Source of the DNA: Cupriavidus respiraculi
GTDB taxonomy: Bacteria > Pseudomonadota > Gammaproteobacteria > Burkholderiales > Burkholderiaceae
DNA: 64,000 nucleotides
Reading direction: 5' to 3'
Assembly: GCF_914271545.1 (NCBI RefSeq)
Contig: NZ_CAJZAH010000001.1
Coordinates: 1,116,001 to 1,180,000, forward strand
Positions within the stretch are counted from its first letter, which is position 1; each line of letters starts with the position of its first letter. The notes beneath the pieces were generated by a model, which had not been told where the DNA came from, made no database searches, and saw only the letters and a list, made by a program, of their open reading frames with translations. The position numbers and the translations under genes are program-made. This document shows positions 1 to 64,000 of this stretch, piece by piece.

Positions 1-55
1 CACGGCATGCGTGCCCGAAACGGATAGCCCCGCGGCACACCAAAGACGCCCGCCC

Positions 56-973
56 ATGGAAAACGCGCAAGACCACCACGACCCGACCCTGATGTTCGAA
101 CGGCTGCGGCCCCGGCTGCAGGCCATCGCCTACCGCATGCTGGGCTCTGCCGCCGAGGCCGAGGAAATCGTCCAGGACGCGTGGCTGCGCTGGCACGAGG
201 CCGATCGCACCGCCATCTGCAACGCCGAGGCATGGCTGGTTGCCGTGGCCACCCGGCTGTCGATCGACCGCCTGCGCGCGGCGAAGGTGCAGCGCGAGCA
301 CTACGAGGGGATCTGGCTGCCGGAGCCGCTGCTGTGCGAGTCGCCGCCCACGCCGGAGGACGTGGTGGAGCATGTCGACAACATCTCGGTGGCCTTCCTG
401 CTGGTGCTGGAGCGGCTGGCGCCCGAGGCCCGCGCGGCCTTCCTGCTGCGCGAGGTCTTCGATGCCGACTACGGCGAGATCGCGGCAACGCTTGGCAAGT
501 CGGAGGCGGCCTGCCGCCAGCTGGTGCACCGCGCCAAGGCGCAGGTGCGCAGCGGCGGGGCGCGGTATGCCATTTCGGCGGACACCCACCGGCGGCTGCT
601 GACGCGCTTCGCACAGGCGCTGTCGGCGGGGGATTTCTCCTCCATCAACGCCATGCTGGCCGAGGATGCGGTGCTGCTGGGCGACGGCGGCGGCAAGGTG
701 CCGAGCTTCCCCCAGCCGCTGCTCGGCGGGCGGCGCATCGCGCAGCTGTTCTTCGCCACCCGGCTGCGCTTCGGTGCCGCCGTGCGCGTCGAACTGGCCG
801 CGCTCAACGGTCGGCTCGGCGTGCTGCGCTTCATCGATGGGCAACTGGAGTCGGCGCAGTCGTTCGAGACGGACGGCGAGCGCATCCTGCGCATCCAGGT
901 GCAGCGCAATCCCGACAAGCTGGCCCGCATCGCCGCGGCTCGGTTGGACGGCCCGCCGATCTCGCCCCACTGA
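56..973 (+). CDS. ECF41-type RNA polymerase sigma factor (SigJ-like)
   Basis: Predicted extracytoplasmic-function sigma factor of about 305 aa. Sigma region 2 lies near residues 10-75 (AYRMLGSAAEAEEIVQDAW) and region 4 near 110-165, where a helix-turn-helix contains GEIAATLGKSEAACRQLVHR. A SnoaL-like C-terminal domain follows, with the DGGGK signature at residues 210-214 that is typical of ECF41 factors; in that family the domain modulates activity in place of an anti-sigma factor. The ATG at 56 is preferred; a GTG at 11 would add 15 residues. ECF41 genes usually neighbour a carboxymuconolactone-decarboxylase or oxidoreductase gene. None is seen downstream, and the upstream side is outside the window. 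Confidence 0.88.
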   Translation: MENAQDHHDPTLMFERLRPRLQAIAYRMLGSAAEAEEIVQDAWLRWHEADRTAICNAEAWLVAVATRLSIDRLRAAKVQREHYEGIWLPEPLLCESPPTPEDVVEHVDNISVAFLLVLERLAPEARAAFLLREVFDADYGEIAATLGKSEAACRQLVHRAKAQVRSGGARYAISADTHRRLLTRFAQALSAGDFSSINAMLAEDAVLLGDGGGKVPSFPQPLLGGRRIAQLFFATRLRFGAAVRVELAALNGRLGVLRFIDGQLESAQSFETDGERILRIQVQRNPDKLARIAAARLDGPPISPH

Positions 974-1126
974 GACGCGCGGCGGTCGGCATCGGCCTGT
1001 CTCCGCCAGGTTGCCGTGTCATCGCGCTGTCATTTGCGCCTCGCACAATCCGCTTCGTTCGTTCCGCCGCAACGGCGCCGCGCTCATCGCCGGCGCCGTT
1101 ACGGCGCACCGCACCACGGGCCGTCC

Positions 1127-1154
1127 TTGACACCCGTTTTTTTGCGGCTTGAAT
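1127..1154 (+). promoter_or_regulatory. Promoter of the lacI-type regulator gene
   Basis: A perfect -35 TTGACA (1127-1132) and a -10-like TTGAAT (1149-1154) are separated by 16 bp. They lie upstream of the ATG at 1188, and a palindromic operator overlaps the end of the -10. The layout fits autorepression. The promoter is predicted from sequence only. Confidence 0.5.
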
Positions 1155-1168
1155 GAAAACGTTTTCAT
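1153..1168. promoter_or_regulatory. LacI-family operator (perfect 16-bp palindrome)
   Basis: ATGAAAACGTTTTCAT reads the same on both strands and has the central CG typical of LacI/GalR-family operators. It overlaps the predicted -10 and start region of the LacI-type gene just downstream, so it is most simply the regulator's own binding site. I found no second copy before the transporter genes, so they may be read through from this promoter. Confidence 0.7.
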
Positions 1169-1187
1169 CCGAGGACAGCCCGATCCC

Positions 1188-2267
1188 ATGACACGCAAAG
1201 CCGTCTCCCCTGCCGTCCCGCCCGCGCCCGCCAATAGCGCGACGCTGGTGAACGTGGCCGCGGCGGCAAGCGTGTCGCTGGCGACCGCCTCGCGCGTGTT
1301 CAGCAATCCGGAGCTGGTCCGCCAGGACACGGCCGAGCGCGTGCTGCGGGCGGCCGGCGAACTGGGCTTTCGGCCCAACCTGCTGGGCGCCAAGCTGCGG
1401 GCCCAGCGCACCCGGATCATCGGGGTCATGCTGCCGACGCTGGAGAACGCGGTGTTCGCGGAATGCTGGCGCGGCATCGAGGAGGCCGCGCTGGCCCAGG
1501 GCTATTCGCTGATGCTGGTCACGAGCCGCTACGACCCGGACCGGGAGCGCGAGCGCATCGAGTACCTGCTGCGGCACCGCGTCGACGGCATGGTGCTGAC
1601 GGTGGCCGATGCGGCGCGCAGCGCGGTGCTGGACCAGCTCGACGCCGAGGGCGTGCCCTACGTGCTGGCCTACAACCAGGCCGCCAGCCGCGGCAAGCGC
1701 TATTCGGTGTCGGTGGACAACCGCCTGAGCGCGCGCGCCGGCGTGCAGACGCTGATCGCGGCCGGCCACCGCCGCATCGCCGTGGTGTCGGGCGCGTTCG
1801 TCGCGTCCGACCGGGCCCGCCAGCGCCACGCCGGCTATCAGGACGCGATGCGCGCCCACGGCCTGCAGCCCATGCCGCCGCTGTCGATGCCCGCGCATAC
1901 GCCCACCCATACCCCCGCGGAAATCGAGCGCATCCGGCTCTTCGTCACCGCGCCGCGGGCGCCCACGGCGCTGTTCTGCACCAACGACATGCTGGCGATC
2001 GGCGTGATGTCGATCCTCAAGCGCCTCGGGCTCGCGGTGCCGGATGACATCTCGGTGCTCGGCTACGACGGCATCGCCCTGGGCGGGCTGCTGGAGCCGC
2101 CGTTGACCACCGTGGTGCAGCCGAACAGCGAGATCGGCGCGCGCGCGCTGGCGTGCCTGCTGGCGCGGCTCGACGCCGCGCTGCCGGGTCGGGCCGCCAC
2201 GCTGCCCCGAACGACGCTGCTGCCGCACGTGCTGCGCGCCGGGGCCACGGTGGCCCCACCCCCCTAG
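1188..2267 (+). CDS. LacI/GalR-family transcriptional regulator
   Basis: Regulator of 359 aa. An N-terminal helix-turn-helix near residues 18-45 (VNVAAAASVSLATASRVF) is followed by a periplasmic-binding-protein-like effector domain with the usual landmarks: IIGVMLPTLENAVF, then FCTNDMLAIGVM, then DDISVLGYDG near the C-terminus. The ATG at 1188 has a GAGGACA ribosome site about 10 bases upstream; a TTG at 1149 would start inside the operator and is rejected. It lies 64 bp ahead of the binding-protein gene of an ABC uptake operon, so it most likely represses that operon as well as itself. The inducer is unknown. Confidence 0.9.
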   Translation: MTRKAVSPAVPPAPANSATLVNVAAAASVSLATASRVFSNPELVRQDTAERVLRAAGELGFRPNLLGAKLRAQRTRIIGVMLPTLENAVFAECWRGIEEAALAQGYSLMLVTSRYDPDRERERIEYLLRHRVDGMVLTVADAARSAVLDQLDAEGVPYVLAYNQAASRGKRYSVSVDNRLSARAGVQTLIAAGHRRIAVVSGAFVASDRARQRHAGYQDAMRAHGLQPMPPLSMPAHTPTHTPAEIERIRLFVTAPRAPTALFCTNDMLAIGVMSILKRLGLAVPDDISVLGYDGIALGGLLEPPLTTVVQPNSEIGARALACLLARLDAALPGRAATLPRTTLLPHVLRAGATVAPPP

Positions 2268-2331
2268 CCCGGCCCGTATCGATCACCGTTTCGCCTTCCT
2301 TCACCGCCTTATCCAACCCAAGGAGTTCATC

Positions 2332-3354
2332 ATGCAATCGACTTCGTCCTGGCTGCGCCACTTGCGCTGGCTGCTGCCGACCGTCGGCGCGGTCGTGTTC
2401 AGCCACGCCGCGGCGGCGCAGACCGCGATCTGCTACAACTGCCCGCCGGAGTGGGCGGACTGGGCCGCGCAGATTCGCGCCATCAAGGAAAAGACCGGCG
2501 TCACCGTACCGCACGACAACAAGAACTCGGGCCAGTCGCTGGCCCAGATCGTCGCCGAGAAGGCCAGCCCCGTGGCCGACGTGGTCTACTACGGCGTGAC
2601 CTTCGGCATCCAGGCGCAGAAGGAAGGCGTGACCGCGCCCTACAAGCCGGCCAACTGGAACGACATCCCCGACGGCCTGAAGGACCCGCAGGGCAACTGG
2701 TTCGCCATCCACTCCGGCACGCTCGGCCTGATGGTCAACGTCGACGCGCTGCGCGGCAAGCCCGTGCCGCAATCGTGGGCCGATCTGCAGAAGCCCGAGT
2801 ACAAGGGCATGATCGGCTATCTCGATCCGGCCAGCGCCTTTGTCGGCTATGTGGGCGCGGTGGCGATCAACCAGGCCATGGGCGGCTCGCTGGACAACTT
2901 CGGCCCCGCGCTGAAGTTCTTCAAGGACCTGCAGAAGAACCAGCCGATCGTGCCCAAGCAGACCGCCTATGCGCGCGTGCTGTCGGGCGAGATTCCGATC
3001 CTGCTGGACTATGACTTCAATGCCTATCGGGCGCGCTACAAGGATCGCGCCAACGTCGCGTTCGTGATTCCCAAGGAGGGCTCGGTGGTCGTGCCCTACG
3101 TCATGAGCATGGTGAACAAGGCCCCGCATCCCGCCGAAGCCCGCAAGGTGCTCGACTTCGTGCTCTCCGACGCCGGCCAGGCGCTGTGGGCCAACGCCTA
3201 CCTGCGGCCGGTGCGGGCCAAGGCCGTGTCCAAGGAAGTGGAGGCGCGCTTCCTCCCCGCCGCCGACTATGCGCGTGCCAAGACCGTCGACTACGGCAAG
3301 ATGGCCGATGTGCAAAAGGCCTTCAGCGACCAGTACCTGAAGGAAGTGCGCTGA
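2332..3354 (+). CDS. ABC transporter periplasmic solute-binding protein
   Basis: Extracellular solute-binding protein of 340 aa with a signal peptide ending near residue 29 (run of Ala then AQ). The body resembles binding proteins of the iron(III)/spermidine/2-aminoethylphosphonate class (type 2 fold): VADVVYYGVTFGIQAQKEG early, a GTLGLMVNVDAL strand, and a C-terminal FVLSDAGQALWANAYLRP segment. A strong AAGGAG ribosome site precedes the ATG. It is the first structural gene of an operon with two permeases, an ATPase and a phosphodiesterase. That context suggests a phosphate ester or phosphonate ligand, but the ligand is not readable from the sequence. Confidence 0.85.
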   Translation: MQSTSSWLRHLRWLLPTVGAVVFSHAAAAQTAICYNCPPEWADWAAQIRAIKEKTGVTVPHDNKNSGQSLAQIVAEKASPVADVVYYGVTFGIQAQKEGVTAPYKPANWNDIPDGLKDPQGNWFAIHSGTLGLMVNVDALRGKPVPQSWADLQKPEYKGMIGYLDPASAFVGYVGAVAINQAMGGSLDNFGPALKFFKDLQKNQPIVPKQTAYARVLSGEIPILLDYDFNAYRARYKDRANVAFVIPKEGSVVVPYVMSMVNKAPHPAEARKVLDFVLSDAGQALWANAYLRPVRAKAVSKEVEARFLPAADYARAKTVDYGKMADVQKAFSDQYLKEVR

Positions 3355-3412
3355 TGCCGCGCCGGGACGCCTCGCGTCCCGGCCCGCCGCCACCCATGGA
3401 GAGCCCCGCACC

Positions 3413-4246
3413 ATGACCCCTCGCACCCGCGCCCCTTCCGGCCGCGCGCTGATCGTGTTCGCGCTGCCCGCCCTGATCGTGTTCCTGGCCTTCTTCTGCC
3501 TGCCGATGGCCAAGCTGCTCGCGGTCAGCGTGGCGGGCGACGACGGTGCCGGCGTGTACTGGACCGTGCTGTCCAGCCCGCGCTATCTGCACAGCCTGCT
3601 CTCGACGGTGCTGCTCTCGGCCACCGTCACGCTGGCCACGCTGGCTATCGCCGGCGTGGCGGGTACCTTCCTGCAGCGCCATCCGGTGCCCGGCAAGGCG
3701 GTACTGGTGGCGATGCTGACGTTTCCGCTGGCGTTCCCCGGCGTGGTGATCGGCTTCATGGTCATCATGCTCGGCGGCCGCAACGGGCTGCTGGCTTCCG
3801 TCGGCGACCTGCTCGCGGGCGAGCGCTGGACCTTCGCCTACGGCATGACCGGCCTGTTCGTCGGCTATCTGTATTTTTCCATCCCGCGCGTGATCCTCAC
3901 CGTGATGGCCGCCGTGGAGAAGCTCGACGCCTCGCTGGAGGAAGCGGCCCGTTCGCTGGGCGCCGGCCGCTGGCGCGTGGTGCGCGACGTCATGCTGCCC
4001 GCGCTGATGCCGGCCATGATCTCCAGCGGCGCGATCTGCTTCGCTACCAGCATGGGCGCATTCGGCACGGCCTTTACGCTGGCCACCCAGCTCGACGTGC
4101 TGCCGCTGACGATCTACAACGAGTTCACCAACTATGCCAACTTCGGCATGGCCGCAGCGCTGTCGATCCTGCTCGGTGCCGTGACGTGGGCCTTGCTGGC
4201 GGTGGCCCGCCATCTGTCGGGCAACGCCGTTGCCGCCACCGCCTAG
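3413..4246 (+). CDS. ABC transporter permease (first subunit)
   Basis: Inner-membrane permease of 277 aa with about six hydrophobic helices, the first near residues 14-38. The cytoplasmic EAA loop that contacts the ATPase is visible as EEAARSLGAGRWRVVRDVML near residues 178-198. It belongs to the binding-protein-dependent transport family (PotB/CysU type). It follows the binding protein by 58 bp and is 10 bp upstream of the second permease, so the pair probably forms the membrane heterodimer of one importer. Confidence 0.88.
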   Translation: MTPRTRAPSGRALIVFALPALIVFLAFFCLPMAKLLAVSVAGDDGAGVYWTVLSSPRYLHSLLSTVLLSATVTLATLAIAGVAGTFLQRHPVPGKAVLVAMLTFPLAFPGVVIGFMVIMLGGRNGLLASVGDLLAGERWTFAYGMTGLFVGYLYFSIPRVILTVMAAVEKLDASLEEAARSLGAGRWRVVRDVMLPALMPAMISSGAICFATSMGAFGTAFTLATQLDVLPLTIYNEFTNYANFGMAAALSILLGAVTWALLAVARHLSGNAVAATA

Positions 4247-4256
4247 GAGCGCGACC

Positions 4257-5168
4257 ATGAAGACCATCCGCCGTGGCTCCGCCTACTGGGCGCAACTCGC
4301 GCTGACGCTGCTCGTCTGCGCATTCATGACCGTGCCCGTGGGCCTTTCCGTGCTGGCCGGCCTGACCAACAACATCTTCGTCGGGCTGGAAAGCGGGCTG
4401 ACCCTGCGCTGGGTCGGCGAAGTGTGGGGCCTGTACCGCAATACCATCTTCCTGTCGCTGCTGATCGCGCTCGCTTGCCTGGCCTGCACACTGGTGCTCG
4501 GCGTGCCCGCGGCCTACTACATGGCGCTGCGCCGCAGCCGCATGACGCGGCTGATCGAGGAACTGCTGATGCTGCCGGTCGCGATCCCCGGGCTGGCGAC
4601 GGCCCTCGGGCTGATCCTGCTGTACGGCAGCCTGTCGTGGCTGCGCACGAGCTGGGTCTTCATCCTGATCGGCCATGTGCTGTTCACCCTGCCGTTCATG
4701 GTGCGCTCGGTGCTCGCGATCATGTCGGCCATCGACATCCGCACGCTGGAGGACGCCGCGGCGAGCCTTGGCGCCACGCGCATGCAGCGCTTCTTCACCG
4801 TGGTGCTGCCCAATTGCCGGCAGGGCATCCTGGCGGGCGCCCTGATGGTGGTCACGCTGTCGGTGGGCGAATTCAACCTGACGTGGATGCTGCATACCCC
4901 CACCACCCAGACCCTGCCGGTGGGCCTGGCCGACAGCTATGCGTCGATGCGGCTCGAGATCGGGTCGGCCTACACCATCGTGTTCTTCCTGATGATCATT
5001 CCGCTGCTGGTGGTGATGCAGCTGGTCTCGGCGCTCGGCGCCCGTGCGCGGCGGCATCCGCTGCCGGACACGCCGGTGCCGCTTGCCGCGTCGATGACCG
5101 CACCGCCCGACGATGCCGCGCGCGCATCGCAACCCCAGCCACAGACCGAGGCCCCCCGCCATGCATGA
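4257..5168 (+). CDS. ABC transporter permease (second subunit)
   Basis: Second inner-membrane permease, 303 aa, PotC/CysW-like. It has about six membrane helices and the EAA loop EDAAASLGATRMQRFFTVVL near residues 165-185. The ATG at 4257 follows an AGGAGCG ribosome site; an in-frame TTG at 4230 would overlap the previous gene and is less likely. The last 8 bases overlap the start of the ATPase gene, a sign of translational coupling. The cytoplasmic C-terminal tail is Pro/Ala-rich. Confidence 0.88.
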   Translation: MKTIRRGSAYWAQLALTLLVCAFMTVPVGLSVLAGLTNNIFVGLESGLTLRWVGEVWGLYRNTIFLSLLIALACLACTLVLGVPAAYYMALRRSRMTRLIEELLMLPVAIPGLATALGLILLYGSLSWLRTSWVFILIGHVLFTLPFMVRSVLAIMSAIDIRTLEDAAASLGATRMQRFFTVVLPNCRQGILAGALMVVTLSVGEFNLTWMLHTPTTQTLPVGLADSYASMRLEIGSAYTIVFFLMIIPLLVVMQLVSALGARARRHPLPDTPVPLAASMTAPPDDAARASQPQPQTEAPRHA

Positions 5169-6228
5169 ACCCACCACCATCGCCCTGCGCAACTGCGCCA
5201 AGACTTTCCCCGACGGCACGCGCGCGCTCGAGCCGCTGGACCTGGACATCGGCGCCGGCGAAACCGTCGTGCTGCTGGGGCCGTCGGGCTGCGGCAAGAC
5301 CACCACGCTGCGCATGATCGCCGGGCTCGAATTCCCCGACGACGGCGGCGAGGTCCTGTTCGGCGGCGCGCCTGTCACGCATCTGCCCATCGAGCAGCGC
5401 GGCGTGGGCATGGTGTTCCAGAACTACGCGCTTTTCCCGAATATGACGGTGGCCGAGAACATCGGCTACGGCCTGCGCGTGCGGCGCATCGACGCGCAGA
5501 GCCGCAACCGCCGCGTGGACGACATGCTGGCGATGATGCAGCTTGGCGCCTTCGCCAACCGGCGGGTCGACCAGCTCTCCGGCGGCCAGCGCCAGCGCGT
5601 GGCCCTGGCCCGCGCCATTGCCGTGCAGCCGCGCGTGCTGCTGCTGGACGAGCCGCTGACCGCGCTCGATGCCAAGCTGCGCGACGCGCTGCGCGCGGAC
5701 ATCAACCGTCTGCTGCGCAGCCTGCGCATCACCGCGGTCTATGTGACCCACGACCAGGCGGAAGCCATGGCGCTGGGCGATCGCATCATCGTGATGGACA
5801 AGGGACGCATCGCGCAAAGCGGTACGCCGCAGGACATCTACCGGCAGCCGGCCAATGCCTTCGTGGCCGACTTCATCGGGACGATGAACCGGCTGCCGGC
5901 GGCGGCCGAGCGGGAGGTGTGGCGGGTGCCCGGGGGTGCGGTGCCGCGCGAGGGGCGCGACGTCGAAGGCGCGCAGGCCGAATTGATGTTCCGGCCAGAG
6001 GACGTGACGCTGGCCGATGCCCCGAATGCGGGCGACGCGCACCTGACCGGCAGCGTGGTGACCGCGCTGTTCCTCGGCCACGCGACGCGTTTGCTGGTCG
6101 ATGTGGGCGCGCCGGCGCCGCTGGTGCTCGATACCGCGCGACGCGACCGCTGGGCGGCCGGCGACCGCGTGGGGCTGCGCATCGATACCAGCCATCTGCT
6201 GACGTTGCCGGCGGGGAGCGCGGCATGA
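5161..6228 (+). CDS. ABC transporter ATP-binding protein
   Basis: Cytoplasmic ATPase of 355 aa that powers the importer. Walker A is GPSGCGKTT (about residues 40-48), the Q-loop FQNYALFPNMTV, the signature LSGGQRQRV (about 140), Walker B LLLDEP (about 160) and the switch histidine THDQAEAMALGD (about 197). A C-terminal TOBE-type regulatory domain follows (FRPEDVTLAD onward). The ATG at 5161 overlaps the permease stop. Its own stop overlaps the ATG of the phosphodiesterase (ATGA), which places the enzyme firmly in this operon. Confidence 0.92.
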   Translation: MHEPTTIALRNCAKTFPDGTRALEPLDLDIGAGETVVLLGPSGCGKTTTLRMIAGLEFPDDGGEVLFGGAPVTHLPIEQRGVGMVFQNYALFPNMTVAENIGYGLRVRRIDAQSRNRRVDDMLAMMQLGAFANRRVDQLSGGQRQRVALARAIAVQPRVLLLDEPLTALDAKLRDALRADINRLLRSLRITAVYVTHDQAEAMALGDRIIVMDKGRIAQSGTPQDIYRQPANAFVADFIGTMNRLPAAAEREVWRVPGGAVPREGRDVEGAQAELMFRPEDVTLADAPNAGDAHLTGSVVTALFLGHATRLLVDVGAPAPLVLDTARRDRWAAGDRVGLRIDTSHLLTLPAGSAA

Positions 6229-7070
6229 CGCAGACGCCGTATCTGGTGGCCCATATCACCGATCTGCACATCAAGGCCGGTGGCAAGCTGTCCTATCGCC
6301 GCGTGGACACCGCGGATGCGCTGCGCCGCTGCATCGATACGTTGCACGCGCTGCCGCAGCGTCCCGACCTGGCCATCGTGACCGGTGATCTGGTGGACTT
6401 CGGCAGCGAGGACGAATACCGCTTCCTGCGGGGCATCCTGGCGACGCTGGCGATCCCGGTGCGCCTGATGCCGGGCAACCACGACAGCCGCGCCGCGCTG
6501 CGCCAGGTCTTCCCCGATCATGGCTATCTGTTCCAGGTGGGCGATGGGGAGGCCGCGGTCCACTATCGCATCGACGAAGGGCCGCTCACGCTGATCGCCT
6601 TCGACTGCACCGTACCGGGACGCAGCGGCGGCCGCGTGGACCCGGCCGCGCTGCCGTGGCTCGAAGCCGCCCTCGCGCAGGCGCCCGACCGCCCCACTCT
6701 GCTGATGCTGCACCATCCGCCCTTTCACACGGGCATCGGGCATATGGACCAGCAGGGGCTCGAGGACGCCGGGCGGCTCGAAGCCGTCGTGCGGCGCCAT
6801 CCGCAGGTGGAGCGCGTCCTGTGTGGCCATCTGCATCGCCATATCGCCCGCCGCTTCGGCGGCACCGTCGCGATCACCGCACCGGGCCCGGCGCACCAGG
6901 TGGCGCTGGACCTGGATCCCGCCGCGCCATCGCGCTTCCGCATGGAGCCGCCGGGCTTCCTGCTGCACTGGTGGCATCCGCTACATGGCCTGGTCACGCA
7001 TGCCGCCGCGATCGGCGATCACGGCCCCGCACATCCGTTCTTCGATGCGCAGGGCAAGCTGATCGACTGA
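6225..7070 (+). CDS. Calcineurin-like phosphodiesterase (GpdQ/CpdA family)
   Basis: Cytoplasmic binuclear metallophosphodiesterase of 281 aa. The metal-binding motifs appear in order: ITDLHI, GDLVDFG, GNHD, HHPPF and GHLHRH. This is the pattern of the GpdQ (glycerophosphodiesterase) and CpdA (cAMP phosphodiesterase) family. The start overlaps the ATPase stop by four bases (ATGA), so it is translationally coupled to the transporter. I infer that the imported substrate is a phosphodiester hydrolysed on entry, for example a glycerophosphodiester. cAMP hydrolysis is a less likely alternative because of the operon context. Confidence 0.85.
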   Translation: MTQTPYLVAHITDLHIKAGGKLSYRRVDTADALRRCIDTLHALPQRPDLAIVTGDLVDFGSEDEYRFLRGILATLAIPVRLMPGNHDSRAALRQVFPDHGYLFQVGDGEAAVHYRIDEGPLTLIAFDCTVPGRSGGRVDPAALPWLEAALAQAPDRPTLLMLHHPPFHTGIGHMDQQGLEDAGRLEAVVRRHPQVERVLCGHLHRHIARRFGGTVAITAPGPAHQVALDLDPAAPSRFRMEPPGFLLHWWHPLHGLVTHAAAIGDHGPAHPFFDAQGKLID

Positions 7071-7079
7071 GCCGGGCGG

Positions 7080-8213
7080 TCAGCCGCGCTGCGGATCGCG
7101 CGACATGCGCACGCTGTAGAGACCCTTGATCGCGCTGCCGTCGCGCTCGCGGGAGCGCTCGCCGTCGCCGGCGATATGCAGCGTCTGGGTGGGCACCGCG
7201 AAGGTAATGCCGCGCTTGCCCAGCTCCGTCATCAGCTTGAGGTTGATGTCCTGCTGCACGTCCATGTACGTGTTGTAGCCGGGGTCGGTGACGAAGTAGA
7301 CCACCTCGAACTCCAGCGCGCTGTCGCCGAAGCCCTTGAAGTGGGCGCGGTCGAACCGCGTCGTGCCGGCGGTCTCGACCGCCGCGCGGATCAGCGCGGG
7401 AATCTCGCGCAGTTGCTCCGGCGAGGTCTGGTAAGGCACGCGGAAGCCGAACTGGATACGGCGTTCGGACATCCGCTTGTAGTTGTGGATGGTGTTCTTC
7501 AGCAGCTCGGTATTGCCGCAGACGATCTCCTCGCCGCTCAGGCTGCGGATACGCGTGGTCTTCAGGCCGATATGCTCGACGCTGCCGGCGATATCGCCGA
7601 AGACGATGAAGTCGCCCTGCTCGAAAGGCTTGTCCAGCCCGATCGCCAGCGAGGCGAACAGGTCGCTGAGGATGCTTTGCACCGCCAGCGCCACCGCCAC
7701 GCCGCCGACGCCGAGGCTGGCGACGAAGGCCGTGATATTGACCCCCATGTTGGCCAGCACCGCCAGCAGCAGCACGGACCACAGCAGCGAGCGCAGCGCC
7801 CAGGACATCATGGTGGTGATGACGGGGTTATGCGCGGTGACGCCTTCGCCCGTCAGCCGGTCCCGCGTCCAGATGGTGACCCCGCGATTGATCCAGATGG
7901 CAATCTGCACGCCGATCACCAGGAACCACAGGTGACCGATGCGGGTCGCCCACTTGGCGGGCAGGGCGAGGAATTCGGAGCCGATCAGCAAGGCCGCGAA
8001 CAGCAGCAGCGTCGTGCTGGTGTGCTTGATCATCTCGGCGGCCAGGTCGATGGACCGGGCGCTGGTCCGCGCGGCGAGCGTCTCCAGCCGCGAGGTCGCG
8101 AGCCGCAAGGCAGTGGAAAGTACGAGGTAACTGACAATGGCGGCGACTGCCGCATAGAGCCAGTCTATGGCGGAAATGCCGAGGAATACGTTGAGGTCGA
8201 GCCACTGCTTCAT
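7080..8213 (-). CDS. MscS-family mechanosensitive ion channel
   Basis: Small-conductance mechanosensitive channel protein, 377 aa. Four or so membrane helices occupy residues 15-185. The pore-lining helix is Gly/Ala-rich (SLGVGGVAVALAVQSILSDL) and is followed by the beta domain (GDFIVFGDIAGSVEHIG) and the MscS C-terminal domain. Channels of this family open under membrane tension in hypo-osmotic shock. The gene converges on the phosphodiesterase with 9 bp between stops and does not belong to that operon. Confidence 0.9.
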   Translation of the reverse strand: MKQWLDLNVFLGISAIDWLYAAVAAIVSYLVLSTALRLATSRLETLAARTSARSIDLAAEMIKHTSTTLLLFAALLIGSEFLALPAKWATRIGHLWFLVIGVQIAIWINRGVTIWTRDRLTGEGVTAHNPVITTMMSWALRSLLWSVLLLAVLANMGVNITAFVASLGVGGVAVALAVQSILSDLFASLAIGLDKPFEQGDFIVFGDIAGSVEHIGLKTTRIRSLSGEEIVCGNTELLKNTIHNYKRMSERRIQFGFRVPYQTSPEQLREIPALIRAAVETAGTTRFDRAHFKGFGDSALEFEVVYFVTDPGYNTYMDVQQDINLKLMTELGKRGITFAVPTQTLHIAGDGERSRERDGSAIKGLYSVRMSRDPQRG

Positions 8214-8326
8214 GCGCTTCTCCGTTGCCGTAAGGGGTGGCGATAAGGGGTAACCCTAGTTCTGGCGACGGAGTGGGCCGATAGTTCCCTCGATCGGGCG
8301 AGGATCGGCAAGCGGCAGGCTGGCGC

Positions 8327-9553
8327 TCAGGTCGGTACGGGTGCGGGGGGACGCGGCCGGGTGGACAGCGCGAAGAGGATCTGCGCGGCGCCGGCGACCA
8401 GGCCCAGCGCGACGCCGCCCTGCCATGCCGCGTTGTAGGAACCGAAAGCGTCGTAGATCAGCCCGCCGCCGAACGCGCCGACGAAGCTGCCGAACTGATG
8501 GCTCATGAAGGCGACCCCGCCCAGCATGGCCTGCCAGCGCAGGCCGAACGTCTCGGCGATCCAGCCCGCGACCAGCGGCGCGACGCCCAGCCACAGGAAG
8601 CCCATCACGGCGGCGAACACCAGCGTGCTTTCGGGCGTGGGCAGCGACGAGAAGTACCAGATCAGCGCCAGCGAACGGATGGTATAGATGGCCCCGAGCA
8701 ACAGCAGCTTGTTGACACGGCCGCCGGCCCAGCCGAAGAACACGCTGCCCAGCACATTGAAGCCGCCGATCACGCCCAGCGCTTGCGCACTCAACATCGG
8801 GTCCATGCCGCAGACGTCGAGATACGACGGCAGGTGCGTCGTGAGGAAGACCAGCTGCATGCCGCACACGAAGTAGGCCGCCGCCATCACCATGAAGGGC
8901 GCATTGCGCAGCGCGGTGCCAAGGGCCTCGCGCGCGTTCTGCTGCGCGCCCGCAAAGGCCGGCAGCGGCAGGCGGTCGACCCGGCCGGCGACCCACGCGG
9001 CGGGCAGCATCACCAGCGCCAGCACGATGAAGGCGGCGAGACCGACGCGCCAGCCGTAGGCCTGCGCGGCGACCTGCCCCACGGGTGCCGCGATCAGCGC
9101 GCCAATGGACCCTGCGCCCGAGACGATGCCCAGCACCGTGCTGCGCAGCGCCGGCGAGACGGGACGGGCCGCGACCGCCATCGAGATGGCGCTGCCGGTA
9201 CAGGCCATCGAGGCGCCGATTGCCACGCCCGCTCCCAGCACCACGCCGACCATGCTGTGCGCGGTGGCCAGCAGCACCAGCCCCACCGCGTACAGCAGCG
9301 CGCCGCCAACCATCAGCGGACGGAAGCCCACGCGGGCTGCCCAAGCGCCGGCCCACGGCTGCAGCAGGCCCCAGGCCAGGTTCTGCACCGCGATGGCGAC
9401 GGTGAAGTCGGACACCGAAATGCCTACGTCGCGGGTGAGCGGCGGCATGAAGATGCCCAGGCTCTGGCGCAGGCCCATGGCCAGGCTCAGCATCACGGAG
9501 GCGCCGATCAGGATCGGCAGGGCGGGACGGAGTTCGTTCAGGCGGGAAGACAC
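8327..9553 (-). CDS. MFS transporter
   Basis: Major facilitator superfamily permease of 408 aa with about 12 hydrophobic helices. An MFS loop-2/3-like segment (GAWAARVGFRPLMVGG) lies near residues 65-80. The first helix motif (GLRQSLGIFMPPLTRD) resembles the oxalate/formate antiporter-like and monocarboxylate subgroup. The substrate is not determinable. The C-terminus is Pro/Arg-rich (RPRPPAPVPT). It stands alone between the MscS gene and small hypothetical genes, so context gives no hint. Confidence 0.88.
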   Translation of the reverse strand: MSSRLNELRPALPILIGASVMLSLAMGLRQSLGIFMPPLTRDVGISVSDFTVAIAVQNLAWGLLQPWAGAWAARVGFRPLMVGGALLYAVGLVLLATAHSMVGVVLGAGVAIGASMACTGSAISMAVAARPVSPALRSTVLGIVSGAGSIGALIAAPVGQVAAQAYGWRVGLAAFIVLALVMLPAAWVAGRVDRLPLPAFAGAQQNAREALGTALRNAPFMVMAAAYFVCGMQLVFLTTHLPSYLDVCGMDPMLSAQALGVIGGFNVLGSVFFGWAGGRVNKLLLLGAIYTIRSLALIWYFSSLPTPESTLVFAAVMGFLWLGVAPLVAGWIAETFGLRWQAMLGGVAFMSHQFGSFVGAFGGGLIYDAFGSYNAAWQGGVALGLVAGAAQILFALSTRPRPPAPVPT

Positions 9554-9695
9554 GGCGGGGACTGTCTCGGCTCGTTGTTATTGTGTCGGCGTACCGCGGG
9601 CAGCCGTGAAGAGACAGGCCGTGCAAACCGATGTGTGAATCGAGCGTAAACCCGAAGCCGGTTCAAGTCAATTGAGCCGCACGCGCGCACGGCCG

Positions 9696-9968
9696 CTACG
9701 GCTCCGAATATGGGCGGTCGGTGCGTGGCGCATCTGGCAGCTGGGCGTCCAGCGATTGGCGGTAGCGCAGGCAACCTTCGAGGAACTGGGGCCACGCCGG
9801 CACGACGGGAACCGGGTCAGAGCGCTCGGGCAGCAGGGCCCACAGGTCGGGGTGATGCCAGCACAGTTCGTGCCCGCTGCTGTCGCGATGCCGGCGTATG
9901 CCGGCGCGCAGCCTCTTCGCCTCGGCGATCAATTGTTCGCGCGACATGCCGTCGAGATCCTCGTCCAT
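9696..9968 (-). CDS. Small conserved-looking hypothetical protein
   Basis: Ninety-residue acidic/basic protein with no membrane segment or signal peptide. The N-terminus (DGMSREQLIAEAKRLRAGI) looks like a short amphipathic helix. A central CWHHPDLWALLPE segment holds a Cys and two His and could bind metal. It is followed on the same strand by another small gene 40 bp away. Coding is supported by the well-spaced ATG and the absence of a better frame. I do not recognise a function. Confidence 0.6.
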   Translation of the reverse strand: MDEDLDGMSREQLIAEAKRLRAGIRRHRDSSGHELCWHHPDLWALLPERSDPVPVVPAWPQFLEGCLRYRQSLDAQLPDAPRTDRPYSEP

Positions 9969-10007
9969 GGCGACTCCTTGGCTTGTGTCCGGCCAGGCCC
10001 AGCCGAT

Positions 10008-10259
10008 CTACAGCAGCGGCGGAGGCCTGCGCTTGTACCAGGCGTAACCGGGCTCGACATCGGCCGCGCCCGGATTGCCGACGCTGTTCGGATTTTCCGA
10101 GACCATCGTGACGAAGCCGACGGGCTTGCCGGCCCGCTGCTGCGCGCGCAGGTCCTCGCACCAGGCAAGCACCGCGGCCAGTTCGGTCGAGTCGAAGTCC
10201 TGCGCATGGGCGCTCGGCGCGCCCGACTCGTCGAAGGTCGTCCAGTAGACCTTGTACAT
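10008..10259 (-). CDS. Small hypothetical protein
   Basis: Soluble protein of 83 aa with aromatic-rich termini (MYKVYWTTFDESG and GYAWYKRRPPPLL). The C-terminus repeats the Trp-Tyr-Lys pattern, and the middle carries AAVLAWCEDLRAQQRAGK. It is probably co-transcribed with the 90-aa gene downstream. I see no recognisable domain and propose no function. Confidence 0.6.
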   Translation of the reverse strand: MYKVYWTTFDESGAPSAHAQDFDSTELAAVLAWCEDLRAQQRAGKPVGFVTMVSENPNSVGNPGAADVEPGYAWYKRRPPPLL

Positions 10260-10316
10260 ATCTCCAGGGCTTCGGGCGGGCGGCCACCGTGGCCGCCGTG
10301 TCTCATTGTAGTGCGC

Positions 10317-11075
10317 TCAACCGCGGCCGACGAACGGCATCCGCGTCGCCATCACGGTCATGAACTGCACGTTGGCATCGAGCGGCAGGCTGGCCATATG
10401 CACGACCGAGCGGGCCACGTGGGCGACGTCCATCAGCGGCTCCGGCGCGATCTCGCCGTTGGCCTGCATCACGCCGCGCGCCATCCGCGAGGCCATGTCC
10501 GTGCCGGCATTGCCGATATCGATCTGGCCGCAGGCGATGTCGTGCGCGCGGCCATCGAGCGAGAGGCTCTTGGTCAGGCCCGTGATGGCGTGCTTGGTCG
10601 CCGTGTACGGGACCGTGTTCGGACGCGGCGCATGGGCCGAGATGGAACCGTTGTTGATGATGCGGCCGCCGCGCGGGTCCTGCGACTTCATCAGCGCGAA
10701 CGCGGCGCGCGCACACAGGAAGGCCCCGGTCAGGTTGGTATCCAGCACCGCCTTCCATTGCGCCACGGGCAGTTCGTCGATAGGCAGCGCCGGGGCATTG
10801 ATGCCGGCGTTGTTGAACAGCAGGTCCAGCCGGCCGAAGCGCTCGCGAACGGTGGCGAAGAGCGCGTCCACGGAGTCCGGATCGCTGACATCGCACTGCA
10901 CCGCCAGCGCGGTGTGGCCCTGCCCGATGGCCTCGTCCACGAGCGCCTGCAGCGATTCGGCTGTGCGGCCCGCGAACACCACGCGGTAGCCCTCCCCGAG
11001 CAGCGCCAGCGCGACCGCCTTGCCGATTCCCCGGGCCGCGCCCGTTACCAGTGCCACCTTGCCTTGCTGTGTCAT
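10317..11075 (-). CDS. Short-chain dehydrogenase/reductase
   Basis: Classical SDR of 252 aa. The Rossmann cofactor motif is VTGAARGIG near residues 10-18, the structural NNAG lies near 90, and the catalytic Ser and Tyr-x3-Lys are visible as GSISAHAP...YTATKHA near 140-160. The ATG at 11075 follows a GGGAG ribosome site; longer readings start in non-coding sequence. It diverges from the SDR gene at 11294. The substrate is unknown. Confidence 0.85.
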
Positions 11076-11293
11076 TGCCGATTTCTCCCGTTGGTCGGGC
11101 GCGGGCCAGCGAGGCGGCCACGCCGGTTGTTGGTCTTGGGCGCCAAGTGTGCCACGGGCGGCGGCATGGGGAGAAGGCGCTACACCGCCCCGGCCGGAGC
11201 CGCCCTGCGTCAGCCTGCGTCCTACCCTCCGGAACCTTTGCGCCGGCGTTGCATCCACCCAGCATTGGCTGACATCGACAACAGGAGTCGAAC

Positions 11294-12055
11294 ATGGACC
11301 GCTTCAATGGCAAGGTAGTGATCGTGACCGGAGCAGGCTCGGGGATCGGCGCGGCCGCCGCGCGCCGCTTCGCCGCGGAAGGCGCCAGCGTGGTGCTGGC
11401 TGGCCGCACCCGCGAGAAACTGGAGCGCACCGCCGCCGACATGCCCAAGGACAAGACGCTGGTGCAGGCGACCGATGTGTCGCGGCTGGAACAGGTCGAA
11501 GCGCTGGTCCAGGCCGCGGTCGCGCGTTTCGGCAGGCTCGACGTGATGGTCAACAACGCCGGCGTCGCCCCGGAAGGCCGCCTCACCGAAGCCAGCATCG
11601 AGGACTGGCGGCAGGTCATGGCGATCGACCTGGACGGCGTGTTCCACGGCTGCCGCGCCGCGATGCCGGAACTGCTGAAGACCCGCGGCAACATCGTCAA
11701 CGTGTCGTCGGTGTCCGGCCTGGGCGCCGACTGGAACATGTGCTTCTACAACGCGGCCAAGGGCGGCGTGACCAACCTGACGCGCGCGATCGCGATGGAC
11801 TACGGCAAGGAAGGCGTGCGCGCCAACGCGGTATGCCCATCGCTGACGCGCACCGACATGACCGAGAGCATGTTCGGGGACGAAGCCCTGATCGACAAAT
11901 TCCGCGAGCGCATGCCGCTGGGGCGCGCCGCGCAGCCGGACGACGTCGCCGCGGTGATCGCGTTCCTGGCGAGCGACGATGCGCGTTTCGTGACCGGGGT
12001 CAATTTGCCGGTGGATGGCGGGCTGATGGCGTCGAACGGTCAGCCGCCGCAGTAG
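11294..12055 (+). CDS. Short-chain dehydrogenase/reductase (FabG-like)
   Basis: Classical SDR of 253 aa. It has VTGAGSGIG near residues 10-18, NNAG near 90, Ser in VSSVSG, Tyr-x3-Lys as YNAAKGG near 155, and the C-terminal VDGG segment. It is preceded by an ACAGGAGTCGAAC ribosome site. It ends 18 bp from the stop of the glycosyltransferase of the aryl-polyene-like cluster. That cluster shows no ketoreductase of its own, so this enzyme is the nearest candidate for the missing step. That link is inference from position only. Confidence 0.82.
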
Positions 12056-12073
12056 AAAGGGATAGCGGACGCC

Positions 12074-12865
12074 CTACCGCGTCGCCGCACCCCGCCACCG
12101 CAAGCCCAGCCGCCGCAACATCATCCCCGGCAGCCGCCACAGGAATCCGCCGACCAGCCGCACGTGCATGGCGCTGAGCAGGATGTTGTCGCGCAGGTAG
12201 TTGAAGTGGGATACGCCGCCTTCGTCCTTGCGGAAATAGCGCACCGGGGTATCGACGTTGATCGGCGGCACGCCGCGCCAGCACAGCCGCACGACCACTT
12301 CGGGATCGAAGTCGAAGCGCCGCATCCAGCGATGGCCGCGCATGACCTCGCACAGCGGCGCGATGGGATAGACGCGAAAGCCGTACAGCGAATCGCCGAT
12401 GCCGGCCCACAGCGTCTCCAGATCGATGAGGGCATTGCAAAGGCGCCGGCCATAGACGCGCACGCGGGGCGCGCTGTCGTCGAAGACCGGCCTGCCCAGC
12501 ACCATCGCATCGGGGCGGCGGCGCGAGGCCTGCATCAGCGTGCCGATCATCGCGGCCGGATGCTGGCCGTCGGAGTCCATGGTCAGCACGTGGGTGAAGC
12601 CCTGCGCCGCGGCCACCTCGCAGCCGTGCAGCACCGCGGCGCCCTTGCCGCTGTTGACGGGCAGCTCGATCACGCGCAGGCCATCGTCGGCCGCGGCCTG
12701 CGCGCGCAGCCACGCGGCGCTGTCGTCGGTGCTGCCGTCGACGACGACCCATACGGGATTCCACTGCGTGCGCGCCTCGCGCACGACCTCGCGCACCTTG
12801 GGGCCGGGGTTGTAGCTGGGGATCAACACCAGGTGAGTGGTCGAAGCATCGTTCATGGCGTCCAT
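12074..12865 (-). CDS. Family 2 glycosyltransferase
   Basis: GT-A fold glycosyltransferase of about 263 aa. The N-terminal strand is VLIPSYNPGPKV, the nucleotide-binding region DGSTDDSA, and the metal-binding motif MDSDGQHPA near residue 90, as in dolichol-phosphate-mannose-synthase-like enzymes. There is no clear membrane anchor. It is transcribed leftward just after the ACP gene. Aryl polyene clusters usually carry a GT2 that decorates the polyene lipid, so it is assigned to this cluster. The ATG at 12865 is preferred over an upstream in-frame start in unlikely sequence. Confidence 0.82.
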   Translation of the reverse strand: MDAMNDASTTHLVLIPSYNPGPKVREVVREARTQWNPVWVVVDGSTDDSAAWLRAQAAADDGLRVIELPVNSGKGAAVLHGCEVAAAQGFTHVLTMDSDGQHPAAMIGTLMQASRRRPDAMVLGRPVFDDSAPRVRVYGRRLCNALIDLETLWAGIGDSLYGFRVYPIAPLCEVMRGHRWMRRFDFDPEVVVRLCWRGVPPINVDTPVRYFRKDEGGVSHFNYLRDNILLSAMHVRLVGGFLWRLPGMMLRRLGLRWRGAATR

Positions 12866-13000
12866 CCGTTCGATATCCCAGCCCCGCATCGAAACGCGCG
12901 GGCGTGTCGGCGCGCGCTGCGCGCCCTGATTGCAGCATAGACCGCCCGGGCGCAATTACCACTGGCGCGGACCGGGCGTCGGCGCCCCGATGGCAGGGGC

Positions 13001-13261
13001 TTACTTGGTGCGGTGCTCGGCCGTGTAAGCGGCCAGGCTGCCGAGCGAGGCGTAGATCTTCTGGTTGTCGGGGTTGTCCGAACGCAGTTCGAAGCCGTAC
13101 TTCTTCGAGATCAGCAGCGCGATCTCGAGGACATCGATCGAATCCAGGCCGAACCCTTCCCCATACAGGGGCGTGTCGGCGGAGACGTCAGCCACCGACA
13201 CTTCGGTGATGTCGAGCTCGTCGATGATCATTTGGGCGAGTTCGGTTTCCAGTTCGGTCAT
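13001..13261 (-). CDS. Acyl carrier protein (aryl-polyene cluster)
   Basis: Acidic ACP of 86 aa with the phosphopantetheine serine at residue 41 in GFGLDSIDVLEIAL. It carries the growing chain for the ketosynthases encoded at 21.2-23.3 kb. The start at 13261 gives the usual ACP length; upstream codons have no coding character. It is divergent from the AMP-ligase operon. Only one ACP is seen, whereas the E. coli aryl polyene locus has two. Confidence 0.88.
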   Translation of the reverse strand: MTELETELAQMIIDELDITEVSVADVSADTPLYGEGFGLDSIDVLEIALLISKKYGFELRSDNPDNQKIYASLGSLAAYTAEHRTK

Positions 13262-13640
13262 TGTCGCTTTCAGGGGATCAGGAAGGGGCGCCACGGGCGC
13301 GCGGACCCAGACCGGCCGCGCGTGATTTTGTGACGCTAAAGCCGCTCCGGGCAAGGCCGGGCGGCCGTTGGGCCTGCGGTATACTCCCGCACCGCCCAGG
13401 GCGCAATGCTACCAAGCGCTGCACATGGGCACCAAGGCACGAGAACTTTGGTAACAACATCGCCGCCCCTGCGCGCGAAACGGTTTGCCGCACCGGCGGT
13501 CTGTCTGTTGTACGGATCCCGCGCGTGTGCGATTTCTCTTGTGCCCCTTCGCTTTGCCTCATGCCAGACTCACCTCGCATCGCCATGCCGCCGGGCAGCG
13601 GCCTCCATGGCACCGACCCGCGGCCGCGCCCTGGATCGTC
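13262..13640. promoter_or_regulatory. Divergent control region of the aryl-polyene-like cluster
   Basis: This 379-bp gap separates the leftward ACP gene from the rightward AMP-ligase gene. A TATACT hexamer at 13380-13385 could be a rightward -10 but has no good -35. I see no palindrome or hairpin that I would defend. The ribosome site in front of 13641 is weak (GGATCG). Confidence 0.35.
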
Positions 13641-15080
13641 ATGACCTCCGAACTGCCCTTGCTCGCGCATGCCTCGGCCAACGCGACCGTCGCCTACCGC
13701 CACGGCCTGCGCGTTACCGCGCGGCAATTCCTCGATGACGTGGACCGCGCCGTGCGCTGCCTGCCCGCCGGTGGCCATGTGTTCAACGTGTGCGCGGACC
13801 GCTATCTGTTTGCCGTGGGCATCTGCGCCACGCTGGTGGCCGGCAAGGTCAGCCTGCTACCGCCCGCCCAGACGCCCGACATGATCGCCCAGTTGGCCGC
13901 GTTCGCGCCGGACGTGTTCTGCCTGCATGACGGCCCGGACTGCGATATCGCACTGCCGCGCGTGCGCCTGCCCGAGATGGCGGCCGGCGGACAGGCATCC
14001 GGGCACGAGGACGACGCGCCGTTGTCGCCGCCATCCATCCCCGCCGACCGCATCCTGGCCTACCTTTTCACGTCGGGCTCCACCGGGCGCCCCGTCCCCC
14101 ATGCCAAGCGCTGGGGCGCGATGGTCGCCAATGCCCGCGCCGCCGCCGCGCGCCTGGACCTGCCGGCGCTCGGGCCCGGCGCCGGGCTGGTGGGCACCGT
14201 GCCGCCGCAGCATATGTACGGGCTGGAATGCACGGTCATGCTGCCGCTGCAGGCGGGCATCGCGCTGAGCGATGCGCGGCCCTTCTACCCCGCCGATATC
14301 GCCGCGGCGCTCGAAGCCGTGCCCGGCCCCCGGATACTGGTTGCCTCGCCGGTACACCTGCGCGCGCTGCAGCACTCGACGGTCACGCTGCCGCCGCTCG
14401 CGCTGATGCTGTCGGCCACCGCGCCGCTCGCGCCGAAGCTGGCCCGCGAGGCCGAGGCCCGGCACCGCGCCCCGCTGACGGAAATCTATGGCAGCACCGA
14501 GACCGGCCATATCGCCATGCGCCGTCCCACGCAGACCGCTGCGTGGGAACTGCTGGGGGGCATCGTGCTGCGTCCCGGCCCGCCCGATACCGATGGCGAA
14601 GACACCGTGCTCGCTCAGGGCGCGCATCTGGCGCAGCCGGTCGCGCTGAACGACGCCATCGAGATGCTCGACGGCGGCCGCTTCCTGCTGCACGGGCGCA
14701 AGGCAGACCTGATCAATATCGCGGGCAAGCGAACCTCGCTGGCCTATCTGAACCAGCAGCTGCTCGCGCTCGACGGTGTAACGGACGGCGTGTTCGTGAT
14801 GCCGCGCGACGACGAGCGCGGCGGACTCGCGCCGGTGGCGCGGCTGATGGCCGTGGTGGTCGCCCCCGGCCTGCGCGCCGCCGATGTCCAGCGCGGGCTG
14901 CGCGAGCGCATCGACGCCGCCTTCCTGCCGCGGCGCGTGCTGTTCGCGCAGGCCCTGCCGCGCAACGCGACCGGCAAGCTGCCGCGCGAAGCGCTGGACG
15001 CGCTGGTAGCCAGCCTGCTGTCCGGTCCACCAGCCACCCTCGCGGGCCACGATGGCGACCGCGACCTGGATTTCGCATGA
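13641..15080 (+). CDS. AMP-dependent acyl/aryl ligase
   Basis: Adenylate-forming ligase of 479 aa that would load a starter acid onto the ACP. The P-loop-like core motif is FTSGSTGRPVPHAK, followed by the adenine motif EIYGSTETGHIA, the hinge region LLHGRKADLINIAGKR and a C-terminal catalytic lysine in RNATGKLPREAL. It is shorter than typical acyl-CoA synthetases (about 550 aa), as are the ligases of aryl polyene clusters. The stop overlaps the next ATG (ATGA). The aromatic starter is inferred; no ammonia-lyase gene is present to make one. Confidence 0.82.
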   Translation: MTSELPLLAHASANATVAYRHGLRVTARQFLDDVDRAVRCLPAGGHVFNVCADRYLFAVGICATLVAGKVSLLPPAQTPDMIAQLAAFAPDVFCLHDGPDCDIALPRVRLPEMAAGGQASGHEDDAPLSPPSIPADRILAYLFTSGSTGRPVPHAKRWGAMVANARAAAARLDLPALGPGAGLVGTVPPQHMYGLECTVMLPLQAGIALSDARPFYPADIAAALEAVPGPRILVASPVHLRALQHSTVTLPPLALMLSATAPLAPKLAREAEARHRAPLTEIYGSTETGHIAMRRPTQTAAWELLGGIVLRPGPPDTDGEDTVLAQGAHLAQPVALNDAIEMLDGGRFLLHGRKADLINIAGKRTSLAYLNQQLLALDGVTDGVFVMPRDDERGGLAPVARLMAVVVAPGLRAADVQRGLRERIDAAFLPRRVLFAQALPRNATGKLPREALDALVASLLSGPPATLAGHDGDRDLDFA

Positions 15081-15415
15081 ACCTGCAAGACCTGTCCCCA
15101 CCCGCGGCGTCATTCGCCATCGCCGCTGACCATCCCGCGCTGCCGGGCCATTTCCCCGGCCGTCCGATCGTGCCTGGCGTGGTGCTGCTCGATCAGGCCC
15201 TGCTGCGCATCGCCGCGGCGCTGGGCCGGCCCATCGACCGTTTCGAGATCGGCACGGCCAAGTTTCTCTCTCCCGTTTCGCCAGGCGAATGCGTCGATAT
15301 CGACTATGCGGTGGCAGCGGGCGGCACGATCCGCTTTTCGCTGGACGTGGCCGGTCGTACGGTGGCCACCGGCAGCCTGACGCCGGCGGCCGCCGCGGCG
15401 GAGGAAGGCGCATGA
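15077..15415 (+). CDS. Hotdog-fold 3-hydroxyacyl-ACP dehydratase (FabZ/ApeI-like)
   Basis: Single hotdog domain, 112 aa. The active-site loop HPALPGHFPGRPIVPGVVLL near residues 19-38 is the FabA/FabZ signature with its catalytic His. It would remove water from 3-hydroxyacyl-ACP to build conjugated double bonds. The gene starts in a 4-base overlap with the ligase and ends in another with the acyltransferase. The C-terminus is an Ala-rich tail. Confidence 0.82.
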   Translation: MNLQDLSPPAASFAIAADHPALPGHFPGRPIVPGVVLLDQALLRIAAALGRPIDRFEIGTAKFLSPVSPGECVDIDYAVAAGGTIRFSLDVAGRTVATGSLTPAAAAAEEGA

Positions 15416-16389
15416 AGCCGTTGAGCAAAGCGCCGTCGGCCGGCGACACCGACTGGTCGCGCCAGCCCGAGCGCAGCAACACCACGCTGCTGCGCATCAT
15501 GACGTGGATCTCCCTGCGGCTGGGCCGGCGCGTGGCCCGCCTGCTGCTGCGTCCGGTAGTGGGCTATTTCCTGCTGTGCTCGCCGGCGGCGCGGCGCGCC
15601 TCGCGCGACTACCTGGCCCGGGCGCTGGGCCGGCCGGCCGGCTGGCGCGATGTCGCGCGGCACATGTCGGCCTTCGCCGCCACCATCCACGACCGGGTCT
15701 ACCTGCTCGCCGGCCGCTACGATCTGTTCGATATCCGCGTGCATGGCGAGCCCTGGATCCGCGAGGTGGTCGGCAGCGGCGAAGGCGCCTTCCTGATGGG
15801 CGCCCACCTGGGCAGCTTCGAGGTGATACGTGCCATCGGCCGCCAGCACCCCGGCATGCGCGTGGCCGTGACCATGTACGAGGACAACGGCGGCCGCATC
15901 AGCCAGGCGCTGGCCGCCGTCAATCCGCTGGCGGCCCAGGATGTGATTCCGCTGGGCCGCCTCGACGCGATGCTGCAGGTGCGCGCGCGCCTGCAGCGTG
16001 GCTACCTGATCGGCCTGCTGGCCGATCGCACCATCGACGGCCGCGCCACCGATCCGCGGCAGCCCTGCGAATTCCTCGGCGCCCCCGCGACATTTCCGAC
16101 CGGTCCGCTGCGCATGGCCGCCATCCTGCGCCAGCGCGTGGTGTTCATCTCGGGGCTGTACCGTGGCGGCAACCGCTACGACGTTCATTTCGAGCCCATC
16201 GCCGACTTCACCGAGACGCCGGCGCCCGAGCGCGAGGCCGCGGTGCAGGCCGCGCTGGCGCGCTATGTGCGACTGCTGGAGCAGCAGTGCCGCGATGCGC
16301 CCTACAACTGGTTCAATTTCTACGACTTCTGGCAGCCGCCCGCCGGGCAGCCCCCTGCGGCCGCCGACGCCATGGACGACGCCGCATGA
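15412..16389 (+). CDS. LpxL-like acyltransferase
   Basis: Membrane-associated acyltransferase of 325 aa, of the lipid A lauroyl/myristoyl transferase family. The catalytic HX4(D/E) motif is seen as GAHLGSFE near residue 125. The N-terminal part is hydrophobic (residues 28-60). It sits between dehydratase and LolA-like genes with 4-base overlaps on both sides. In aryl polyene loci such enzymes are thought to build the lipid anchor. The C-terminus (YNWFNFYDFWQPP) matches the family's usual ending. Confidence 0.84.
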   Translation: MKPLSKAPSAGDTDWSRQPERSNTTLLRIMTWISLRLGRRVARLLLRPVVGYFLLCSPAARRASRDYLARALGRPAGWRDVARHMSAFAATIHDRVYLLAGRYDLFDIRVHGEPWIREVVGSGEGAFLMGAHLGSFEVIRAIGRQHPGMRVAVTMYEDNGGRISQALAAVNPLAAQDVIPLGRLDAMLQVRARLQRGYLIGLLADRTIDGRATDPRQPCEFLGAPATFPTGPLRMAAILRQRVVFISGLYRGGNRYDVHFEPIADFTETPAPEREAAVQAALARYVRLLEQQCRDAPYNWFNFYDFWQPPAGQPPAAADAMDDAA

Positions 16390-17021
16390 ACACGACACGC
16401 TATCGCGCCGCGCTGCGCCTGCTGCTCGTTGCCGCGCTCGCCGCGCCCGCCGCGCTGCCTCCGGCCGCCGTCGCGGCGGAGTCGGCGCCGCGTGCAGGCA
16501 GCGCCCCGGCCGCGTGGGGCGTGGACCAGTTGATGGCCGCGCTGGCCACGCAGAAGTCCGGGCGCGCCAGGTTCGTGGAGACCAAATACCTGGCCATGCT
16601 GGAGCGGCCGGTGGAATCGAGCGGCGAACTCGTCTTCGTCGCGCCGGACCGGCTCGAGAAACGCACGCTCAGTCCCAAGCCCGAGAGCCTGACACTGACG
16701 GGCGACATGATGACGGTGGAGCGCGCCGGCAGGAAGACCGTCATTCCGCTGCAGAACTTTCCCGAGCTGGCCGGCTTTATCGAGAGCCTGCGCGGCACGC
16801 TGGGCGGCAACCGCGACGCGCTGGAGCGCTACTACCGCCTGTCCCTCGAAGGCCAGGCCGCGCGCTGGACGCTGACGCTGACGCCGACCGAGCCGCGCAT
16901 GGCCGCGGCCATCCACACCATCCGCATCGACGGCGCCGGCGACAAGGTGCAGAGCGTGGAGATCCGTCAGGCCGACGGCGACCGCTCGGTGATGCGGATC
17001 ACCCACGCCGGCGCGCGCTGA
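16386..17021 (+). CDS. LolA-like periplasmic lipid carrier
   Basis: Exported protein of 211 aa with an Ala-rich signal peptide ending near residue 31 (VAAES). The mature part is a LolA-type outer-membrane lipoprotein carrier fold: GRARFVETKYLAMLERPVES near the start and PDRLEKRTLSPKPESLTL in the centre. It overlaps the MMPL exporter stop-to-start (TGATG). I infer that it escorts the polyene lipid across the periplasm, working with the exporter. Confidence 0.82.
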   Translation: MNTTRYRAALRLLLVAALAAPAALPPAAVAAESAPRAGSAPAAWGVDQLMAALATQKSGRARFVETKYLAMLERPVESSGELVFVAPDRLEKRTLSPKPESLTLTGDMMTVERAGRKTVIPLQNFPELAGFIESLRGTLGGNRDALERYYRLSLEGQAARWTLTLTPTEPRMAAAIHTIRIDGAGDKVQSVEIRQADGDRSVMRITHAGAR

Positions 17022-19522
17022 TGGCGGGCACGGGCCACCCCTCGCTGCGCCATCGGCTGGCGCGCGGTCCCGCCCGATGGGCAGTGGCCGGCTGGCTGCT
17101 GTTCGTCGCCGCATGCGCGGTCGTCATCTCCGGCACGCGCTTTACCGCCGACCTGTCAGCCTTCCTGCCGCGCGCCCCGACGCCGGAGCAGCGCCTGCTG
17201 GTGGACCAGCTGCGCGACGGGCTGGTATCGCGGCTGATCCTGGTCGGCATCGAAGGCGGCGACGCGGCGGGGCGGGCGGCGGTGTCCCGGGCGATGGCAG
17301 CGGCGCTGCGCAGCGACGGGCAGTTCGCCGCGATCCAGAACGGCGAGCCGGTGACGCGGCAGCAGGACCAGCAATTCCTCTACGCGCATCGCTACGCCCT
17401 CAGTCCCGAGGTGACCCCGCAACGCTTCAGCGAGGCGGGTCTGCGCGCCGCGCTTGGCGAGTCGCTCGACCTGATCGCGTCGCCGGCCGGCATGTTCGCC
17501 AAGTCCCTGTTGCCCCGCGACCCCACCGGCGAGGTGGCCGCGCTGCTCGGCGAGTTCGATGCGGGCGCCACCCCGGCCATGCGCGATGGGGCGTGGGTGT
17601 CGCGCGACGGCGAGCGCGCGGTGCTGCTGGCGCAGACCACCGCGGCGGGCTCCGACACCGACGCGCAGGAGCGGGCAATGGCGGCACTGCGCGACGCCTT
17701 CCAGTCCGCGGCGGGGCACGCCACGCCGCAAGCCGCGCAGGCTGCCCTCTATCGGCTCGTCATGTCCGGTCCCGGCGTCATCTCGGTCAATACGCGCGAC
17801 ACGATCAAGCGCGAGGTCCAGCGCATCGCGCTGCTCAGCGCCGGCGTGATCGTGGCCCTGCTGTGGTTTGCCTATCGCTCGCTGCCGGCGCTGCTGCTGG
17901 GCCTGCTGCCGGTGGCATCCGGGGTGCTGGCGGGCATCGCCGCGGTCAGCCTTGGCTTCGGTTCCGTGCACGGGCTCACGCTGGGCTTCGGCACCACGCT
18001 GATCGGCGAGTCGGTGGACTATGCGATCTATTTGTTCGCACAGGCGTCGGGCCGCGCCGGCGCCGAGGACGACGCCGAGGCACGCCGGCCGCGCTGGATG
18101 GCCGGCTTCTGGCCTACCGTGCGGCTCGGCGTGCTGACTTCGATCTGCGGATTCGCGTCGCTGCTGCTGTCCGGTTTCCCGGGGCTGGCGCAACTCGGGC
18201 TGTTCTCGATCGCGGGGCTGGCCGGCGCCGCGCTGGTGACCCGCTTCGTGTTGCCGCATCTGGTTCCCGCGCGCTTCCGCATGCGCGAGCTCGCGCCCCT
18301 GGGCCAGCGCGCCGCGCGCCTGGCCGTGCACGCCCGGCGCCTGCGCTGGCCGGTGGCCGTGCTGCTGGTGGCCGCGTGCGCCGTGCTGGCAGGCCAGCGC
18401 GAGCGGCTGTGGAGCCACGAGCTGGCCTCGCTCAGCCCGGTGCCCGCCGACGTACAGGCGCTCGATACCGCCTTGCGGGCCGATGTGGGCGCGCCCGATG
18501 TCCGCTATCTGGTCGTGGTGTCGGGACCGGACCAGGAAACGGTGCTGCGCGGCGCCGAACGCATCGGCGCGCGGCTGCGGCCGCTGGTCGCCGACGGCAC
18601 CATCGGGGGCTTCGAGAGCCCCGCCCGCTATCTGCCGAGCGAGGCCACGCAGCGCGCCCGCCTGGCCAGCCTGCCGCCGCGCGACGTGCTGGCGCAGCGG
18701 CTGGACGCGGCCGGCGCCGGCATGCCGTTCAGGCCCGGGCTGTTCGCGCCCTTCCTCGACGATGCGCAGGCCGCGCGCAGTGGCGCCCCGCTGCGGCGCG
18801 AGGACCTCCGTGGGACCTCGATGGCGCTCGCGGTGGACGCGCTGCTCACGCGCGACGGCGAGCGCTGGAGCGCCACGCTGCCGCTGCGGGCCCCGGCGGG
18901 CGGCAAGCGCGGCGAGGCGCTCGACACCGGCGCCATCCGCGCCACCATCGCGCAGGCGGGCGTGCCCGATGCGCTGTTCGTGGACCTGAAGGGCGAATCC
19001 GACCGGTTGTACGCCGGCTATCTGCGCGAGGCGATGCGGCTGTCGCTGGGCGGGCTGGTCGCCATCGCGGCATTGCTGCTGGTGGCGCTGCGCTCGCCGC
19101 GGCGGGTGGCGGCCACCATGCTGCCCCTGGCCGCCGCCGCGCTCCTCGTGACGGCCGGCCTCGCTCTGGGCGATCGCCAGCTATCCTTGTTGCATCTGGT
19201 GGGCCTGTTGCTGCTGGTAGCGGTAGGCTCCAACTATGCACTGTTCTTCAACGGGGCCGCGCAGCGTGGTGCCGGCCCGGCCGCCGGCCTGCCGCCGGGC
19301 ACGCTGGCCTCGCTGCTGCTGGCCAACGCCACCACGGTGGCCGGCTTCGGGCTGCTGGGCTTTTCGACGCTGCCGCTGTTGCAGGCGATCGGGCTGACGG
19401 TGGGCCCTGGCGCCGTGCTGGCACTGCTGCTGTCGGCCATGTTCGCGCCAGCGGCCGTGCTGGCGGGAGGCCAGGCCGGCGAGGCGGGCCACCGCGGCGA
19501 CGACAAGGAGACGACGAGATGA
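17021..19522 (+). CDS. MMPL/RND-family exporter
   Basis: Inner-membrane transporter of 833 aa. Two homologous halves each have an N-terminal helix, a large periplasmic domain and a block of five helices: about residues 260-420 and 660-825. The first block includes GFGTTLIGESVDYAIYLF, the typical RND TM4 region. Proteins of this type export lipids. In aryl polyene loci the exporter sits next to the LolA-like gene, as here. The end overlaps the deacetylase start by 4 bases. Confidence 0.85.
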   Translation: MAGTGHPSLRHRLARGPARWAVAGWLLFVAACAVVISGTRFTADLSAFLPRAPTPEQRLLVDQLRDGLVSRLILVGIEGGDAAGRAAVSRAMAAALRSDGQFAAIQNGEPVTRQQDQQFLYAHRYALSPEVTPQRFSEAGLRAALGESLDLIASPAGMFAKSLLPRDPTGEVAALLGEFDAGATPAMRDGAWVSRDGERAVLLAQTTAAGSDTDAQERAMAALRDAFQSAAGHATPQAAQAALYRLVMSGPGVISVNTRDTIKREVQRIALLSAGVIVALLWFAYRSLPALLLGLLPVASGVLAGIAAVSLGFGSVHGLTLGFGTTLIGESVDYAIYLFAQASGRAGAEDDAEARRPRWMAGFWPTVRLGVLTSICGFASLLLSGFPGLAQLGLFSIAGLAGAALVTRFVLPHLVPARFRMRELAPLGQRAARLAVHARRLRWPVAVLLVAACAVLAGQRERLWSHELASLSPVPADVQALDTALRADVGAPDVRYLVVVSGPDQETVLRGAERIGARLRPLVADGTIGGFESPARYLPSEATQRARLASLPPRDVLAQRLDAAGAGMPFRPGLFAPFLDDAQAARSGAPLRREDLRGTSMALAVDALLTRDGERWSATLPLRAPAGGKRGEALDTGAIRATIAQAGVPDALFVDLKGESDRLYAGYLREAMRLSLGGLVAIAALLLVALRSPRRVAATMLPLAAAALLVTAGLALGDRQLSLLHLVGLLLLVAVGSNYALFFNGAAQRGAGPAAGLPPGTLASLLLANATTVAGFGLLGFSTLPLLQAIGLTVGPGAVLALLLSAMFAPAAVLAGGQAGEAGHRGDDKETTR

Positions 19523-20361
19523 ACACCCTGCCCGACGCGGTTCACCACCAGCCGGCGCAGTTCGCGCGGCCCTGGCGTCCCTCCGCGCTGCTCGGCGGTA
19601 CGGCCGCGCTGCACGTGGGTGCGCTTGGCGCGGTCATCGCCCAGCCCGGCATGCTGCCGTGGGCCGCGGCGTCGCTCGGCGCGGCCCATCTGCTGCTGGG
19701 CACCGCCGGGCTGTGGCCGCGCAGCACGCTGCTGGGGCCCACCCTGCTGCGGCTGCCGCCGTCCGCCGCGGGCTGCATCGCGCTGACGTTCGACGACGGA
19801 CCCAATCCCGCGCTGACGCCGTACGTGCTGGACCAGCTGGATGCCCACCGGGCCCGCGCCACCTTCTTCTGCATCGGCGAACACGCCCGCCGCCACCCCG
19901 ACCTGGTCGCCGAGATCGCGCGGCGCGGCCATGCCATCGAGAACCACAGCGAGCACCACCGGCTGCATTTCTCCACGTTCGGGCCCGCCCGTATCCAGCG
20001 CGAAATCGCCGAGGCGCAGCAGGTACTCACCGAGCTGAGCGGGCAGACGCCGCGCTTTTTCCGCGCGCCCGCGGGCCTGCGCAACGTGTTCCTGGAGCCT
20101 GTGCTGTGCCGCCTGGGGCTACGCCTGGCGGCGTGGACGCGGCGCGGCTTCGATACCCTCTCCGACGCGAACGCCGACCGCGTGACGGCACGGCTGGTGC
20201 GCCGGCTGGCCGGACGCGACATCCTGCTGATGCACGACGGCAACCCCGGCCACGAGGCGGGCGGCCGGCCTGTCATCCATGCCGTGCTGCCGCGCGTGCT
20301 CGCCGCCATCGACGACGCGGGGCTGCGCCATGTGACGCTGCGCGAGGCGGTGGCCCCGTAA
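19519..20361 (+). CDS. Membrane-anchored polysaccharide deacetylase (NodB domain)
   Basis: Carbohydrate esterase family 4 protein of 280 aa. Two N-terminal membrane segments lie near residues 25-65. The NodB domain then has all five motifs: TFDDGPNP, NHSEHH (metal His pair), RAPAGLRN, an AWTRRGFDT segment and LLMHDG. All expected catalytic and metal residues are present, so it is likely active on an N- or O-acetyl group. It is co-translated with the exporter, yet is not a usual member of aryl polyene clusters as I know them. The target could be the sugar attached by the GT2. Confidence 0.86.
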   Translation: MNTLPDAVHHQPAQFARPWRPSALLGGTAALHVGALGAVIAQPGMLPWAAASLGAAHLLLGTAGLWPRSTLLGPTLLRLPPSAAGCIALTFDDGPNPALTPYVLDQLDAHRARATFFCIGEHARRHPDLVAEIARRGHAIENHSEHHRLHFSTFGPARIQREIAEAQQVLTELSGQTPRFFRAPAGLRNVFLEPVLCRLGLRLAAWTRRGFDTLSDANADRVTARLVRRLAGRDILLMHDGNPGHEAGGRPVIHAVLPRVLAAIDDAGLRHVTLREAVAP

Positions 20362-20370
20362 GCTCGATCG

Positions 20371-21147
20371 ATGCGCCAAACGCCAGCACCGCATCATGCG
20401 CACGACGAGGCCGCGGCACGCGCCATGGTGAATGCGCTGGTGCGCGACGCCAGCCTGCGCTATCGCCACGCCGGCCACTTTCCCTACCACTTCGCGCGCT
20501 TCAAGCTGCGGCGCGATCCGGTGTTCCGCATCGCGCTGGCGGCCGGCCTGATTCCCGACGGCGCCCGCATCCTCGACCTGGGCTGCGGCCAGGGACTGCT
20601 GGCGGCGTGGCTGCTGGCCTCGCAGCGGCGCCATGGACCGGCCTGGCCCGCGCACTGGCATCCACCGCCGCGCCCGCGGGCATTGGTCGGCATCGAACTC
20701 ACCGGAGCGGACGTAGCCCTCGCCCGCGCTGCGCTGGCGGGACCGACGGAGTGGCCCATCGACATCGTCCAGGGCGATATCCGCGCGATGCCCGACGGGG
20801 CCGGCGCCTACGACCACGTGGTGATGCTGGACGTGCTGCATTACCTTGACTACGCGGGCCAGGAAGCCGTGCTGCGCCGGGTCCGGTCCAGCCTCGCGCC
20901 GCACGGCTCCGTGCTGCTGCGGGTGGGCGATGCCGGGGCGGGGCTTCAGGCCCGCTACAGCCAGGCGGTGGACCGCACGGTGCAATGGTTGCGGGCGCGG
21001 CGCGCCACGCCGCTGTATTGCCGCCGCGCCGGCGACTGGCGCACGCTGCTGGCGGGCCACGGCTTCGCGGTGCGGGAAATTCCGCTCCCGGCCGACGCCC
21101 ATGGTGCCAACGTCCTGATGGTGGCGCAGCGCGCGGCGGGCGCATGA
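20371..21147 (+). CDS. SAM-dependent class I methyltransferase
   Basis: Methyltransferase of 258 aa. Motif I is ILDLGCGQGLL near residues 67-77, the acidic end of strand 2 is LVGIELTGAD, and motif IV is VVMLDVLHYLD near 150. It follows the deacetylase by 9 bp. Aryl polyene head groups are methylated in known compounds, which supports a tailoring role. The extra Pro/His-rich loop at residues 85-105 is unusual. Confidence 0.82.
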   Translation: MRQTPAPHHAHDEAAARAMVNALVRDASLRYRHAGHFPYHFARFKLRRDPVFRIALAAGLIPDGARILDLGCGQGLLAAWLLASQRRHGPAWPAHWHPPPRPRALVGIELTGADVALARAALAGPTEWPIDIVQGDIRAMPDGAGAYDHVVMLDVLHYLDYAGQEAVLRRVRSSLAPHGSVLLRVGDAGAGLQARYSQAVDRTVQWLRARRATPLYCRRAGDWRTLLAGHGFAVREIPLPADAHGANVLMVAQRAAGA

Positions 21148-21173
21148 GGGCGGCGGGCCCGCGATACGTCGTT

Positions 21174-21182
21174 TGCTACAAT
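21174..21182 (+). promoter_or_regulatory. Extended -10 promoter before the ketosynthase gene
   Basis: TGCTACAAT is a TGn extended -10 element about 64 bp upstream of the GTG start at 21246. No good -35 is present, which is common with extended -10 sites. It would let the ketosynthase, chain-length factor and dehydratase be transcribed separately from the upstream operon. Confidence 0.45.
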
Positions 21183-21245
21183 TTCCCCGCCCCGGACCCG
21201 TCCGCCTCAGGATGCCCGGGCCGCCGTCCCCACTGACAATACGCT

Positions 21246-22448
21246 GTGTCCCCCCTGCTGCTTTCAAGCTTTACCGCCACCAGTTGCCTCGGCCGTGGCC
21301 TTGACGCCACCCTGGCCAGCCTGCGCAACCAGGCGGGCGGCCTGGCGCCGTGCCGCTTCGGCACCAGCCGGCTCCAGGCCTATATCGGCGAGGTGGCCGG
21401 TGTCGACGACGAAGTGCTGCCGGACGCGTTGGCCAGCTTCGATTGCCGCAACAATCGCCTTGCCAGCCTCGCACTGCGCCAGGACGGCTTCGCCGAGGCC
21501 GTCGCGCAGGCCATCGCCCGCCACGGCGCCGGCCGCGTGGCGGTGATGCTCGGCACCAGCACCGGCGGCATTCTCGAAACCGAGCAGGCCTATCGCCGCC
21601 GCGACCCAGCGACCGGCGCCCTGCCCGACGACTTCAACTACGCACGCGGCCACAGCCCCTACGGGCTGGCGGACTTCGTGCGTCACTATTTCGGTCTGAA
21701 GGGCCCGGCCGCGGTGATCTCGTCGGCCTGCTCCTCCGGCGCCAAGGTGTTCGCCTCGGCACGGCGCATGATGCAAGCCGGGCTTGTCGACGCGGCCATC
21801 GTCGGCGGCGTCGACACCCTGTGCCATACCACGCTGTACGGCTTCAATGCGCTGGAGCTGGTGTCGCCGCAGCCGTGCCGCCCCTTCGACGCCGCCCGCA
21901 ACGGCATCTCCATCGGCGAAGGCGCGGCCTTCGCGCTGCTGGAAAGGATGCCCGCCAGCCCCATTGCGGACGACGCGGTGCTGCTGCGCGGCATCGGCGA
22001 GTCGAGCGACGCGCACCATATGTCGACACCGCATCCGCAGGGACTGGGCGCGCGCATGGCGATGCGCCAGGCGCTGGAGGACGCCGGCTTGGAGCCCGGC
22101 GATATCGACTACATCAACCTGCACGGCACGGCCACACGGAACAACGATGCCGTCGAGGGCAAGGCCGTGCTCGACATGTTCGGCGCCACGCCGTGCAGCT
22201 CGACCAAGGGCGCGACCGGACACACGCTGGGCGCCGCGGGCGCGATCGAAGCGGTGATCTGCGCGCTGGCGCTGCGCGAAGGCCTGCTGCCCGCCGGCAT
22301 CAATACCACCGTGCCGGACCCGGAGCTGCCGCTGGACTATCTGCTCGCGAACCGCCACCAGCCGGTGCGGTACGCGCTTTCCAATGCCTTCGGTTTCGGC
22401 GGCACCAATTGCAGCCTGCTGTTCGGCCGTGCCGACGCGTTGCGCTGA
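21246..22448 (+). CDS. Beta-ketoacyl-ACP synthase (aryl-polyene type)
   Basis: Condensing enzyme of 400 aa. The full Cys-His-His triad is visible: SACSSG near residue 160, NLHGTAT near 295, and KGATGHTLGAAG near 325. It starts with GTG at 21246. It would extend the polyene chain together with the chain-length factor encoded 16 bp downstream. In type II systems the pair acts as a heterodimer. Confidence 0.9.
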   Translation: MSPLLLSSFTATSCLGRGLDATLASLRNQAGGLAPCRFGTSRLQAYIGEVAGVDDEVLPDALASFDCRNNRLASLALRQDGFAEAVAQAIARHGAGRVAVMLGTSTGGILETEQAYRRRDPATGALPDDFNYARGHSPYGLADFVRHYFGLKGPAAVISSACSSGAKVFASARRMMQAGLVDAAIVGGVDTLCHTTLYGFNALELVSPQPCRPFDAARNGISIGEGAAFALLERMPASPIADDAVLLRGIGESSDAHHMSTPHPQGLGARMAMRQALEDAGLEPGDIDYINLHGTATRNNDAVEGKAVLDMFGATPCSSTKGATGHTLGAAGAIEAVICALALREGLLPAGINTTVPDPELPLDYLLANRHQPVRYALSNAFGFGGTNCSLLFGRADALR

Positions 22449-22464
22449 GGGCATCGGGACCATC

Positions 22465-23271
22465 ATGGCACTGCACGCATTCATCGAAGGGGTCGGACTG
22501 GTAGGCCCCGGACTGTCCGGCTGGGCGCAGAGCGCCGCCGCGCTGACCGGCGCCGCGCCGTATGTCTCGCGGCCGACCGAGCTGCCGCCGCCGGAGGGCT
22601 TGCCGCCCGCCGAGCGCAGGCGCACCGGGCCCGCGGTCAAGCTGGCGCTGGCCACCGGCCGCGAGGCCATCGCGGCCAGCGGGCGCGACGCGGCCACATT
22701 GCCCACGGTGTTCAGTGCCTCGGGCGCGGACGGGCACAACTATCACGCGATCTGCGAGGCGCTGGCCAGCGACGATCCGCTGCTCTCGCCCACGCGCTTC
22801 CACAACTCGGTGCATAACGCACCCGCCGGCTACTGGGGCATCGCCACCGGCGCGATGACGCCGTCCAACGTGATGTGCGCCCATGACGCCAGCTTTGGTG
22901 CCGGCTTGCTCGAGGCACTGTGCCAGGCGGCCACGCAGCGCGGTCCCTGCGTGCTCATCGCCTACGACACCGATTACCCCGATCCGCTGCGCCACAAGCG
23001 GCCGATTCCCGATACCTTCGGGCTTGCGCTGGTGCTTTCCCCGGAACAGGGCCCGCACAGTCTGGCGCGGCTGGCGCTGGAGCTGGTGCCCGCGGAGCAG
23101 GCGCCGGCCGACCGCATGGCCGATCCTCTGCTCGAAACCCTGCGCGCGGCCGTGCCCGCGGCGCGCGCGCTGCCGCTGCTGCAGGCGCTTGCGGCCGGCG
23201 GCGAGCGGCAGGTCGTGCTGGATTATCTGGACGACGTGGCGATGCGCATCGCGCTCGCGCCATGCCGCTGA
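22465..23271 (+). CDS. Ketosynthase-like chain-length factor (catalytically dead)
   Basis: Ketosynthase-fold protein of 268 aa, covering only the N-terminal half of a full enzyme (about 400 aa). Where an active synthase has A-C-S-S-G, this has HDASFG, so the nucleophilic Cys is missing; the half with the two His is absent. This matches the short Ketoacyl-synt_2 type chain-length factors next to aryl polyene ketosynthases. It probably partners the product of the upstream gene and sets chain length. Confidence 0.82.
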   Translation: MALHAFIEGVGLVGPGLSGWAQSAAALTGAAPYVSRPTELPPPEGLPPAERRRTGPAVKLALATGREAIAASGRDAATLPTVFSASGADGHNYHAICEALASDDPLLSPTRFHNSVHNAPAGYWGIATGAMTPSNVMCAHDASFGAGLLEALCQAATQRGPCVLIAYDTDYPDPLRHKRPIPDTFGLALVLSPEQGPHSLARLALELVPAEQAPADRMADPLLETLRAAVPAARALPLLQALAAGGERQVVLDYLDDVAMRIALAPCR

Positions 23272-23278
23272 TGCCGCG

Positions 23279-23764
23279 ATGACGACGCAGCCCCCGCTGG
23301 GCAGGGACTGGATCGCGGCACGTATTCCGCATGCGGGCTCGATGTGCCTGCTGGACCGGATCGTCGCCTGGGGCCCCGACCATATCCGCTGCGAGGCCGA
23401 CGGCCACGGGCGGCCCGACCATCCACTGCGGGCCGAGGGACGGCTGGCCGCGGTCTGCGGCATCGAATACGCCGCGCAGGCCATGGCGGCGCACGCCGCC
23501 GTGCTCCACGCGGGCGCCGCGCGGCCGCGCATGGGCTATCTGGCCAGCGTGCGCAAGGTAGAGATCCATGTCGCGCGGCTCGACGTCTACCCCGCCCCGC
23601 TCGCCATCGAGGCGAGCCGCATCGGCGGCGACGCCGGCAATGTGCTCTACGCTTTCACGGTGCGGGCCGGCGAGCAAGTCCTGCTGGGCGGCCGGGCGGC
23701 CGTCATCCTCGACGTGCCGCCGGATCTTCCGTCCGGCGCGAACGACGACAGCGACAACGCTTAA
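23279..23764 (+). CDS. 3-hydroxyacyl-ACP dehydratase-like protein (ApeP type)
   Basis: Hotdog-fold protein of 161 aa with IPHAGSMCLLDRIV near residues 17-30, including the expected His, and an internal Glu/Gln pair in GIEYAAQAMAAHAAV. It is the second dehydratase of the cluster and closes the operon. The ATG at 23279 comes 7 bp after the previous stop. Its stop overlaps that of the convergent fahA gene on the opposite strand. Confidence 0.8.
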   Translation: MTTQPPLGRDWIAARIPHAGSMCLLDRIVAWGPDHIRCEADGHGRPDHPLRAEGRLAAVCGIEYAAQAMAAHAAVLHAGAARPRMGYLASVRKVEIHVARLDVYPAPLAIEASRIGGDAGNVLYAFTVRAGEQVLLGGRAAVILDVPPDLPSGANDDSDNA

Positions 23765-25026
23765 AGCTTCACCGCCGGCAGTATCACGCCGCTCACTTCG
23801 CCGAAGCCGACGCGATAGCCGTCGCCCTGGCACCAGCCCGTCATCACCACCTCGTCGCCATCCTCGAGGAACCCGCGCTGCACGCCTCCGACCGTCAGCG
23901 GCTGCGCGCCGTTGCGCGTCAGCTCCAGCAGGCTGCCGTAGGAATCCGGCGTGGTGCCGCTGATGGTGCCCGAGCCCATCAGATCGCCCACACGCACGTT
24001 GCAACCGGAGATCGTGTGGTGCGCCAGCTGTTGGGCCATGGTCCAGTACATCGCGCGAAAGTTGGTGCGGCTCACGCGTTGGGCCTGCGCGGCGCCGGCC
24101 GGTCGCAGCGCGACCTCCAGCTCGATGTCGTAGGCGTTGGGCGCTTGCTGGCGCAGGTACGGCAGCGGCTCCGGCGATTGCGCCGGATTGTCGCGGCGGA
24201 ACGGCTCCAGCGCCTCCATCGTCACCACCCACGGCGAGATGGAGGTGCCGAACGTCTTGGAGTTGAACGGCCCGAGGGGCACATACTCCCACTGCTGGAT
24301 ATCGCGGGCGCTCCAGTCGTTGAGCAGCACCATGCCGAACATGTGCTCGCTCGCCTGCGCCGTGCCGACCGGCTCGCCGAGCCGCGACTCCTTGCCCACG
24401 ATAAAGCCCATCTCCAGTTCGTAGTCGAGCTTGCGGCACGGCCCGAATTGCGGGCGTGGCTCGTTGGGTAGCTTGAGCTGGCCGTTGGGCCGATGCAGCG
24501 CGGTGCCGCTGACCACCACCGAACTGGCGCGGCCGTTGTAGCCGATGGGAATCTCCAGCCAGTTCGGCAGCAGGGCATTGTCCGGATCGCGGAACATGCG
24601 GCCGACGTTGGTCGCGTGCTCGCGCGACGAATAGAAGTCGGTGTAGCCGGGAATGGCCACGGGCAGATGCAGCGTGGCGCTTGCCATCGGCACCAGCGCA
24701 CGCTGGCGCAGCGCGGCGTTGTCGCGCAGTTCGGCGTTGTCGGCGGCGAGCAGCGCGGTCAGGCGTTGACGGGTTTCCGACCAGACCGGCTTGCCGAGGG
24801 CAACGAAGGCATTGAGCGTCCCGCTTGCGAACGTGCCCTTGGCGCGGGCCGGCAGCAGGCCGGCGTCATCCAGCGCCGCCAGGTCGACGATCTGGTCGCC
24901 GATAGCCACGCCGGCGCGCGGCCCCTGCCCGTCCGTCGAGAAAATGCCGTAGGGAAGGTTCTGCAAGGGGAAGTGGCAGTCGGCGGCATTGGCCGCTTCG
25001 ATCCAGCTGGTCTGTCGTTTGTCCAT
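23761..25026 (-). CDS. fahA: Fumarylacetoacetase
   Basis: Cytosolic hydrolase of 421 aa that splits fumarylacetoacetate into fumarate and acetoacetate, the last step of homogentisate breakdown. The metal and substrate region DYELEMGFIVG lies near residue 205, followed by LLNDWSARDIQQWEYVPLG and GTISGTTPDSYGSLLELT. The length equals the family norm. It sits 44 bp downstream of hmgA. No maleylacetoacetate isomerase gene is present in the operon, so that step must be encoded elsewhere. Confidence 0.95.
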   Translation of the reverse strand: MDKRQTSWIEAANAADCHFPLQNLPYGIFSTDGQGPRAGVAIGDQIVDLAALDDAGLLPARAKGTFASGTLNAFVALGKPVWSETRQRLTALLAADNAELRDNAALRQRALVPMASATLHLPVAIPGYTDFYSSREHATNVGRMFRDPDNALLPNWLEIPIGYNGRASSVVVSGTALHRPNGQLKLPNEPRPQFGPCRKLDYELEMGFIVGKESRLGEPVGTAQASEHMFGMVLLNDWSARDIQQWEYVPLGPFNSKTFGTSISPWVVTMEALEPFRRDNPAQSPEPLPYLRQQAPNAYDIELEVALRPAGAAQAQRVSRTNFRAMYWTMAQQLAHHTISGCNVRVGDLMGSGTISGTTPDSYGSLLELTRNGAQPLTVGGVQRGFLEDGDEVVMTGWCQGDGYRVGFGEVSGVILPAVKL

Positions 25027-25070
25027 GCGATGTCGTCCTGCTGCGATTGCGTATCGTGGTGTGGGCGCGC

Positions 25071-26414
25071 TCAGCGCACCTCGGGATTGAAATGCTTGCG
25101 GATGCCCTGCCAGCAGCGGTAGTAATCCGCCTGCAGTTCGGCCGACGCCATGGCATACGGGGTCGGCCGAATGACGCCGGGCGTCTCGAACATGAAGGCC
25201 ATGGTGTCGGCGATGCGATGCGGCACGGTCGTATCGGCGGCGCTGGCCTTGGCAAAAGTCTCCGCGTCGGGACCGTGGCCGCTCATGCAGTTGTGCAGGC
25301 TCGCGCCGCCGGGGGAGAAGCCCTCGGCCTTGGCATCGTAGGCGCCCGCGATCAGGCCCATGAACTCGCTGGCGATATTGCGGTGGAACCAGGGCGGGCG
25401 GAACGAGTGCTCCATCGCCAGCCAGCGCGGGCCGAAGATCACGAAGTCGATGTTGTCGACGCCCTCGGTGTCCGAGGGACTCTGCAGCACCAGGAAGATC
25501 GACGGATCGGGATGGTCGAAGCTGATCGACCCGATGGTGTTGAAGCGCCGCAGATCGTACTTGTACGGCGCGTAGTTCCCATGCCAGGCCACCACGTCCA
25601 GCGGCGAATGGTCGATGCGCGCCCGCCACAGATTGCCCTGGAACTTGGCCAGCAGCTCGAAATCGCCCTCGCGGTCCTCGTACCAGGCCACCGGCGTCTG
25701 GAAGTCGCGCGGATTGGCCAGGCCGTTGGAGCCGATCACGCCGAGGTCGGGCAGCTTGAACAGCGCCCCGTAGTTTTCGCAGATATAGCCGCGCGCCTCG
25801 CCGTCGGGCAGTTCCACGCGAAAGCGCACGCCGCGCGGGATCACCACGATCTCCTGCGGCTCCACCTCGAGCCGGCCCAGCTCCGTCGCCAGCAGCAGGC
25901 GGCCCTGCTGCGGCACGATCAGCATCTCGCCGTCGGCGTTGTAGAAGAACCGGTCCGTCATCGACCGGTTGGCCAGATACAGATGGATGCCGCAGCCGGT
26001 CATCGCCTCGGGGCCGCCGTTGCCCGCCATCGTGACGATGCCATCGACGAAATCGGTCGGCATCGAGGGCATGGCCGGCGGACTCCAGCGCATCTGGTTG
26101 GGCGACGGCGCGACGGCATCGAAGCGGCTCAGCAGGCGCGGCTGCTCGGCCGCGACAAAGGGCTCGTGCACGGCGGCCGGACGAATCCGGTACAGCCACG
26201 AGCGGCGGTTGTGCGCGCGCGGCGCCGTGAAGGCGGTGCCGGACAGCTGCTCGGCATAGAGGCCGTAGGCCACGCGCTGCGGCGAATTCTGGCCCTCGGG
26301 CAGCGCGCCCGGCAGCGCTTCGGTGGCGAACTCGTTCGCGAAGCCGGTCTGGTAGCGCAGCGCGCTGGCATCGGCCAGCGTCGCGGCGGCGGGGTTCAGT
26401 GTGGTCTGGGTCAT
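25071..26414 (-). CDS. hmgA: Homogentisate 1,2-dioxygenase
   Basis: Iron-dependent ring-cleavage dioxygenase, 447 aa, converting homogentisate to maleylacetoacetate. N-terminal [20 protein letters not shown] and the iron-binding region [14 protein letters not shown] (His and Glu ligands, near residues 340-352) are typical, as is the full length. It lies between the flavin monooxygenase and fahA on the same strand with gaps of 70 and 44 bp, forming one operon. Confidence 0.96.
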
Positions 26415-26484
26415 GAGTGGCGTCGTCCTTTCGGGGATTGACGGACTGGATCGGAAGGCTGCCTCGCCGGCGGGTGCGCGGGCA

Positions 26485-28479
26485 TCATGCGGCGACAGGT
26501 GTCACCGGCAGCGCCGCAATCGCGTCGGCGGCCGCACGCTCGGTGCTGGCATCCACCGTCGCGCGGCGCGCAAGCGCCATCGCTTCGCGCAGCACCGCGC
26601 CGTTGCCGATATGGTTGGCGAGCAGCAGGATCAGGTGAGCGTTGGCGGACTGGCTCTGCGCATCGGTCAGGTCGCGATGCATGTCGATCAGCGCTTCGTA
26701 GACATCGTCGGGGCGATCCAGGTGCGGATCGGTGAGCAATTGCGCCGCCACCGCGGCGTCGGGCGCGACATCGGTCTGCCCTGACGTTGCGGCCGCGGGC
26801 AACGGCGCTTCCCTGCACAGCGCGCGGCGCAGCGCGGCTTCGATGCCCGCGGCGTCCACGTCGCGCCACCGCGCGCACACATGCTGGTCCGGGCGCAGCA
26901 GGTAGCAGGTGCCGGGTTGCCCGTCGTAGCGGCGCGCGATCAAACCTTCGGTGTCCTCGACCACGACGGCATCGGGCGACAGCGACGTGGGCGCACTGGC
27001 GCGCGGCACCACGCACAGCACGCGCAGCGGCACGCCCTGCGTGTCGATGCCGGCCAGCGCGGTCAGCGCCTCTGGCCGCAGGCCGCGCTCGTCGCCGAAG
27101 ACCATGACGGTGAAGTCGCCGCCGACGTGGCGCAGCAGCCAGCCGTCGCCCGCGGGCGCGTCGGAGCACGGCGCGCCGGGAACCATCGCCCCGGCGAACG
27201 GCGCCGCATCCGGCGTATTGAGCGGCGACGCGGTCAGCACCGCCGGCACCGACAGGCGGCCGCTGTTGACCAGTTGCCGCGCAAACCCGTGATGCCGCGC
27301 AAGCCGCAGCACGCCGTCGCGGAAGGTGCGGCTCGCCGGCGTCTTGGGCGTGATGAAATCGGTGGAGCGCGAAGAGTTCAGGATGTTCTCGTCCGCGGCC
27401 GCCTCGCGCTCGCTGGCATAGGTATCGAGCAACGCCTCGGGCGCGGTGCCGTCGAGTACCAGTCTGAGCTTCCACGCGAGGTTGTCCGCGTCCTGCACGC
27501 CGCTGTTCGCGCCACGTGCGCCGAAGGGCGAGACACGATGCGCTGCGTCGCCGGCGAACAGCACGCGGCCATGGCGGAACTTGTCCATGCGCTGGCAGGA
27601 GAACGTGTAGACGCTGACCCACTCGAGCGCGAACTCGACGTCGTCGCCGAGCAGGGCCTTGATGCGGGGAATCACGCGCTCCGGCTGCTTCTCCACGTCG
27701 GGATCGGCGTCCCAGCCGAGCTGGAAGTCGATGCGCCAGACGTTGTCCGGCTGGCGGTGCAGCAGCACCGACTGATTGCGGTTGAATGGCGGATCGAACC
27801 AGAACCACCGCTCGCTCGGAAACGCCGCGGCCATCCTGACGTCGGCAATGAGGAAGCGGTCGCGGAAGGTGCGGCCCTTGCTCTCCAGTCCCATCATGCG
27901 CCGCACGGGACTGCGCGCACCGTCCGCCACCACCACATAGCGGGCCCGCATCTCGTAGGGCCCGTCGGGCGTCTCCACCGTCAGCGCCACGTGGTCGGCG
28001 CGTGGCGCCAGCGCGCCGACGCGGTGCTTCCAACGCAGCTCGAGCCCGTCGAGCTCGGCCGCGCGCTCGACGAGGAAGCCCTCGAGGTAGTACTGCTGCA
28101 GATTGATGAAGGCCGGCCGATGATGTCCGGTCTCGGGCAGCAGGTCGAAGCTGTACACCAGCTCGCGGTCGAAGAAGACCTTGCCCACCTGCCAGCGCAC
28201 GCCCTTGTCCATCAGCCGCTCGGCGCAGCCCAGGCGGTCGAAGATATCGAGGGTGCGTTTGGCGAAGCAGATCGCGCGCGAGCCGGTGGACAGCGTGCAG
28301 TCCTCGTCGAGCAGCACGACGGGCACGCCTTGCTGCGCGAGGTCGATCGCCGTCGCGAGCCCCACGGGGCCAGCCCCGATCACGGCGACGGGATGCACCG
28401 CATCGGGCCGCTGCGTCCCGCCCCGCTGTTCCGCGCAAGGCCGGTACTCGAACGTGCGCGTCTGAAAGTCGTTATCCAT
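26485..28479 (-). CDS. FAD-dependent aromatic monooxygenase with C-terminal DUF2783-like extension
   Basis: Flavoprotein hydroxylase of 664 aa (PheA/MhpA/PobA class). FAD motifs: [13 protein letters not shown] near residue 35, [12 protein letters not shown] near 190, and [19 protein letters not shown] near 310. Residues about 600-655 ([19 protein letters not shown] then [18 protein letters not shown]) resemble DUF2783, which I recall as a separate small protein beside such enzymes, so this looks like a fusion. The ATG at 28479 has a GGAGACACC ribosome site. Being cotranscribed with hmgA, it may make homogentisate from a hydroxyphenylacetate; the substrate is inferred. Confidence 0.85.
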
Positions 28480-28544
28480 GGTGTCTCCATCCACCCGCCA
28501 CGGTCGCTATCGCTGTTCTCTGGCGTCGATGCTGTCTGCCTGCG

Positions 28545-29504
28545 TCAGTCCTGCAGCGCGGCCCACATGTCCTTGTCGCGCTCCGCGGTCCACACGCGTG
28601 GATGCTTGATGCCGCTCGCTTCGTCGTAGGCACGGGCCACATCGAACGGCAGGCAGTGCTCGTAGATGAAGACGTGGCCGAACTTGGCGTCCATCGCCGC
28701 GCGGGTATGCGCCATCGCACCCTTCAGGTCCAGCTTCTTCTCGACGGCCTCGCGGCCGCGCTGCAGCAGCGTGGTGACGAAGTCGCGCGTGTAGTCCAGT
28801 CCCTTGGCGACCTCTTCCGGCGTGGTCAGGGCGGGACCGCGTCCCGGGACCAGCGCCTGGGGCTCCAGCGCGCGCAGAGCGTCCAGCGTGGCCGGCCATT
28901 CCTCGAGCTGCGCGTCGCCGCAATAGCAGGCGGCGTCGTACTCGACCAGATCGCCCGAGAACAGGATTTTCTGCGAGGGGATCCACACCACGGTGTCGCC
29001 CTTGGTGTGCCCGGGGCCCAGATGCATGATCCGGACTTCGAGCTTGCCGAGGAACAGCGTCAGCTCGCGCTCGAACACCACGGTGGGCCAGGTCAGCCCC
29101 GGCACCGTTTCCACGCCGGCGAACAGGCGCGGGAAGCGTTCGATCTCGGACTTCATGTCCGCCTCGCCGCGCTCCACGATCATCTCGTAGGTGCCGCGGC
29201 TGGCGATGATGTTCTGCGCTCCTTCGGCGAAGTACGCCGAGGCGCCAAGCACGCGCACCGCGTGATAGTGCGACAGCACCACGTGCTTGATGGGCTTGTC
29301 GGTCACCGAACGGATGCGGGCGATCAGGTCCTGCGCCATCGCGGGGGTCGCCGTGGTATCGACGATCAGCACGCTGTCGTCGCCGATGATGACGCCAGAG
29401 TTCGGGTCGCCCTCGGCGGTATAGGCGTAGGCGTTGTCGGACAGCCGGGTGAAGGTGACCTGCTTTTCCTGCAAGTCGGCCCGGGACGCGAAATCCTTGG
29501 TCAT
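28545..29504 (-). CDS. Metallo-beta-lactamase-fold protein with altered metal motif
   Basis: MBL-fold protein of 319 aa and first gene of the homogentisate operon. The canonical HxHxDH is replaced by HYHAVR (about residue 80), so the Asp and third His of metal site 2 are missing. Later ligands are kept: GPGHTKGDT near 165 and SGDLVEYD near 187. It may bind a single metal or be non-hydrolytic. A GAGGAG ribosome site precedes the ATG. Its role in aromatic breakdown, perhaps on a lactone or thioester, is unknown. Confidence 0.82.
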   Translation of the reverse strand: MTKDFASRADLQEKQVTFTRLSDNAYAYTAEGDPNSGVIIGDDSVLIVDTTATPAMAQDLIARIRSVTDKPIKHVVLSHYHAVRVLGASAYFAEGAQNIIASRGTYEMIVERGEADMKSEIERFPRLFAGVETVPGLTWPTVVFERELTLFLGKLEVRIMHLGPGHTKGDTVVWIPSQKILFSGDLVEYDAACYCGDAQLEEWPATLDALRALEPQALVPGRGPALTTPEEVAKGLDYTRDFVTTLLQRGREAVEKKLDLKGAMAHTRAAMDAKFGHVFIYEHCLPFDVARAYDEASGIKHPRVWTAERDKDMWAALQD

Positions 29505-29856
29505 GGTGTCTCCTCTCTGTGGGGGCGGGCGGCACCGTAGGGAATGCCCCTCGGACGCCTTGAATTACGTTATGCGTAATGGATTTACCAAATCGTAATC
29601 ACCGACTCAGGACATGTCAAACCCTATTTGGTCGCGCGCGGGCGCCAAAACTCGGCAGCTGGCGATGCCTTGGACTAGCGGGGGTGGAACGGAGGAAAGC
29701 GCAGGAACGGCGCGCGGCCCGTTGCGGGCCGCGTGACAGGGACGGAAGACAGGGGCGCACGCCAAAGGCGACGCGCCTGGCGCGCGCCGCGGTGCGGCTC
29801 CGTCGATAGGCGCGTCAGTGGGGCGAACAAGCCCCGGCCGGGCGCCGGAGAGCCAA
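29505..29856. promoter_or_regulatory. Control region upstream of the homogentisate operon
   Basis: This 352-bp gap lies between the MBL gene and the XRE regulator gene, both leftward. Close to the MBL gene it holds a leftward promoter-like pair, TTGGTA (29586-29591) and TAATTC (29562-29567) with 18 bp between, and an inverted repeat across the -10. I saw nothing else of note in the rest. Confidence 0.45.
29564..29580. promoter_or_regulatory. Inverted repeat, probable operator of the homogentisate operon
   Basis: ATTACG and CGTAAT arms flank a 5-bp spacer, giving a 17-bp palindrome about 60 bp upstream of the MBL start. A further CGTAAT half-site lies at 29593-29598. The size equals the palindromic operator I recall for the IclR-type HmgR of Pseudomonas, but no IclR gene is in the window, so the regulator is unknown. 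Confidence 0.5.
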
Positions 29857-30270
29857 TCAGGCCGGCTTCTGGCCCTCGCCGGAGGAGGCGCCGAAGCTGC
29901 CGCCCGTCGAGCCCGCGCCGGCAGACGCGCCGGAGGACGCGCTGGAAGCCGAGGACGCGGACGCGCCCGAAGGCGGCTGGCCGGCCATCGAAGCCGCCGT
30001 GACGCCGCCGTTGCGACTCGCGATAAAGGCATTGACGTCGCTGGCCAGATGCTGGGGCGCGAGCACGACTTCCAGCCCCAGCGCCTCGCAGGCAGCGAGG
30101 AAAGTCGACATGCGCGGATCGGCCTGGCCCGATTCCGCCCGCAGGTACGCTTCGCGGGAAATCCCGGCTTTGCGGGCGACGTCCTCCTGCTTTAGCTTGC
30201 GCGCACGGCGCAAGGCCCGCAGTTGCCGGAACGGTTCGCTAGCGCCTCGTGGCACGGCTGTACTGTTCAT
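29857..30270 (-). CDS. XRE-family helix-turn-helix protein with low-complexity tail
   Basis: Small DNA-binding protein of 137 aa. A Cro/CI-type HTH spans about residues 13-70 (ALRRARKLKQEDVARKAGIS), followed by a short helix pair. The last 45 residues are an almost pure Ser/Ala/Gly tail. The ATG at 30270 has a GGAG ribosome site. Target and function are unknown; no toxin partner is adjacent. Confidence 0.8.
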   Translation of the reverse strand: MNSTAVPRGASEPFRQLRALRRARKLKQEDVARKAGISREAYLRAESGQADPRMSTFLAACEALGLEVVLAPQHLASDVNAFIASRNGGVTAASMAGQPPSGASASSASSASSGASAGAGSTGGSFGASSGEGQKPA

Positions 30271-30486
30271 ATCGGTCTCCAGTCACCAGTGAAAATAAAA
30301 GTGCGCGGACGTGCATTCGAGTATAGGGCACGCTTTGCGTTCCGTATGTAATCGAGAAAACACTTTTACAGATTTCTTGACCGGCCTCCGGCGCGGGTCC
30401 CAGACACCGGCAAGAGCAGGCGAAAGCATTGTCACGGGCCTGTGCTTGGACAATAGCGAAAAGGTCATATCAACGGCAAGTACGCA

Positions 30487-30514
30487 TTGACAAACCGACC
30501 GGTCGTGCTAATCT
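30487..30514 (+). promoter_or_regulatory. Promoter of the tetR-type gene
   Basis: A perfect -35 TTGACA (30487-30492) and a -10-like TAATCT (30509-30514) are spaced by 16 bp, just ahead of the ATG at 30522. A TetR-type palindrome fills the spacer, so the gene should repress itself. The short leader suggests a near-leaderless transcript. Confidence 0.6.
30494..30507. promoter_or_regulatory. TetR-type operator, copy 1
   Basis: ACCGACCGGTCGTG contains the perfect palindrome CGACCGGTCG (30496-30505), a common TetR/AcrR operator core, between the -35 and -10 of the tetR-type gene. A near-identical inverted copy lies at 31161-31174. Confidence 0.65.
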
Positions 30515-30521
30515 GCACCGC

Positions 30522-31126
30522 ATGCAAAAAGGACAGCTCACTCGTACCGCCATCGTGGAAAAGGCCTTCGACACCGCCTCGAAAGTTGGCTTCGAGCAGT
30601 TGTCGCTGGCGGACCTCGCGGCCGATACGAACCTTTCCAAAAGCGGGTTATATGCCCACTTCAAATCGAAGGAGGCATTGCAGTCGCGGTGCTGGAGTTG
30701 GCGATCGGGCGCTTCGCCCAGATCGTGGTCCATCCCGCCCTGCGGCAGCCCCGTGGCGCCGCGCGGTTGCGGGCGTTGTTCGAGGGCTATCTGGAGTGGA
30801 TTGGCGGCACATTGAGCCAGGGCCGGTGCATTTTCATGGCGTTGAGCCAGGAGTACCGCGACAGGCCGGGCGCGATCCGCGAGCTGGTGGTGGCGTCCAT
30901 GAAGGACTGGCACAGCACCCTGGCGCGGGTGGCCGCGGACGCCATCGAGGACGGGCAGTTCTCTTCCGAAGTAGACCCCCGGCAGATCGCCTTCGAGGTC
31001 GTAGGCATTGGGATGTCTTTTCAACAATCGTACAAATTACTTGGACGTGACGACTCGGAGACACTGGCGCGACGGGCATTCGAAGCGCTGTTGATGCGCG
31101 CCTGCACACCGCAGGGTACCGCCTGA
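30522..31126 (+). pseudogene. TetR-family regulator interrupted by a one-base frameshift
   Basis: The N-terminal HTH is read from ATG 30522 (RTAIVEKAFDTASKVGFEQL, then LSKSGLYAHFKSKEALQ). After Gln at about 30683 the frame changes. The rest of a TetR ligand domain continues in the next frame: VAVLELAIGRFAQIV, then GRCIFMALSQEYRDRPG, to the stop at 31126. Adding one G after the CAG at 30681-30683 restores a single 202-aa protein. This is either a real inactivating mutation or a base-calling error. Conserved operators on both sides suggest the regulator was recently functional. Confidence 0.8.
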
Positions 31127-31160
31127 GATTCCCGGCGGTATTTTTTTAAAAGAAAAATAG

Positions 31161-31174
31161 CACGACTGGTCGGT
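31161..31174. promoter_or_regulatory. TetR-type operator, copy 2
   Basis: CACGACTGGTCGGT matches the reverse complement of copy 1 at 13 of 14 positions. It lies about 70 bp upstream of the GTG start of the alpha/beta hydrolase gene, so the TetR-type protein probably controls that gene too. Confidence 0.6.
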
Positions 31175-31245
31175 CTTGTTCGGATGCCACGGCAACGCAT
31201 CCTTTTGAGCCGGCCGGATACCAGAGACGAGGATGGAGGTGTGTC

Positions 31246-32208
31246 GTGGCACAAGCTTATTCGTCATCCCTGCAGAGGCGCCTTCCGCAGCGCACCGTAC
31301 CGGTGTGGCGCAGTGCGGTAGCGGCCCTGCATCGCCTGCGCTGGCAAGCCGCCTCGGCGCTGGTTCCCGCACTGGCCGCGCGCGCCTTCGAGCGGCAATG
31401 GTTCGGACTTCCCGCGGGCCCGCGCGATGCGGCCAGCGAGGCGTGCCTTGCCCAGGCGCGTGCCGACTGGGCACTGGTGACGGGCGCCGGGACGAGCCGC
31501 CGGGTGCGCGTCTACCGGTGGGGCCAGCAGGGGCCGACGGTGCTGCTGGCCCACGGCTGGGGAGGCCATGCCGGGCAATGGCATGCCGTGGTGCCGGAAC
31601 TGTTGGCGGCGGGATATCGCGTGGTGGCGTTCGACGCGTTGTCGCACGGCGCCTCCGATGACGGCGCGCTCGGGCCGGCCCGCAGTTCGCTCGTCGAGAT
31701 GTCGCGCGCCCTGCTGGCCGCGGCCTGGCATGCGGGCCCCATCCATGCGGTCGTCGCGCACTCGCTTGGGGCCGCCGCCACCGCGCTGGCGCTCCGCGAA
31801 GGCCTTCCGTTACAGGCCGTGGTGATGATCGGGCCGCCGGCAGACATGCAGCGCGCGTCGACGTCGCTGGCGTGGCAGCTCGGCATCGGTCCGGGCGTGG
31901 TGGCGCGCATGCAGCGCAACAGCGAACGGTGGCTCGGCATGCCCTGGTCCGCGTTCAATGTGCCGGACATCGGCCGGGCGCGCCGGGTGCCGCCCACGCT
32001 CGTGGTGCATGACCGGCAGGACAAGGAGGTGCGCTGGGAAGATGGCGCGGCGATCGCCGGCGCGTGGCCAGGGGCGAGGCTGCTCACCACCGAAGGGCTC
32101 GGGCATCGGCGCATCCTGCGGGATGCGGAGGTGATACGGCGTACGGTGGCGTTCCTGCGGCAGGCGGGCGCCGAGGCGCCAATGGCGGCGGGTTTGATGG
32201 CGGTCTAG
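31246..32208 (+). CDS. Alpha/beta hydrolase
   Basis: Hydrolase of 320 aa. The oxyanion segment is LLAHGWGGHAGQW, the nucleophile elbow AHSLGAA (Ser near residue 170), the acid probably Asp in VVHDRQDKEVRW, and the histidine in EGLGHRRIL near 290. It starts at GTG 31246 with a GGATGGAGG ribosome site. The long N-terminal 60-residue helix-rich lead is unusual. It is predicted to be controlled by the adjacent TetR-type gene. The substrate is unknown; esters or lipids are plausible. Confidence 0.83.
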   Translation: MAQAYSSSLQRRLPQRTVPVWRSAVAALHRLRWQAASALVPALAARAFERQWFGLPAGPRDAASEACLAQARADWALVTGAGTSRRVRVYRWGQQGPTVLLAHGWGGHAGQWHAVVPELLAAGYRVVAFDALSHGASDDGALGPARSSLVEMSRALLAAAWHAGPIHAVVAHSLGAAATALALREGLPLQAVVMIGPPADMQRASTSLAWQLGIGPGVVARMQRNSERWLGMPWSAFNVPDIGRARRVPPTLVVHDRQDKEVRWEDGAAIAGAWPGARLLTTEGLGHRRILRDAEVIRRTVAFLRQAGAEAPMAAGLMAV

Positions 32209-32356
32209 CGCTTTCCCGCCAGCCAGCGCCTCGCGAGCGGACCCGGCATGACCGGGATTCTCCCCACTTCTTGATCGCCAGCGGGGGCGCGGCGTCAGCG
32301 CGCCGCCAAAACCGGCGCTTGCATTTCTTGGCCGTTAGTTGCGAAATGCGGCGGCA

Positions 32357-32382
32357 GGCAAGGCTACTCCCGTAGCCTTGCC
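32357..32382. terminator. Hairpin between convergent genes
   Basis: A perfect 11-bp stem (GGCAAGGCTAC paired with GTAGCCTTGCC) with a TCCC loop lies between the hydrolase and fdwA stops. There is no T-run on either side, so it is at best a weak or Rho-assisted bidirectional terminator. Confidence 0.45.
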
Positions 32383-32404
32383 CGCTCGCCGAGCCACTAA
32401 CGCT

Positions 32405-35227
32405 TCACCGATACGCCGCCAGGATCTGCCCGCCGCCATAGCTGGATTGCCCGGCCACCTCCCCGCCCAGCGTCATCCTGATGGCGCAGTACTTGAACTC
32501 GGGGATCTTGCCGAACGGATCCAGCGCGGAATTGGTCAGCTTGTTGATGGCCGCCTCGTAGTAGCAGAACGGCACGAAGACCGCTCCGCGCGGCGTGCCA
32601 TCGTCGGCGCGCGCATACAGCGAGACCTCCCCGCGGCGCGACGTCAGCGTGACCACGTCGCCCGGCTTGCCGCCGAGCACGGCAAGGTCCAGCGGATGCA
32701 CCAGCGCCACCGGATCGGGCTCGATCGCGTCCAGCACGCCCGCGCGCCGCGTCATGCTTCCGGTATGCCAGTGCTCCAGTTGCCGGCCGGTGATCAGCAC
32801 CACCGGATAGTCGCTGTCCGGCTTCTCGGCCGCGGGAATGATGTCGGCGGGCACGAAGCGCGCGCGGCCGGAAGCGGTCGGGAAGGCGTCGGTGAAGATG
32901 ACCGGTTCGCCCGCGTCGCCCTCCTCCCGGCACGGATAGGTCACCGCATGGTCGCGCTCGAGCCGCTCCCACGTAATGCCGCCGATGCTGGGCATGGCGC
33001 GGCGCATCTCGTCGAACACGTCGGCCACACTGTCGTAGTGCCAGTCCAGGCCGAGCCGCGCCGCCAGCTGCTGGATGATCCACAGGTCCTGGCGCGCCTC
33101 GCCCGGCGGATCGATCGCCTGCCGGCCCAGCTGCACGATGCGATCGGTGTTCGTGAACGTGCCCGTCTTCTCGGGAAAGGCCGACGCCGGCAGCACCACG
33201 TCCGCCAGATATGCGGTCTCGGTCAGGAAGATGTCCTGCACCACCAGGTGGTCGAGCGAGGCCAGCGCCTCGCGCGCATGTCCGGCATCGGGATCGGACA
33301 TCGCGGGGTTCTCGCCCATGATGTACATGCCCCGCACCTCGCCGCGCTCGATGGCCTGCATTACCTCCACCACGGTCAGCCCCGGCTTGCGGTCCAGCGT
33401 CGTGCCCCACAACGATTCGAAGCGCTCGATGGCGGCGGGATCGTCCACGCGGCGGTAGTCCGGATACATCATCGGGATCAGCCCCGCATCGGAGGCCCCC
33501 TGCACGTTGTTCTGCCCGCGCAGCGGATGCAGGCCCGTGCCGGGCCGGCCGATCTGACCAGTCATCAGCGACAGCGCGATCAGGCAGCGCGCGTTGTCGG
33601 TGCCGTGCACGTGCTGCGACACGCCCATGCCCCACAGGATCATCGAGCCCTTCGAGGTCGCGAACAGCCGCGCGACATAGCGCAGCGTTTCCGCGTCGAT
33701 GCCGCAGATGGGCGCCATCGCCTCGGGGCTGTACGCGGCGACGTTGCGCTTCAGTTCCTCGTAGCCGATGGTGCGGCTGTCGATAAAGCCCTGATCCACC
33801 AGCCCTTCTTCCACGATGACATGCATCATGGCGTTGAGCATCGCCACGTCGGTATCCGCCTGGAACTGCAGGAAGCGATGCGCGAAGCGCGCCAGGTCCG
33901 AGCGGCGCGGATCCGCCACGATCAGCTTGGTGCCGTTCTTCACCGCGTTCTTGATCCAAGTCGCCGCCACCGGATGGTTGACGGTGGGATTGGCGCCGAT
34001 CACCAGCACCACCTCCGCCTTGCCCACATCCATCACAGGATTGGACACCGCGCCCGAGCCGATGCCCTCGAGCAGCGCCGCCACCGACGAGGCGTGGCAC
34101 AGCCGCGTGCAATGGTCCACGTTGTTGCTGCCGAAGCCCGTACGCACGAGCTTCTGGAACAGATAGGCCTCCTCGTTGCTGCCCTTGGCCGAGCCGAAGC
34201 CCGCCAGCGCCCGCTTGCCGTGCGTGTCGCGGATCTGGGCGAGCTTGCCGCCCGCCAGCGCCAGCGCCTCCTCCCAAGTGGCCTCGCGGAATACATCCAG
34301 CGCGCGCTCGGGGTCCATCACGGCATCGCCGCGCTTGGGCACGCCTTCGCGCCGGATCAGCGGCACGGTCAGCCGGTGGGGATGCTGCGCGTAGTCGAAA
34401 CCATAGCGGCCCTTCACGCACAGCCGCTTCTGGTTGGCGGGACCGTCCCGGCCCTCGACGTAGCGGATGCGGTTGTCCTTGACGTTGTAGGTCAGCTGGC
34501 AGCCGACGCCGCAATACGGACAGACCGAATCCACGCGCTTGTCCGGCACCGACAGCGCCGCGTCGCGCGCCGGCATCAGCGCGCCGGTGGGACATGCCTG
34601 CACGCATTCGCCACAGGCCACGCAGGTGGACGCGCCCATCGGGTCGCCCATGTCGAACACGATGGCCGCATGGTCGCCGCGAAACGCAAGCCCGATCACA
34701 TCGTTGACCTGCTCGTCACGGCAGGCGCGCACACAGCGCGTGCACTGGATGCAGGCGTCCAGGTTCACCGCGATGGCCGGATGCGACAGGTCGGGCGCGA
34801 CCGCCTCGCGCGGCGCGAAGCGCGGCTTGCCGATGCCGAGCCGGGCGGACCAGCGGTCCAGCTCGTTGTTGCGCGTGTAGTCCGCCTCGGGCATGTCCGA
34901 CTGCAACAGCTCCAGCACCATGGCCTGCGCCTTGCGCGCGCGGTCCGATGCCGTCTCCACGTTCATGCCTTCCGCGGGATAGCGGCAGCACGACGGAGCC
35001 AGCACGCGCTCGCCCTTGATCTCCACCATGCAGGCGCGGCAGTTGCCGGCCGGCTCCAGGCCGTCCTTGTAGCAAAGATGCGGCACGTCGCAGCCTTCGC
35101 GCCGCGCCACCGCGAGCAGCGTTTCGCCCGGTGCCGCGACGACCTCGCGGCCGTTCAGGCTGAACGTGATGGTGGCTTCGGACGAGGCCTGGACAAGCGC
35201 GCTTTCGGCGCGGGTGAGTGCGTTCAT
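32405..35227 (-). CDS. fdwA: NAD-dependent formate dehydrogenase, catalytic alpha subunit (Fdw/FDH1 type)
   Basis: Cytoplasmic molybdenum/tungsten-bis-MGD formate dehydrogenase subunit, 940 aa. It has an N-terminal [2Fe-2S] domain (Cys 52, 63, 66, 80), two [4Fe-4S] ferredoxin clusters (CIQCTRC near 159, CVACGEC near 202), a further cluster at CPYCGVGC near 236, and the active-site Cys-His in HCTRLCHAS (Cys377). It oxidises formate to CO2. It is the second gene of a two-gene operon with fdwB. The two-subunit layout with a fused beta subunit matches the tungsten-type FDH1 of Methylorubrum and FdwA of Cupriavidus. No FdhD or cofactor gene follows. Confidence 0.88.
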   Translation of the reverse strand: MNALTRAESALVQASSEATITFSLNGREVVAAPGETLLAVARREGCDVPHLCYKDGLEPAGNCRACMVEIKGERVLAPSCCRYPAEGMNVETASDRARKAQAMVLELLQSDMPEADYTRNNELDRWSARLGIGKPRFAPREAVAPDLSHPAIAVNLDACIQCTRCVRACRDEQVNDVIGLAFRGDHAAIVFDMGDPMGASTCVACGECVQACPTGALMPARDAALSVPDKRVDSVCPYCGVGCQLTYNVKDNRIRYVEGRDGPANQKRLCVKGRYGFDYAQHPHRLTVPLIRREGVPKRGDAVMDPERALDVFREATWEEALALAGGKLAQIRDTHGKRALAGFGSAKGSNEEAYLFQKLVRTGFGSNNVDHCTRLCHASSVAALLEGIGSGAVSNPVMDVGKAEVVLVIGANPTVNHPVAATWIKNAVKNGTKLIVADPRRSDLARFAHRFLQFQADTDVAMLNAMMHVIVEEGLVDQGFIDSRTIGYEELKRNVAAYSPEAMAPICGIDAETLRYVARLFATSKGSMILWGMGVSQHVHGTDNARCLIALSLMTGQIGRPGTGLHPLRGQNNVQGASDAGLIPMMYPDYRRVDDPAAIERFESLWGTTLDRKPGLTVVEVMQAIERGEVRGMYIMGENPAMSDPDAGHAREALASLDHLVVQDIFLTETAYLADVVLPASAFPEKTGTFTNTDRIVQLGRQAIDPPGEARQDLWIIQQLAARLGLDWHYDSVADVFDEMRRAMPSIGGITWERLERDHAVTYPCREEGDAGEPVIFTDAFPTASGRARFVPADIIPAAEKPDSDYPVVLITGRQLEHWHTGSMTRRAGVLDAIEPDPVALVHPLDLAVLGGKPGDVVTLTSRRGEVSLYARADDGTPRGAVFVPFCYYEAAINKLTNSALDPFGKIPEFKYCAIRMTLGGEVAGQSSYGGGQILAAYR

Positions 35228-35303
35228 GGGGCGTCTCGTTATGCGTTGCGGGCCTCGCCGTGTGGCGGTGGCCGCTATCGTGTCGTCGGTCTCGGCTTTC
35301 GGC

Positions 35304-37013
35304 TCAGGTCAGCTCGTGCGGGAAATAGCGGATCACGCAGTCGATGGGGTTGGGCGCGGCCTGGCCCAGCCCGCAGATCGACGCATCGCGCATCACCGCC
35401 GACAGGTCGCCCAGCGCCTCCAGATCCCATGCCGGTGTCCCGATCAGGTCCAGCGCCTTGGCGGTGCCCACGCGGCACGGCGTGCATTGGCCGCAGGACT
35501 CGTGCTTGAAGAAATGCATCAGGTTGCGCGCCACGTCCACCGCCCGGTCGTGATCGGACAGCACCACCACCGCGGCCGAGCCGATAAAGCAGCCATGCGG
35601 CTGCAGCGTGTCGAAGTCCAGCGGGATGTCCCCCATCGCGGCGGGCAGGATGCCGCCGGACGCGCCGCCCGGCAGGTAGCCATAGAAGCGGTGCCCATCC
35701 AGCATGCCTCCGCAGTATTCGTCGATCAGTTCGGTCACGGTGATGCCGGCGGGAGCCAGATGCACCCCCGGTCGTTTGACGCGGCCCGACACCGAGAACG
35801 AGCGCAGCCCCTTGCGGCCGTGCCGGCCCTCGGAGGCGAACCAGTCCGCGCCACGCTCCAGGATGTCGCGCACCCAGTAGAGCGTCTCGAAGTTGTGCTC
35901 CAGCGTGGGCCGCCCGAACAGGCCGACCTGCGCCACATAGGGCGGGCGCAGCCGCGGCATGCCGCGCTTGCCTTCGATCGATTCGATCATCGCGGACTCT
36001 TCGCCGCAGATATAGGCCCCGGCGCCGCGCCGCAGATGGATCGGCGGCATGTCCGCCAGCGGCGGATCGGCGCGCAGCGCCGCGATGGCTTCGGTCAGCA
36101 CCGCCCGGCAGCCCGCGTACTCGTCGCGCAGATAGATGTAGATGGCCTCGACCCCAACCACGCCCGCCGCGATCAGCATGCCTTCGAGGAAGCGATGCGG
36201 ATCGCGCTCCAGATAGACGCGGTCCTTGAACGTGCCGGGCTCGCCTTCGTCGATATTGATCGCCATCAGGCGCGGCGCCGCCTCGGCCCGCACGATGCGC
36301 CATTTGCGCCCCGTGGGGAAGCCCGCGCCACCCAAGCCGCGCAGCCCGGAATGCTCCATCGTGGCGATCACGGCCTCGGTATCCATCTGCCCGCTGGCGA
36401 TGGATTGCAACAGCCGGTAGCCGCCCTGCTCGCGATACGCGCCGAGGCCGATATAAGGCTCCGGCTCGTGGCGCACCGCACCGGCCTGCGCGGTTTCCGC
36501 AATCCGTTCGGCGCTGGCGCGATCGACCGGGTTCTGCCCCACCAGCGCCGCCGGCGCGCGTTCGCAGCGGCCGATGCAGGGTGCCGCGACCACTCGCACG
36601 TCGGCGCCGAGCACGTCCGGTAACCGGGCCAGCAGCGCTTGCGCGCCCGCCAGTTCGCAGGCAATGCCTTCGCACACGCGCACGGTCAACGACGGCGGCG
36701 GCGCGATGCCACCGTCGGCGTCCTCGCGGACCACATCGAAATGGTGATAGAAGGTCGCGACCTCGTAGACCTCGGCCTGCGCCATGCGCATCTCGTTGGC
36801 CAGCGCTGCGAGATGCGGCATGGCCAGCTGCCCGTAATGGTCATTGATCTTGTGCAGATGCTCGATCAGCAGATCGCGCCGGCGCGGCGCGTCGCCGAGC
36901 AGCGCGCGCACCTCGGCCAGCGCGGCGGGGTCGACCTGCCTGCCCTTGGGCTGCCGCCGCTTGCGGGCCTTGCCGATGCTCTCGACCGCGATGGGAATGA
37001 CGACCTGGTTCAT
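35304..37013 (-). CDS. fdwB: NAD-dependent formate dehydrogenase, beta subunit (NuoE-NuoF fusion)
   Basis: Diaphorase subunit of 569 aa that passes electrons from FdwA to NAD+. The first 155 residues are NuoE/FdsG-like with a [2Fe-2S] site (Cys 114, 119, 146, 150). The rest is NuoF/FdsB-like: FMN/NADH loop LGGAGFPTGRKW near 215, DEGEPGTFKDR near 245, and a [4Fe-4S] site SCGQCTPC near 510. In Fds enzymes these are two proteins; here they are fused. The gene precedes fdwA by 76 bp. A 20-bp element shared with the 63-kb operons lies 143-162 bp upstream of its start. Confidence 0.87.
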   Translation of the reverse strand: MNQVVIPIAVESIGKARKRRQPKGRQVDPAALAEVRALLGDAPRRRDLLIEHLHKINDHYGQLAMPHLAALANEMRMAQAEVYEVATFYHHFDVVREDADGGIAPPPSLTVRVCEGIACELAGAQALLARLPDVLGADVRVVAAPCIGRCERAPAALVGQNPVDRASAERIAETAQAGAVRHEPEPYIGLGAYREQGGYRLLQSIASGQMDTEAVIATMEHSGLRGLGGAGFPTGRKWRIVRAEAAPRLMAINIDEGEPGTFKDRVYLERDPHRFLEGMLIAAGVVGVEAIYIYLRDEYAGCRAVLTEAIAALRADPPLADMPPIHLRRGAGAYICGEESAMIESIEGKRGMPRLRPPYVAQVGLFGRPTLEHNFETLYWVRDILERGADWFASEGRHGRKGLRSFSVSGRVKRPGVHLAPAGITVTELIDEYCGGMLDGHRFYGYLPGGASGGILPAAMGDIPLDFDTLQPHGCFIGSAAVVVLSDHDRAVDVARNLMHFFKHESCGQCTPCRVGTAKALDLIGTPAWDLEALGDLSAVMRDASICGLGQAAPNPIDCVIRYFPHELT

Positions 37014-37155
37014 GGCAGTGTCGATGTCTCTCGGTATCGTTGTAGTGGTCCAGGCATTCGGTCCGGCTCGTTTCCCGTTCGCTGCCTGGCTTCCATGGGT
37101 ATCCCGATCATAGCGCGATCGTCTGCCGCTTCGACCGTTTGGAGCGCTCTCTGCT

Positions 37156-37175
37156 ATACAGTATGTGATATATCA
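37156..37175 (-). promoter_or_regulatory. Shared 20-bp regulatory element upstream of fdwB
   Basis: Read toward fdwB, the element is TGATATATCACATACTGTAT. It holds a perfect 10-bp palindrome (TGATATATCA) followed by an ATAC-T-GTAT palindrome. It matches the copy at 63549-63568 in 19 of 20 bases and that at 63748-63767 in 18 of 20. A TTGACT hexamer just upstream could be a -35, so the element would lie within the promoter. Confidence 0.75.
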
Positions 37176-37306
37176 AGCGAGTCAAGGCGGATTTAGCCTG
37201 AGGGTCCGCCTGTGGTGGGTACTGCGGGACAACAGGCAGGGCCCGGAAGTCTCCTTCCTGCACGCCCGGTCGTTGCCCGCGCCGGGTTCAGCCCGGCGCA
37301 ACCGAC

Positions 37307-38251
37307 TCAGCTCAACAGTTCTGGCTGGAGGCGCACAAGCTGCGCGGGCACCTCGGCCGGACGCTCGACATACTCGAGCCGCTTCATCGCATCCCAGATC
37401 GCCGCCGCATTGGGCTTGAGCGACCTGCTCTTGCGCCGCACCAGCATGACGGTGGAAACCACCTGCGGCCGCAACGGCCGGCACACCACGCCGGCATGCA
37501 CGCCGCCCTCGCGCGAGCGCGCCGGCACGATGCCAACGCCCTGCCCCATCCGCACCATGCCGAACACCGCGGAGAAATGCCCGAGCAACTGCAGCGAATC
37601 GACGCGCACGTGATAGTTGGCCAGGGCGCGCTCGACCGTGGGCCGCACGCCGCAGTTCTGGTCCAGCGTCAGCACGCGCGCATCGTTCAGGTCGCCCCAG
37701 GCGATGGACTCGCCGGCGGCCAGCGGATGGCCGGCGGGCAGCACCGCGTGATAGGGGTCCTGGCACAGCGGCTCGCAATACAGCTCCTCGCACGACGACG
37801 GATCGATGGCCAGCCCGAAGTCCACCTCGCCGCTGCGCACGCAGTGCAGCACCGCGTCCTGCGCCTTGTCGCGCAGCGCGACACCGATGGCGGGCCACGC
37901 TTCGCGGCAACCGGCCAGCCATGCCGGCAGCGACATCGACGACAACACCGGATCGGTGGCGATATGCACCACGCCCTGGCAAGGCCGCGCGCCGCCGTGG
38001 CTGTCGCGCAGGGTCTGCTCGACTTCCTCGATCAGATGGCAGATGCGTTGCGACAGATGCTCGCCCGCGTCCGTGAGTTCCACCTGGCGCGTGGTGCGAT
38101 CGAACAGACGCTGGTCGATTTCTTCCTCGAGCTCGCGCACGCTGCGGCTGATGGCCGATTGGGTCAGGCCGAGTTCCACGGCCGCCTTGGTAAAGCTCTT
38201 TTGCCGCGCGACGGCGGCAAACGCTTTCAATTGGGGAAGCGAGACATTCAT
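37307..38251 (-). CDS. LysR-family transcriptional regulator (upstream of fdwBA)
   Basis: LTTR of 314 aa. The winged HTH is at residues 1-60 (FAAVARQKSFTKAAVELGLT then QSAISRSVRELEEEI), followed by a periplasmic-binding-like effector domain. It lies 293 bp upstream of fdwB on the same strand, so it is a candidate regulator of formate dehydrogenase, though LTTRs more often diverge from their targets. The ATG at 38251 begins the usual LysR start (MNVSLPQLKAFAAVARQ). Confidence 0.87.
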   Translation of the reverse strand: MNVSLPQLKAFAAVARQKSFTKAAVELGLTQSAISRSVRELEEEIDQRLFDRTTRQVELTDAGEHLSQRICHLIEEVEQTLRDSHGGARPCQGVVHIATDPVLSSMSLPAWLAGCREAWPAIGVALRDKAQDAVLHCVRSGEVDFGLAIDPSSCEELYCEPLCQDPYHAVLPAGHPLAAGESIAWGDLNDARVLTLDQNCGVRPTVERALANYHVRVDSLQLLGHFSAVFGMVRMGQGVGIVPARSREGGVHAGVVCRPLRPQVVSTVMLVRRKSRSLKPNAAAIWDAMKRLEYVERPAEVPAQLVRLQPELLS

Positions 38252-38646
38252 GGCCGGGTCCTCCCGCGTTGCACGCGCGGCAGGGCCGGGGCAGTGCCCT
38301 CACCAGTTCCGGCCTGTGGCGTGCGTTGGCAAACGAACGTCCCACGGCCATTGCAGGGCGCAATGGCCGGCGCGATACGGTGCGTCATAGCTTGTCTCCT
38401 GTCTGCTCGCGACCGTGGGGATCGCGGCGCAAGTCTTCTACGGCGCCAGTGAAATCCGGCGTCCATGGCTTCCGGCTTGCTGCGGTATTGCCGTTTCCCT
38501 TGCGCGTCGCGATAGCGGCATCGACACGCTCGCCGTCATTGCGGCAGGAATCGGTGGATTGATGCTAGAGCAAAATAGGATCACCGAAGCATAAATCTTT
38601 CTACTACTATCATTGACGATTCCATATACATGGGGAGACGCCGGAT
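38252..38646. promoter_or_regulatory. Divergent region between two LysR genes
   Basis: This 395-bp gap is bounded by the starts of two LysR regulators on opposite strands. The right part (38560-38640) turns AT-rich and contains a TTGACG at 38613-38618, but I could not pair it with a convincing -10. I see no clear T-N11-A palindrome that I would defend. It presumably holds both promoters. Confidence 0.35.
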
Positions 38647-39615
38647 ATGAAGAACGCCACGCTGCGTCAGCTCAAGGTCTTCGAAACGGTCGCTCGCCAT
38701 CTGAGTTTTTCCCGCGCCGCGGAAGAACTGCATCTGACCCAGCCCGCGGTCTCCACGCAGGTACGGCAGCTCGAACATCATGTGGGATTGCCGCTGTTCG
38801 AGCAGCTCGGCAAGAAGATCTACCTGACGCCGGCCGGCGTGGAAATGCTGCACTACAGCCGCAGCATCATCCAGCAATTCCGCGAAGCCGAAGACGCCAT
38901 GGCGCAATTGCGTGGTATCTCCGGCGGGCGCCTCAATGTCGCCGTCATCAGCGCCGGCGACTACTTTTTTCCGCGCCTGCTAGCCGAATTCATTTCCCGC
39001 CACGACGATGTCGCATTGAATCTGGCGGTGCACAACCGGGAGGAATTGCTGCACCAGCTCGCGGGCAACATGACGGATCTCGCCGTCATGGTCCGGCCGC
39101 CCGAAGGCATGGACACCATCAACGAATCGTTCGCGCCCCACCCTTACGTGATCGTCGCCGCGCCGGACCATCCGCTCGTCGGCAAACGGCGCATTCCGCT
39201 CGCGGCCCTGGCCGACGAACCATTCATCGTGCGCGAGAAAGGATCCGACACCTGGAATTCGATGCAGGAGGGCTTCGCCGGGCGGCTCACCAACCTGCGC
39301 GTCGCGATGGAGATCAAAAGCACGGAGACGATCAAGCAGGCTGTCATTGCCAACATGGGCATCGCCTTTCTGTCGGCCCACACGGTGGCACTGGAACTGC
39401 GGACAGGCCATCTCGCCGTGCTCGATATCGAAGGCTTTCCGGTGATGCTCAACTGGTATGTCGTCCACCGGAAGAACAAGCGCTTGCCCCCCGTCGCGCT
39501 CGCCTTCAAGCATTTCCTGATGGAGGACGGCGCCACGCTGATCGAGCGGATCACGGGCGTCGATACCCTGCTCCATCCGCGCGCCTCCGACCCTCCAGCT
39601 TTCGCGCATGTATAG
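38647..39615 (+). CDS. LysR-family regulator, CbbR-like
   Basis: LTTR of 322 aa. HTH at residues 3-62 (LKVFETVARHLSFSRAAEEL, then LTQPAVSTQVRQLEHHVG). The effector domain includes RLNVAVISAGDYFFPRLL and NREELLHQLAGNMTDLAVM, which resemble CbbR, the activator of Calvin-cycle operons. No cbb gene is in the window. It may regulate the 99-aa gene downstream, whose leader holds a TTA-N7-TTA motif. Diverges from the other LysR gene. Confidence 0.87.
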   Translation: MKNATLRQLKVFETVARHLSFSRAAEELHLTQPAVSTQVRQLEHHVGLPLFEQLGKKIYLTPAGVEMLHYSRSIIQQFREAEDAMAQLRGISGGRLNVAVISAGDYFFPRLLAEFISRHDDVALNLAVHNREELLHQLAGNMTDLAVMVRPPEGMDTINESFAPHPYVIVAAPDHPLVGKRRIPLAALADEPFIVREKGSDTWNSMQEGFAGRLTNLRVAMEIKSTETIKQAVIANMGIAFLSAHTVALELRTGHLAVLDIEGFPVMLNWYVVHRKNKRLPPVALAFKHFLMEDGATLIERITGVDTLLHPRASDPPAFAHV

Positions 39616-39644
39616 GGAATGGCTTATGGTCAGCTGTTGTAACT

Positions 39645-39657
39645 TTAATTATCGTTA
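39645..39657. promoter_or_regulatory. TTA-N7-TTA motif, possible CbbR-type site
   Basis: TTA-ATTATCG-TTA lies in an AT-rich patch between the CbbR-like gene and the 99-aa gene. CbbR sites have the form TNA-N7/8-TNA. A single motif in AT-rich DNA can arise by chance, so the call is weak. Confidence 0.3.
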
Positions 39658-39719
39658 ATTCATGGTCGACTCTATGCTGCTTTCAAGTTCCACCGAAGCA
39701 GAACAGCAAGGAGTCCGCC

Positions 39720-40019
39720 ATGAACGACGTCCAGACCTACGCCGCGGCCACCCCGGCACGCGCGCCAGTACATGTCCCGACCGACATCCAGCTTGCCGCC
39801 TATAACGCCGCCTTCAGCGAACTGGAATTGTCGTTCCGCTGGGACCGGGCGATGTACGAATGGCTGTGCGGCATCGATTGCGAGCGCACCCGCGTGGCGC
39901 GCTACATCGAGGAATACCATCCGCATTTGTTGACGGCCTATGACGCGGACTTTCTCAGCCAGCTGATTTTCGACAAGAAGAACGACTATCTGCGCAGCGT
40001 GGGTCGCACGCCCGGCTAG
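39720..40019 (+). CDS. Orphan 99-aa hypothetical protein
   Basis: Soluble 99-aa protein without signal peptide or membrane helix. The body is rich in aromatic and acidic residues (SELELSFRWDRAMYEWLCGI, then ARYIEEYHPHLLTAYDADFL) and looks helical. An AAGGAG ribosome site precedes the ATG and a strong terminator follows 27 bp after the stop, so it is a well-defined single-gene unit. I do not recognise the family. It may belong to the regulon of the CbbR-like protein upstream. Confidence 0.75.
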   Translation: MNDVQTYAAATPARAPVHVPTDIQLAAYNAAFSELELSFRWDRAMYEWLCGIDCERTRVARYIEEYHPHLLTAYDADFLSQLIFDKKNDYLRSVGRTPG

Positions 40020-40046
40020 GCCGCGCCACTCTCCCACCCGGCATCC

Positions 40047-40082
40047 GCCGGCGTCGCCCCTTGGGGAGACGCCGGCTTTTTT
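40047..40082 (+). terminator. Rho-independent terminator
   Basis: A 9-bp GC-rich stem (GCCGGCGTC paired with GACGCCGGC), extended by an inner CCCC/GGGG pairing, is followed directly by TTTTTT at 40077-40082. It ends the transcript of the 99-aa gene. Confidence 0.85.
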
Positions 40083-40150
40083 GCGTTGGGCCCGGCGCCC
40101 GAACCGGGCGCTAAGCGTAAACACCAGTCTTGCCGCGTTCCATCCTGTCA

Positions 40151-40173
40151 GATAGGATGTCCAACATCCTATC
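40151..40173. promoter_or_regulatory. Inverted repeat, probable GntR/FCD operator
   Basis: GATAGGATGT and ACATCCTATC are perfect 10-bp arms with a CCA spacer. The repeat lies 39 bp before the CoA-transferase start. FCD-type GntR regulators bind such short-spaced palindromes, and one is encoded two genes down, so autoregulation of this operon is likely. Confidence 0.6.
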
Positions 40174-40212
40174 AGTTGACCTGATGGCTACAAGAACAGA
40201 CTGGAGACAACC

Positions 40213-41394
40213 GTGGCACAAGGCCCGCTTTCCCGCTTTACCGTCCTGGACCTGACGCGCGTGCGTTCGGGGCCCGCGGCGGTGCGTCAGTTCGCCGACT
40301 GGGGCGCGACCGTCATCAAGATCGAAGAGCCGGGGCTCGCCCCCGATGACAAGCCCGGGGGCTCCGCGCAGATCCCCGACTACCAGAACACCCACCGCAA
40401 CAAGCAGAGCATCACGCTCAACCTGAAGCACCCCGAAGGCAAGGCGCTGTTCCTGGACCTGGTGCGCAAGGCCGACGTGGTGGTCGAGAACTACCGTCCC
40501 AGCGTGAAGTTCAAGCTGGGCATCGACTACGAATCGCTGCGCAAGATCAACCCGCGCATCGTCTATGGCAGCGTGTCCGGCTTCGGCCAGGACGGCCCCT
40601 ATGTCGATCGGCCGGGGCTGGACCAGATCGCCCAGGGCATCGGCGGCATGATGTCGGTGACAGGCGAGCCCGGTCGCGGCCCGATGCGGGCGGGCATTCC
40701 CGTGGCGGACCTGTCCGCGGGCCTGTTCTGCGCCATCGGCCTGCTGGTCGCGCTGCTCGAGCGCGAGTCGTCGGGCGAAGGCCAATGGGTGCAGACGTCG
40801 CTGCTGCAATCGCAGCTGTGGATGATGGACTTCCAGGCCATGCGCTGGCTGATGAACGGCGAAGTGCCGGGACAGAGCGGGAACGACCACCCGACCAGCG
40901 CACCCACCGGCGTGTATCCGACCAAGGATGGATACATGAACATCGCCGCGATGGGCAACGGCATCTTCGCGCGGCTGTGCAAGGTGCTCGAGATCGAGCC
41001 GCTGATCGAGGACGAGCGCTTTCGCAGCGTGCCGCTGCGCGCGAAGAACCGTCCCGCGCTGAACGAGGCCATCGCGGAGCGCACGCGCACCCGCACCACC
41101 GAAGAATGGATTTCCCTGATGAATCAGGAGGGCGTGCCGTGCGGGCCCATCCTCGGCATGGACGAAGTCTTCGAGGATCCGCAGGTCAGGCACCTGCGCA
41201 TGAGCGCGCCCGTGGACCATCCCCGGCTCGGCAAGATCTCGGTGGTGGGCCAGCCCGTTGTCATGAGCCGCACACCGTTCGGCCAGCCGACGCCGGCACC
41301 CGAGACCGGGGAACACAATCGCACGGTGTACGAGACGATGCTGGGCCTGGACCCGGCGCGCATCGAGGCGCTCGCCCGGGAAGGCGTGATCTGA
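40213..41394 (+). CDS. CaiB/BaiF family CoA-transferase
   Basis: Class III CoA-transferase of 393 aa. N-terminal VLDLTRVRSGPAAVRQFADW, then the catalytic aspartate in PVADLSAG (Asp166), which forms the mixed anhydride and CoA thioester intermediates. It starts at GTG 40213 after an inverted-repeat operator. With the enoyl-CoA hydratase and Bug protein downstream it suggests import of an organic acid, its activation by CoA transfer and hydration of the enoyl ester. The acid is unknown. It lacks the glycine-loop region of Frc, so formyl-CoA is not implied. Confidence 0.87.
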   Translation: MAQGPLSRFTVLDLTRVRSGPAAVRQFADWGATVIKIEEPGLAPDDKPGGSAQIPDYQNTHRNKQSITLNLKHPEGKALFLDLVRKADVVVENYRPSVKFKLGIDYESLRKINPRIVYGSVSGFGQDGPYVDRPGLDQIAQGIGGMMSVTGEPGRGPMRAGIPVADLSAGLFCAIGLLVALLERESSGEGQWVQTSLLQSQLWMMDFQAMRWLMNGEVPGQSGNDHPTSAPTGVYPTKDGYMNIAAMGNGIFARLCKVLEIEPLIEDERFRSVPLRAKNRPALNEAIAERTRTRTTEEWISLMNQEGVPCGPILGMDEVFEDPQVRHLRMSAPVDHPRLGKISVVGQPVVMSRTPFGQPTPAPETGEHNRTVYETMLGLDPARIEALAREGVI

Positions 41395-41462
41395 GGGACG
41401 CTAACATAGCCGCCGTGTATGGCCTGCCGGCGAGGCAAGCCACCATCCATGACGGAGCTCCC

Positions 41463-42200
41463 ATGAAGGATCACCCAGCCACGGCGCCGCGCGACTTCAC
41501 GCGCCTGAGCCGCCCCGACAACCTGCCCGACGATATCGCGCACCAGATCCGCGAGCGCATCCTGAACGGCACGCTGGCGATGGGCCAGCGCCTGCCCACC
41601 GAGCACGAGATGGCCTCGGCGTTCGATGTCAGCCGCAATGTCGTGCGCGAAGCGATCGCCCGGCTCAAGCTGGCCGGCTACGTGGAAACGCGGCGCGGTA
41701 CGGGCTCGTTCGTCGCGCAGGACATCGGCAACCGTAACTTCGAGATCGTCAAGGGCGAGCTGCTGCAGGGCGATGCGCTGGAGCACGTGTACCAGCTGCG
41801 CGTCGAGATCGAGTCGGGGGCGGCGGCGCTGGCGGCGCAGTTTCGCACCGAGGCCCAACTGGACACGCTGCGCCTCGCGCTGGCAAAGGTGGACAGCGCG
41901 GGGAATGACCTGGAGCAAGGCGTCGATACCGCGCTGGACTTTCACCTGGCCGTGAGCTCGGCCACCAACAACCCCTATTTCATCCGGCTGATGGCGCATC
42001 TGAGCCGGGTCATCCACGACGCGGTGCGCACGCTGCGCACCACGTCGACCGGCACCGCGCGCATCTCGGAGATCGAGCAGGAGCATCACGCGATCTTCGA
42101 CGCCATCGCGGCGAAAAACCCCGAGGCCGCGCGCCAGGCCATGCGCCGCCACCTGGTCAACGGCATGGAACGCCATCTGGCACTACGTTCAGGAACATGA
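41463..42200 (+). CDS. GntR-family (FCD) transcriptional regulator
   Basis: FadR-subfamily regulator of 245 aa. The winged HTH spans residues 20-90 (GQRLPTEHEMASAFDVSRNV then VVREAIARLKLAGYVETRRG), and an all-helical FCD domain follows with the metal-binding pattern (RVEIESGAA, DFHLAVSSAT, EHHAIFDAIAAK). It lies inside the operon; its stop overlaps the next ATG (ATGA). It probably represses the operon through the palindrome at 40151-40173, with a CoA ester or organic acid as effector. Confidence 0.88.
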   Translation: MKDHPATAPRDFTRLSRPDNLPDDIAHQIRERILNGTLAMGQRLPTEHEMASAFDVSRNVVREAIARLKLAGYVETRRGTGSFVAQDIGNRNFEIVKGELLQGDALEHVYQLRVEIESGAAALAAQFRTEAQLDTLRLALAKVDSAGNDLEQGVDTALDFHLAVSSATNNPYFIRLMAHLSRVIHDAVRTLRTTSTGTARISEIEQEHHAIFDAIAAKNPEAARQAMRRHLVNGMERHLALRSGT

Positions 42201-43018
42201 GCATGGATACGACACGCATTCTGGAAGGGGAGATCACCGACGCCCTGTTGGTCGAGAAGCGCGGCAACGCGGGGTGGATCACGTTCAACGATCCGCAGCG
42301 GCACAACGCCGTGTCGTTCGACATGTGGGCGGCGGTGCCCAAGGCCCTCTCTGCCTTCGCCGAAGACGACGACGTGCGCGTGGTCGTACTGACCGGCGCG
42401 GGCGAACGCGCCTTCGTCAGCGGCGCCAACATCTCGCAGTTCGACAAGCTGCGTTCCGGCGAAGATGCCGTGACGGCCTACGAACAGGTTGCGGAAGCCG
42501 CCCAGCTCGCGCTATACGACTACGCCAAGCCCACCATCGCCCGCATCCGCGGCTATTGCATCGGCGGCGGCCTCAATATCGCCCTGTGCTGCGACATGCG
42601 GATCGCCTCGGACGACAGCACCTTCGCCATTCCCGCCGGACGGCTCGGCCTGGGCTACCGCCTGACCGCCATCCGCAACCTCGTCGGCGCCGTCGGCGCC
42701 GCCAAGGCCCTCGAAATCTTCCTGACCGCCGCGCGCTATTCCGCCGCGCAAGCGCAGGCGCTCGGTCTGGTCAACGCGGTGGTGGACGCCGTGGACCTGG
42801 ACGCCACCGTGCAGACCCGCGTCAACCAGATCGCCGCCAATGCCCCGCTCACGCTGCAGGCCGGCAAGCGCATGATCCGCCAGCTGCAACAACTCGGCCC
42901 CGAGGTCGACGTCGAAGCGATGAAAGCGCTCGTGATGCAGTGCTTCGCCAGCGACGACTACCGCGAAGGCAAGCTCGCCTTCGCCGAGAAGCGACAGCCC
43001 GTGTTCAAGGGCCGCTGA
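42197..43018 (+). CDS. Enoyl-CoA hydratase/isomerase family protein
   Basis: Crotonase-fold enzyme of 273 aa. The oxyanion-hole regions are visible as AFVSGANISQF near residue 75 and GYCIGGGLNIAL near 120. One usual catalytic Glu position (in the E-x-x-F/P-A-G-R stretch) reads DDSTFAIPAGRLGLG. The start overlaps the GntR gene by 4 bases. It probably acts on the enoyl-CoA formed after the CoA-transferase step. Confidence 0.86.
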   Translation: MSMDTTRILEGEITDALLVEKRGNAGWITFNDPQRHNAVSFDMWAAVPKALSAFAEDDDVRVVVLTGAGERAFVSGANISQFDKLRSGEDAVTAYEQVAEAAQLALYDYAKPTIARIRGYCIGGGLNIALCCDMRIASDDSTFAIPAGRLGLGYRLTAIRNLVGAVGAAKALEIFLTAARYSAAQAQALGLVNAVVDAVDLDATVQTRVNQIAANAPLTLQAGKRMIRQLQQLGPEVDVEAMKALVMQCFASDDYREGKLAFAEKRQPVFKGR

Positions 43019-43157
43019 AGCGGCCGCCAGCATAGAGAGAACGACGGGGCCGGCCAGACGCGACGCAGATCGCGCTGACCGGGCCCGACAACAAGCATGG
43101 CGATACCGCCCCGCACCAGCGGGATGGACGCCGCCGCAATACAACAGGAGACACACC

Positions 43158-44153
43158 ATGAAGACGCCTTCGACACCGCTGGCGGTGGCCGCCGCATGCG
43201 CTTTTTCCGCGGTTGCAGCCCTGACCGTCGCGAGCCCCGCATACGCGCAGTATCCGCAGCAGCCGGTCAAGATCGTCGTCGGCTACGCCGCCGGCGGCAC
43301 CACCGACATCCTGGCCCGCTCGCTCGCCGAACAGCTCGCGGCCGAGCTCAAGCAATCGGTCATCGTCGAGAACAAGCCCGGCGCGGCCGGCAATGCCGCG
43401 GCGGCGTTCGTCCAGCAATCGGCCCCCGACGGCTACACCCTCTTCATGGCCACGGTGTCCAGCCACGGCATCAACCCCGCGCTGTACAAGAAGACCCTCG
43501 GCTATGAGCCCGTCACCGGCTTCGAGCCCGTCAGCATGGTCGCCTCGATCCCGCTGGTGCTGATCACCAACCCCAAGCTGCCCGCCAAATCCGTGCCGGA
43601 ACTCGTGGCGCTGGCCAAGCAGAAGCCCGGCGAACTGAACTACGCCTCGAGCGGCAACGGCTCCCCGGTGCATCTTGCGGGCGCGATGTTCGGCCAGAAC
43701 GCCCAACTGGAGCTCGTCCACGTGCCCTACCGCGGCGGCGCGCTGGCCAACACCTCCGTGATGGCCGGCGAGACGCAGCTGAGCTTCGCCACGCTGCCCG
43801 CCGCCCTGCCGCAGGTCAAGGCGGGCCGGCTGCGCGCGATGGCGGTCACCACCAAGGACCGCTCGGCGCAGCTGCCGGATGTACCAGCAATGCGAGAATT
43901 GCCCGGGTTCAAGGGTTTCGAGATCAATACGTGGAATGCCCTGCTGGTGCCGAAGGGCACGCCGCAGCCGGTCATCGATACTTTGAACAAGGCGGTTGGC
44001 AAGGTGCTGAGCTCCCCAAAGCTGGCGCAGCGCTTCAATCAGGAAGGGGCGACGCCGGTGGGCAGCAGCCCGAAGGAGCTGGCGCGGTTTGTCGATGCGG
44101 AGTTGAACAAGTGGGCGGGGGCGGTGCAGCAGTTGAATATCAAGATTGATTGA
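43158..44153 (+). CDS. Bug-type (TctC) periplasmic substrate-binding protein
   Basis: Tripartite tricarboxylate transporter receptor family protein, 331 aa, with a signal peptide ending near residue 34 (SPAYAQ). The ligand loops show the family pattern: VGYAAGGTTDILARSLAE, ENKPGAAGNAAAAF and YRGGALANTSVMAGE. Orphan Bug proteins without membrane partners are typical of Burkholderiaceae. It follows the enoyl-CoA hydratase by 139 bp and probably captures the acid used by this cluster. Confidence 0.9.
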   Translation: MKTPSTPLAVAAACAFSAVAALTVASPAYAQYPQQPVKIVVGYAAGGTTDILARSLAEQLAAELKQSVIVENKPGAAGNAAAAFVQQSAPDGYTLFMATVSSHGINPALYKKTLGYEPVTGFEPVSMVASIPLVLITNPKLPAKSVPELVALAKQKPGELNYASSGNGSPVHLAGAMFGQNAQLELVHVPYRGGALANTSVMAGETQLSFATLPAALPQVKAGRLRAMAVTTKDRSAQLPDVPAMRELPGFKGFEINTWNALLVPKGTPQPVIDTLNKAVGKVLSSPKLAQRFNQEGATPVGSSPKELARFVDAELNKWAGAVQQLNIKID

Positions 44154-44297
44154 AAGATACCGCTTGGGTTAGCGCCCACCCGGGCGCCTGACGACCCCCT
44201 CCCGGTCGCTTCCGGGCCCTTCCAGTGCGTGATGCCGATGCGTCACACCAGCGTAACGAGATGTTCCTACGCTTGCGCATCACAACTGGAAGCCAGC

Positions 44298-46277
44298 ATG
44301 TTCAAAAGATATAGCCTGCACCATTGCAGCCGGATCGGCGCCATCGCCGTTATGCTGCTCGCCCTGGGCGGATGTGGCAGCGATTCGGACGATCCGGCCG
44401 CCCCGCTGCCCGGGGTTTCGGACCCCACTCCCACTCCCGCGCCCGCCCCGCTGCCCCCTGCCAGCGACAAGACGCTGCGCATCGGCGTGCTGCCCGACAC
44501 GCAGGGCAGCGCTTCCGGCGTCGCGGAGCACCCGATGCGCGCCGCCCTGGACAAGCTTGCGCAGGAAGGCGCCACCATCGTGCTGATGGCCGGCGACCTC
44601 ACCGAGAATGGCACCGCGGCCGAGTACGCGCAATGGCGCGCCATCGCCAGCCGTTACACCGACCGCATGGTCTTGCTTCCCATCATGGGCAACCATGACA
44701 ACAAGGGTATCGACCAGGACTATTTCGACACCGTCAGCGAGCTGATCCCCGCCGACGCGAAGCACATGCCCGGCTCGAAGTTCAAGAACTATGCGTTGGT
44801 GCGCGAGAATGTGCTGTTCATCAACATCTCGTACGACTGGCTGCCTTTCGCCTACGAGTTTGTCGAGAAGCAGATCCGCGAACACCGCGGTCAGGTGGAG
44901 CACATCATCCTGATGACGCACAACTCGCTGGTCGGCAATCGCTACGGCATGCTGCGAGAGAAGATCCTCGAAGGCTATCTGTCCGAGCCGTCGGACGCGG
45001 CCTTCCGTGACGTCTACGACAAGTTCCGGGCGCTTTTCGCCGAGAACGACGTGATCTATATCGCGGGCCACGAACATATGTATTCGCGCAGCCAGATCCG
45101 CGACGCGACGCAGCGCCCGTTCACGCAGATCGTTGCCGGCAGCGCCGCCTACAAGGGCTACGAGAACCGGTATGGGGAAAACGAACAGGTACAGAACACC
45201 CTCATGGTGAAAGTGGCCGGCGACGTGTCCGGATCGATCGACACCAACGTGTCGCTGTTCACCGTGCAGGGCGCCGCCATCGACTACCAGGCGTTCTACG
45301 CACCCCACACGGTGTACGCCAACACCGACGGCCCGAAGGAACTGGCCGCGCCGGCCTGGCGCCTGTTCGACCGCTTCACGCGGACCGCCACGCGCTGCGA
45401 CAAGATCGTCTATCCCGCCAGCCTGCCCGCCGGGATCCAGAGCAACAACGTCTACGACGCCAGCTATCGCACCAGCGCCTGCGCCTCGCCCGCCGGCCAG
45501 AAGGCCCGCATCCTGGACGGCCGCAACGACGTCTTCAACCGCTATGACACGCGCACGCGCACCATGGCCGTCGAACCGGGCGTAACGTACGCCAGTACCA
45601 ACCGGGAACTGGAATCGCTGATGTACCGCTACATGTTCGTCCGCGATGAAAGCTGGCGCCGTAACCTGAACAACAGCCAGCGCGCGCGGGTCATCAACGA
45701 AGGCACGGCGAGCGAAGCCGTCGAGATCCGCGAAACCACCATCGACCTGTCCAAGCTGGTGTCGCTATCCTGGAAAGCGAAGACAGGCGAAACGCTGTCC
45801 GACGTCCTGGTGATCTCGGGTATCAATGGCCAGACCGGCATGTACACGGATCCCTATGGCCGCCTCAAGGACATCACCGCGGAAACGGGGCTGGCCGGCA
45901 GCTATGGCGATGGCTCGGAACTGGGCAAGGCGCCCGTCACGCTGCCCGCGGGCACTACCCGCGACTGGGAACTCAAGCCGGGCCAGACCGGACATGCCTA
46001 CGTGCTGGAGTTCACGCTGCCAAGCGATGCCGCCGGCGAGCGCGTCGCACTGGCTCGCTGGGATGGCAAAGCGTGGCGGGCACTGACCGACGCGGGTTGC
46101 ATCAGCAAGCAGCCCTATCACCCTGACTACCTGAGCAAGTCCCTGCCGGCCGATGTCGGAGGCGCCTGCGCCAGCGTCACGCTCGTCGGTCTGGATGCAG
46201 CACGCCGCGTGTTCTGGGCCCGGCTGCACGAGGACGGGCAGTTCGCGGTCATTGCTACGAGCTCGGCGACCCCATAG
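44298..46277 (+). CDS. Metallophosphoesterase lipoprotein
   Basis: Predicted outer-surface or periplasmic lipoprotein of about 659 aa. The signal peptide ends in a lipobox (LALGGC) and a Pro-rich linker follows (PTPTPAPAPLPP). The calcineurin-like domain (about residues 55-340) has the motifs GVLPDTQG, AGDLTENG, GNHDN, MTHNSL and GHEHMYSR. The remaining 300 residues form an unassigned domain, with strands around residues 480-560. The ATG at 44298 is chosen because the lipobox then lies at normal distance. The substrate is unknown; extracellular phosphate ester or nucleotide is plausible. Confidence 0.83.
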   Translation: MFKRYSLHHCSRIGAIAVMLLALGGCGSDSDDPAAPLPGVSDPTPTPAPAPLPPASDKTLRIGVLPDTQGSASGVAEHPMRAALDKLAQEGATIVLMAGDLTENGTAAEYAQWRAIASRYTDRMVLLPIMGNHDNKGIDQDYFDTVSELIPADAKHMPGSKFKNYALVRENVLFINISYDWLPFAYEFVEKQIREHRGQVEHIILMTHNSLVGNRYGMLREKILEGYLSEPSDAAFRDVYDKFRALFAENDVIYIAGHEHMYSRSQIRDATQRPFTQIVAGSAAYKGYENRYGENEQVQNTLMVKVAGDVSGSIDTNVSLFTVQGAAIDYQAFYAPHTVYANTDGPKELAAPAWRLFDRFTRTATRCDKIVYPASLPAGIQSNNVYDASYRTSACASPAGQKARILDGRNDVFNRYDTRTRTMAVEPGVTYASTNRELESLMYRYMFVRDESWRRNLNNSQRARVINEGTASEAVEIRETTIDLSKLVSLSWKAKTGETLSDVLVISGINGQTGMYTDPYGRLKDITAETGLAGSYGDGSELGKAPVTLPAGTTRDWELKPGQTGHAYVLEFTLPSDAAGERVALARWDGKAWRALTDAGCISKQPYHPDYLSKSLPADVGGACASVTLVGLDAARRVFWARLHEDGQFAVIATSSATP

Positions 46278-46322
46278 CGGACGGGCGGCAACGGCGGGCC
46301 TGTCTCGCCGGCCCGCCTGCCG

Positions 46323-46374
46323 GGCGTCGTATCACTGTCCGCGTCGCGAATGGCGCGGACAGTGATACGACGCC
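46323..46374. terminator. Long perfect inverted repeat between convergent genes
   Basis: A 21-bp perfect stem (arms 46323-46343 and 46354-46374, inner sequence ATCACTGTCCGCG) with a 10-base loop lies between the metallophosphoesterase and hydrolase stops. It is far longer than a normal terminator stem and lacks a T-run. It may act as a bidirectional terminator or be a repeat element. Confidence 0.55.
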
Positions 46375-46445
46375 TTCCGACCCTTCTGCGTCGTTCAGCG
46401 ATTTCCTGCCAGTGGCCGGAAGCTGCGTTGACATAGCCACCGGCG

Positions 46446-47252
46446 CTACGCCAGAAAGCGATCAATCTGCGCAGCAAAGTCATCCGCCTCCTGGAACAGG
46501 AAGGCATGGCCAGCATCGGGATATAGGACCAGTTTGGCGTCACACGCCTGCTGTGACAGCACGAACGAGCGGTACGCAGGCAGGATGACGTCGCGCGCGC
46601 CGTTGGCGACGAGCATTGGCAGGCGCAGTTCGCTCGCGCGATGTAGCACGCCCTGCCATGACGAGATCGCCTTGATCTGCGCCATAAACGCCTCGGCCGT
46701 GACGACAGGCCCGCGGCCCGGTTGTTCGGCAATGCGAGTCAGCGAGGTGCGGCCCGCAGCAACGGCGGATTCGGTCTCGGGATAAAACAGAAACAGAAAG
46801 TCGTCGATGTCGTTGGCCGGGCGCGTCATCACCTGCGGCACTTTCGGATGAGGTTGCTGGCCGTCGGTGATCGTCCCGGGGCTCGAGCCCGCCACGATCA
46901 GACGCCGCACCAGATGCGGCGCGTCCAGTGCCAGCTGCTGAGCCACGACCCCGCCGAGCGACCAGCCCAGCAGGTCCACTGCCTGATAACCCAATGCGTC
47001 GATCACTGACGCAGCCACCGCGGCCATGCCGGTGATGGTGTCCGGCACGACGCCCTCGGATCGTCCGATGCCGGCACTGTCGAACCAGATCACCCGTCGG
47101 TCGACGCTCAACTCCTTGATGAAGGCGGGGTCCCAGTCATCCATCGTTCCGCGAAAGCGCTGCAGCAGCAGGAGCGGAATGCCGCCGTCGGGGCCCGCTT
47201 CGCGTGCGGCAAGGCGGCCATGGGGTGTCTCGATGTCAAAGGTCCGTGCCAT
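46446..47252 (-). CDS. Alpha/beta hydrolase
   Basis: Hydrolase of 268 aa. The nucleophile elbow is GWSLGGV (Ser near residue 96), the acid probably Asp in NGARDVILP near 215, and the His in DAGHAFLF near 245. The oxyanion loop reads LLLQRFRGTMDDW rather than the usual HG, so activity could be non-standard. ATG 47252 with a GAGG ribosome site 9 bases upstream is preferred over a nearer ATG at 47258. Diverges from the SDR gene. Confidence 0.82.
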   Translation of the reverse strand: MARTFDIETPHGRLAAREAGPDGGIPLLLLQRFRGTMDDWDPAFIKELSVDRRVIWFDSAGIGRSEGVVPDTITGMAAVAASVIDALGYQAVDLLGWSLGGVVAQQLALDAPHLVRRLIVAGSSPGTITDGQQPHPKVPQVMTRPANDIDDFLFLFYPETESAVAAGRTSLTRIAEQPGRGPVVTAEAFMAQIKAISSWQGVLHRASELRLPMLVANGARDVILPAYRSFVLSQQACDAKLVLYPDAGHAFLFQEADDFAAQIDRFLA

Positions 47253-47380
47253 GATCATTGTCCTCGATGGGCAACTTGCAAAGCGTATGGCCGAACGTTG
47301 GCCACTGGATGACATAAACGCGGCGCTTTCGGTCGTTGCTGCGCGGCCTTCGGGTTGTCCTAAAAGGATGTGTTTACGTC

Positions 47381-47400
47381 AGGACGCCGGAGGGCGTCCT
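47381..47400 (+). other. Leader hairpin before the SDR gene
   Basis: AGGACGCC and GGCGTCCT form an 8-bp perfect stem around a GGAG loop, 57 bp upstream of the SDR start. It may be part of an mRNA leader; a GGAG loop could mimic a ribosome site. No function is established. Confidence 0.35.
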
Positions 47401-47456
47401 CCCTATGCTTCCGTGTGCCGTCAAGGCACACCGCGCAATCACCAACAGGGATAGAC

Positions 47457-48266
47457 ATGTCATCACCACTCGGATCCGCTCTCGTCACCGGTTCGTCCTC
47501 CGGCATCGGCGCCGTTTACGCCGATCGCCTCGCGGCCCGAGGCTACGACCTCATTCTGGTTGCACGCAACGAGCAGCGCCTGCGCGAGCGTGCCGACAAG
47601 CTCGCGAGCACGCACGGGGTGCAAGTGGACGTGCTTGCCGCGGATCTGACCGATGCCGCCGACCTGCGACGGGTGGAAGCCAGGCTCGCCGAAGACGATC
47701 GCATTACCATGCTCGTCAACAACGCCGGTTTCGGCGGGGCAGGCACGCTTGCACAATCGCCGGTCGATGACATGGAGCGCATGATCGACGTGAACGTCAC
47801 GGCCGTCATGCGCCTGTCGTATGCGGTGGCGCCGGCGTTCGTCGCGCGCAAGGCTGGCACGATCATCAATATCGCGTCGATCGTCGCGGTGGCCCCCGAG
47901 ATCCTCAATGGCGTCTACGGTGGTTCCAAGGCATTCGTGCTGGCGTTCAGCCGTTCGCTGAAGAAGGAACTGAGCGATAGCGGCGTCACGGTTCAGGTGG
48001 TACTGCCCGGCGCGACCGGCACGGAGTTCTGGGACATCGCCGGTCTGCCGTCCTCGAATCTGCCGGAGAGCTGGGTGATGACGCCCGAAACGCTGGTCGA
48101 TGCCGCGCTGAGCGATCTCGACGCCGGTCTGTTCGCCTCGATCCCATCGTTGCAGGATGACAGGCAATGGCAGGCATGGGAGACCGCGCGCGAAGCGATG
48201 TCGAACCATCTGTCATCGCGCACGGCCGGGCCGCGCTATGCCGCGCGCGCCGGCAACAAGAACTGA
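47457..48266 (+). CDS. Short-chain dehydrogenase/reductase
   Basis: Classical SDR of 269 aa. Cofactor motif VTGSSSGIGAVYADRLAARG near residues 9-28, NNAGFGGAG near 85, Ser in NIASIVAVAP and Tyr-x3-Lys as VYGGSKAFVLAF near 155. It belongs to the DltE-like subgroup, which often lacks a clear substrate assignment. The ATG at 47457 is preceded by CAGGGA. It starts a rightward cluster with a cytochrome c and a molybdenum oxidase, suggesting an alcohol or aldehyde oxidation route. Confidence 0.85.
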   Translation: MSSPLGSALVTGSSSGIGAVYADRLAARGYDLILVARNEQRLRERADKLASTHGVQVDVLAADLTDAADLRRVEARLAEDDRITMLVNNAGFGGAGTLAQSPVDDMERMIDVNVTAVMRLSYAVAPAFVARKAGTIINIASIVAVAPEILNGVYGGSKAFVLAFSRSLKKELSDSGVTVQVVLPGATGTEFWDIAGLPSSNLPESWVMTPETLVDAALSDLDAGLFASIPSLQDDRQWQAWETAREAMSNHLSSRTAGPRYAARAGNKN

Positions 48267-48291
48267 ACCAAAGCAGCAGGCACGTCCCGAC

Positions 48292-48618
48292 ATGAACAAA
48301 ATCATCGCACCCCTGGTTACGGTCGTCTCGGCCGCAACATTCGCCCTCATCGCTCAACAACCGGCACAGGCAAGCGAGGCGCTGGCGCAGCAATTCGCCT
48401 GCGTCGGTTGCCATCAGGCCAATGCGCGTCTGGTCGGTCCGTCGTGGAAAGAGATCGCCACCAAGTACAAAGGCAACAGCAAGGCCGCGCAGCAACTTGC
48501 GGCGAGCATCAAGGCCGGAGGCAGCGGCAAATGGGGCGCGGTACCCATGCCGCCGCAGCCGCAGGTGCCCGACGCCGACGTGAATGCGCTAGCGCAGTGG
48601 ATTCTTTCGCAAAAATAA
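48292..48618 (+). CDS. Periplasmic monohaem c-type cytochrome
   Basis: Small exported cytochrome, 108 aa, with a signal peptide ending near residue 27 (AQASEA). The haem motif is CVGCH near residue 38 and the distal Met ligand is probably in AVPMPPQP near 87, as in class I c551/c552 cytochromes. It is 25 bp after the SDR and 10 bp before the iron-sulfur subunit, so it likely carries electrons from the periplasmic molybdenum oxidase to the respiratory chain. Confidence 0.9.
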
Positions 48619-48628
48619 GGAGGCGTCG

Positions 48629-49087
48629 ATGACCACGCTGAACGTCAACGGCAAGACAGTAGATGTCGATGCCGATCCTTCCACGCCGCTGCTGTGGGCC
48701 TTGCGCGATAACCTCGGCATGACCGGCACCAAGTTCGGTTGCGGCATGGCCGCATGCGGCGCGTGCACGGTCCATATCAACGGCACCGCGACGCGCAGCT
48801 GCGTGATGCCGATCTCGTCGGTGGCGCAGGTACGCGTCAATACGATCGAAAGCATGGGCGACGACAAGGTCGGCCGCGCCGTGCTCGACGCATGGATCCG
48901 GCACGACGTGGCGCAATGCGGCTACTGCCAGAACGGACAGGTGATGAGCGCCGTAAGCCTGCTGCGCACCAAACCGAAGCCGACCGATACCGATATCGAT
49001 CAGGCCATGGCGGGCAACATCTGCCGCTGTGGCACCTATCAACGCATTCGCGCGGCGATCAAAGATGCCGCGCGCGCCATTGCCTGA
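48629..49087 (+). CDS. [2Fe-2S] subunit of a molybdenum oxidoreductase (IorA/CoxS type)
   Basis: Small iron-sulfur subunit, 152 aa. An N-terminal plant-type [2Fe-2S] site ([17 protein letters not shown] near residue 41-56) and a C-terminal helical [2Fe-2S] site ([10 protein letters not shown], then GNICRCGTY) are complete. It mediates electron flow from the molybdenum cofactor of the large subunit to the cytochrome. It lacks a signal peptide; export would ride on the Tat signal of its partner. Confidence 0.92.
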
Positions 49088-49098
49088 GGAGCGCCAGC

Positions 49099-51345
49099 AT
49101 GCGTGGATTGGAATCTCTGGCAGGCGGTCGCGGCGCAGGCGTGTCGCACGACACCATCGTACCGATGTCGCGTCGCGGCTTTCTCAAGCTCACGGGCATG
49201 GCTGGCGGTGGACTGGCACTGGGTCTGGCGGGCGGGACCGATCTCGCCCAGGCGGAGGGCGGCGCCAAGTCGAACCCCCCGTCGCCACCGCAGGCGTTCG
49301 TGATCATTGCCCCCGATAACACCGTGACCATCGCCGTCAATCGGCTCGAGTTCGGTCAGGGCGTGCATACCGCGCTGCCGATGGTGCTGGCCGATGAACT
49401 CGATGTGGACTGGAAGAACGTCCGGTCGATACTGGCGCCTGCGGGCGACGCGTATCGCGACCCCGGCTTCGGCATTCAGATGACCGGTGGCTCCACCGCG
49501 CTGATGCATTCGTTTACGCAGTATCGCGAACTGGGAGCGCGCGCCCGCGCGATGCTGGTGACGGCGGCCGCCAGACAATGGAACGTGGACCCGGCGAGCT
49601 GTTCGGCCATGCAGGGCGTCGTCACCTCGGGCTCGCATCGCGCTACCTATGGTGAACTCGCCAACGCCGCGATGGCGTTGCCGGTGCCACAAGACGTGGT
49701 GTTGAAGGACCCGTCCCAGTTTCGCCTGATCGGCAAGCCCATGCCGCGTCTGGATGCCGCATCGAAGCTGCGCGGCGATCCGGTGTTCGGCATCGATACG
49801 CGTCTTGACGGCATGGTCGTGGCCGTGGTGGCGCATCCGCCGCGCTTTGGTGGCAAGGTGAAGTCGTTCAACGCGGACAAGACGCGCGCGATCAAGGGCG
49901 TGATCGAGGTGATGCAGGTTCCCGTCGATCGCGGTGGCTCCGGTGTGGCGGTGGTCGCCACCGGATACTGGCCTGCGAAGCAGGGCCGTGACGCGTTGCA
50001 GATCGAATGGGAGGATGCGGGCTCGAAGGTCAGCACGCAGGCGCTGTACGAGGAGTATTCGACGCTGGCCATGCAGCCAGGACTCGTGGCGCTTCCGTTC
50101 GAGAACGGCGCCATGCAGCAGGCGCTCTCCGGTGCGGCGCGCGTAATCGATGCCGAGTATCGGCTGCCCTATCTTGCCCACGCGCCGATGGAGCCGCTCA
50201 ACTGCACCATGCAGGCCGAGATCAGCGGCAACAGGGCGACCAGCGTCAAGGTGTGGGTCGGCTCGCAGTTCCAGACCGTCGATCAGGAGGCCATTGCGCG
50301 TACGCTGTCGCTGCCGGTCGAGAAGGTCACGCTGAACACGATGATGGCGGGCGGTGGCTTCGGCCGGCGTGCCGTGCCGACGTCGGACTATCTGGTCGAG
50401 TCGGCCGGTGTGTTCCGCGCATGGGTCGCCAAGGGCCGTACCGAACCGCTCAAGGTGATGTGGAGCCGCGAGGACGATATCAAGGGTGGCTACTATCGCC
50501 CGTTGCACGTCCACCGTGCGCGCATCGGGCTCGATGCGAAGGGGCAGGTTGTGGGCTGGCAGCATGCGATCGTTGGCCAGTCGATCGTCATGGGCACGCC
50601 ATTCGAGGCGGTGCTGGTGAAGAACGGCGTGGATGCGACCATGACCGAAGGCATCGTCGAGAACGAATATGCGTTGCCGATGCAGGTAACCGCGCATCAT
50701 CCGAAAGTCGACGTGGCCGTGTTGTGGTGGCGTTCGGTCGGCAATACGCATACGGGCTTCGTCAAGGAGACCCTGATCGACGAGATGGCCACCGCCGCGA
50801 AGCAGGATCCGGTGGCATGGCGCATGGCGCGCCTCGATGCCAAGCGTCATGCGCGGCATCGCGCCGCGCTCCAGCTCGCCACGAAGCAGGCCGGCTATGG
50901 CAAGCGCAAGTTGCCGAAGGGGCAGGCGTGGGGCGTGGCGGTGCATGAGTCGTTCGGTACCGTCGTAGCCTATGTGGTCGAGGTGTCCGTGGTGAAGGGG
51001 GAAGCGCGCGTGCATCGCGTCACGGCCGGCGTGCATTGCAATCGCGTGGTGAATCCGCTCACCGCCGAGGCGCAGGTGCAGGGCGCATGCATCTTCGGGC
51101 TGTCGATGATTCGACCCGGCTTCGCGATCGAGATGGAGAACGGTGTGGTTCGCAACAGCAACTTCCCGGACTATCCGCCGCCGCGCATGCCCGATGCCCC
51201 GCGTATCGATGTGTTCTTCGTGCCGTCGGAGGATGCGCCCGCAGGTCTGGGCGAGCCCGGTGTGCCGCCGATCGCCCCTGCGGTCGCTAACGCCTTGTTC
51301 CGGCTTACCGGTAAGCGCCAGCGGCAGTTGCCGTTTGTGCTCTGA
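49099..51345 (+). CDS. Molybdopterin-binding subunit of periplasmic aldehyde/N-heterocycle oxidoreductase (IorB type)
   Basis: Large subunit of the xanthine-dehydrogenase family, 748 aa, with a twin-arginine signal (SRRGFLKLTGMAGGG near residues 24-38). Cofactor-binding stretches include LEFGQGVHTALPMVLADELD and GGGFGRRAVPTSDYLVE, and the catalytic Glu is in GLGEPGVPP near residue 722. The two-subunit form with a cytochrome c matches isoquinoline 1-oxidoreductase and membrane aldehyde dehydrogenases of acetic acid bacteria. Substrate unknown; aldehyde from the adjacent SDR is plausible. Confidence 0.88.
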   Translation: MRGLESLAGGRGAGVSHDTIVPMSRRGFLKLTGMAGGGLALGLAGGTDLAQAEGGAKSNPPSPPQAFVIIAPDNTVTIAVNRLEFGQGVHTALPMVLADELDVDWKNVRSILAPAGDAYRDPGFGIQMTGGSTALMHSFTQYRELGARARAMLVTAAARQWNVDPASCSAMQGVVTSGSHRATYGELANAAMALPVPQDVVLKDPSQFRLIGKPMPRLDAASKLRGDPVFGIDTRLDGMVVAVVAHPPRFGGKVKSFNADKTRAIKGVIEVMQVPVDRGGSGVAVVATGYWPAKQGRDALQIEWEDAGSKVSTQALYEEYSTLAMQPGLVALPFENGAMQQALSGAARVIDAEYRLPYLAHAPMEPLNCTMQAEISGNRATSVKVWVGSQFQTVDQEAIARTLSLPVEKVTLNTMMAGGGFGRRAVPTSDYLVESAGVFRAWVAKGRTEPLKVMWSREDDIKGGYYRPLHVHRARIGLDAKGQVVGWQHAIVGQSIVMGTPFEAVLVKNGVDATMTEGIVENEYALPMQVTAHHPKVDVAVLWWRSVGNTHTGFVKETLIDEMATAAKQDPVAWRMARLDAKRHARHRAALQLATKQAGYGKRKLPKGQAWGVAVHESFGTVVAYVVEVSVVKGEARVHRVTAGVHCNRVVNPLTAEAQVQGACIFGLSMIRPGFAIEMENGVVRNSNFPDYPPPRMPDAPRIDVFFVPSEDAPAGLGEPGVPPIAPAVANALFRLTGKRQRQLPFVL

Positions 51346-51349
51346 TCGG

Positions 51350-51481
51350 GTGGTGTGGTGGGCATCGTGAAACAAAACGTGGTGCCCATCGCACAACTCC
51401 TGTCCACCAGATCTTACCGCCGAGGGCCTCGACGAGCCATTGAGAGATGGACAGGCCCATGCCCATGCCGCGCGTGGATCC
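51350..51481 (-). pseudogene. Remnant of a histidine-kinase ATPase domain
   Basis: On the minus strand 51481-51398 reads GSTRGMGMGLSISQWLVEAL followed by GGKIWWTG, the G2 box and end of a HATPase_c domain. About 30 bases on, a different frame gives MGTTFCFTMP, the usual last strand of that domain. One frameshift therefore separates two conserved pieces, and the rest of the kinase is missing. It looks like debris of a deleted sensor-kinase gene. Confidence 0.65.
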
Positions 51482-51542
51482 ACGCCTTGATGCCGGACCA
51501 ATCCTCGATGAGGATCGGCATCGGCGCATAGCGAACACCCCG

Positions 51543-52508
51543 TCAAGCGTCGATATACGGGGATCGCAGGTCAACTTGGTCGGCGGTGTCGTTGCGGCGC
51601 AGGCTGCTGGGCGAAGCGCCGTACGCGCGCACGAAGGCCCGGCGCATGCGATCGCGATCGGCGAAGCCGGTGTCGCGCGCGACGGTATCCATCGGATGAC
51701 GACCGGTCTCGAGCATGGCGCGCGCGGCTTCCAGTCGCAGCATTTCGACGGCCTTGGCGGGCGACTGGCCGGTCTCTTCGCGGAACACGCGGCTGAACTG
51801 ACGTGGCGACAGCCGCGCGGCGTCGGCGAGTTCTTCCACGGTCAGGGCATTGCGCAGATTTTCCTTGGCGTAGATCAGCGCGCGTTTGACGCGATCGCTG
51901 CGCGGCTCGAGTTCCAGCAGCGCCGAGAACTGCGATTGCCCGCCCGGTCGGCGGTAGTAGACCACCAGCCGTCGGGCGACATTGCGCGCCAGCACGGCGC
52001 CGTGGTCATTCTCGATGAGGGCCAGCGCGAGGTCCATCGCCGCGGACATGCCGGCCGAGGTCCAGATATTGCCGTCCTGCACGAAGATCCGGTCTTCGTC
52101 GACGCGCACCTGAGGATAGGTTTCCTGCAAGCGTCGCGCGTGCAGCCAATGGGTCGTCGCGGTGCGACCGTCCAGCACGCCCGCTTCGGCGAGTACGAAC
52201 GCACCGGTGCAAATGCCAGCGACGCGGCGCGCCTCGCCGGCCGCTCTGCCGATATATGACTTCAGGCCGGGATCGAGCGGCCCGGGCGCGCGAATTCCGG
52301 CGACCATCAGCGTGTCAGGCATCGTGTCCAGCGCGGTCGTCACGATTCCGAGGCCGATCGTCGAATGGACGAGCCCTCCGTATTGGGAGAGGATCGTCAT
52401 GCGGTAACCCTCTTCTCCGAGCTCCGCATTGGCCAGCTCGAACGCGGATAGCGCCGAGAGACCGATGACCTGGAATCCGTTCTCCAGTATCAAGCCAATT
52501 TGCCGCAT
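51543..52508 (-). CDS. GlxA-like AraC-family transcriptional regulator
   Basis: Regulator of 321 aa. The N-terminal part (residues 1-190) is a DJ-1/PfpI-like domain (GIRAPGPLDPGLKSYIG, RVAGICTGAFVLAEAG with the nucleophile-elbow Cys). The C-terminal AraC domain has two HTH units (TVEELADAARLSPRQFSRVF and PMDTVARDTGFADRDRMRRA). GlxA-type regulators often control amine or aldehyde catabolism. It converges on the molybdenum oxidase operon and may regulate it. ATG 52508 is preferred to GTG 52511. Confidence 0.88.
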   Translation of the reverse strand: MRQIGLILENGFQVIGLSALSAFELANAELGEEGYRMTILSQYGGLVHSTIGLGIVTTALDTMPDTLMVAGIRAPGPLDPGLKSYIGRAAGEARRVAGICTGAFVLAEAGVLDGRTATTHWLHARRLQETYPQVRVDEDRIFVQDGNIWTSAGMSAAMDLALALIENDHGAVLARNVARRLVVYYRRPGGQSQFSALLELEPRSDRVKRALIYAKENLRNALTVEELADAARLSPRQFSRVFREETGQSPAKAVEMLRLEAARAMLETGRHPMDTVARDTGFADRDRMRRAFVRAYGASPSSLRRNDTADQVDLRSPYIDA

Positions 52509-52778
52509 CACTTCTTTCTCTCTACGTCAGCGTCTCGATGTCCATTCCCCGAGACCAACAGCAAATCTATTCGCGACGCATAAACCGAGTCAACTAATCG
52601 GGACGTATCGTTCATCACATCCCGACAAGATGTCCGGAAAGTCGGCGAATACGTCTGGCTGGCGATTGACGGCAGGCGCTGTGGCAAACGGCCATTGCGT
52701 GAGGATCAACACGAGATTCACATCGCAGTCCCCGGAAATGGAAGCGTATTCCCCGATCCCGTTCAGGGCCGCCCCTGG

Positions 52779-55700
52779 CTAAAACCGCCAACGCACCCCA
52801 ACCGTGCCCGTGTGGTCCCGATTGCCGCCACCAAGCTGCCCCGTATATCGCAGCCCGAGCGTCGCCGTTCGAGAAATTGCGATATCGGCGCGCAGCTCCG
52901 CCAGGGCCGCGTTGCGGGCGATGGGCGCGCCGGTGACGGTGAATGGCTGGCTGCCATCGAACGCCAGCGTGGTGGATGGATTGACGTCGCCAAACGCATG
53001 GCGCCAGCCAGCCCCGGCGTAGAACGCCACGTCGGTGTCGCCAAGCTGGATGCGCGTGCTGCTACGCAGGCCCAGGGTCGTGGTGGTCAGCGTGTTGCGG
53101 TCGCCGGGGCTGTGCAGGGCCGCCGAGCCGCCAGTCTCCGCGAAGCTGCGCGTGCGCGTATCGCTCCATGCCACGCCGGCGTAGGGCTCGAGCTGCGTTG
53201 CCGCCGAGACCGGCATGGCGAAACTTGCCTCGGTGAAGACCTGCGCCGTGCTCGCGTGGTAGTTCGCGCTCAGTGATTGCGCCATGCCGCTGCCCAGGCT
53301 GGCCTGGCGGTCAGTGTCGGCGTCGTGCCAGCTGTAGGCGGTGCCGAACAGCCATTTGAGCTTGCCACCCCCAAATGCGAAGGCCCGGCCGCCATACAGC
53401 GTGGCGCTGTAGGAGTCGGTAATGGCGCGCGACGATCGGTCGTCGACGCGCAGCGTGCTGTTGGCGTAGCCGAATGCGCCGCCAATGCGCCAGCCGTTCC
53501 CCACCGCGCCGTCGCCGCCGAGGTAGAAGCCGCCGGCCTGCTGCCGCACGCGCGCCGCGTTGCCGTCGCCGTCGAAAGTCTGCCAGTTGCCTAGCACTTC
53601 GACCCAGAGCGGCTGGGCGGCCGACACCGGCAGTGCGGCCGCGGGCAGCGGGCCGTTGAGCTGGGCGATCGGCGCGCCGGGCAACAGGCCCGCGGACAGG
53701 TTGTCCCGCAGGTGGGTCAGCGGCACGGCACGTGCGCCGCCCGCCAACGTCATCAGTCCGTTCGTCACGCTGGCATGCGCCTCGCCGGACAGGCTGTTGA
53801 AGACCGCTGGCGGCGCACCCGCCGGCAGCGTCACGATGGCTTCATGGAGCGCGTTGCTGTCGGGCAGCGACTCCAGCGCGTTGGCCACTGCGCGCTGGTT
53901 GTTCGTCACGGCCGCATCCGCAAACCGGATCGGTCGCACCACACCGCCTCCCGTGCCACCGTTGCCTTCACCGTCCCCGCCGCCAGTGCCCGGATCGGCC
54001 GGGCTCACCGGGTCGACCACCTGCTTGCGCTGCAGGGCCAGCGTGACTTCATTGGCGCCGTAGGTCAGGGTCGGATCGAGAAACGCGTAGTTAGAACTCA
54101 CCGAGGCGAAGCGGCCCTGCATCGCGCCCGCAGTGAGAATGCTGTAGCGGCGCGTTGATGCGAAATTGCCCTCCGGCCCCACATGGAGCACCGCGCCACC
54201 CAGTGTGGCGGTGCCGGTGACCAACACGCGGTCGCTGGCGCTGGAGTCCGGGTCGGCCTCGACCAGATAGGTCGAGCCGGCGTCGAGCCGCAGGTCGCCG
54301 TTCACGGTCAGCGTGCCGATGGAATTGCCCGGCGCCAACGTGCCGCCCGCGGCGATCACGGTGCTGCCCACACTCCCGTTGCCGGCCAGCGTCGCGCCGC
54401 TGTAGATGTCCACGGCGCCGGCCACGCTGCCGTTGACGACCAGCGTGCCGCCGTTCACCTGCGTGGCGCCGGTATAGGTGTTGGTCCCAGCGAGCGTCAG
54501 CGTGCCGGCACCGATCTTGACCAGCCCACCACCGGTGCCGCCGCCCGGGCCACCGTCCTCGATCATGCCGCTGACGGTCGTGCTGCTGTTGTCGCTGCCC
54601 ACGGTCAATTGATTGCGGCCCAGCAGGAAGCGCCCGGCCCCGGCAATGGAAGCGGCCGTCAGCCGGTTGTTGAACGCGGGGCCGTTCGTGCCCGAGAAAT
54701 CGACCGTGCCGCCCGCATTGGCAACCAGCACGGCATTGCCCGGCGTGCTCCAGCCCCGGAATTCGGTGAGGCTGCCACTATGGGTGGTGACATGGCTGTT
54801 CCCGCCACTGCTGCCGTCCTGAAACGACATGATCCCGCCGCTGTTGACGATGGTGGCATCGGCGGCCGTACTGCTGCCCAGCAGGTAGGTATAGCCGCCG
54901 TAGTTGGTCACCTGAGCATTGCCGAGCGTGCCGGCGTCATACAACTCGATGTAGCCGCCGCGGTTCTCGATCTGCCGCCCTCCCAGGTCGAATCCGCCTT
55001 TCATCTGCAGCGTCGCGCTGCCGTCAGCGCTGATCGGGCCGCTGCTGCCCAGCGCGCCGGGCACGTTGGCGACCAGTATGCCGCCGTTGACGTGGGTGCC
55101 GCCGGCGAAGGTGTTCACGCCGTTTACTTCCATCGTTCCCGCCCCGGTCTTCGTCAAGCTGCCCGGGCCGTCGATGACGCCGTTGTGCGCAAATACGCCG
55201 CTTGTCACTTCAAAGGTGCCGCCGCCGGTGCCCAGCGTGGTCGCGCGTCCAGTGGACAGTGTCGCGCCGGTTCGCAGCGTGCCGCCATCGAGGCCGAGCG
55301 TGCCGCCCGCCGCCCCGAGGCCGGCGTCCGTGGAAATCGCCAGCGTGCCGCCATGGATCTGCCAGCTGGTGGTCGCGGAGGTGGTTCCTGTCAGCGTCCA
55401 TACCGACCCGCCGATCTTCTCGAAATGCTCGAAACCGCGGTAGGTGCCTCCCACGTCGAAGCGGCTCACGAGGAACCCGTCGAGGCCGTCGTCCCCCGCC
55501 AGCACGAATGTGTCGCTCGTGCCGTAGGCATCGATGGGGCCCACGCTGCTGCCCCGCCAGTGTTCGAAACGGTTGGTACCACCCGTAAACCGGACGGCCG
55601 CAACGTCGGCGCCCCCCGAATAGATAATCCCTTTGTTGACGATGGTCAGGTTGCTGCCGACCACGCCGGTGCCGCCGCTGCCGGCGGTGCCATTGGCGAC

Positions 55701-56660
55701 GGTGGACGCGTCCGCATTCACCCCCCCAGCCCCGCCGACGCCGCCCTGGCCGCCGCGGACAATGCCTTCGTTGATCAGCGTCGAGCCGTTGGCCAGTTCC
55801 ATGCCATTGCCGCCCTTACCGCCATTGCCGCCCCTGCTCCCGTAGTAGTAGACGCCGAAGTCTCCACCGCGGCCACCCGCGCCGCCGTTGCCTCCGAACA
55901 CCAGCGCTCCGCTGCCAACATGCACGGTGGTCGCGCTACCCACCGACATGCCGACGCCACCGTCACCGCCCGCGCCGGCGCCCACGGTATCCGCAATGTC
56001 TTTCGATCCCCCTCCGTTCCCGCCATTGCCCCCCAAGCCGCCGAACACACTGACGCCTGCCACCGCAATGGCCCCCCCGCCGCCGTGGATCAGGCCGTAC
56101 CCGCCCCCTCCGCCCCCACCGCCGCCGCCCATATAGTCGTTCGGCAAACCTGTCGGAGCCAAGCCGCCATCGCCCCCCTTGCCGCCAAAGCCGCCTTGCA
56201 CGTAAGTTGAAATAGTGACCGGCGCGGTGCCCAATACCACGCCATCCGCGCCGCCCCCGCCCCCGCCGCCGCCGGAGCTCTGGAAAAAGTTGTCATCGAA
56301 GACGCCGTTGCTGCCGTTGCCTCCATGTCCACCGGGCCCGACGCCCGCGGTGCCCCCTCCGGGAACGGGCATGGGTTGGCCGTCGATGACCCCGCCTCTG
56401 CCCCCCGCCGCCCCGCGTGCCCCGCCACCGCCGCCCGTGCCGTCGCCATAGGGCACCGGATTTCCATCCATGCCGGCCATGCCTGGGAAGACGCCGCCGA
56501 TACCACCGGGCAAATAGAAGTCGAAGCCCCCACCGCCGCCGTTGCCGCCAGCGGCCTGCGCCAGCGGCGTGGCTACGGAGATCATGAGGATGGAAACGGC
56601 GCGAGCAATGGCGCGCAGGCCCGGCTGCCCGCCGGCGGTGACCCTGGAGTGTTTTTTCAT
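52779..56660 (-). CDS. Glycine-rich autotransporter (type Va) with beta-barrel domain
   Basis: Large surface protein, 1293 aa. A signal peptide ends near residue 37 (LAQAAGG). Residues 38-330 are Gly-rich with GGxGG runs and look like PE_PGRS proteins. A central beta-helix passenger has autotransporter-associated repeats (TLTLAGTNTYTGATQVNGGTL near 735) and VIAAGGTLAPGNSIGTLTV. The C-terminal 270 residues form the barrel and end in the terminal Phe motif VGVRWRF. It probably secretes its passenger to the cell surface, for adhesion or aggregation. No ESPR is seen. Confidence 0.88.
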   Translation of the reverse strand: MKKHSRVTAGGQPGLRAIARAVSILMISVATPLAQAAGGNGGGGGFDFYLPGGIGGVFPGMAGMDGNPVPYGDGTGGGGGARGAAGGRGGVIDGQPMPVPGGGTAGVGPGGHGGNGSNGVFDDNFFQSSGGGGGGGGADGVVLGTAPVTISTYVQGGFGGKGGDGGLAPTGLPNDYMGGGGGGGGGGYGLIHGGGGAIAVAGVSVFGGLGGNGGNGGGSKDIADTVGAGAGGDGGVGMSVGSATTVHVGSGALVFGGNGGAGGRGGDFGVYYYGSRGGNGGKGGNGMELANGSTLINEGIVRGGQGGVGGAGGVNADASTVANGTAGSGGTGVVGSNLTIVNKGIIYSGGADVAAVRFTGGTNRFEHWRGSSVGPIDAYGTSDTFVLAGDDGLDGFLVSRFDVGGTYRGFEHFEKIGGSVWTLTGTTSATTSWQIHGGTLAISTDAGLGAAGGTLGLDGGTLRTGATLSTGRATTLGTGGGTFEVTSGVFAHNGVIDGPGSLTKTGAGTMEVNGVNTFAGGTHVNGGILVANVPGALGSSGPISADGSATLQMKGGFDLGGRQIENRGGYIELYDAGTLGNAQVTNYGGYTYLLGSSTAADATIVNSGGIMSFQDGSSGGNSHVTTHSGSLTEFRGWSTPGNAVLVANAGGTVDFSGTNGPAFNNRLTAASIAGAGRFLLGRNQLTVGSDNSSTTVSGMIEDGGPGGGTGGGLVKIGAGTLTLAGTNTYTGATQVNGGTLVVNGSVAGAVDIYSGATLAGNGSVGSTVIAAGGTLAPGNSIGTLTVNGDLRLDAGSTYLVEADPDSSASDRVLVTGTATLGGAVLHVGPEGNFASTRRYSILTAGAMQGRFASVSSNYAFLDPTLTYGANEVTLALQRKQVVDPVSPADPGTGGGDGEGNGGTGGGVVRPIRFADAAVTNNQRAVANALESLPDSNALHEAIVTLPAGAPPAVFNSLSGEAHASVTNGLMTLAGGARAVPLTHLRDNLSAGLLPGAPIAQLNGPLPAAALPVSAAQPLWVEVLGNWQTFDGDGNAARVRQQAGGFYLGGDGAVGNGWRIGGAFGYANSTLRVDDRSSRAITDSYSATLYGGRAFAFGGGKLKWLFGTAYSWHDADTDRQASLGSGMAQSLSANYHASTAQVFTEASFAMPVSAATQLEPYAGVAWSDTRTRSFAETGGSAALHSPGDRNTLTTTTLGLRSSTRIQLGDTDVAFYAGAGWRHAFGDVNPSTTLAFDGSQPFTVTGAPIARNAALAELRADIAISRTATLGLRYTGQLGGGNRDHTGTVGVRWRF

Positions 56661-57230
56661 GCGTTATCTTGCCGGCTTGGCCGACGCCCCGTTTTTTGTC
56701 AGGTGGCCGGGGCACATTGGTGCCATGGCTCACGTTCGCATTTCTTATGGATGTCCGACGACTTGACGCCGGCGGCCTTACCGAATCGGATTCTCGCAAA
56801 TAGCGGAATTGATGGAAATGCGGGGATGGGGACGGTTGGCCTTAAAACAACGGAGGCAATTGCCAGGGCCGGGCTTGGCGATATTGGCTCGGGGATGCGC
56901 AAATCTATAGCGCCGACAACGAGTCCAGAGCGAGAGGCGACAACCCGAATCGCTTATTGGGACGCCCGCTTCCAGCCGCCATCGAGAATGATGGCACTGG
57001 CCACGATCCAATATGGCTGGCGCGCAAGCGCATACCGCCCGGGAAACGGGCGGTATGAAAAGGAAATGGCGCTGACAGTGGATGCGACGTAGAGAAATGA
57101 TATGGAGATATTGGCCACGTTCTTGACTGGGCGAAAGGCGAATCCCGCCCAGTCGATCGCGCGCCCCCCCTACGGTACTTTTCTCCGTTGGAACCTCGAT
57201 GAGCTCTCCCGGAGAGCCGGAAAACGCTCC
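56661..57230. other. Intergenic region of 570 bp
   Basis: The gap lies between the autotransporter start (leftward) and the FAH-family gene stop (leftward). It contains an 11-bp hairpin at 57031-57057 (CATACCGCCCG with CGGGCGGTATG, loop GGAAA). A short minus-strand open stretch ends at 56954 (IVASAIILDGGWK), possibly a gene remnant. The autotransporter promoter should be here, but I cannot place it with confidence. Confidence 0.4.
57031..57057. other. Hairpin-forming inverted repeat
   Basis: A perfect 11-bp stem with a 5-base GGAAA loop lies in the intergenic region. The + strand continues with AAAA and the minus strand with a GC-rich stretch, so it lacks the T-run of an intrinsic terminator in either direction. 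It is about 170 bp downstream of the FAH-family stop. Confidence 0.4.
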
Positions 57231-58004
57231 TCACCCCCTCACATGATTCACCAGCGACCCAATGGCCTCGATGGTGACCTCCACCACCGCCCCATCCTTC
57301 ATCGACCCCACCCCCAACGACGTCCCGCACGCGATCACATCCCCGGGCATCAACGTCACGTCCTGCGAAATCCGGCTGACCTGCTCCTCGGGCGAGAAAA
57401 TCATGTCGCTCAACGGATAGTTCTGCCGCTCCACCCCGTCCAGCCGCGTCACCACACTGGCGTTGGGCCAGTCCAGTTCGGTAACGATGGCCGGCCCCAG
57501 GCAGCCGAAGGTGTCGAAGCCCTTGGCGCGGCACCACTGCGGAAAATTCGGGTCTTCGCCGATCAGTTCCGCCGCGGTCACGTCGTTGACGATGGTGTAG
57601 CCGAAGATATGGCTGGCGGCCTCGCCGACCGGTACGTTGCGGCTCTTGCGGCCGATGACGATGCCGAGCTCGCCCTCGTAGACGATCTTGCCGCCGTAGC
57701 TCTTGGGGCGTTCGATGGCGTCGCCGGGCCCGGCGAGCGAGGTCGCGGGCTTGATCAGGAACAGCGGATGCAGCGGCACGGGCTTTTCGAGCTTGCGGGC
57801 GAGCGCGTGGAAGTTGTTCCACAGCGCGACGATCTTGGCCGGCTGGCACGGGCTTAGCAGTTGCAGCCCTTCGCGCGCATGCGTGGCGCCCGTGGGGCTC
57901 GGGTCCTCGTAGCCCGGGCCGTCGTATTCCACCACGCGCTTGCCGTCGATCTGGCCGAAGCGCGCGCGCCCGTCGGCTCCCAGGTAGCGAATCCAGGTCT
58001 GCAC
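57231..58004 (-). CDS. Fumarylacetoacetate-hydrolase family protein
   Basis: FAH-family hydrolase or decarboxylase of 257 aa (HpcE/YcgM type, not the true fumarylacetoacetase). The metal-binding Glu region is KIVYEGELGIVIG near residue 105, with NDVTAAELIGEDPNFPQW and PGDVIACGTSLGVG later. It starts at GTG 58004 with a GGGGGAG ribosome site. Last gene of the ThDP/Frc operon, 127 bp after the synthetase. Such enzymes act on 2-oxo acids or acylpyruvates, so it may process a downstream keto acid. Confidence 0.83.
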   Translation of the reverse strand: MQTWIRYLGADGRARFGQIDGKRVVEYDGPGYEDPSPTGATHAREGLQLLSPCQPAKIVALWNNFHALARKLEKPVPLHPLFLIKPATSLAGPGDAIERPKSYGGKIVYEGELGIVIGRKSRNVPVGEAASHIFGYTIVNDVTAAELIGEDPNFPQWCRAKGFDTFGCLGPAIVTELDWPNASVVTRLDGVERQNYPLSDMIFSPEEQVSRISQDVTLMPGDVIACGTSLGVGSMKDGAVVEVTIEAIGSLVNHVRG

Positions 58005-58131
58005 GGTTGTTCTCCCCCTTCGCACGAGGGCCGCGTCTTGCGGCTGGCCTCGTGATCTCTCGGACGGACACGGGCACTGGCCGCGCCCGTGTCCCCTCCC
58101 CTTTTCAGTCGTGGCGATCGCTATGCCGCCT

Positions 58132-60261
58132 TCAGATCTTGCCGGCTCCCCGCGCCCACTTGTACTTGGCGCCCAGCACCGCCACCGGGATTTCGGTGGA
58201 GTATGCGTAGGCCGGCACGCCGTTCGCGTACAGGTGTTCCGCGGCTTCCTCCACCTGTACGTCGCCCGCAAGCGAGGCGACGATGGGCTTCTCGATGCCG
58301 CGCGCGGCCATCTCTTCCTTGACCTCGATCACGAGCTGCGCGAAGACCATCGGCGGGGTGATGATGGTGTGCCAGTAGCCGAGGATGATCGCGTGGATGC
58401 GCGGATCCTCCATGCCCAGCCGCAGCGTGTTCTTGTAGGTCGACGGCGGCTCGCCGCCGGTGATGTCCACGGGGTTGCCGGCGGCGCCGAACGGGGGGAT
58501 GAACTTGCGGAAGGCGGCGTCAAGGTCTTCGGGCATGGTCATCAGCGACAGGCCGTTGTCGACGCAGGCGTCCGACAGCAACACGCCCGAGCCGCCGGCG
58601 CCGGTGATGATCACCACGTTCTCGCCCTTGGGCGTGGGCAGCTTCGGAATGCCGCGCGCATATTCAAGCAGGTCGCGCAGCGAGCGCGCGCGGATCACGC
58701 CGCACTGCTTGAACACGTCTTCGTAGATGCGGTCGTTGCCCGCCAGCGCGCCGGTGTGCGAGCTTGCGGCGCGCGCGCCGAGGCTGGTACGGCCGGCCTT
58801 GAGCACCACCACCGGCTTGACCTTGGAGACGCGCCGCGCGGCTTCCGCGAAGGCGCGGCCGTCCTTCAGGTCCTCGCAATGCTGGGCGATGATCTCGGTG
58901 TTCTCGTCCTGCTCGAAGAAGGTGAGCAGATCGTCTTCGTCGATATCGGACTTGTTGCCCAGGCCGACGATGGCGGAAACGCCCATCTTGGCGGAGCGCG
59001 AGAAGCCAATGATGGCCATGCCGATGCCGCCCGACTGCGACGACAGCGCGGCCTTGCCCTTGACGTCATAAGGCGTGCAGAACGTGGCGCACAGGTTCTT
59101 GGGCGTGTAGTAGAAGCCGTAGATGTTCGGGCCCATCAGCCGGATATTGTGCTTGCGGGCGATGGCGACGATTTCTTCCTGCCCTTCCACGTTGCCCGTC
59201 TCGGCGAAGCCCGACGGGATCAGCACCGCACCGGGAATGCCCTTGCGGCCCACCTCTTCCAGCGCCTGCGCCACCAGCTTGGCGGGAATCGCGAACACGG
59301 CCACGTCGACGTTGCCCGGCACGTCCAGCACGCTCTTGTAGGCGGTCATGCCCATGATCTCGCCGGCCTTGGGGTGGATCGGAAAGATCTGTCCCTGGTA
59401 GCCGCCGTTGATCAGGTTCTTCATCACGGAATTGCCGATCTTGCCGTCCTCGGCCGAGGCGCCGATCACCGCGACCGTGTCGGGGCGCATGATGCGGTTC
59501 ATCTGCGTGACGATCTCTTCCTGGCTCGGCCGATAGCGCTCGGGCTGCGCGGCGAAATCCACCACGATGCGCACGTCGGCGGCGATCGCGCCGTCCTTGC
59601 TGGCGAACACGGGGTTCAGGTCCAGCTCGGAGATTTCCGGGAAGTCGGAGATCAGCTCGGACACCCGCTGGATCATGCTGGCCAGCGCCTCCCGGTTCAC
59701 CGGGTCCGCGCCACGCACGCCCTTGAGGATGTCGGCCGCGGCGATGCCGTCGAGCATCGACAGCGCGTCTTCCTGCGAGGCCGGGGCCAGGCGGAACGTA
59801 ATGTCCTTGAGCACCTCGACCAGCACGCCGCCCAGGCCGAAAGCCACCAGCTTGCCGAACGACGGATCGGTGACGGCGCCGATGATGACTTCCTGTCCGC
59901 CGCCGATCATCTGCTGGACCTGCACGCCGAGGATGTTGGCGTTGGGGTCGTACTTCTTGGCGTTCTCGACGATGGTCCGGTAGCCGGCCTCCACGTCGGC
60001 TTCGGTCTTCAGGCCCACCAGCACGCCGCCGGCCTCGGTCTTGTGCAGGATCTCCGGCGAGACGATCTTCATCACCACCGGGAAGCCCATCTGCGTGGCC
60101 AGCTCCACCGCATTGCTCGGACTCTTGGCCACGCCCTCGCCCGGCACCGCGATGCCATACGCATCGCACACCAGCTTGCCCTCGGGCGCGGTCAGCGCGC
60201 TGCGTCCTTCTTCCTTTACGGCGGCGAGGATCTTCCGCACCGCGTCCTTGTTGTGTGCCAT
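58132..60261 (-). CDS. Acyl-CoA synthetase (NDP-forming), fused ATP-grasp and CoA-binding domains
   Basis: ADP-forming acetate/acyl-CoA synthetase family protein, 709 aa. The N-terminal 230 residues are the ATP-grasp (beta-like) half (KIVSPEILHKTEAGGVLVGL), followed by the CoA-binding and ligase (alpha-like) half (DTVAVIGASAEDGKIGNSV). The phosphohistidine loop ASSHTGALAG is intact near residue 502. It interconverts an acyl-CoA and free acid with ATP formation or use. Third gene of the ThDP/Frc operon, 113 bp after the CoA-transferase. Confidence 0.87.
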   Translation of the reverse strand: MAHNKDAVRKILAAVKEEGRSALTAPEGKLVCDAYGIAVPGEGVAKSPSNAVELATQMGFPVVMKIVSPEILHKTEAGGVLVGLKTEADVEAGYRTIVENAKKYDPNANILGVQVQQMIGGGQEVIIGAVTDPSFGKLVAFGLGGVLVEVLKDITFRLAPASQEDALSMLDGIAAADILKGVRGADPVNREALASMIQRVSELISDFPEISELDLNPVFASKDGAIAADVRIVVDFAAQPERYRPSQEEIVTQMNRIMRPDTVAVIGASAEDGKIGNSVMKNLINGGYQGQIFPIHPKAGEIMGMTAYKSVLDVPGNVDVAVFAIPAKLVAQALEEVGRKGIPGAVLIPSGFAETGNVEGQEEIVAIARKHNIRLMGPNIYGFYYTPKNLCATFCTPYDVKGKAALSSQSGGIGMAIIGFSRSAKMGVSAIVGLGNKSDIDEDDLLTFFEQDENTEIIAQHCEDLKDGRAFAEAARRVSKVKPVVVLKAGRTSLGARAASSHTGALAGNDRIYEDVFKQCGVIRARSLRDLLEYARGIPKLPTPKGENVVIITGAGGSGVLLSDACVDNGLSLMTMPEDLDAAFRKFIPPFGAAGNPVDITGGEPPSTYKNTLRLGMEDPRIHAIILGYWHTIITPPMVFAQLVIEVKEEMAARGIEKPIVASLAGDVQVEEAAEHLYANGVPAYAYSTEIPVAVLGAKYKWARGAGKI

Positions 60262-60374
60262 GTCAGGCCTCCATCAGATTCGTGGAATGCATTGGGGCTG
60301 GCCCGCCGCGCGCGAGGGCGCGGGGGCCCGCAGACTTCACCGGAAAAAACGTGCAAGCGGCGGCGTGCGCCGTA

Positions 60375-61604
60375 TCAGACCGCGCCGGCGGCGCGCAGCG
60401 CCTCGATCTGCGCCGGCGTGCGGCCCAGCCATTCGAGGATGTCGCGCGTGTGCTCGCCCAGCAGCGGCGAGCGCTCGACCTCCACCGGCGAGGCCGACAG
60501 ATTGATCGGGCAGCCCAACTGCACATAGCGCCCGCGCTCGGGATGATCCAGCTCGACCAGGTAGCCGCGGTCGTACATCGACTGGTCCTCGATCAGGTCC
60601 TTCATCGAGAGGATCGGGCCACACGGCACATCGACCTCGTTCAGGGCCTGCATCACTTCGAGCTTGCCCATCGTGCGCGTCCACTTCTCGATGATGGAGA
60701 AGCATTCCTCCAGGCATTTGAGGCGCGCCTCGGGCGTGGCGAACTGCTCGTGGGTGATCAGGTCCTCGCGGCCGCACAGGCGCATCAGCGGCTCCCAGCC
60801 CTGCGGCTGGACGATGACGTAGACGTAGTCATTGGGGCCACCGGGGGCGCAGCGCAGCGCGGCGCCGGGCTGGCCGCCGCCCGAGGCATTGCCCGCGCGC
60901 GGCACGAAGTCGCCGAACTCCTTGTTGGGATACTCGCGCAGCGGTCCCGCCGCCAGTCGCTGCTGGTCGCGCAGCTTGACGCGGCACAGGTTCAGCACCG
61001 AGTCCTGCATCGCCACCTCGACGCGCTGGCCGCGGCCTGTCTTCTCCCGGTGCAGCAGCGCGGCCAGGATGCCGACCACGCAGTGCACGCCGGTGCCCGA
61101 ATCGCCGATCTGCGCGCCCGTCACGGTGGGCGTGCCGTCGGCGAAGCCGGTCGTCGACGCGGAGCCGCCCATGCATTGCGCGACGTTCTCGTAGGCCTTG
61201 CAGTCCGCGTACGGGCCGGGACCGAAGCCCTTGATGGAGGAATAGATCAGGCGCGGGTTGATCGTCTGCAGGCGATCCCAGTCGAAGCCCGCGCGGTCGA
61301 GCACGCCGGGGCCGAAGTTCTCGACCAGCACGTCGCATCTGGCGACCAGTTCCTCCAGCACGGCCTTGCCCTCGGCCGTCTTCATGTTCAGCGTCAGGCT
61401 GCGCTTGTTGGAGTTCAGCATGGTGAAGTACAGGCTGTCCGCGTTGGGCACATCCCGCAGCTGGCTTCGCGTGATGTCCCCCCGCCCCGGCAGCTCCACC
61501 TTGATGACATCCGCGCCCAGCCACGCCATCAACTGCGTGGCCGACGGGCCTGCCTGCACATGCGTCATATCGAGAATGCGCACACCTTCCAGTGCTTTGC
61601 TCAT
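60375..61604 (-). CDS. frc: Formyl-CoA:oxalate CoA-transferase family protein (Frc/YfdW type)
   Basis: Class III CoA-transferase of 409 aa, closely following Frc. It has [20 protein letters not shown] at the start, the catalytic Asp168 in IGDSGTGVH, the glycine loop [10 protein letters not shown], and long shared stretches such as [15 protein letters not shown]. Position 48 is Gln, as in E. coli YfdW, not the Trp of Oxalobacter Frc. It would move CoA from formyl-CoA to an acid such as oxalate, releasing formate. It sits 43 bp after the ThDP enzyme. The acid acceptor is unproven here because no typical oxalyl-CoA decarboxylase is adjacent. Confidence 0.83.
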
Positions 61605-61647
61605 GGCGTTGTCTCCTCGCCCTCGTCGATCTTTGTGGGATGGGTGA

Positions 61648-63402
61648 TTACTTGTACATGGTCTGGTTCTTGGTGCCAGGCGCGTACTCGCGCGGATCGA
61701 CCCAGATGTTGATGACCGCGGACTTGCCGGTGCGCTGGATCGATTCGCGGCCGCGCTGCAGGGCCGCGGCGATGTCCTTGGGGTCGCGCACTTCCTCGCC
61801 GTAGCCGCCCAGCATCTCGGCGAACTTGCTGAACGGCACGTCCGACAGCAGGTTCCCCACGTTGCCGCGCTCGTCGCCGTACTTCGCCAGCTGGCCGTAG
61901 CGGATCTGGTTCATCGCCGAGTTGTTGCCGATCACGGCGAGATAGGGCACGCCGAAGCGGTTGGCCGACTCCATGTCGAAGGCCGTCATGCCGAAGGAGC
62001 CGTCGCCGTAGTAGCAGAGGATTTCCTTGCCGGGATTGGCCAGGCCCGCCGCGATGGCAAAGCCCGTGCCGACACCCAACGACCCGAGCGCACCCGGGTC
62101 CATCCACTGGCCGGGACGACGCGGACGCACCGCCTGCGCGGAGATGGTCACCACGTCCCCGCCGTCGCCGATATAGACGGTGTCGTCCGACAGGAACTCG
62201 TTGAGCTCATAGGCCACGCGGTAGGGATGGATCGGCGTGTTGTCCGACTTGAACAGCGGCATCAGCTTCTCGGTGGCGACGGCCTCCGCCTCGGTGAGCT
62301 TGCCCATCCACTGCTTGCGCGCCTGGCGCTTGTCGTTCTTGATGCGGCCGCTGGCGGCCTGCAGCACCGCGCCGAGGATCGCGCCCGGGTCGCCCACCAG
62401 ACCGAGGTCGATGTCGCGGTTCTTGCCGACGGTGCGGTAATCCATATCGATCTGCACCAGCGTCAGTTCCTTGTTGATGCGCTTGCCGTAGCCCATGCGG
62501 AAGTCGAACGGCGTGCCGACGATGATCAGCACGTCCGCATTGGAAAACGCCTGCGAACGGGTGCGATCGAAATGGTGCGGATCGCCCGGTGGCAGCAGCC
62601 CGCGGCTCGCGCCGTTGAAGTAGCCGGGGATATCGAGCCCGCGCAGCAGCGCGATGGCTTCCTCGTGGCCACGCGCGGTCCAGACTTGCTGGCCGTAGAG
62701 GATGGCCGGACGCTCGGCGTTGACCAGGATGTCCGCGAGCTTCTCGATGTCGCGCGGATCGCCGATGGAGCGCGTCGAGGCGCGATAGCGGCCGGGAGTC
62801 GGAATCACCGCGCGGGACAGGTCCACTTCACGGTCGAGCACGTCGCGCGGAATCTCGAGGTAGGCAGGTCCCGGCGCGCCGTTGAAGCATTCGCGCGCGG
62901 CCATCGAGATCATGTCGGCCACGCGCTCGGTGCTGGGGATGCTGGCGGCGAACTTGGTGATCGGGGCCATCATGTCCACGTGGGGAAGGTCCTGCAGCGA
63001 GCCCATCTTGTGCTGGGTCAGCGCGCCCTGCCCGCCGATATGCAGCACGGGGCTTTCCGAGCGGAAGGCGGTCGCCACGCCGGTGACCGCGTTCGTGCAG
63101 CCCGGACCTGCGGTGGTCACCACGCATCCCAGTTTGCCGGTCTGGCGGGCATAGCCGTCCGCGGCGTGCGCCGCGACCTGCTCGTGGCGCACGTCGATGA
63201 TGCGGATGCCCTCGTCCACGCAGCCGTCGTAGATATCGATGATGTGCCCGCCGCAGAGCGTGAAGATGGTGTCCACGCCTTCGTTCTTCAGGGCACGCGC
63301 CACCAGATGGCCGCCGGATACGACGCCGGCCTCCCGGGTCTTCTGTTTCAGGGTGTCTTCGGCCGTGGTCGATTCGGACCGCAGGGATACGACTGCAGAC
63401 AT
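61648..63402 (-). CDS. Thiamine-diphosphate-dependent enzyme (Oxc/HACL/acetolactate-synthase superfamily)
   Basis: ThDP enzyme of 584 aa. The catalytic Glu74 is in [16 protein letters not shown], the three-domain layout is complete, and the ThDP/Mg motif begins GDGSFGM near residue 466 and ends in GNNSAMNQ. Position next to Frc suggests oxalyl-CoA decarboxylase or 2-hydroxyacyl-CoA lyase. However, the N-terminal segment [13 protein letters not shown] differs from the GVVGIP(I/V)T of known Oxc, so I leave the reaction open. First gene of the operon; a 20-bp shared element lies 147-166 bp upstream. Confidence 0.82.
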
Positions 63403-63548
63403 GTCTTGGTCTCCTCGTTGACTTGTGGGCGATGGCGGATTGCGGGCCCTGTCGGCCCGGCATTGCACCTTGTCGCTGTCTTTTCGCCCGGTCGGGCGGC
63501 ACTACCGTCTTGCGACGTCCGGGGATCATTTAGCACGATCTTGATGAC

Positions 63549-63568
63549 ATACCGTATGTGATATATCA
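63549..63568 (-). promoter_or_regulatory. Shared 20-bp regulatory element upstream of the ThDP operon
   Basis: Read toward the ThDP gene, it is TGATATATCACATACGGTAT, 19 of 20 identical to the fdwB copy. The ATACGGTAT part is an imperfect second palindrome and TGATATATCA a perfect one. Confidence 0.75.
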
Positions 63569-63747
63569 GAGAAGAACAAGGAGAAAATGGTATTGGTAGG
63601 GCGTATTTCGACGCGGCGTTGCAGCAATATTGGCTGCACGTTCCATGACGATGAGCGCTGTTTCTGAAAAACGCTCGATTCAGTCGGACCGCTCACAAGC
63701 GCCGGGATTTCATCTCAACGGCCTAACGAGTTCCCCTTGGAATGCCG

Positions 63748-63767
63748 TGATATATCACATACGATAT
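63748..63767 (+). promoter_or_regulatory. Shared 20-bp regulatory element upstream of the CoA-ligase gene
   Basis: TGATATATCACATACGATAT matches the ThDP-operon copy in 19 of 20 bases and points toward the rightward CoA-ligase gene, whose GTG start is 60 bp away. All three copies have the same orientation relative to their genes. Confidence 0.75.
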
Positions 63768-63826
63768 TTCTCAGCGCCAACGCGGACCCGCGCTGAGAAC
63801 AGGCGCACTACCGAAGCGAGGAGACT

Positions 63827-64000
63827 GTGAACATCCACGAATATCAAGCCAAGGAACTGCTGCGCCGGTACGACGTGCCGGTGCCGCGCGGCGCGCTGGC
63901 CTTTACGCCCGAGGACGCCGGCATCGCGGCCCGCAAGCTGGGAGGACCCATCTGGGTCGTGAAGTCGCAGATCCACGCCGGCGGCCGCGGCGCGGGGCGC
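63827..64000 (+). CDS. Succinate/malate-CoA ligase beta subunit, 5' end (runs off the window)
   Basis: First 58 codons only. The N-terminus [20 protein letters not shown] and the ATP-grasp segment [13 protein letters not shown] are diagnostic for SucC/MtkA-type subunits, which form acyl-CoA from a dicarboxylic acid with ATP. The form AGGRGAGR differs from the AGGRGKAGG of housekeeping SucC as I recall it, hinting at a specialised paralogue such as malate-CoA ligase. GTG 63827 has an AGGAG site 3 bases upstream, a short gap. It diverges from the ThDP operon and shares its 20-bp element. Confidence 0.85.

Follow-up and report, generated by a model that had tools for sequence, protein, structure and literature searches.

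The window analysed here is a 64,000-nucleotide stretch of the Cupriavidus respiraculi genome (G000:C1:1116001-1180000). It contains, on the minus strand, the formate dehydrogenase genes fdwB (35304..37013), which encodes a fused NuoE/NuoF-type diaphorase subunit with Complex1_51K and 2Fe-2S thioredoxin domains, and fdwA (32405..35227), which encodes the catalytic subunit (TIGR01591: 757.7 bits, cut-off 666.25). A gene for a LysR-type regulator (37307..38251, minus) adjoins fdwB. A second group on the minus strand consists of a gene for a ThDP-dependent enzyme resembling 2-hydroxyacyl-CoA lyases (61648..63402), the formyl-CoA transferase gene frc (60375..61604; TIGR03253: 628 bits, cut-off 504.2) and a gene for an ADP-forming acyl-CoA ligase of 709 aa (58132..60261; PF13549, PF13607 and PF19045, with no NCBIfam cut-off reached). 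This ThDP-enzyme/frc operon is followed by a gene for a fumarylacetoacetate-hydrolase-family protein (57231..58271, minus; all models below cut-off). A relative of that gene is also found behind the operon in several relatives' loci, and it is a likely but unproven member of the operon. On the plus strand, a sucC-like gene for a CoA ligase beta subunit starts at 63827 and runs beyond the window, which ends at 64000 (L007:1828-3024; NF001913: 589.5 bits, cut-off 370). Past the window edge the gene order is sucC, sucD, gntR, panE. Elsewhere in the window, an MBL-fold protein (28545-29504, minus) matched many metallo-beta-lactamase models below their curated cut-offs among its best 25 matches, and its best models were SoxH-related quinoprotein relay hydrolases.

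The ThDP-dependent enzyme scored 220.5 bits against the model for oxalyl-CoA decarboxylase (Oxc; TIGR03254, cut-off 739.4), which was the best of nine matches in the genome. It is without the DLQQGDYEEMDQ-type stretch of canonical Oxc and has different residues at that position. A canonical Oxc is ruled out for this gene by the score far under the cut-off and by the missing stretch. No canonical oxc above the TIGR03254 cut-off was found in the window genome, and among the 59 Cupriavidus genomes of the family draw, canonical oxc at E<=1e-200 is absent from 17 others. The nearest solved relatives of the enzyme by sequence are the 2-hydroxyacyl-CoA lyases PDB 7PT1-7PT4 (E 6e-78), with which it has the MGxLQDxPH stretch in common. 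It differs from them in that its gene sits with frc and the putative regulon operator described below.

A 15-bp element, TGATATATCACATAC, is present in the window in three exact copies, at 37161-37175 (minus), 63554-63568 (minus) and 63748-63762 (plus). A window scan allowing three mismatches gave four matches, the fourth being an overlapping reverse reading of one site. In shuffled windows the mean was 0.10 matches, and none of 100 shuffles reached four. Extended to 20-mers, the three copies have the ends TGTAT, GGTAT and GATAT and are identical at 18-19 of 20 positions. The preliminary description of this DNA had reported this degree of identity and judged it not to be due to chance, which the three exact 15-mers and the shuffled windows confirm. 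It had counted three occurrences, a number that is correct for the window. A search of the whole genome (5,594,073 bases) allowing two mismatches found six sites, all exact, and not one copy with one or two mismatches in the 5.59 Mb. With a first-order model of the window composition, the chance expectation in the genome is 0.0003 exact, 0.02 one-mismatch and 0.7 two-mismatch copies. As a control, the reversed pattern gave one match in the same genome at up to two mismatches and none in 398 family genomes at zero mismatches. At looser settings it gave one match in 60 Cupriavidus genomes (one mismatch), two in G003 and one in G048. The shuffles, the genome search and the family-wide control rule out a chance repeat as the origin of the element.

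The six sites precede fdwBA, the ThDP-enzyme/frc operon, sucCD, panE (on the opposite strand), an oxalate/formate antiporter gene and a 49-codon ORF. Each of the three window sites is directed at its downstream gene, with fdwB 147 bp, the ThDP gene 151 bp and sucC 64 bp further on. The preliminary description had claimed a common direction relative to the downstream gene; this holds for the window sites but not for the panE site, which is oriented away from panE. That fourth site lies in the gap between panE (minus) and mdoG (plus), and gntR follows panE. Its orientation suggested mdoG as the target, a reading that we rejected because the site stays with panE in relatives: 27 of 33 panE-adjacent sites in the relatives' loci have no mdoG start inside 420 bp. 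The antiporter gene (L007:13640-14965) encodes an MFS protein that scored 578.2 bits against TIGR04259 (equivalog cut-off 335) and is thus assigned as an oxalate/formate antiporter (OxlT). The second antiporter of a relative (L261) scored 631 bits with the same model. As a separate observation, the periplasmic glucan gene mdoG (L007:5974-7740, plus) begins about 45 bp past the panE site and could be co-regulated.

The element contains a 10-bp palindromic core, TGATATATCA, and a conserved flanking arm, CATAC. Two of 80 gntR loci have the full palindrome of 20 bp, GTATGTGATATATCACATAC, in perfect form: L066 at gntR and L075 at the ThDP operon. From the palindrome, the preliminary description had proposed a GntR-like dimer and left the regulator unnamed. 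By gene position and co-occurrence across genomes, the candidate is now an FCD-type GntR gene (gntR) located 2 kb beyond the end of the window, with sucCD on one side and panE on the other (C1:1181994-1182755; L007:3995-4756). These coordinates assume that translation starts at an ATG found 64 bp downstream of TGATATACCTTATAT, which weakly resembles the operator. The predicted protein has a GntR winged-helix domain (PF00392: 46.4 bits, cut-off 27) and an FCD effector domain (PF07729: 92.5 bits, cut-off 24.3). The stretch SRTP(I/V)REAM is present in 21 of 21 aligned GntR sequences, and H147, H191 and H213 (numbering of the aligned 229-residue stretch), which may be the FCD metal ligands, are invariant in all of them. 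The closest related gntR loci are those of Cupriavidus. Sequence matches in the PDB include 3SXY, which is the FadR-subfamily protein TM0439 (PMC4494728, in excerpt). A site with at most one mismatch was found ahead of gntR itself in 28 of the 80 gntR loci (27 Paraburkholderia, 1 Burkholderia), and a weaker TGATATACCATATAC ahead of or at the gntR start in 32 further loci; in the window genome, the upstream TGATATACCTTATAT is four mismatches from the operator. The protein is thus a probable member of the FadR subfamily whose gene would belong to its own regulon, with a site before the gene.

Motif and regulator gene largely co-occur. In 60 Cupriavidus genomes, the window's included, the motif (up to one mismatch) and gntR (E<=1e-60) were found in the same 56, and both were missing from the same four (G003, G006, G016 and G048; Fisher p 2e-6, ignoring descent). 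One member of this genus set, G047, is outside the family draw of 398 genomes. In that draw the exact motif was present in 147 genomes and gntR (E<=1e-80) in 197, with 146 having both; among the 251 genomes without an exact motif, 51 carried gntR. In genus g20, 53 of 59 genomes had both and six had neither, an agreement of 59/59, and in genus g1 the exact motif was present in 54 of the 55 gntR-bearing genomes. In genus g9, all 37 motif genomes had gntR, and 14 genomes had gntR without an exact motif. Genus g10 contributed 28 gntR-bearing genomes without an exact motif, in most of which the homologue is more divergent (E about 1e-106), and four other genera contributed eight.

Six of the 51 gntR-only genomes were examined, and all have variant sites with one or two mismatches, of which the two-mismatch variants weigh little, given that about 0.7 per genome is expected by chance and that the reversed control gives such matches too. 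At least one variant site was on the contig carrying gntR in five of the six, and in the sixth (G136) two of three variant sites were on the contig of its oxc. The sole genome of the family with an exact motif but without a gntR match at E<=1e-80 is G265; by eye, its exact site is about 35 bp before a PanE-type gene on a short contig. We also considered whether the motif was tied to canonical oxc instead of gntR. Fifty g12 genomes with canonical oxc (E<=1e-200) had neither gntR nor an exact motif, and 13 of the 14 gntR-bearing Cupriavidus genomes without canonical oxc keep the exact motif, which rules out such a tie and indicates that the motif tracks the regulator, not the enzyme. In G003 (L258) and G048 (L259), where fdwB or fdwBA is present and gntR absent, there was no site in the approximately 2 kb upstream of fdwB. 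These two genomes are possible natural cases of regulator loss.

The positions of the sites are conserved in relatives. In the fdwB region of 12 relatives, an exact or one-mismatch copy was found either before fdwB (three relatives) or before a second antiporter gene ahead of fdwB (nine relatives); the window genome is like the three, the site standing immediately ahead of fdwB. Among 17 distal sites far from gntR, chosen among the matches listed in the genus search, 16 precede an oxlT orthologue (87-91% identical, the lowest values being 87.1 and 87.4%). The exception is a one-mismatch site in G001 (L252; G001:C2:656932-656946), which by eye precedes a histone-deacetylase-family-like ORF and may be due to chance. 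An exact site was present upstream in 10/10 canonical oxc loci examined, all of them from this genus, while 203 genomes have an oxc match. The site before the ThDP-enzyme/frc operon is kept ahead of this operon in relatives, and among 14 sites that face sucC in relatives, 11 have the sequence TGATATATTACATAC and three are exact. Scattered or unconserved sites, which the preliminary description had named as a check on its proposal, were not what the genome and its relatives showed: sites are linked to promoters and conserved ahead of orthologues. Its "CoA-ester metabolism" can be narrowed to oxalate/formyl-CoA metabolism in many relatives; the window genome, whose ThDP enzyme is not a canonical Oxc, may share it. 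Among the loci listed (L026, L027, L029, L033 and L034), Cupriavidus species differ in where sucCD, the ThDP/frc operon and additional frc paralogues lie around gntR and in how these are combined.

The 80 gntR loci contain 231 sites with at most one mismatch, a count that leaves out sites fewer than 60 bases from a locus end, and these represent 222 unique sequences. A TTG was found at offset -11 from the site in 106 of 122 unique forward-facing promoter sites, and the next best offset had 12/122. Counted among the 122 are sites directed at a gene assigned as frc, ThDP, sucC or oxlT and sites with no assigned gene ahead of them; those oriented away from their assigned gene, or located at gntR or mdoG, are omitted. 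When all 222 unique sequences were counted, the TTG letters were still the commonest at -11 (56, 63 and 59%). This TTG is paired with TACnnT at offset +12, giving a 17-bp spacer. In the window genome, four forward-facing sites have TTG at -11 or -10 plus TACnnT, and the promoter elements in the window, which are consensus matches only, are as follows. At fdwB, a -35-like TTGACT (37180..37185, minus) is located 16 bp before a -10-like TACTGT (37158..37163, minus) that overlaps the right arm of the operator. At the ThDP operon, TTGTTC at offset -11 (63574..63579, minus) is followed after 17 bp by TACGGT (63551..63556, minus), and at sucC, TTGGAA at offset -11 (63737..63742, plus) is followed after 17 bp by TACGAT (63760..63765, plus).

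The assignment of the -10 element is not unique: a 15-bp spacer scores 6.32 versus 6.34, and the motif's own TTGATA taken as -35 scores 6.41. In every -10 reading the operator overlaps the core promoter, from which we infer repression. On the panE strand, the best-scoring promoter-like pair overlaps the site as well. The layout is a different one at two kinds of gene. In the 28 loci with a site ahead of gntR, the promoter is downstream of the operator, with the -35 at +21, a 17-bp spacer and the -10 at +44, and the small ORF has the same layout in 14 Cupriavidus loci, the window genome included. The operator centre is near -50 at both genes, so that simple occlusion does not apply there, the site being upstream of the promoter.

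Computation establishes the sites, their conservation, their co-occurrence with gntR and the fixed -35-like geometry. We propose that the element is very probably the operator of one FCD-type GntR repressor that coordinates oxalate-pathway genes; binding, repression and ligand are predictions from sequence. A GntR dimer would bind the 10-bp palindrome TGATATATCA plus the CATAC arm, with GTATGTGATATATCACATAC as the full palindrome. At fdwBA, the ThDP/frc operon, sucCD and the oxalate/formate antiporter gene the site would lie on the core promoter, and the bound regulator would keep RNA polymerase off until a metabolite of the oxalate pathway, most likely oxalate, glyoxylate or oxalyl-CoA, releases it. 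Release would then lead to the coordinated import of oxalate, its activation and breakdown via CoA esters to formate, the generation of NADH by formate oxidation, and assimilation by way of a putative PanE/ApbA2-type oxalyl-CoA/glyoxylate reductase. Two earlier suggestions gain support here: the single regulon joining formate oxidation (fdwBA) with CoA-ester metabolism, from the targets, their conservation and the co-occurrence, and the GntR-like dimer, from the FCD-type GntR gene that co-occurs with the motif. We regard this as a solid prediction of a new regulon within known biology. The degradation of oxalate by bacteria in soil is important to the carbon cycle and to the protection of plants; the open-access literature searched revealed no regulator of the pathway. 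What is gained is a candidate regulator, an exact predicted operator and a list of targets that includes an undescribed small protein. The genomes without regulator and sites provide natural controls, and the predicted oxalate-responsive switch is directly testable.

Operators of the FadR subfamily have the consensus NyGTM-N0-1-KACNy, and members with other motifs exist, such as BioR with TTATMKATAA (PMC4494728, in excerpt). The element described here departs from this consensus in that GTGATATATCAC has eight bases between GT and AC, which limits the class of the operator, not the family of the protein. With FCD-type GntR regulators of small-carboxylate regulons such as GlcC, LldR and PdhR (PMC4494728, same excerpt), the proposed system has in common the domains, a palindromic operator, a regulator gene in the locus and an organic-acid pathway. 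It differs from these in that TGATATATCA is off the subfamily consensus, without the canonical GT..AC boxes. An oxalate/formyl-CoA/formate gene set under such a regulator was not found described in the open-access literature searched. The likeness to BioR consists in the same 4-2-4 layout, TTAT-MK-ATAA versus TGAT-AT-ATCA here, and BioR is also an exception to the GT..AC consensus (PMC4494728, as excerpted). However, the outer bases differ and an extra CATAC arm is conserved here, and the comparison is one of operators, not of proteins. BioR governs biotin regulation.

The target genes are of the same kind as those of oxalate catabolism in C. necator (PMC7486775, in part). In that organism apbA2, which encodes the PanE-type protein ApbA2 of oxalate assimilation, is located near frc-oxc; deletion of apbA2 slows growth on oxalate and deletion of frc-oxc abolishes it (PMC7486775, available sections). 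In contrast, canonical oxc is absent from the window genome. The available sections of PMC7486775 name no regulator of frc-oxc or apbA2, the word 'regulator' being found only in a reference on H2 sensing. Among the matches listed, open-access titles and abstract beginnings described neither a GntR regulator of oxalate genes nor this operator in related bacteria. The accessible text of PMC12927642 and PMC9476978 had no match for 'regulator', and that of PMC5987411 mentions GntR proteins in general only.

Several other explanations of the element were weighed against a GntR repressor. The position of the site centre near -50, upstream of a good promoter, at gntR (28 loci) and at the small ORF (14 loci) would be expected if the GntR protein were mainly a metabolite-requiring activator, and dual FadR-type regulators exist. 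At the forward-facing metabolic genes, however, the site has a fixed position between or over the -35-like and -10-like elements, where a bound protein would normally block the polymerase. We therefore consider an activator unlikely as the main function and prefer repression for these genes.

A further alternative concerns the paired sites at 63.55 and 63.75 kb, which might loop the DNA, or of which one might be an auxiliary operator of the other. The preliminary description had given their distance as 199 bp and found it suitable for DNA looping. That value measures the 20-mers from start to start; between the palindrome centres the distance is 189 bp, which corresponds to 18.0 turns of 10.5 bp. 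In relatives, both sides have TTG at -11 or -10 in 9 of 38 divergent site pairs and at least one site lacks it in 29 of the 38, and some second sites may therefore be auxiliary operators. On the other hand, the spacings of 48 neighbouring pairs 20-320 bp apart (29 distinct combinations of distance and orientation) extend over 110 to 272 bp and show no preferred helical phase (Rayleigh test at 10.5 bp, p about 0.41), so that the suggested looping was not borne out. Moreover, each site of the window pair has its own TTG at -11 plus a gene to serve. Looping or an auxiliary role within this pair is accordingly quite improbable, and we favour two operators of the GntR repressor.

We judged it slightly less probable again that the element is bound not by the GntR protein but by the LysR-type regulator encoded beside fdwB (37307-38251). 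The LysR gene is present in 55 of the 60 Cupriavidus genomes; it is missing from the four that lack motif and gntR and from one more, and in the relatives examined it adjoins fdwB or small-ORF sites. This co-occurrence was counted within the genus, and the case against the LysR gene by distribution is one genome, G058, which has no LysR match at E<=1e-95 and yet carries gntR together with two exact sites, one at the ThDP gene and one at panE. LysR proteins prefer T-N11-A sites near -65, whereas the element is a strict 10-bp palindrome that is mostly located on the core promoter and stands ahead of gntR in 28 loci. Of the six sites in the window genome, five are away from this LysR gene. These points favour the GntR protein as the binding partner. 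Finally, a core-promoter or sigma-factor signature, as the fixed TTG-N17-TACnnT of most forward-facing target promoters might suggest, is very improbable, as the element is also found upstream of a separate complete promoter (gntR, small ORF) and reversed at panE, and the Cupriavidus genomes that lack it are the very ones that lack gntR.

The sixth site precedes a 49-codon membrane-like ORF on contig C2 (L008:7051-7200; C2:119053-119199, minus). Relatives of this small ORF have 46-73 codons, and its layout of operator and promoter is common to 13 other Cupriavidus loci. In the relatives whose fdwB region was examined, forms of 70-73 codons lie near lysR and the second antiporter gene or fdwB. 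The predicted protein has a hydrophobic N-terminal half, and most longer forms contain HGRFAG(L/F)GS. The ratio pN/pS was below 1 in 90 of 91 pairs (median 0.66), which supports translation of the ORF under constraint that is only moderate. The small protein had no match in Pfam at E<=1, and a search of 60 genomes gave two matches with E below 0.01, the protein of the window genome itself and another in G008, a genome that carries both a short (L140) and a long (L257) form. With so few protein matches, the spread of the small ORF was traced via the operator, not by similarity alone.

The two site geometries may be combined in a wider reading, which we offer tentatively and with more doubt than confidence. 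In it, an FCD-GntR protein with a non-canonical, BioR-like 4-2-4 operator would act in two geometries, repressing oxalate and formate genes inside their promoters and, from about -50, driving gntR in Paraburkholderia and the membrane-like protein of 70-73 residues in Cupriavidus (49 residues in the window genome). The small protein would be a new accessory of oxalate/formate exchange or of formate dehydrogenase, and in the window lineage the regulon would have recruited the 2-hydroxyacyl-CoA-lyase-like enzyme as a substitute for canonical Oxc. That the C2 site is unrelated to the regulon, as its neighbouring efflux cluster might suggest, was set aside; relatives of the small ORF adjoin the fdwB region elsewhere. 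In the window genome (stretch L008:2351-12539), the sixth operator is located, with no evident link to oxalate, just after a NodT-type efflux outer-membrane gene, and a CusF-like gene (below cut-off) and a DUF3300 gene are found beyond it.
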